10,121 nucleotides of DNA, from positions 1 to 10,121 of the forward strand of contig JADBKA010000169.1 of assembly GCA_014896635.1 (NCBI GenBank), in the 5' to 3' direction. Positions within the stretch are counted from its first letter, which is position 1; the number at the start of each line of letters is the position of its first letter. Below the pieces are notes generated by a model. The model made no database searches. It saw nothing but the letters and a program-made list of their open reading frames with translations, and was not told where the DNA came from. Source of the DNA: Ktedonobacteraceae bacterium. Lineage in GTDB: Bacteria > Chloroflexota > Ktedonobacteria > Ktedonobacterales > Ktedonobacteraceae. The translations under genes were made by a program, and so were the position numbers. Positions 1 through 10,121 of this stretch are shown piece by piece.

Positions 1-253
1 GCTTGAACCGGTCTGGACTGCGCTATTCGGCTACCTGGCCGGCGAGCGACTCGGCCTGCTGGCCTGGTTCGGGAGCGCCTGCATTCTCTGCGCGATGGTC
101 ATAGGCAACCTGCGCATCCCACTCAAAAAGCGGCAAGGAAATGGCGCTATCTTGCCAGCACCAGCAAGCGCCATCCCCCAAAAATGCGCACTGCCAGGTC
201 CTGATGCAGCGGATAGAGCAGGCGACCGGGGAGCCGCTGGAGACCACGCTTGA
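1..253 (+). CDS. EamA/DMT-family transporter, C-terminal end (5' partial)
   Basis: The frame is open from position 2 to the TGA at 251-253 and has no start in the window, so the gene begins upstream. The first residues (LEPVWTALFGYLAGERLG) match the conserved end of EamA/DMT transporters, where an E-P-V motif opens the ninth helix and a G-E-R-L loop precedes the tenth. The next segment (LLAWFGSACILCAMVIGNL) is hydrophobic and fits the last membrane helix. It is followed by a basic end (residues KKR) and then a polar, Ala/Pro/Gly-rich tail of about 37 residues that is not typical of the family. The tail runs over the 3' end of the convergent methyltransferase gene at 147-899, so the two overlap by 107 bp. 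The family exports or imports small metabolites across the inner membrane; the substrate cannot be told from this fragment. Confidence 0.72.
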   Translation, partial: LEPVWTALFGYLAGERLGLLAWFGSACILCAMVIGNLRIPLKKRQGNGAILPAPASAIPQKCALPGPDAADRAGDRGAAGDHA

Positions 254-899
254 GCAGGCGAATGCCCTTGCGCGCAATGCGGCGAGGGTTGCCTTTCACG
301 GCCTGCCAGGGCGTCGGATCTAGCGGCGGCTGCGCATAAAATGTATCGAGCACTTCATAGCCCGCGTCCTGGATCACTTCCAGAATAACATCTTTGGTAA
401 AAAAGTGGAGATGACCGGTAGCATGCCGGTAGTCGATCAATTCGTTGTGTAGCACCGAAAATACTGACACATCCAGTGGCAGTAGAAAAATTTTATATGA
501 GCTTTTATCTTTTATATCTCTTAAAACACTGAAGCAGTTCTCAAAATGCTCCAGCACATCAATTATCAGAATGAGATCGAAGTGGACATTACGCTCCTGG
601 AGAAAATCGGCCAGGTGAACATGCAGGCGCTCATTCTCACGCTGCTTTGCCAGAGCATAGGCCTGCGGAGCAATCTCATAACCATCAAAAGTGCAGGCGG
701 GGTCCAGTTCCTGTTGCAGGATCTTGAGAATTTCGCCCGCGCCACAGCCAATCTCACACACGGATCGCGGCTCCAGGCCGTTGCGCCGTATCATGCGCAA
801 AACGGTTTGCGCCTTCCAGGGGGAAGCTTCGACATGCCAGTCGGGATTTTTCTGGAGATATTCACCATTCTGGTAGAATTCTTTTATTTTTACTGCCAT
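147..899 (-). CDS. class I SAM-dependent methyltransferase
   Basis: A 250-residue protein of the Methyltransf_11/23 type. Motif I is V47-C-E-I-G51-C-G-A-G55. An acidic residue at the end of strand 2 (E75 in GYEIA) should bind the SAM ribose, D98 lies in the adenine loop, and D114-V-L-E-H-F is the usual post-II motif. These show SAM binding; the methyl acceptor is unknown. A His-rich stretch (YRHATGHLHFF) resembles related small-molecule or sugar methyltransferases. The C-terminal 50 residues are very basic (many Arg). The start was set at the ATG at 899 because GAGGAG lies 9 nt upstream; a GTG at 923 in the same frame has no ribosome site. It lies 103 bp downstream of the histidine kinase stop on the same strand and could be co-transcribed, though an inverted repeat fills the gap. 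Codons around 482-545 are unusually AT-rich compared with the rest of the gene. Confidence 0.85.
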   Translation of the reverse strand: MAVKIKEFYQNGEYLQKNPDWHVEASPWKAQTVLRMIRRNGLEPRSVCEIGCGAGEILKILQQELDPACTFDGYEIAPQAYALAKQRENERLHVHLADFLQERNVHFDLILIIDVLEHFENCFSVLRDIKDKSSYKIFLLPLDVSVFSVLHNELIDYRHATGHLHFFTKDVILEVIQDAGYEVLDTFYAQPPLDPTPWQAVKGNPRRIARKGIRLLKRGLQRLPGRLLYPLHQDLAVRIFGGWRLLVLAR

Positions 900-941
900 T
901 TTCGCTTGCTCCTCATTTTGCACACCAACATTTTTTCGTCG

Positions 942-985
942 TTTCTTTTCATACAGGTACTTTACCAGATTTGCATGAAAAGAAA
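942..985. repeat. 11-bp perfect inverted repeat between kinase and methyltransferase
   Basis: TTTCTTTTCAT at 942-952 and ATGAAAAGAAA at 975-985 are perfect reverse complements with 22 nt between them. The repeat fills most of the 103-bp gap between the histidine kinase stop and the methyltransferase start. The stem is AT-rich and has no U-run after it on either strand, so it does not look like an intrinsic terminator. An operator or mRNA structure upstream of the methyltransferase is possible. Confidence 0.6.
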
Positions 986-1002
986 ATGAGAAGCAGCATG
1001 TC

Positions 1003-2511
1003 TCAGCGCGCCACCTGCATAACTTCTTGCTGCGACGCCTGCACAGGCGCAGCGGCGAGCGGCAGGGAGAGCGTGAAGGTCGTCCCCTGACCGAGCTGGC
1101 TTTCTACCGCAATCGAGCCGCCGTGCGCCCGCACGATCCACTCCACAATGGAGAGGCCGAGACCGCTACTAGCGCGTTCTGTTGTGCCGCGCGCAGGATC
1201 GACGCGATAAAAGCGTTCAAAGATATGCGGCAGGTGTTCCGGCGCGATGCCGATACCCGTATCGGCAACGGTCAGCAGCGCCCGCTGTTCTTTCGTCTCG
1301 ACACGCAACGTCACATGCCCCCCGGCAGGAGTATAGTAGATGGCATTGTCCAGCAAGTTCATAATTGCCTGAATCAACCGTGCCTCATCTCCATACACCG
1401 TGACCGGTTGAGGCGTCTGCACATGCAGGGTCACACCTCGTTCCGCAGCCAGCAGTTCGGCATTGGCGGCCACTGCTTCAGCCAGCAGATCGAGGCGCAA
1501 GGGTGCGCGCTCAAACGGGGTCTGTCCCTCATCGCCGCGCGCCAGTGCCAGCAGGTCACTGATCAGGCGGCCCAGTCGCTCGGCTTCCACATTGACCTCG
1601 CGCAGCACTGCCTGATATTGAGCAGGCGCCATCTCTTCCAGCAAGGCCAGATCGGTCTTGCTGCGAATCACCGTTACTGGCGTGCGCAGTTCATGCGACG
1701 CATCGGCTACAAAGCGTCGTTGCCGCGTAAACAGGCGTTGTAGCTGCTCAAGCATTTCATTGAAGGTTACCGCCAGAAAATGGACCTCGTCGTGCGCGGG
1801 TGGCACAGGCACACGCTGTCGCAGGTCGCCTGACTGGATCGAGCGCGCGGTGCGCGTTAACTGGTGAATCGGCGCAAAGGCGCGCGAGGCCAGCCAGTAG
1901 CTGCCTATCGCGCTGAATAACAACACGATAATGCCCAGGGCCAGCAGCTCTTTGGCAATATGCTGCAACGTATCATGCAGCTCGTTGAGGGATTGACCCA
2001 CTTGCAGAATGGCAAAAGGACGTCCATGCTCTCCATAGAGCGCACTACTATACAGCCGTACCTCAGTCCCGTCCGGCGTCCTTACCGTGCCTTCCCAGGG
2101 ATGACCTCGCAGCGGCTGCGTGACACTGGCAGAGATAACAGGTAACACACGAAATGCCGGTGTCTCATGCAGCGGCTTCCCCTGCACATTGAGCAGGCGG
2201 ACATAGATATCGCTGTTCACACTGGAGCGCGGAACCGACCGGTCACTCACATCATTTGCAAAACCGGGAAACTCTTTTGCTCCATCATGTAGGAAGATAC
2301 GCCCATCGTCGTCGCTGATCTCCCCCGCGATCTGTTGCGCCCGCACCTGCAACGTCGCATCCAGCCCACCGGCCAGCGACCACTGAAGATATTTATAGAA
2401 GAGAAAGCTGGCAACCAGAAGGAGAACGGCGAAAACGCCCGTGTACCACAGCATTAATTGCAGGCGCACGCCGAGCGGGCGAGGAGTAAGAGCGCGCAAA
2501 GGATGGATCAT
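1003..2511 (-). CDS. membrane sensor histidine kinase (HAMP, HisKA, HATPase_c)
   Basis: A 502-residue sensor kinase, partner of the adjacent response regulator. A first membrane helix (about 15-39) and a second (about 188-210) bracket an extracytoplasmic sensor domain of about 150 residues that I do not recognise by family. A HAMP linker follows (about 210-262). The H-box is FVADASHELRTP with the phospho-acceptor at H273. The ATPase domain has the N-box N385-L-L-D-N389, the G1 box D417-T-G-I-G, the F-box FERFYRVD (431-438) and the G2 box G450-L-G-L. All residues needed for autophosphorylation are present. This is the EnvZ/PhoR-like layout. Its ATG overlaps the regulator's TGA as ATGA (2508-2511), so translation is probably coupled and the two form one operon. 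The signal sensed is unknown. Confidence 0.95.
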   Translation of the reverse strand: MIHPLRALTPRPLGVRLQLMLWYTGVFAVLLLVASFLFYKYLQWSLAGGLDATLQVRAQQIAGEISDDDGRIFLHDGAKEFPGFANDVSDRSVPRSSVNSDIYVRLLNVQGKPLHETPAFRVLPVISASVTQPLRGHPWEGTVRTPDGTEVRLYSSALYGEHGRPFAILQVGQSLNELHDTLQHIAKELLALGIIVLLFSAIGSYWLASRAFAPIHQLTRTARSIQSGDLRQRVPVPPAHDEVHFLAVTFNEMLEQLQRLFTRQRRFVADASHELRTPVTVIRSKTDLALLEEMAPAQYQAVLREVNVEAERLGRLISDLLALARGDEGQTPFERAPLRLDLLAEAVAANAELLAAERGVTLHVQTPQPVTVYGDEARLIQAIMNLLDNAIYYTPAGGHVTLRVETKEQRALLTVADTGIGIAPEHLPHIFERFYRVDPARGTTERASSGLGLSIVEWIVRAHGGSIAVESQLGQGTTFTLSLPLAAAPVQASQQEVMQVAR

Positions 2512-3185
2512 GAGAGAGGCTCCTTGAGTTGATAGCCGATACCGCGCACCGTGTGAATGACATCAGGCTCTCCATTCGCACACAACTTGGTGCGCAGATA
2601 GCGAATGTAGACATCAATCACATTAGAAAGTTGTTCCGCATCATAATCCCAGACGTGCTCGGCGATCATGGTGCGACTGAGCACCTGGCGGGGATGATGC
2701 ATGAAAAAATCGAGCAGCATATATTCTTTATGCGAAAGCTGGATGCTGCGCTCGCCGCGCCGTACTTCGTGCGAGCGTGTATCGAGCGTAATATCCATAA
2801 AACGCAGCACTGACGTCCTGGCAGATGTATCGCGCCTGAGCAAGGCTCTGACGCGCGCCTCCAGTTCACGAAAAGCAAACGGCTTGACCAGGTAATCATC
2901 GGCGCCAAGATCCAGTCCCTTCACGCGGTGATCAACGGTATCCAGAGCCGTCAGAAACAGGATAGGTACTGCCTGCTGCATCTCGCGCAACTGACGACAG
3001 ACTTCCCAGCCATCCAGGTCCGGCAGCAAGACATCAAGAATGATCAGATCATAGGGGACTTCAAAACATTGATCAAGGGCCGCCTCTCCGTTTGTCACCA
3101 GGTCCACAACATAGTGACTGCGCTCCAATCCCTTTTTCAGGTCAGGCCCCAACGAAGGATGGTCTTCAACCACTAAGATACGCAT
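2508..3185 (-). CDS. OmpR/PhoB-family response regulator
   Basis: A 225-residue two-domain regulator. The receiver domain (1-118) has the acidic pair E7-D8, phospho-acceptor D51, switch T79 and K101 in the LVKPF motif. The C-terminal winged helix (about 125-223) has the typical L-S-x-K-E-Y start (150-155), the recognition-helix region around NVIDVYIRYLRTKL (188-201), and the closing HTVRGIGYQL (211-220). The start is the ATG at 3185, with GGAGAG 9 nt upstream; the frame stays open for 33 more codons, but those would sit across the promoter and do not resemble a receiver domain. It is cotranscribed with the kinase through a 4-bp ATGA overlap. A tandem repeat in front of its own -10 box suggests autoregulation. 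Targets beyond this operon cannot be inferred. Confidence 0.96.
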   Translation of the reverse strand: MRILVVEDHPSLGPDLKKGLERSHYVVDLVTNGEAALDQCFEVPYDLIILDVLLPDLDGWEVCRQLREMQQAVPILFLTALDTVDHRVKGLDLGADDYLVKPFAFRELEARVRALLRRDTSARTSVLRFMDITLDTRSHEVRRGERSIQLSHKEYMLLDFFMHHPRQVLSRTMIAEHVWDYDAEQLSNVIDVYIRYLRTKLCANGEPDVIHTVRGIGYQLKEPLS

Positions 3186-3255
3186 GGCATACAACTCTCC
3201 ATCCCGGCACAGGATTTGCTTTTTTGCTACAACCAGTCCAGATATTTTTCGCCCT

Positions 3256-3287
3256 ATTATACACTCTGCACATGAGGAGAACATGAG
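3256..3287 (-). promoter_or_regulatory. promoter of the two-component operon with Pho-box-like tandem repeat
   Basis: On the minus strand, TATAAT (3261 to 3256) is a perfect -10 box, with transcription expected to begin near 3249 and leave about 64 nt of leader. There is no good TTGACA at -35. Instead two identical 7-mers CTCATGT, separated by TCTC (3287 to 3270), end 8 nt before the -10 box. PhoB-type regulators bind two 7-bp direct repeats at 11-bp period that replace the -35 element, so this is probably the site where the encoded regulator activates its own operon. Confidence 0.65.
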
Positions 3288-3304
3288 AAATGAGGGAGAT
3301 TTTT

Positions 3305-3322
3305 CTCACAGCTTTCTCATGC
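3305..3322 (+). promoter_or_regulatory. second Pho-box-like tandem repeat, facing the plus strand
   Basis: CTCACAG and CTCATGC, 4 nt apart (11-bp period), lie on the plus strand and mirror the repeats at 3270-3287. Eight nucleotides after them is TAGAGT (3331-3336), four of six matches to a -10 box and at the same distance as in the minus-strand promoter. This may be a divergent promoter or the outer half of a two-sided operator. What it would drive is unclear. Confidence 0.4.
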
Positions 3323-3613
3323 TGGCGAGTTAGAGTGAGTATGACGGCAAGAGCGTATCCTGGCCTTTCATTGCTTCATCTTTTGATAGAAGGGGAGCGA
3401 TCACGGAGATCACACGCAGGATGCTCCGGCAGCGGACATCCGATCCGAGGGAACGCTGGCATTCTCCCTCAAGATGGTGATTGTGCTGAGCAGGTGCCAT
3501 GACTCAACACGCGCTCTTGCCGCCGGCTTTTCACCGCTCTATTTAGCGAGCAGTGCTATAGGAAATTGCGCATCGCCATTTTTATGTGTACAATTATCAA
3601 GGTATAATTTTCC
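3323..3613. other. gap with no supported gene upstream of the LuxR/MalT remnant
   Basis: I see no convincing coding signal here. A plus-strand frame from an ATG at 3341 to 3502 would give 53 residues, but it has no clear ribosome site and no recognisable motif. Reading on in the frame of the downstream TPR gene gives stops at 3502 and 3605-3607 and nothing like the missing ATPase domain. A TATAAT at 3603-3608 lies just before the ATG at 3614; a start site 7 nt later would give a leaderless mRNA, but no good -35 box matches it. Confidence 0.5.
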
Positions 3614-5068
3614 ATGCAGCATGAAGCTCGCCGTCGGATGAGCGTAGAACTGCTACACTCGCTTGCGAACAGAGCCAGCCGCTGGTATGAGCAACATGCG
3701 CTGTTCGACGACGCAATCGAGGCGGCTCTGACAGCAGGAGACACTGAGCGGGCCTCAAGGCTTATTATTCATCTTGTCGAAAATCAGAGCTTCTATCAGA
3801 TCACCGAATTCTACACATTGTCGCGCTGGCTGCAATGCTTATCGGAAGAGACGATTCAGAGATCACCCACCCTTTGCCAGGCATATGCGCTGGCACTGCT
3901 GTTCAGCACGGAGCAGCACACCCCGGCACTGCGAACACGGCTCGAACACTATTTGCGCATCGCCGAAGAACGTCTGCGAGCAACGAATAACCGGCAAAAA
4001 CTGGGAGAAGTTCTGGCCCTGCACGCCCTTGCCGCCGGGCAGTTGAATGATCAGGCGACGTCAATCAGTACCGCCCGACAGGCACTCGCTCTTCTGCCTG
4101 CCGATGAAAAAGACTGGCGCAGTAGCTGCTTACTTATCATAGGGATGCAAAACATGCTCTCCGGCAGGCTCAAAGAAGCACAGCAAGCCACTCGTACCGC
4201 ACTGACACTTATAGAGAGCAGCAGCAATAGCTACGTCATACGAGCAGCACATCTCACTCAGGGCATGATCAATCTCGGACAGGGGAAGCTGCACCAGGCA
4301 GCCGAGATCTTACGGCAGATTCTCGATACAGTGGGAGAAGATCGCTTTGACAGGGCGATTACATTAACAGGACTTGCTGCCCTTTCCTACGAGTGGAATC
4401 AACTGACGACGGCAGAAAAATCAGCACAGGAAGCATATGACATCAGTAGAGAGCTGGGAAACGAGCTGCTCCAGGTACTGGCAACAACAATTCTGGCCCG
4501 GACACTGTACGCGCAGGGAGAAACTGCACAGGCACAGGAACTCTTGCAGCGTCTCACTGTGCATCTCACTCAGCCGCAATGGCAACGTGAGATTGAGATC
4601 TGGCAGAGGTGGTTTGCCTCTGCCTCCGGCGATACCACTCCTCTACAACAACAGGCTTCCGCTCAACAGGCGGATCTGGCGGATACATCAGAAGAAATAC
4701 TGACAGAGGCACAACGGGAACGAGAAGCTCTGCTTCTCGCTCGCCTGCTGATCGCCCAGAGAAGAATACAGGAAGCTCTAACAATCCTCGCACACTGGCG
4801 CGGACAGGCCCGTGATCAATTACGCACCAGAAGCGAACTGGAAATACTGCTCCTTACAGCCAGGGCATACTTCATAGAACATCGCACACAGGAAGCTCAA
4901 CAGGTAATCGAAGAGGCTCTGGCACTCGCCCGGCCCGTCGGCTACCTGCGGCCTTTTCTGGACGAAGGAGAGCAGATGGCAGCCTTGCTCAAGGCCGCAT
5001 TGCCCACTGTACGAGAGAAACCTCTGGCCGCTTTTTTTGCGGAAACTACTCCTCGCATTTACACCTGA
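3614..5068 (+). CDS. MalT/LuxR-type regulator remnant, TPR region (no ATPase, frameshifted end)
   Basis: This 484-residue frame matches the middle of large MalT-like LuxR regulators. It opens with the conserved junction that follows the ATPase/winged-helix half (LHSLANRASRWYEQHALFDDAIEAALTAGD) and continues with alpha-helical TPR repeats (for example A-x-x-A-Y-x-x-A-L-A patterns). Full-length relatives carry 300 or more N-terminal residues with Walker motifs; none are found upstream. The frame ends with residues TTPRIYT just after a run of seven T (5032-5038). Reading with one T fewer continues smoothly into the LuxR HTH at 5037-5294. The gene is therefore probably a pseudogene, or else a truncated protein joined to its HTH by slippage. 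The ATG at 3614 has only a weak, distant AAGG; an ATG at 3638 is an alternative. No neighbour points to a regulon. Confidence 0.75.
   Translation: MQHEARRRMSVELLHSLANRASRWYEQHALFDDAIEAALTAGDTERASRLIIHLVENQSFYQITEFYTLSRWLQCLSEETIQRSPTLCQAYALALLFSTEQHTPALRTRLEHYLRIAEERLRATNNRQKLGEVLALHALAAGQLNDQATSISTARQALALLPADEKDWRSSCLLIIGMQNMLSGRLKEAQQATRTALTLIESSSNSYVIRAAHLTQGMINLGQGKLHQAAEILRQILDTVGEDRFDRAITLTGLAALSYEWNQLTTAEKSAQEAYDISRELGNELLQVLATTILARTLYAQGETAQAQELLQRLTVHLTQPQWQREIEIWQRWFASASGDTTPLQQQASAQQADLADTSEEILTEAQREREALLLARLLIAQRRIQEALTILAHWRGQARDQLRTRSELEILLLTARAYFIEHRTQEAQQVIEEALALARPVGYLRPFLDEGEQMAALLKAALPTVREKPLAAFFAETTPRIYT
5032..5038 (+). other. seven-T run at a frameshift splitting the LuxR regulator
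   Basis: Seven T in a row, between codons GCC GC and GCGG. As written, the TPR frame continues for 10 more codons after the run and stops at 5068. Removing one T gives A-A-F-L-R-K-L-L-L-A-F, a sequence typical of the linker before a LuxR HTH in this family. The lesion is one extra base at a homopolymer: a real mutation, a sequencing error, or a slippage site. Confidence 0.75.
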
Positions 5069-5294
5069 GCAGGGAAAATCCCTGGCTGCAACTCCACTGG
5101 CCGGACAGCTCAGTTCTCAGGAACGGCGCGTCTTGCGTCTGCTCGTGGCAGGACGCACAAACCCTGAGATTGCCCGCGAACTGATCGTTTCCATCAATAC
5201 GGTCAAAACGCAAGTTAAGAGTATCTATCGCAAACTGGACGTCTCCAGCCGCCGAGAGGCCAGCGAAGTCGCTCGCCATCTCCACCTTCTCTAG
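5037..5294 (+). CDS. LuxR (GerE) helix-turn-helix domain, separated by frameshift
   Basis: This 85-residue frame holds a complete LuxR-type DNA-binding domain: L-S-S-Q-E-R-R-V-L-R-L-L, then the loop A-G-R-T-N-P-E-I-A-R-E-L, the recognition helix S-I-N-T-V-K-T-Q-V-K-S-I-Y-R-K-L, and the closing helix ending at HLHLL. It is the C-terminal end of the regulator whose TPR part ends at 5068, and overlaps it by 32 bp in another frame. The only early start codon is a TTG (5037) inside the T-run, with no ribosome site, so independent translation is unlikely. It makes sense only as part of a longer protein read across the frameshift. The stop is TAG at 5292-5294. Confidence 0.75.
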   Translation: MRKLLLAFTPEQGKSLAATPLAGQLSSQERRVLRLLVAGRTNPEIARELIVSINTVKTQVKSIYRKLDVSSRREASEVARHLHLL

Positions 5295-5354
5295 TCATTC
5301 TCTCGCTCTGACTTTCCAATCTTTCCAATCAATCACCCGCATAAATTACCCCGC

Positions 5355-5375
5355 AGGGTGATGCTGGCTCACCCT
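5355..5375. repeat. 7-bp stem-loop between convergent genes
   Basis: AGGGTGA (5355-5361) and TCACCCT (5369-5375) form a perfect 7-bp stem with a 7-nt loop, in the 232-bp gap between the converging LuxR remnant and the minus-strand gene at 5527. Neither strand has a U-run after the stem, so it is at best a weak or factor-assisted terminator. Upstream of it, CTTTCCAAT is repeated twice in tandem (5312-5329). I see nothing else in this gap. Confidence 0.4.
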
Positions 5376-5526
5376 CTCCCTCCCTATACTCCTGTCAGAC
5401 ACGGTTAATATCAAATCCAGTTAAGAAAACTTATTCGCCTCAAAGCAAGGGAAGATGCGCTAACTATAAATAACGCAATTACAGCACAATAAACTTTACC
5501 AATCATTCTGGCAAAAAGAAAGATTA

Positions 5527-6057
5527 TCACTTATTTGACTCATCGACTGCCTGACTGTTTGAGCGGCTGTCTGCTTGACCTGTTTGCTCGAACTGAGGCG
5601 CGTGCAGCAGCACCTCTTTGACGGCGCCATCGCTCCGGTGAACGTGAAACCAGGCCACGACCTGCGTCAAGGACACGACTTCGGTCTCATGCTCATAGCC
5701 GACGATGGCTGGTTTGACCAGCACGGTTTGCTTCTGCTGATCGTAGCGTTCGACTTTGCCAGGCCACAGCGGCAACGTCAGCGGGATCTCCCCATCGGGC
5801 AGGCGATACCAGACGTAGAGGCCAGTGGAGAAGATGAGGCGATGATACGACGCCCGGCTGGCCGTTGCAGCGATGGGTTCTGTGGGGACCGAGGGCTGTA
5901 CGTCCGCTAGCTCAGCCTGCGCGGCCTGCTCGTGCTCGATGAGCCTGAGCAGGCGCGTCACTTCGTCATGGAGAATGCCGGGCGTGCCGGGAGTGTCGGG
6001 TACGGGAGCCTGTGAAGTGGTCGAATCGGACTGGGTACTTTCGGGTTGTTCGGGCAT
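5527..6057 (-). CDS. hypothetical protein, 176 residues
   Basis: I do not recognise this family. The start is the ATG at 6057, with AAGGAG 6 nt upstream; the frame stays open upstream to 6210, but that part has no ribosome site and overlaps the inverted repeat. The protein has four visible parts: a Pro/Thr/Ser-rich flexible start (1-27), a short amphipathic helix (28-52, LLRLIEHEQAAQAEL), a central region of about 85 residues (70-155) with many alternating hydrophobic and aromatic residues (YVWYRLPDGEIPLTLPLWPG, then VVAWFHVH) that suggests a compact beta domain, and a polar flexible end (156-176). There is no signal peptide, membrane helix or catalytic motif. It is convergent with the LuxR remnant and divergent from the XRE regulator, so it may share the regulatory region at 6058-6497. 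The good ribosome site and clean frame make it a real gene. Confidence 0.75.
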   Translation of the reverse strand: MPEQPESTQSDSTTSQAPVPDTPGTPGILHDEVTRLLRLIEHEQAAQAELADVQPSVPTEPIAATASRASYHRLIFSTGLYVWYRLPDGEIPLTLPLWPGKVERYDQQKQTVLVKPAIVGYEHETEVVSLTQVVAWFHVHRSDGAVKEVLLHAPQFEQTGQADSRSNSQAVDESNK

Positions 6058-6137
6058 AGGATGCTCCTTTTTCTTCCTTTGCATATTTACATGAAAAGTT
6101 TTTTGCGTAGGAGTGATAGATCGAACAGATACTCCTA

Positions 6138-6209
6138 TGATATGGCACTTCATTGCATGCACCGTACAAGAATGGGAACGATGGTTCGCAAGAAAAACGT
6201 GCCATATCA
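6138..6209. repeat. 11-bp perfect inverted repeat with 50-bp spacer
   Basis: TGATATGGCAC (6138-6148) and GTGCCATATCA (6199-6209) are perfect reverse complements, 50 bp apart. They lie 81 bp or more upstream of the hypothetical gene's start and 288 bp upstream of the regulator's start. The arms could be paired operator sites for a looping regulator, or the stem of an RNA hairpin. The spacer carries a 20-nt copy of the regulator's HTH codons. Confidence 0.65.
6159..6178 (+). repeat. 20-nt direct repeat, upstream copy
   Basis: GCACCGTACAAGAATGGGAA occurs here and again at 6646-6665, inside the regulator's HTH codons, where it encodes T-V-Q-E-W-E. Here it lies in the spacer of the inverted repeat. 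In one frame it also reads TVQEWE and runs on as RWFARK before a stop, so it may be a relic of a related HTH gene. A chance 20-nt exact match in 10 kb is very unlikely. Confidence 0.8.
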
Positions 6210-6418
6210 CTTAGAAGTCTATTCAGCAGAACAATATCTAACAACGAACCACCATTGTAATTGGCAGCAGAGACAACGATATCATAGCTATCAAAATTTT
6301 CGGCATGATCGCTGCACAATCATGAGGAGATTACGAAAAGCAAGCACCGGCAAAAGGAACGAGAAGAGATAACGCATTCCTCTTGCGACTCACGGCAGGA
6401 ATACAGCTATCATCCCTA

Positions 6419-6447
6419 TTGAAAAGTGTCAGTGTATTTCTTATACT
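6419..6447 (+). promoter_or_regulatory. sigma-70-type promoter of the regulator/graspetide operon
   Basis: TTGAAA (6419-6424) and TATACT (6442-6447) are separated by exactly 17 nt, each matching the consensus at five of six positions. Transcription should begin near 6454, leaving about 44 nt of leader with AGGAG before the ATG at 6498. This also argues against an earlier in-frame start at 6426, which would lie inside the promoter. Confidence 0.7.
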
Positions 6448-6497
6448 ACAATCAGGCGATTACAAACAGCGCATCCTGGCAAAAGGAGTCGGACAGC

Positions 6498-7760
6498 ATG
6501 GGACAGCTCTACTGGTGGTCACGGTATGGAAACTTTTCTCCTGGCATCGGCCTTTTACCACATACAGGCGAGGTAGTCGCCTTTTATCGTAAGAAACGGT
6601 ACAAGAATCAAGCGGATTTTGCGCTTGCGTCAGGCTGCAAGCTACGCACCGTACAAGAATGGGAAACTGCGATGTTTACGCATGATCACGAACGGCGCAT
6701 TTTTCTGGCAAAGATGCTCAAAATCCCTCCGGCCCTGCTCGGACTCGACTGGCGCCTGGTCGTCTATCAAGATCCGAGCGGGGCGCTGGCCGGGCCGCCG
6801 GAAGCGTTCCCCGACCATCTGGTGGCGCTCGTTGAGGAAGATAGCTATTATCACTATGAAGATACGCTCATCATGGCCTGGGGATGGTTCTATAGTGGCA
6901 AGTTGTTAGCCATCGCCGACCGCTTTGAGCGCCGCCTGCGCAAGCTAGAGCAGAAGATCCAGCAGGTCCCTGAACCTGATAGAGAGGGCTGGCAATGGCT
7001 GCTCTGCCAGTATCTGAATCTGTCAACACAGATTATCCAGCATCGTGAGACGGAACCAGGGCGGAAAAGAGAGGCGCTGCGGGTGAATGCCCAGGCGCTC
7101 AAGCTGGCAACCGAGCTGCAAGACAGTGAGATACTTGCCCTTTTGCTCCATGCACGGGCCAGTATTCACGATGAACAGGGACATCCTGTTCAGGCCAGAG
7201 TGGCAGCCCAGGCAGCTCTCGACTATACCGACAGGTTGGGGGTTCCTTTGAGTGGCAATATCTACCTGCTGTCAGCAAATATTCTTGTCCCTTTTGCGGC
7301 CAACGACGAGACGTTAGAGAAACAGGCGAGAGGTTGGCAGGAGAAAGCCCTCAACATGGTCTATAAAGGGAAGATCGAACCAGATAACTCCTTCTTGAAG
7401 CTCAACCTGGCAGGAGCGCACCACGAACGTGCAAAGCTGTTCCTGCAACTGCATCGCATGCATCCCTATCGAGGATGGCTCAAAGAGGCGCGCCATGCCC
7501 TCATCCTGGCATGGGATGCCTTTACGCCTGAGATCAGCGAGTGGGAACTTTATTTTCACCTGACAGAGGCACAAATTTTCAAAGAGGAACATGATATCCA
7601 GGGGAGTGCTGAGAAGGGACTGCAAGCATTACAGGCGGCGAGAGCGATGCAATCGAAGAAGCGGGAAGGCCAGATCCAGGCACTCTATCACGAGTTGATT
7701 CACCAGGATGCCGGCAATCCTTATGTGCATCACCTGGGAGGTGAGCTAGGGATTTTCTAG
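6498..7760 (+). CDS. XRE-type HTH transcriptional regulator with TPR-like C-terminal region
   Basis: A 420-residue protein. Residues about 24-84 form a helix-turn-helix of the XRE/Cro type: the scaffold QADFALASGCKLRTVQEWE (38-56) is a turn plus recognition helix, and FLAKMLKIPPALLGL (69-83) is the usual closing helix. The remaining 330 residues are helical with TPR-like patterns (for example A-L-K-L-A-T-E-L, A-R-V-A-A-Q-A-A-L-D-Y), like the ligand- or peptide-binding half of RRNPP-type regulators. The start is the ATG at 6498, with AGGAG 9 nt upstream, downstream of a clear promoter. Only 41 bp separate its stop from the RiPP precursor gene on the same strand, so it is probably first in that operon and its likely controller. 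The ligand, and whether it activates or represses, are unknown. Confidence 0.85.
   Translation: MGQLYWWSRYGNFSPGIGLLPHTGEVVAFYRKKRYKNQADFALASGCKLRTVQEWETAMFTHDHERRIFLAKMLKIPPALLGLDWRLVVYQDPSGALAGPPEAFPDHLVALVEEDSYYHYEDTLIMAWGWFYSGKLLAIADRFERRLRKLEQKIQQVPEPDREGWQWLLCQYLNLSTQIIQHRETEPGRKREALRVNAQALKLATELQDSEILALLLHARASIHDEQGHPVQARVAAQAALDYTDRLGVPLSGNIYLLSANILVPFAANDETLEKQARGWQEKALNMVYKGKIEPDNSFLKLNLAGAHHERAKLFLQLHRMHPYRGWLKEARHALILAWDAFTPEISEWELYFHLTEAQIFKEEHDIQGSAEKGLQALQAARAMQSKKREGQIQALYHELIHQDAGNPYVHHLGGELGIF
6646..6665 (+). repeat. 20-nt direct repeat, copy inside the regulator HTH codons
   Basis: Exact second copy of the 20-mer at 6159-6178. Here it codes the T-V-Q-E-W-E segment (residues 51-56) of the recognition helix. 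The flanks on both sides differ from the upstream copy. Confidence 0.8.
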
Positions 7761-7788
7761 CGGATTCCGAATTCGTACCAATGAGAGC

Positions 7789-7796
7789 AAAGGAGG
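7789..7796 (+). promoter_or_regulatory. strong ribosome binding site of the precursor peptide
   Basis: AAAGGAGG, the best Shine-Dalgarno match in the window, lies 5 nt before the ATG at 7802. An earlier in-frame ATG at 7781 contains this site within its own codons and has none before it, so 7802 is the start. A strong site suits a peptide needed in excess over its modifying enzyme. Confidence 0.85.
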
Positions 7797-7801
7797 TTCT
7801 C

Positions 7802-8008
7802 ATGATCGATCCTGTCTTTTCCTATCATTCTGTTGAATTGGAGCAGATCCAGTATCGCCCAACTTCACCGTTTGGCATGCTATTCTTGCGTGTTCCCATA
7901 GTTCATGTACCTGTCTCTGCTCATTATGAGGAAGCCAGTACCCGCACCTGTGATGAAACGACCTATGATGGCAGGAGTAAATTAGACTGTATTGACGACG
8001 ATGACTAA
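7802..8008 (+). CDS. candidate ATP-grasp-modified RiPP precursor (graspetide type)
   Basis: A 68-residue peptide encoded just before an ATP-grasp/PIMT-like enzyme. The N-terminal half looks like a leader: P23-F-G-M-L-F28-L29 resembles the microviridin leader motif PFFARFL (P, F, F and L shared) and the PFG motif of other ATP-grasp targets. The C-terminal part (about 39-68) looks like a core. It has possible hydroxyl donors S46, T47, T49, T53, T54 and S59, acidic acceptors D51, E52, D56, D62 and D65-D68, one Lys (K60) that could form an amide, and an Asp-Gly pair (D56-G57), the classic aspartimide-prone dipeptide. Two Cys (C50, C63) are unusual for the class. The start has a strong AAAGGAGG 5 nt upstream, and the stop overlaps the maturase start by 8 bp. 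The role is inferred from context and composition; the ring pattern cannot be predicted from the sequence. Confidence 0.82.
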   Translation: MIDPVFSYHSVELEQIQYRPTSPFGMLFLRVPIVHVPVSAHYEEASTRTCDETTYDGRSKLDCIDDDD

Positions 8009-10082
8009 GAAAACGCTGATTTTATCAAACCTCACCGACGACAGCCATGTTCCCCGGCTGGTGGCCGAGTTTGACCGACTCGGCCATCCCTGGGTCATCT
8101 TTGATCCGGGGGACTTCCCTCAAAAGGTTCAGGTTTCTGCCTCTATCAGTAACGAGAGCAAGTGCAGTTTTCTGGCGTTTACCGACTGCACCAGGATTCG
8201 CCTGGAGGAGATCACCAGCATCTGGTATCGCCGTCCTACTCGTATTCTTCCTCGTGATGATCTGCCGGGCATAGAACAAACCTTTATTCAGCGTGAAGCT
8301 CATGCAGGAATCTGGGGATGGCTACGTGGGTTACAGGCACTCTGGGTCAATCATCCTGATGCTGTACGGGCTGCTGGACACAAGCCGGAACAACTACAAC
8401 GCGCCACCATGCTCGGACTGGCTATCCCGCGCAGTGTCGTGACCAACGAGCCGGACGTGTTCAAACGATTTTATGAAGAATGCGGCGGTAGCGTTGTCTA
8501 CAAGTTGATGGGCTATCCCTGGTACAGCGACAAAAATGAGACGCCTATTTCAACCTTTACTTCTCTGGTTTCTCGTGAGATGCTCGCAGAAGCTCAGCGC
8601 GTTACAGCAACTATGCACCTCTTTCAGGAGTTCATCGTCAAACAATGTGATATTCGTGTCATCATTCTTGGAGAGAAAGCCTTTGCCACAGCAATCTATC
8701 CCCTATCTGAGGCCACACAGATTGATTTCCGGGCGGATTATCAACAACTGCGCTATACACCTCACCAGTTACCTGACCACATTTGTCAGTCGCTACTTAC
8801 GCTCACTCGCTCGTATCATCTGTCCTATGCGGCTATCGATCTGCTCCTTACGCCAGAGGACCGCTATGTCTTCCTGGAGCTCAATCCTCTTGGTCAATTT
8901 GGCTGGCTGGAAGGTCGTACTGGGATTCCTCTTTACCATACCGTTGGCAACACTTTTGATAGAAGGAACACACCTATGATCAACGTGCAAGCGACAGAAT
9001 CGCTGGTTCAGAACATTGAGAAGCAACTCGGACGCGCGCTGACACCATCGGTTCGCAAGGTATTTCTTCAGGTGCCGCGACATCTGTTTGTGCAGCAGTA
9101 TTACCAGCAGCGCGGCAATAGCCTGGACTGGGAGCTAGTTCAGGCGACAGAAGAGCAAATCTATCGGGACGAGGCCCTGGTGACACAGATTGACCGGCGG
9201 GGAATGCCGAGTAGCTCTACCTCACAGCCATCTGTCATGGCTGTGCAGTTAGAGGCGCTTGAGCTGGAGCACGGTCAACGGGTACTGGAGATTGGCGCCG
9301 GCACAGGCTACAATGCCGCTCTTCTGGGAAAGCTGGTCGGCGATCATGGGAATGAGGCAGGGCAAGTCATCAGTCTGGAGATCGATACAACGCTGGCAGA
9401 ACAGGCCAGAGAGCACCTTGCCCGTGCAGCTATCCACAATGTGGTGGTCCTGCCAGGCAATGGCTTTTCTGGCGAGATGGCATATGCTCTTTATGATCGG
9501 ATCTTGTCCACCTGTAGTATCCGTACTGTCCCTCATGCCTGGTTTGAACAGCTCAAGACCGGAGGGAGACTGGTGGGCAACTGGCTCACACCTCTGGCTA
9601 GCCTGTTTCTCTCTGTGGAGAAAGTCAGTACCGGCGAACTGGTCGGTCGTTTGCTCAATCTGAGCGCAACGTATATGGAAATGCAGATGCCGGGCGTGTC
9701 ACCATCAAAGGACAAAATCGACTGGACACACTATGACAGGTTGCCGTTGACCAGCCTGCCACTCTCCGATATGAAAACACGACTCCAGAATCCCGCGTAC
9801 AGTTTGCTCTTACACTGTTTGCTTCCAGAGATGAAGAAGCGTTATCGCAGCAAAGGCGACCAGGTGTATCTCGCTCTCCTGGCGCGGGGAAACGCCATCC
9901 TGGTCCAGGATGACGGGCTTCTCATCTCTGGAGATGAAGGGATAGGACAGATCATTCAACAGAGTGTTGACCTGTATGATCAGTCTGGGCAACCGGGAAT
10001 CACTGACTATCGCGTGACCTTGCAAGAGCGGCAGGTTGCGATTTATGTTGGTGATCGCTGTTTCCATCTCCCCATTTCTTGA
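8001..10082 (+). CDS. fused ATP-grasp peptide ligase and PIMT-like O-methyltransferase (graspetide maturase)
   Basis: A 693-residue two-domain enzyme. Residues 1-320 are a MvdC/MvdD-like ATP-grasp ligase: W75-Y-R-R-P79; N117-H-P-D-A-V-R-A-A-G-H-K128 followed by LGLAIPRSVVTNEP; K168 in VYKLMG; Q209-E210 and D217-I-R219 for substrate/ATP; D280, E293 and N295 (FLELNPLGQFGW) for Mg-ATP. It should phosphorylate core Asp/Glu side chains and form esters or amides. From M326 begins a PIMT-like methyltransferase: YRDEALVTQID, S-T-S408-Q-P, SAM motif V428-L-E-I-G-A-G-T-G436, and G486-N-G-F. A further C-terminal region (about 540-693) matches the extra domain known in RiPP-linked PIMT homologues. The likely product is an aspartimide in the core. 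The ATG at 8001 overlaps the precursor stop (coupling); a TTG at 7992 with AGGAG 14 nt upstream is the alternative. The fusion is the odd feature, since known clusters use two genes. Confidence 0.9.
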   Translation: MTKKTLILSNLTDDSHVPRLVAEFDRLGHPWVIFDPGDFPQKVQVSASISNESKCSFLAFTDCTRIRLEEITSIWYRRPTRILPRDDLPGIEQTFIQREAHAGIWGWLRGLQALWVNHPDAVRAAGHKPEQLQRATMLGLAIPRSVVTNEPDVFKRFYEECGGSVVYKLMGYPWYSDKNETPISTFTSLVSREMLAEAQRVTATMHLFQEFIVKQCDIRVIILGEKAFATAIYPLSEATQIDFRADYQQLRYTPHQLPDHICQSLLTLTRSYHLSYAAIDLLLTPEDRYVFLELNPLGQFGWLEGRTGIPLYHTVGNTFDRRNTPMINVQATESLVQNIEKQLGRALTPSVRKVFLQVPRHLFVQQYYQQRGNSLDWELVQATEEQIYRDEALVTQIDRRGMPSSSTSQPSVMAVQLEALELEHGQRVLEIGAGTGYNAALLGKLVGDHGNEAGQVISLEIDTTLAEQAREHLARAAIHNVVVLPGNGFSGEMAYALYDRILSTCSIRTVPHAWFEQLKTGGRLVGNWLTPLASLFLSVEKVSTGELVGRLLNLSATYMEMQMPGVSPSKDKIDWTHYDRLPLTSLPLSDMKTRLQNPAYSLLLHCLLPEMKKRYRSKGDQVYLALLARGNAILVQDDGLLISGDEGIGQIIQQSVDLYDQSGQPGITDYRVTLQERQVAIYVGDRCFHLPIS
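8961..8978 (+). promoter_or_regulatory. internal Shine-Dalgarno and ATG at the domain boundary of the fused enzyme
   Basis: AGAAGGA (8961-8967) lies 8 nt before an in-frame ATG (8976-8978, residue M326), exactly where the methyltransferase half begins. Starting there would give a 368-residue stand-alone methyltransferase, about the size of unfused relatives. This may be a relic of two genes merged by loss of a stop codon, or a working internal start. Confidence 0.5.
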
Positions 10083-10121
10083 AAGAGGCGGCGGGTTTGA
10101 ACGGAGCAGTGACCGAAGAAA

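Follow-up and report, generated by a model that had tools for sequence, protein, structure and literature searches.

A graspimiditide-type locus from a Ktedonobacteraceae bacterium in which the ligase and methyltransferase genes are read as one frame

The DNA analysed here (10,121 nucleotides in full, hereafter the window) very probably carries an ordinary three-gene graspimiditide locus, in which an extra base merges the frames of the ligase and the methyltransferase into one open reading frame (ORF) of 693 codons. The three closely packed genes would encode a precursor peptide, an ATP-grasp ligase, and a PIMT-like methyltransferase of a Ktedonobacteraceae-like bacterium. Judged by family, the ligase would form side-chain esters that join Thr residues before an invariant Asp-Gly loop to Asp residues behind it, and the methyltransferase would then methylate the loop Asp, which would close to an aspartimide. 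The extra base, some 12 codons short of the ligase stop, would shift the end of the ligase into the methyltransferase frame. The preliminary description of this DNA had proposed that one fused ATP-grasp/PIMT maturase is encoded here and may represent a new class of enzyme. That proposal is not supported: the frame changes shortly upstream of an overlap of the two genes at ATGA, and no fusion occurs among 94 ligase ORFs from other loci. What looks like a fused enzyme reflects either an artefact in the frame or a recent chance mutation.

Precursor peptide and neighbouring genes

As previously described, the window contains a 68-codon ORF (7802–8008, + strand) that has 8 bp in common with the 693-codon ORF (8001–10082), which begins with ATG. 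The short ORF is preceded by AGGAGG just 5' of its ATG and was assigned, with its homologues, as the gene of a 68-residue graspetide precursor. The putative border between leader and core places PFGMLFLR in the leader and gives ASTRTCDETTYDGRSKLDCIDDDD as the core. Searching the peptide against NCBIfam and Pfam at E 0.1 gave no match. Twelve homologues were found besides the peptide itself, with identities of 63–76%, and alignment of the 13 precursors revealed invariant T47, T49, T53, D56-G57, S59, L61, D62, and D65–D68. A chance ORF was rejected on the basis of these homologues and invariant residues. Absence of the short ORF from related loci had been named beforehand as the observation that would speak against a precursor; homologues were found, also upstream of ligases, which favours the precursor assignment. 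In three loci they sit immediately 5' of the ATP-grasp gene, namely L001 and L081, both from Ktedonobacter sp. SOSP1-85, and L087, and T47, T53, D56, G57, D62, D66, and D68 were seen by eye to recur in the precursors of all three. Four of the 12 homologues are recorded on contigs equal in length (17886, 13605, 4484, and 30162) to that of a ligase relative, which suggests, and does not prove, that these four also adjoin a ligase gene.

Directly 5' of the precursor lies a gene resembling NsdA-like/TPR regulators (6426–7760, + strand), for which the NCBIfam match is weak and below the cut-off. This gene is a possible regulator of the locus. Among the compared loci, many of which have short flanks, an NsdA-like match was present only in L098, and the gene was not counted among the conserved genes of the locus. 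Further away, on the complementary strand (1003–3284), open frames encode a response regulator and a histidine kinase, nearest to the heavy-metal CopRS/CzcRS type at scores below the cut-offs.

Domains and motifs of the 693-codon frame

Both motif sets were located in the 693-residue translation exactly where the preliminary description had put them: WYRRP (75–79), K168, D280, E293, and N295 of the ATP-grasp ligase, and SQP (408–410) and VLEIGAGTG (428–436) of the PIMT-like methyltransferase. R77, R78, P79, K168, D280, E293, and N295 are invariant in 44 aligned relatives. The best families identified by hmmscan were GRASP_SAV_5884 (TIGR04187) for the ligase half (residues 14–316, E 3e-78) and methyltr_grsp (TIGR04188) for the methyltransferase half (residues 343–678, E 4e-57). 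Their scores fall below the curated NCBIfam cut-offs (263 of 350 bits and 194 of 380 bits, respectively), but these cut-offs are naming thresholds that do not define a class, and the filing of the locus with the graspimiditides therefore rests on other criteria. The Pfam models PF21068 and PF01135 both exceed their cut-offs in this frame (E 3e-33 for PF01135). The closest solved structures are MdnC (PDB 5ig9, E 3e-40) for the ligase half and a PIMT (1dl5).

The end of the ligase lies in a neighbouring frame

The ATP-grasp graspetide ligase was assigned to 8001–8979 (+ strand) from TIGR04187, the similarity to MdnC (5ig9), its separate relatives, and a test of C-terminal tails. The long frame reads GRTGIPLYHT and continues with VGNTFDRRNTP-MINVQ. 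After PLYHT, the neighbouring frame reads LATLLIEGTHL, 11 residues that run to a TGA stop at 8977–8979. A search with the ligase half returned 175 relatives, and among the best 120 of these, 105 are 300–360 amino acids long, the separate ligases being typically of about 325 residues; candidates were admitted up to 1.75 times the length of the query, and the search is hence blind to fusions. The relatives have C-termini such as PLYHTLATLLIEGVRP, with variation; most of those printed are alike, and some differ or are cut. The closest ligase relative among the matches listed, 79% identical, is a separate protein that ends in GHTGIPLYHTLATLLIEGVRP.

For the tail test, 100 of the 120 relatives could be cut at a common motif, and 99 had eight residues left for comparison. 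LATLLIEG outscored VGNTFDRR in 96 of the 99. When all 15,684 stop-free 8-mers from the six frames of the window were ranked against a profile of the relatives' tails, LATLLIEG came first and VGNTFDRR came 1766th. Because the tail in the other frame fits the C-termini of the relatives, the ligase end is intact and displaced by one base at about 8938–8944 (ATACCGT, + strand), a site placed by three-frame reading and the tail test and lying outside any long homopolymer. The single ORF thus owes its length to a shift of +1 in frame, some 12 codons ahead of the ligase stop, and not to a fusion of domains. Loss of the stop codon with no change of frame was rejected, as the ligase tail occupies a different frame. 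The displaced part corresponds to the end of the terminal helix (311–321) of the relative P0123, and in a model of the fused chain this helix covers only 311–318.

Methyltransferase start and gene junction

The PIMT-like O-methyltransferase of the graspetide kind (8976–10082, + strand; TIGR04188 and PF01135) has its own ATG at 8976, with a Shine-Dalgarno-like AGAAGGA (8961–8967, + strand) 8 nt 5' of it, and the displaced TGA of the ligase overlaps this start codon to give ATGA. Of the two nearest separate methyltransferases, P0003 begins with MIELHEMEQLV, which aligns with MINVQATESLV of the window, and P0004 has three extra residues ahead of that point. An NTGA overlap in the methyltransferase frame was the commonest junction among related ligase/methyltransferase pairs (37 of 56), and 28 of these 37 have a Shine-Dalgarno-like 4-mer within the 14 nt upstream. 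Other junctions, including a few that are broken or distant, account for the remaining 19 pairs. The window thus combines the junction most often met in this family with a single frame change upstream of it.

Survey of proteins carrying both domains

A conserved fused architecture, for which the preliminary description had suggested a database check, was not borne out by surveys of loci, genomes, and proteins. The window was left out of the 163 fetched loci, and 12 of these (L123–L134), taken for a MalT-like gene discussed below, are without a ligase. Ligase ORFs were present in 91 of the 163 loci, with 94 matches to the ligase profile (87 distinct), and 91 of the 94 extend to position 300 of the 322-position profile. 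The methyltransferase profile matched 154 ORFs in the fetched loci, and none of the 94 ligase ORFs matched both profiles.

When 47 Ktedonobacteria genomes were searched with the 693-residue protein, matches were obtained in 39, and the only one spanning both halves among the rows listed, in G044, is interrupted by TAG. A second query, the two-domain protein P0008, was run on 296 genomes belonging to the same class as G048, where 92 genomes had a match at 1e-20 and up to three candidates were scored per genome, and on four further genomes; among the matches listed from either set, none spanned both halves. Contig 14 of G050 (L118), where both halves occur with an open-frame length of 723, was considered as an uninterrupted fusion and rejected; its DNA has the ligase broken into two frames and a stop before the methyltransferase ORF. 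In the genome G050, recorded as a Pseudonocardiaceae MAG of about 4 Mb and also the source of L008, 47 matches were obtained with the two halves of P0008, ligase or methyltransferase. This graspimiditide-like set is unusually large and partly broken, several of the matches being fragmented or carrying stops.

A search of about 5.8 billion proteins, in which 7,994 candidates were scored, placed PF21068 and PF01135 in one protein for three of the 120 matches listed out of 809: the 693-residue protein itself, P0008, and P0011. Judged by its protein sequence, the ligase half of P0011 looks unrelated from about residue 218 onward, and the ELNP region is absent. This protein was not accepted as independent support for a fusion, since its ligase half looks frameshifted. 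P0008 (727 residues) has both domains and, from its protein sequence, a normal-looking junction; in its nearest genome relative among the matches listed, G328 (68% and 57%), the two genes are separate with a GTGA overlap. P0064 (705 residues) is listed with Pfam domains of the ParA/Mrp ATPase and PIMT kinds, which may reflect a real fusion or a frame artefact, and it is not an ATP-grasp fusion. No fused ATP-grasp/methyltransferase was found in the accessible portions of the graspetide literature, including PMC8939145, PMC13097080, PMC13001092, PMC10787088, and PMC13003496.

Origin of the single frame

The extra base may be either an error of the consensus or a recent mutation in the organism. 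These are the two branches of the preferred reading, a three-gene locus with one extra base, so that the likelihoods given to the whole and to a branch overlap. The chance that the base is real and recent, such that a fusion has arisen by bypass of the ligase stop and may be active alongside free methyltransferase made from ATG 8976, is put at a little under even. In favour of a real base, the frame change does not lie in a long homopolymer, and the identical 693-residue protein is recorded on a contig of 4504 bases, with the precursor recorded on one of 10121 bases, the size of the window. The differing contig sizes hint at a second contig with the same frame and do not prove it; such a contig would speak for a real mutation, but it could also stem from one set of reads that was assembled twice. 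Against a recent real mutation, no decay is visible in the ligase tail encoded in the other frame.

The neighbourhood bears on both branches. A MalT-like regulator gene (3614–5294, + strand) contains a second +1 break of the window, at a run of seven T (5032–5038) that is the longest homopolymer of the window, as sequencing error predicts. The TPR region falls in one frame and the LuxR helix-turn-helix region (GerE domain) in another, and between 3001 and 5600 of the window no counterpart was found for residues 1 to about 489 of the relatives of this regulator. This break fits either sequencing error or a decaying region, the latter favouring a real base. It was not accepted as proof of sequencing error, because the N-terminal half is unmatched and the gene may be a true pseudogene. 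Should the extra base be genomic, the strain might make both a newborn bifunctional ligase-methyltransferase, by stop bypass, and a free methyltransferase from the retained start, a combination that we consider unlikely. If true, it would be a natural snapshot of an ATGA gene overlap becoming an enzyme fusion, with P0008 as a second independent case.

A bifunctional maturase that evolved as one selected chain and enforces ester formation before methylation is very improbable and was rejected on the frame evidence. The uninterrupted frame carries both motif sets, and AlphaFold2 folded both halves of the 693-residue chain well (mean pLDDT 87.5, pTM 0.61), with low-confidence stretches at 323–326, the linker, and at 362–407. 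P0008 and P0011 also carry both domains, and a fusion as such is not implausible, since PIMTs of lanthipeptide loci are known to be joined to glutamyl lyase domains according to the available text of a review (PMC13001092). Against such a maturase stand the intact family C-terminus in the other frame, the start and Shine-Dalgarno-like site retained by the methyltransferase, the lack of a fusion among the 94 ligase ORFs and of an uninterrupted two-domain match among the rows listed from 47, 296, and four genomes, the frameshifted look of the ligase half of P0011, and the two-gene arrangement in G328. A fusion is also unneeded for the order of the reactions, because separate enzymes already form the ester before methylation. 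Programmed +1 frameshifting at 8938–8944, yielding a standalone ligase and a fused form, would be allowed by the two frames open across this site but is scarcely credible, as the compared relatives keep one frame to the ligase stop and inspection by eye revealed no known slippery motif.

The points that count against an ordinary three-gene locus with an extra base are the possible second contig, the normal-looking junction of P0008, and the TIGR04187 and TIGR04188 scores below their cut-offs.

Class and predicted product

The locus combines an ATP-grasp ligase that has the catalytic residues, an adjacent PIMT-like methyltransferase, and a precursor with conserved Thr, Asp-Gly, and Asp residues, and it is a further member of the graspimiditide (PIMT-associated graspetide) loci, of the kind found in Ktedonobacteraceae. 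The part of the preliminary description that called this a graspetide locus with a PIMT-type methyltransferase is therefore upheld by the family matches and the precursor alignment, and the cross-linked aspartimide product that it predicted remains probable by analogy; the new fused class is not supported. By the same analogy with characterised members, the Thr-Asp esters would link T47, T49, and T53 with the group of D62 and D65–D68, and the aspartimide is predicted at D56.

This outcome removes the false lead of a fused maturase class. What is useful in the remainder is a well-conserved Ktedonobacteraceae precursor family outside Actinomycetota that has no NCBIfam or Pfam match. RiPP maturases that appear fused on a single contig call for a look at the neighbouring frame, where a displaced C-terminus may lie, because four-base overlaps between ligase and methyltransferase genes are frequent (37 of 56 pairs) and a single indel can join such genes.

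Comparison with known systems

In the available text of the review (PMC13001092), graspimiditides are the group 13 graspetides, which include fuscimiditide (ThfA/B/M), amycolimiditide, albusimiditide, and SsfA(BM); 99% of 1326 loci are in Actinomycetota, and a few are from Chloroflexi. They share with the window a precursor, an ATP-grasp ligase, and a PIMT-like methyltransferase, and their products have a Thr-Asp ester stem and a loop Asp followed by Gly (PMC13001092). The window differs in that the locus is of the Chloroflexota kind, the precursor has no family model, the enzyme genes are read as one frame, and the product is a predicted one.

The two loci of Ktedonobacter sp. SOSP1-85 (L001 and L081) have a homologous precursor, a ligase 53–54% identical, and a methyltransferase 44–45% identical, in the same order, but their ligase and methyltransferase are encoded by separate overlapping genes. 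The G044 locus (L087) likewise has a homologous precursor and the same order, and it matches residues 5–690 of the 693-residue protein at 51%; unlike in the window, a TAG stop followed by CAG ATG separates two genes in the same frame, and the ligase end resembles that of P0162 from Thermosporothrix hazakensis. The microviridin and other graspetide ligases MdnC, MdnB, CdnC, AMdnB, PruB, and PsnB (PDB 5ig9, 5ig8, 7mgv, 7m4s, 9bou, and 7drm) agree with the ligase half in fold and sequence family, whereas their chains of 333–360 residues match that half only.
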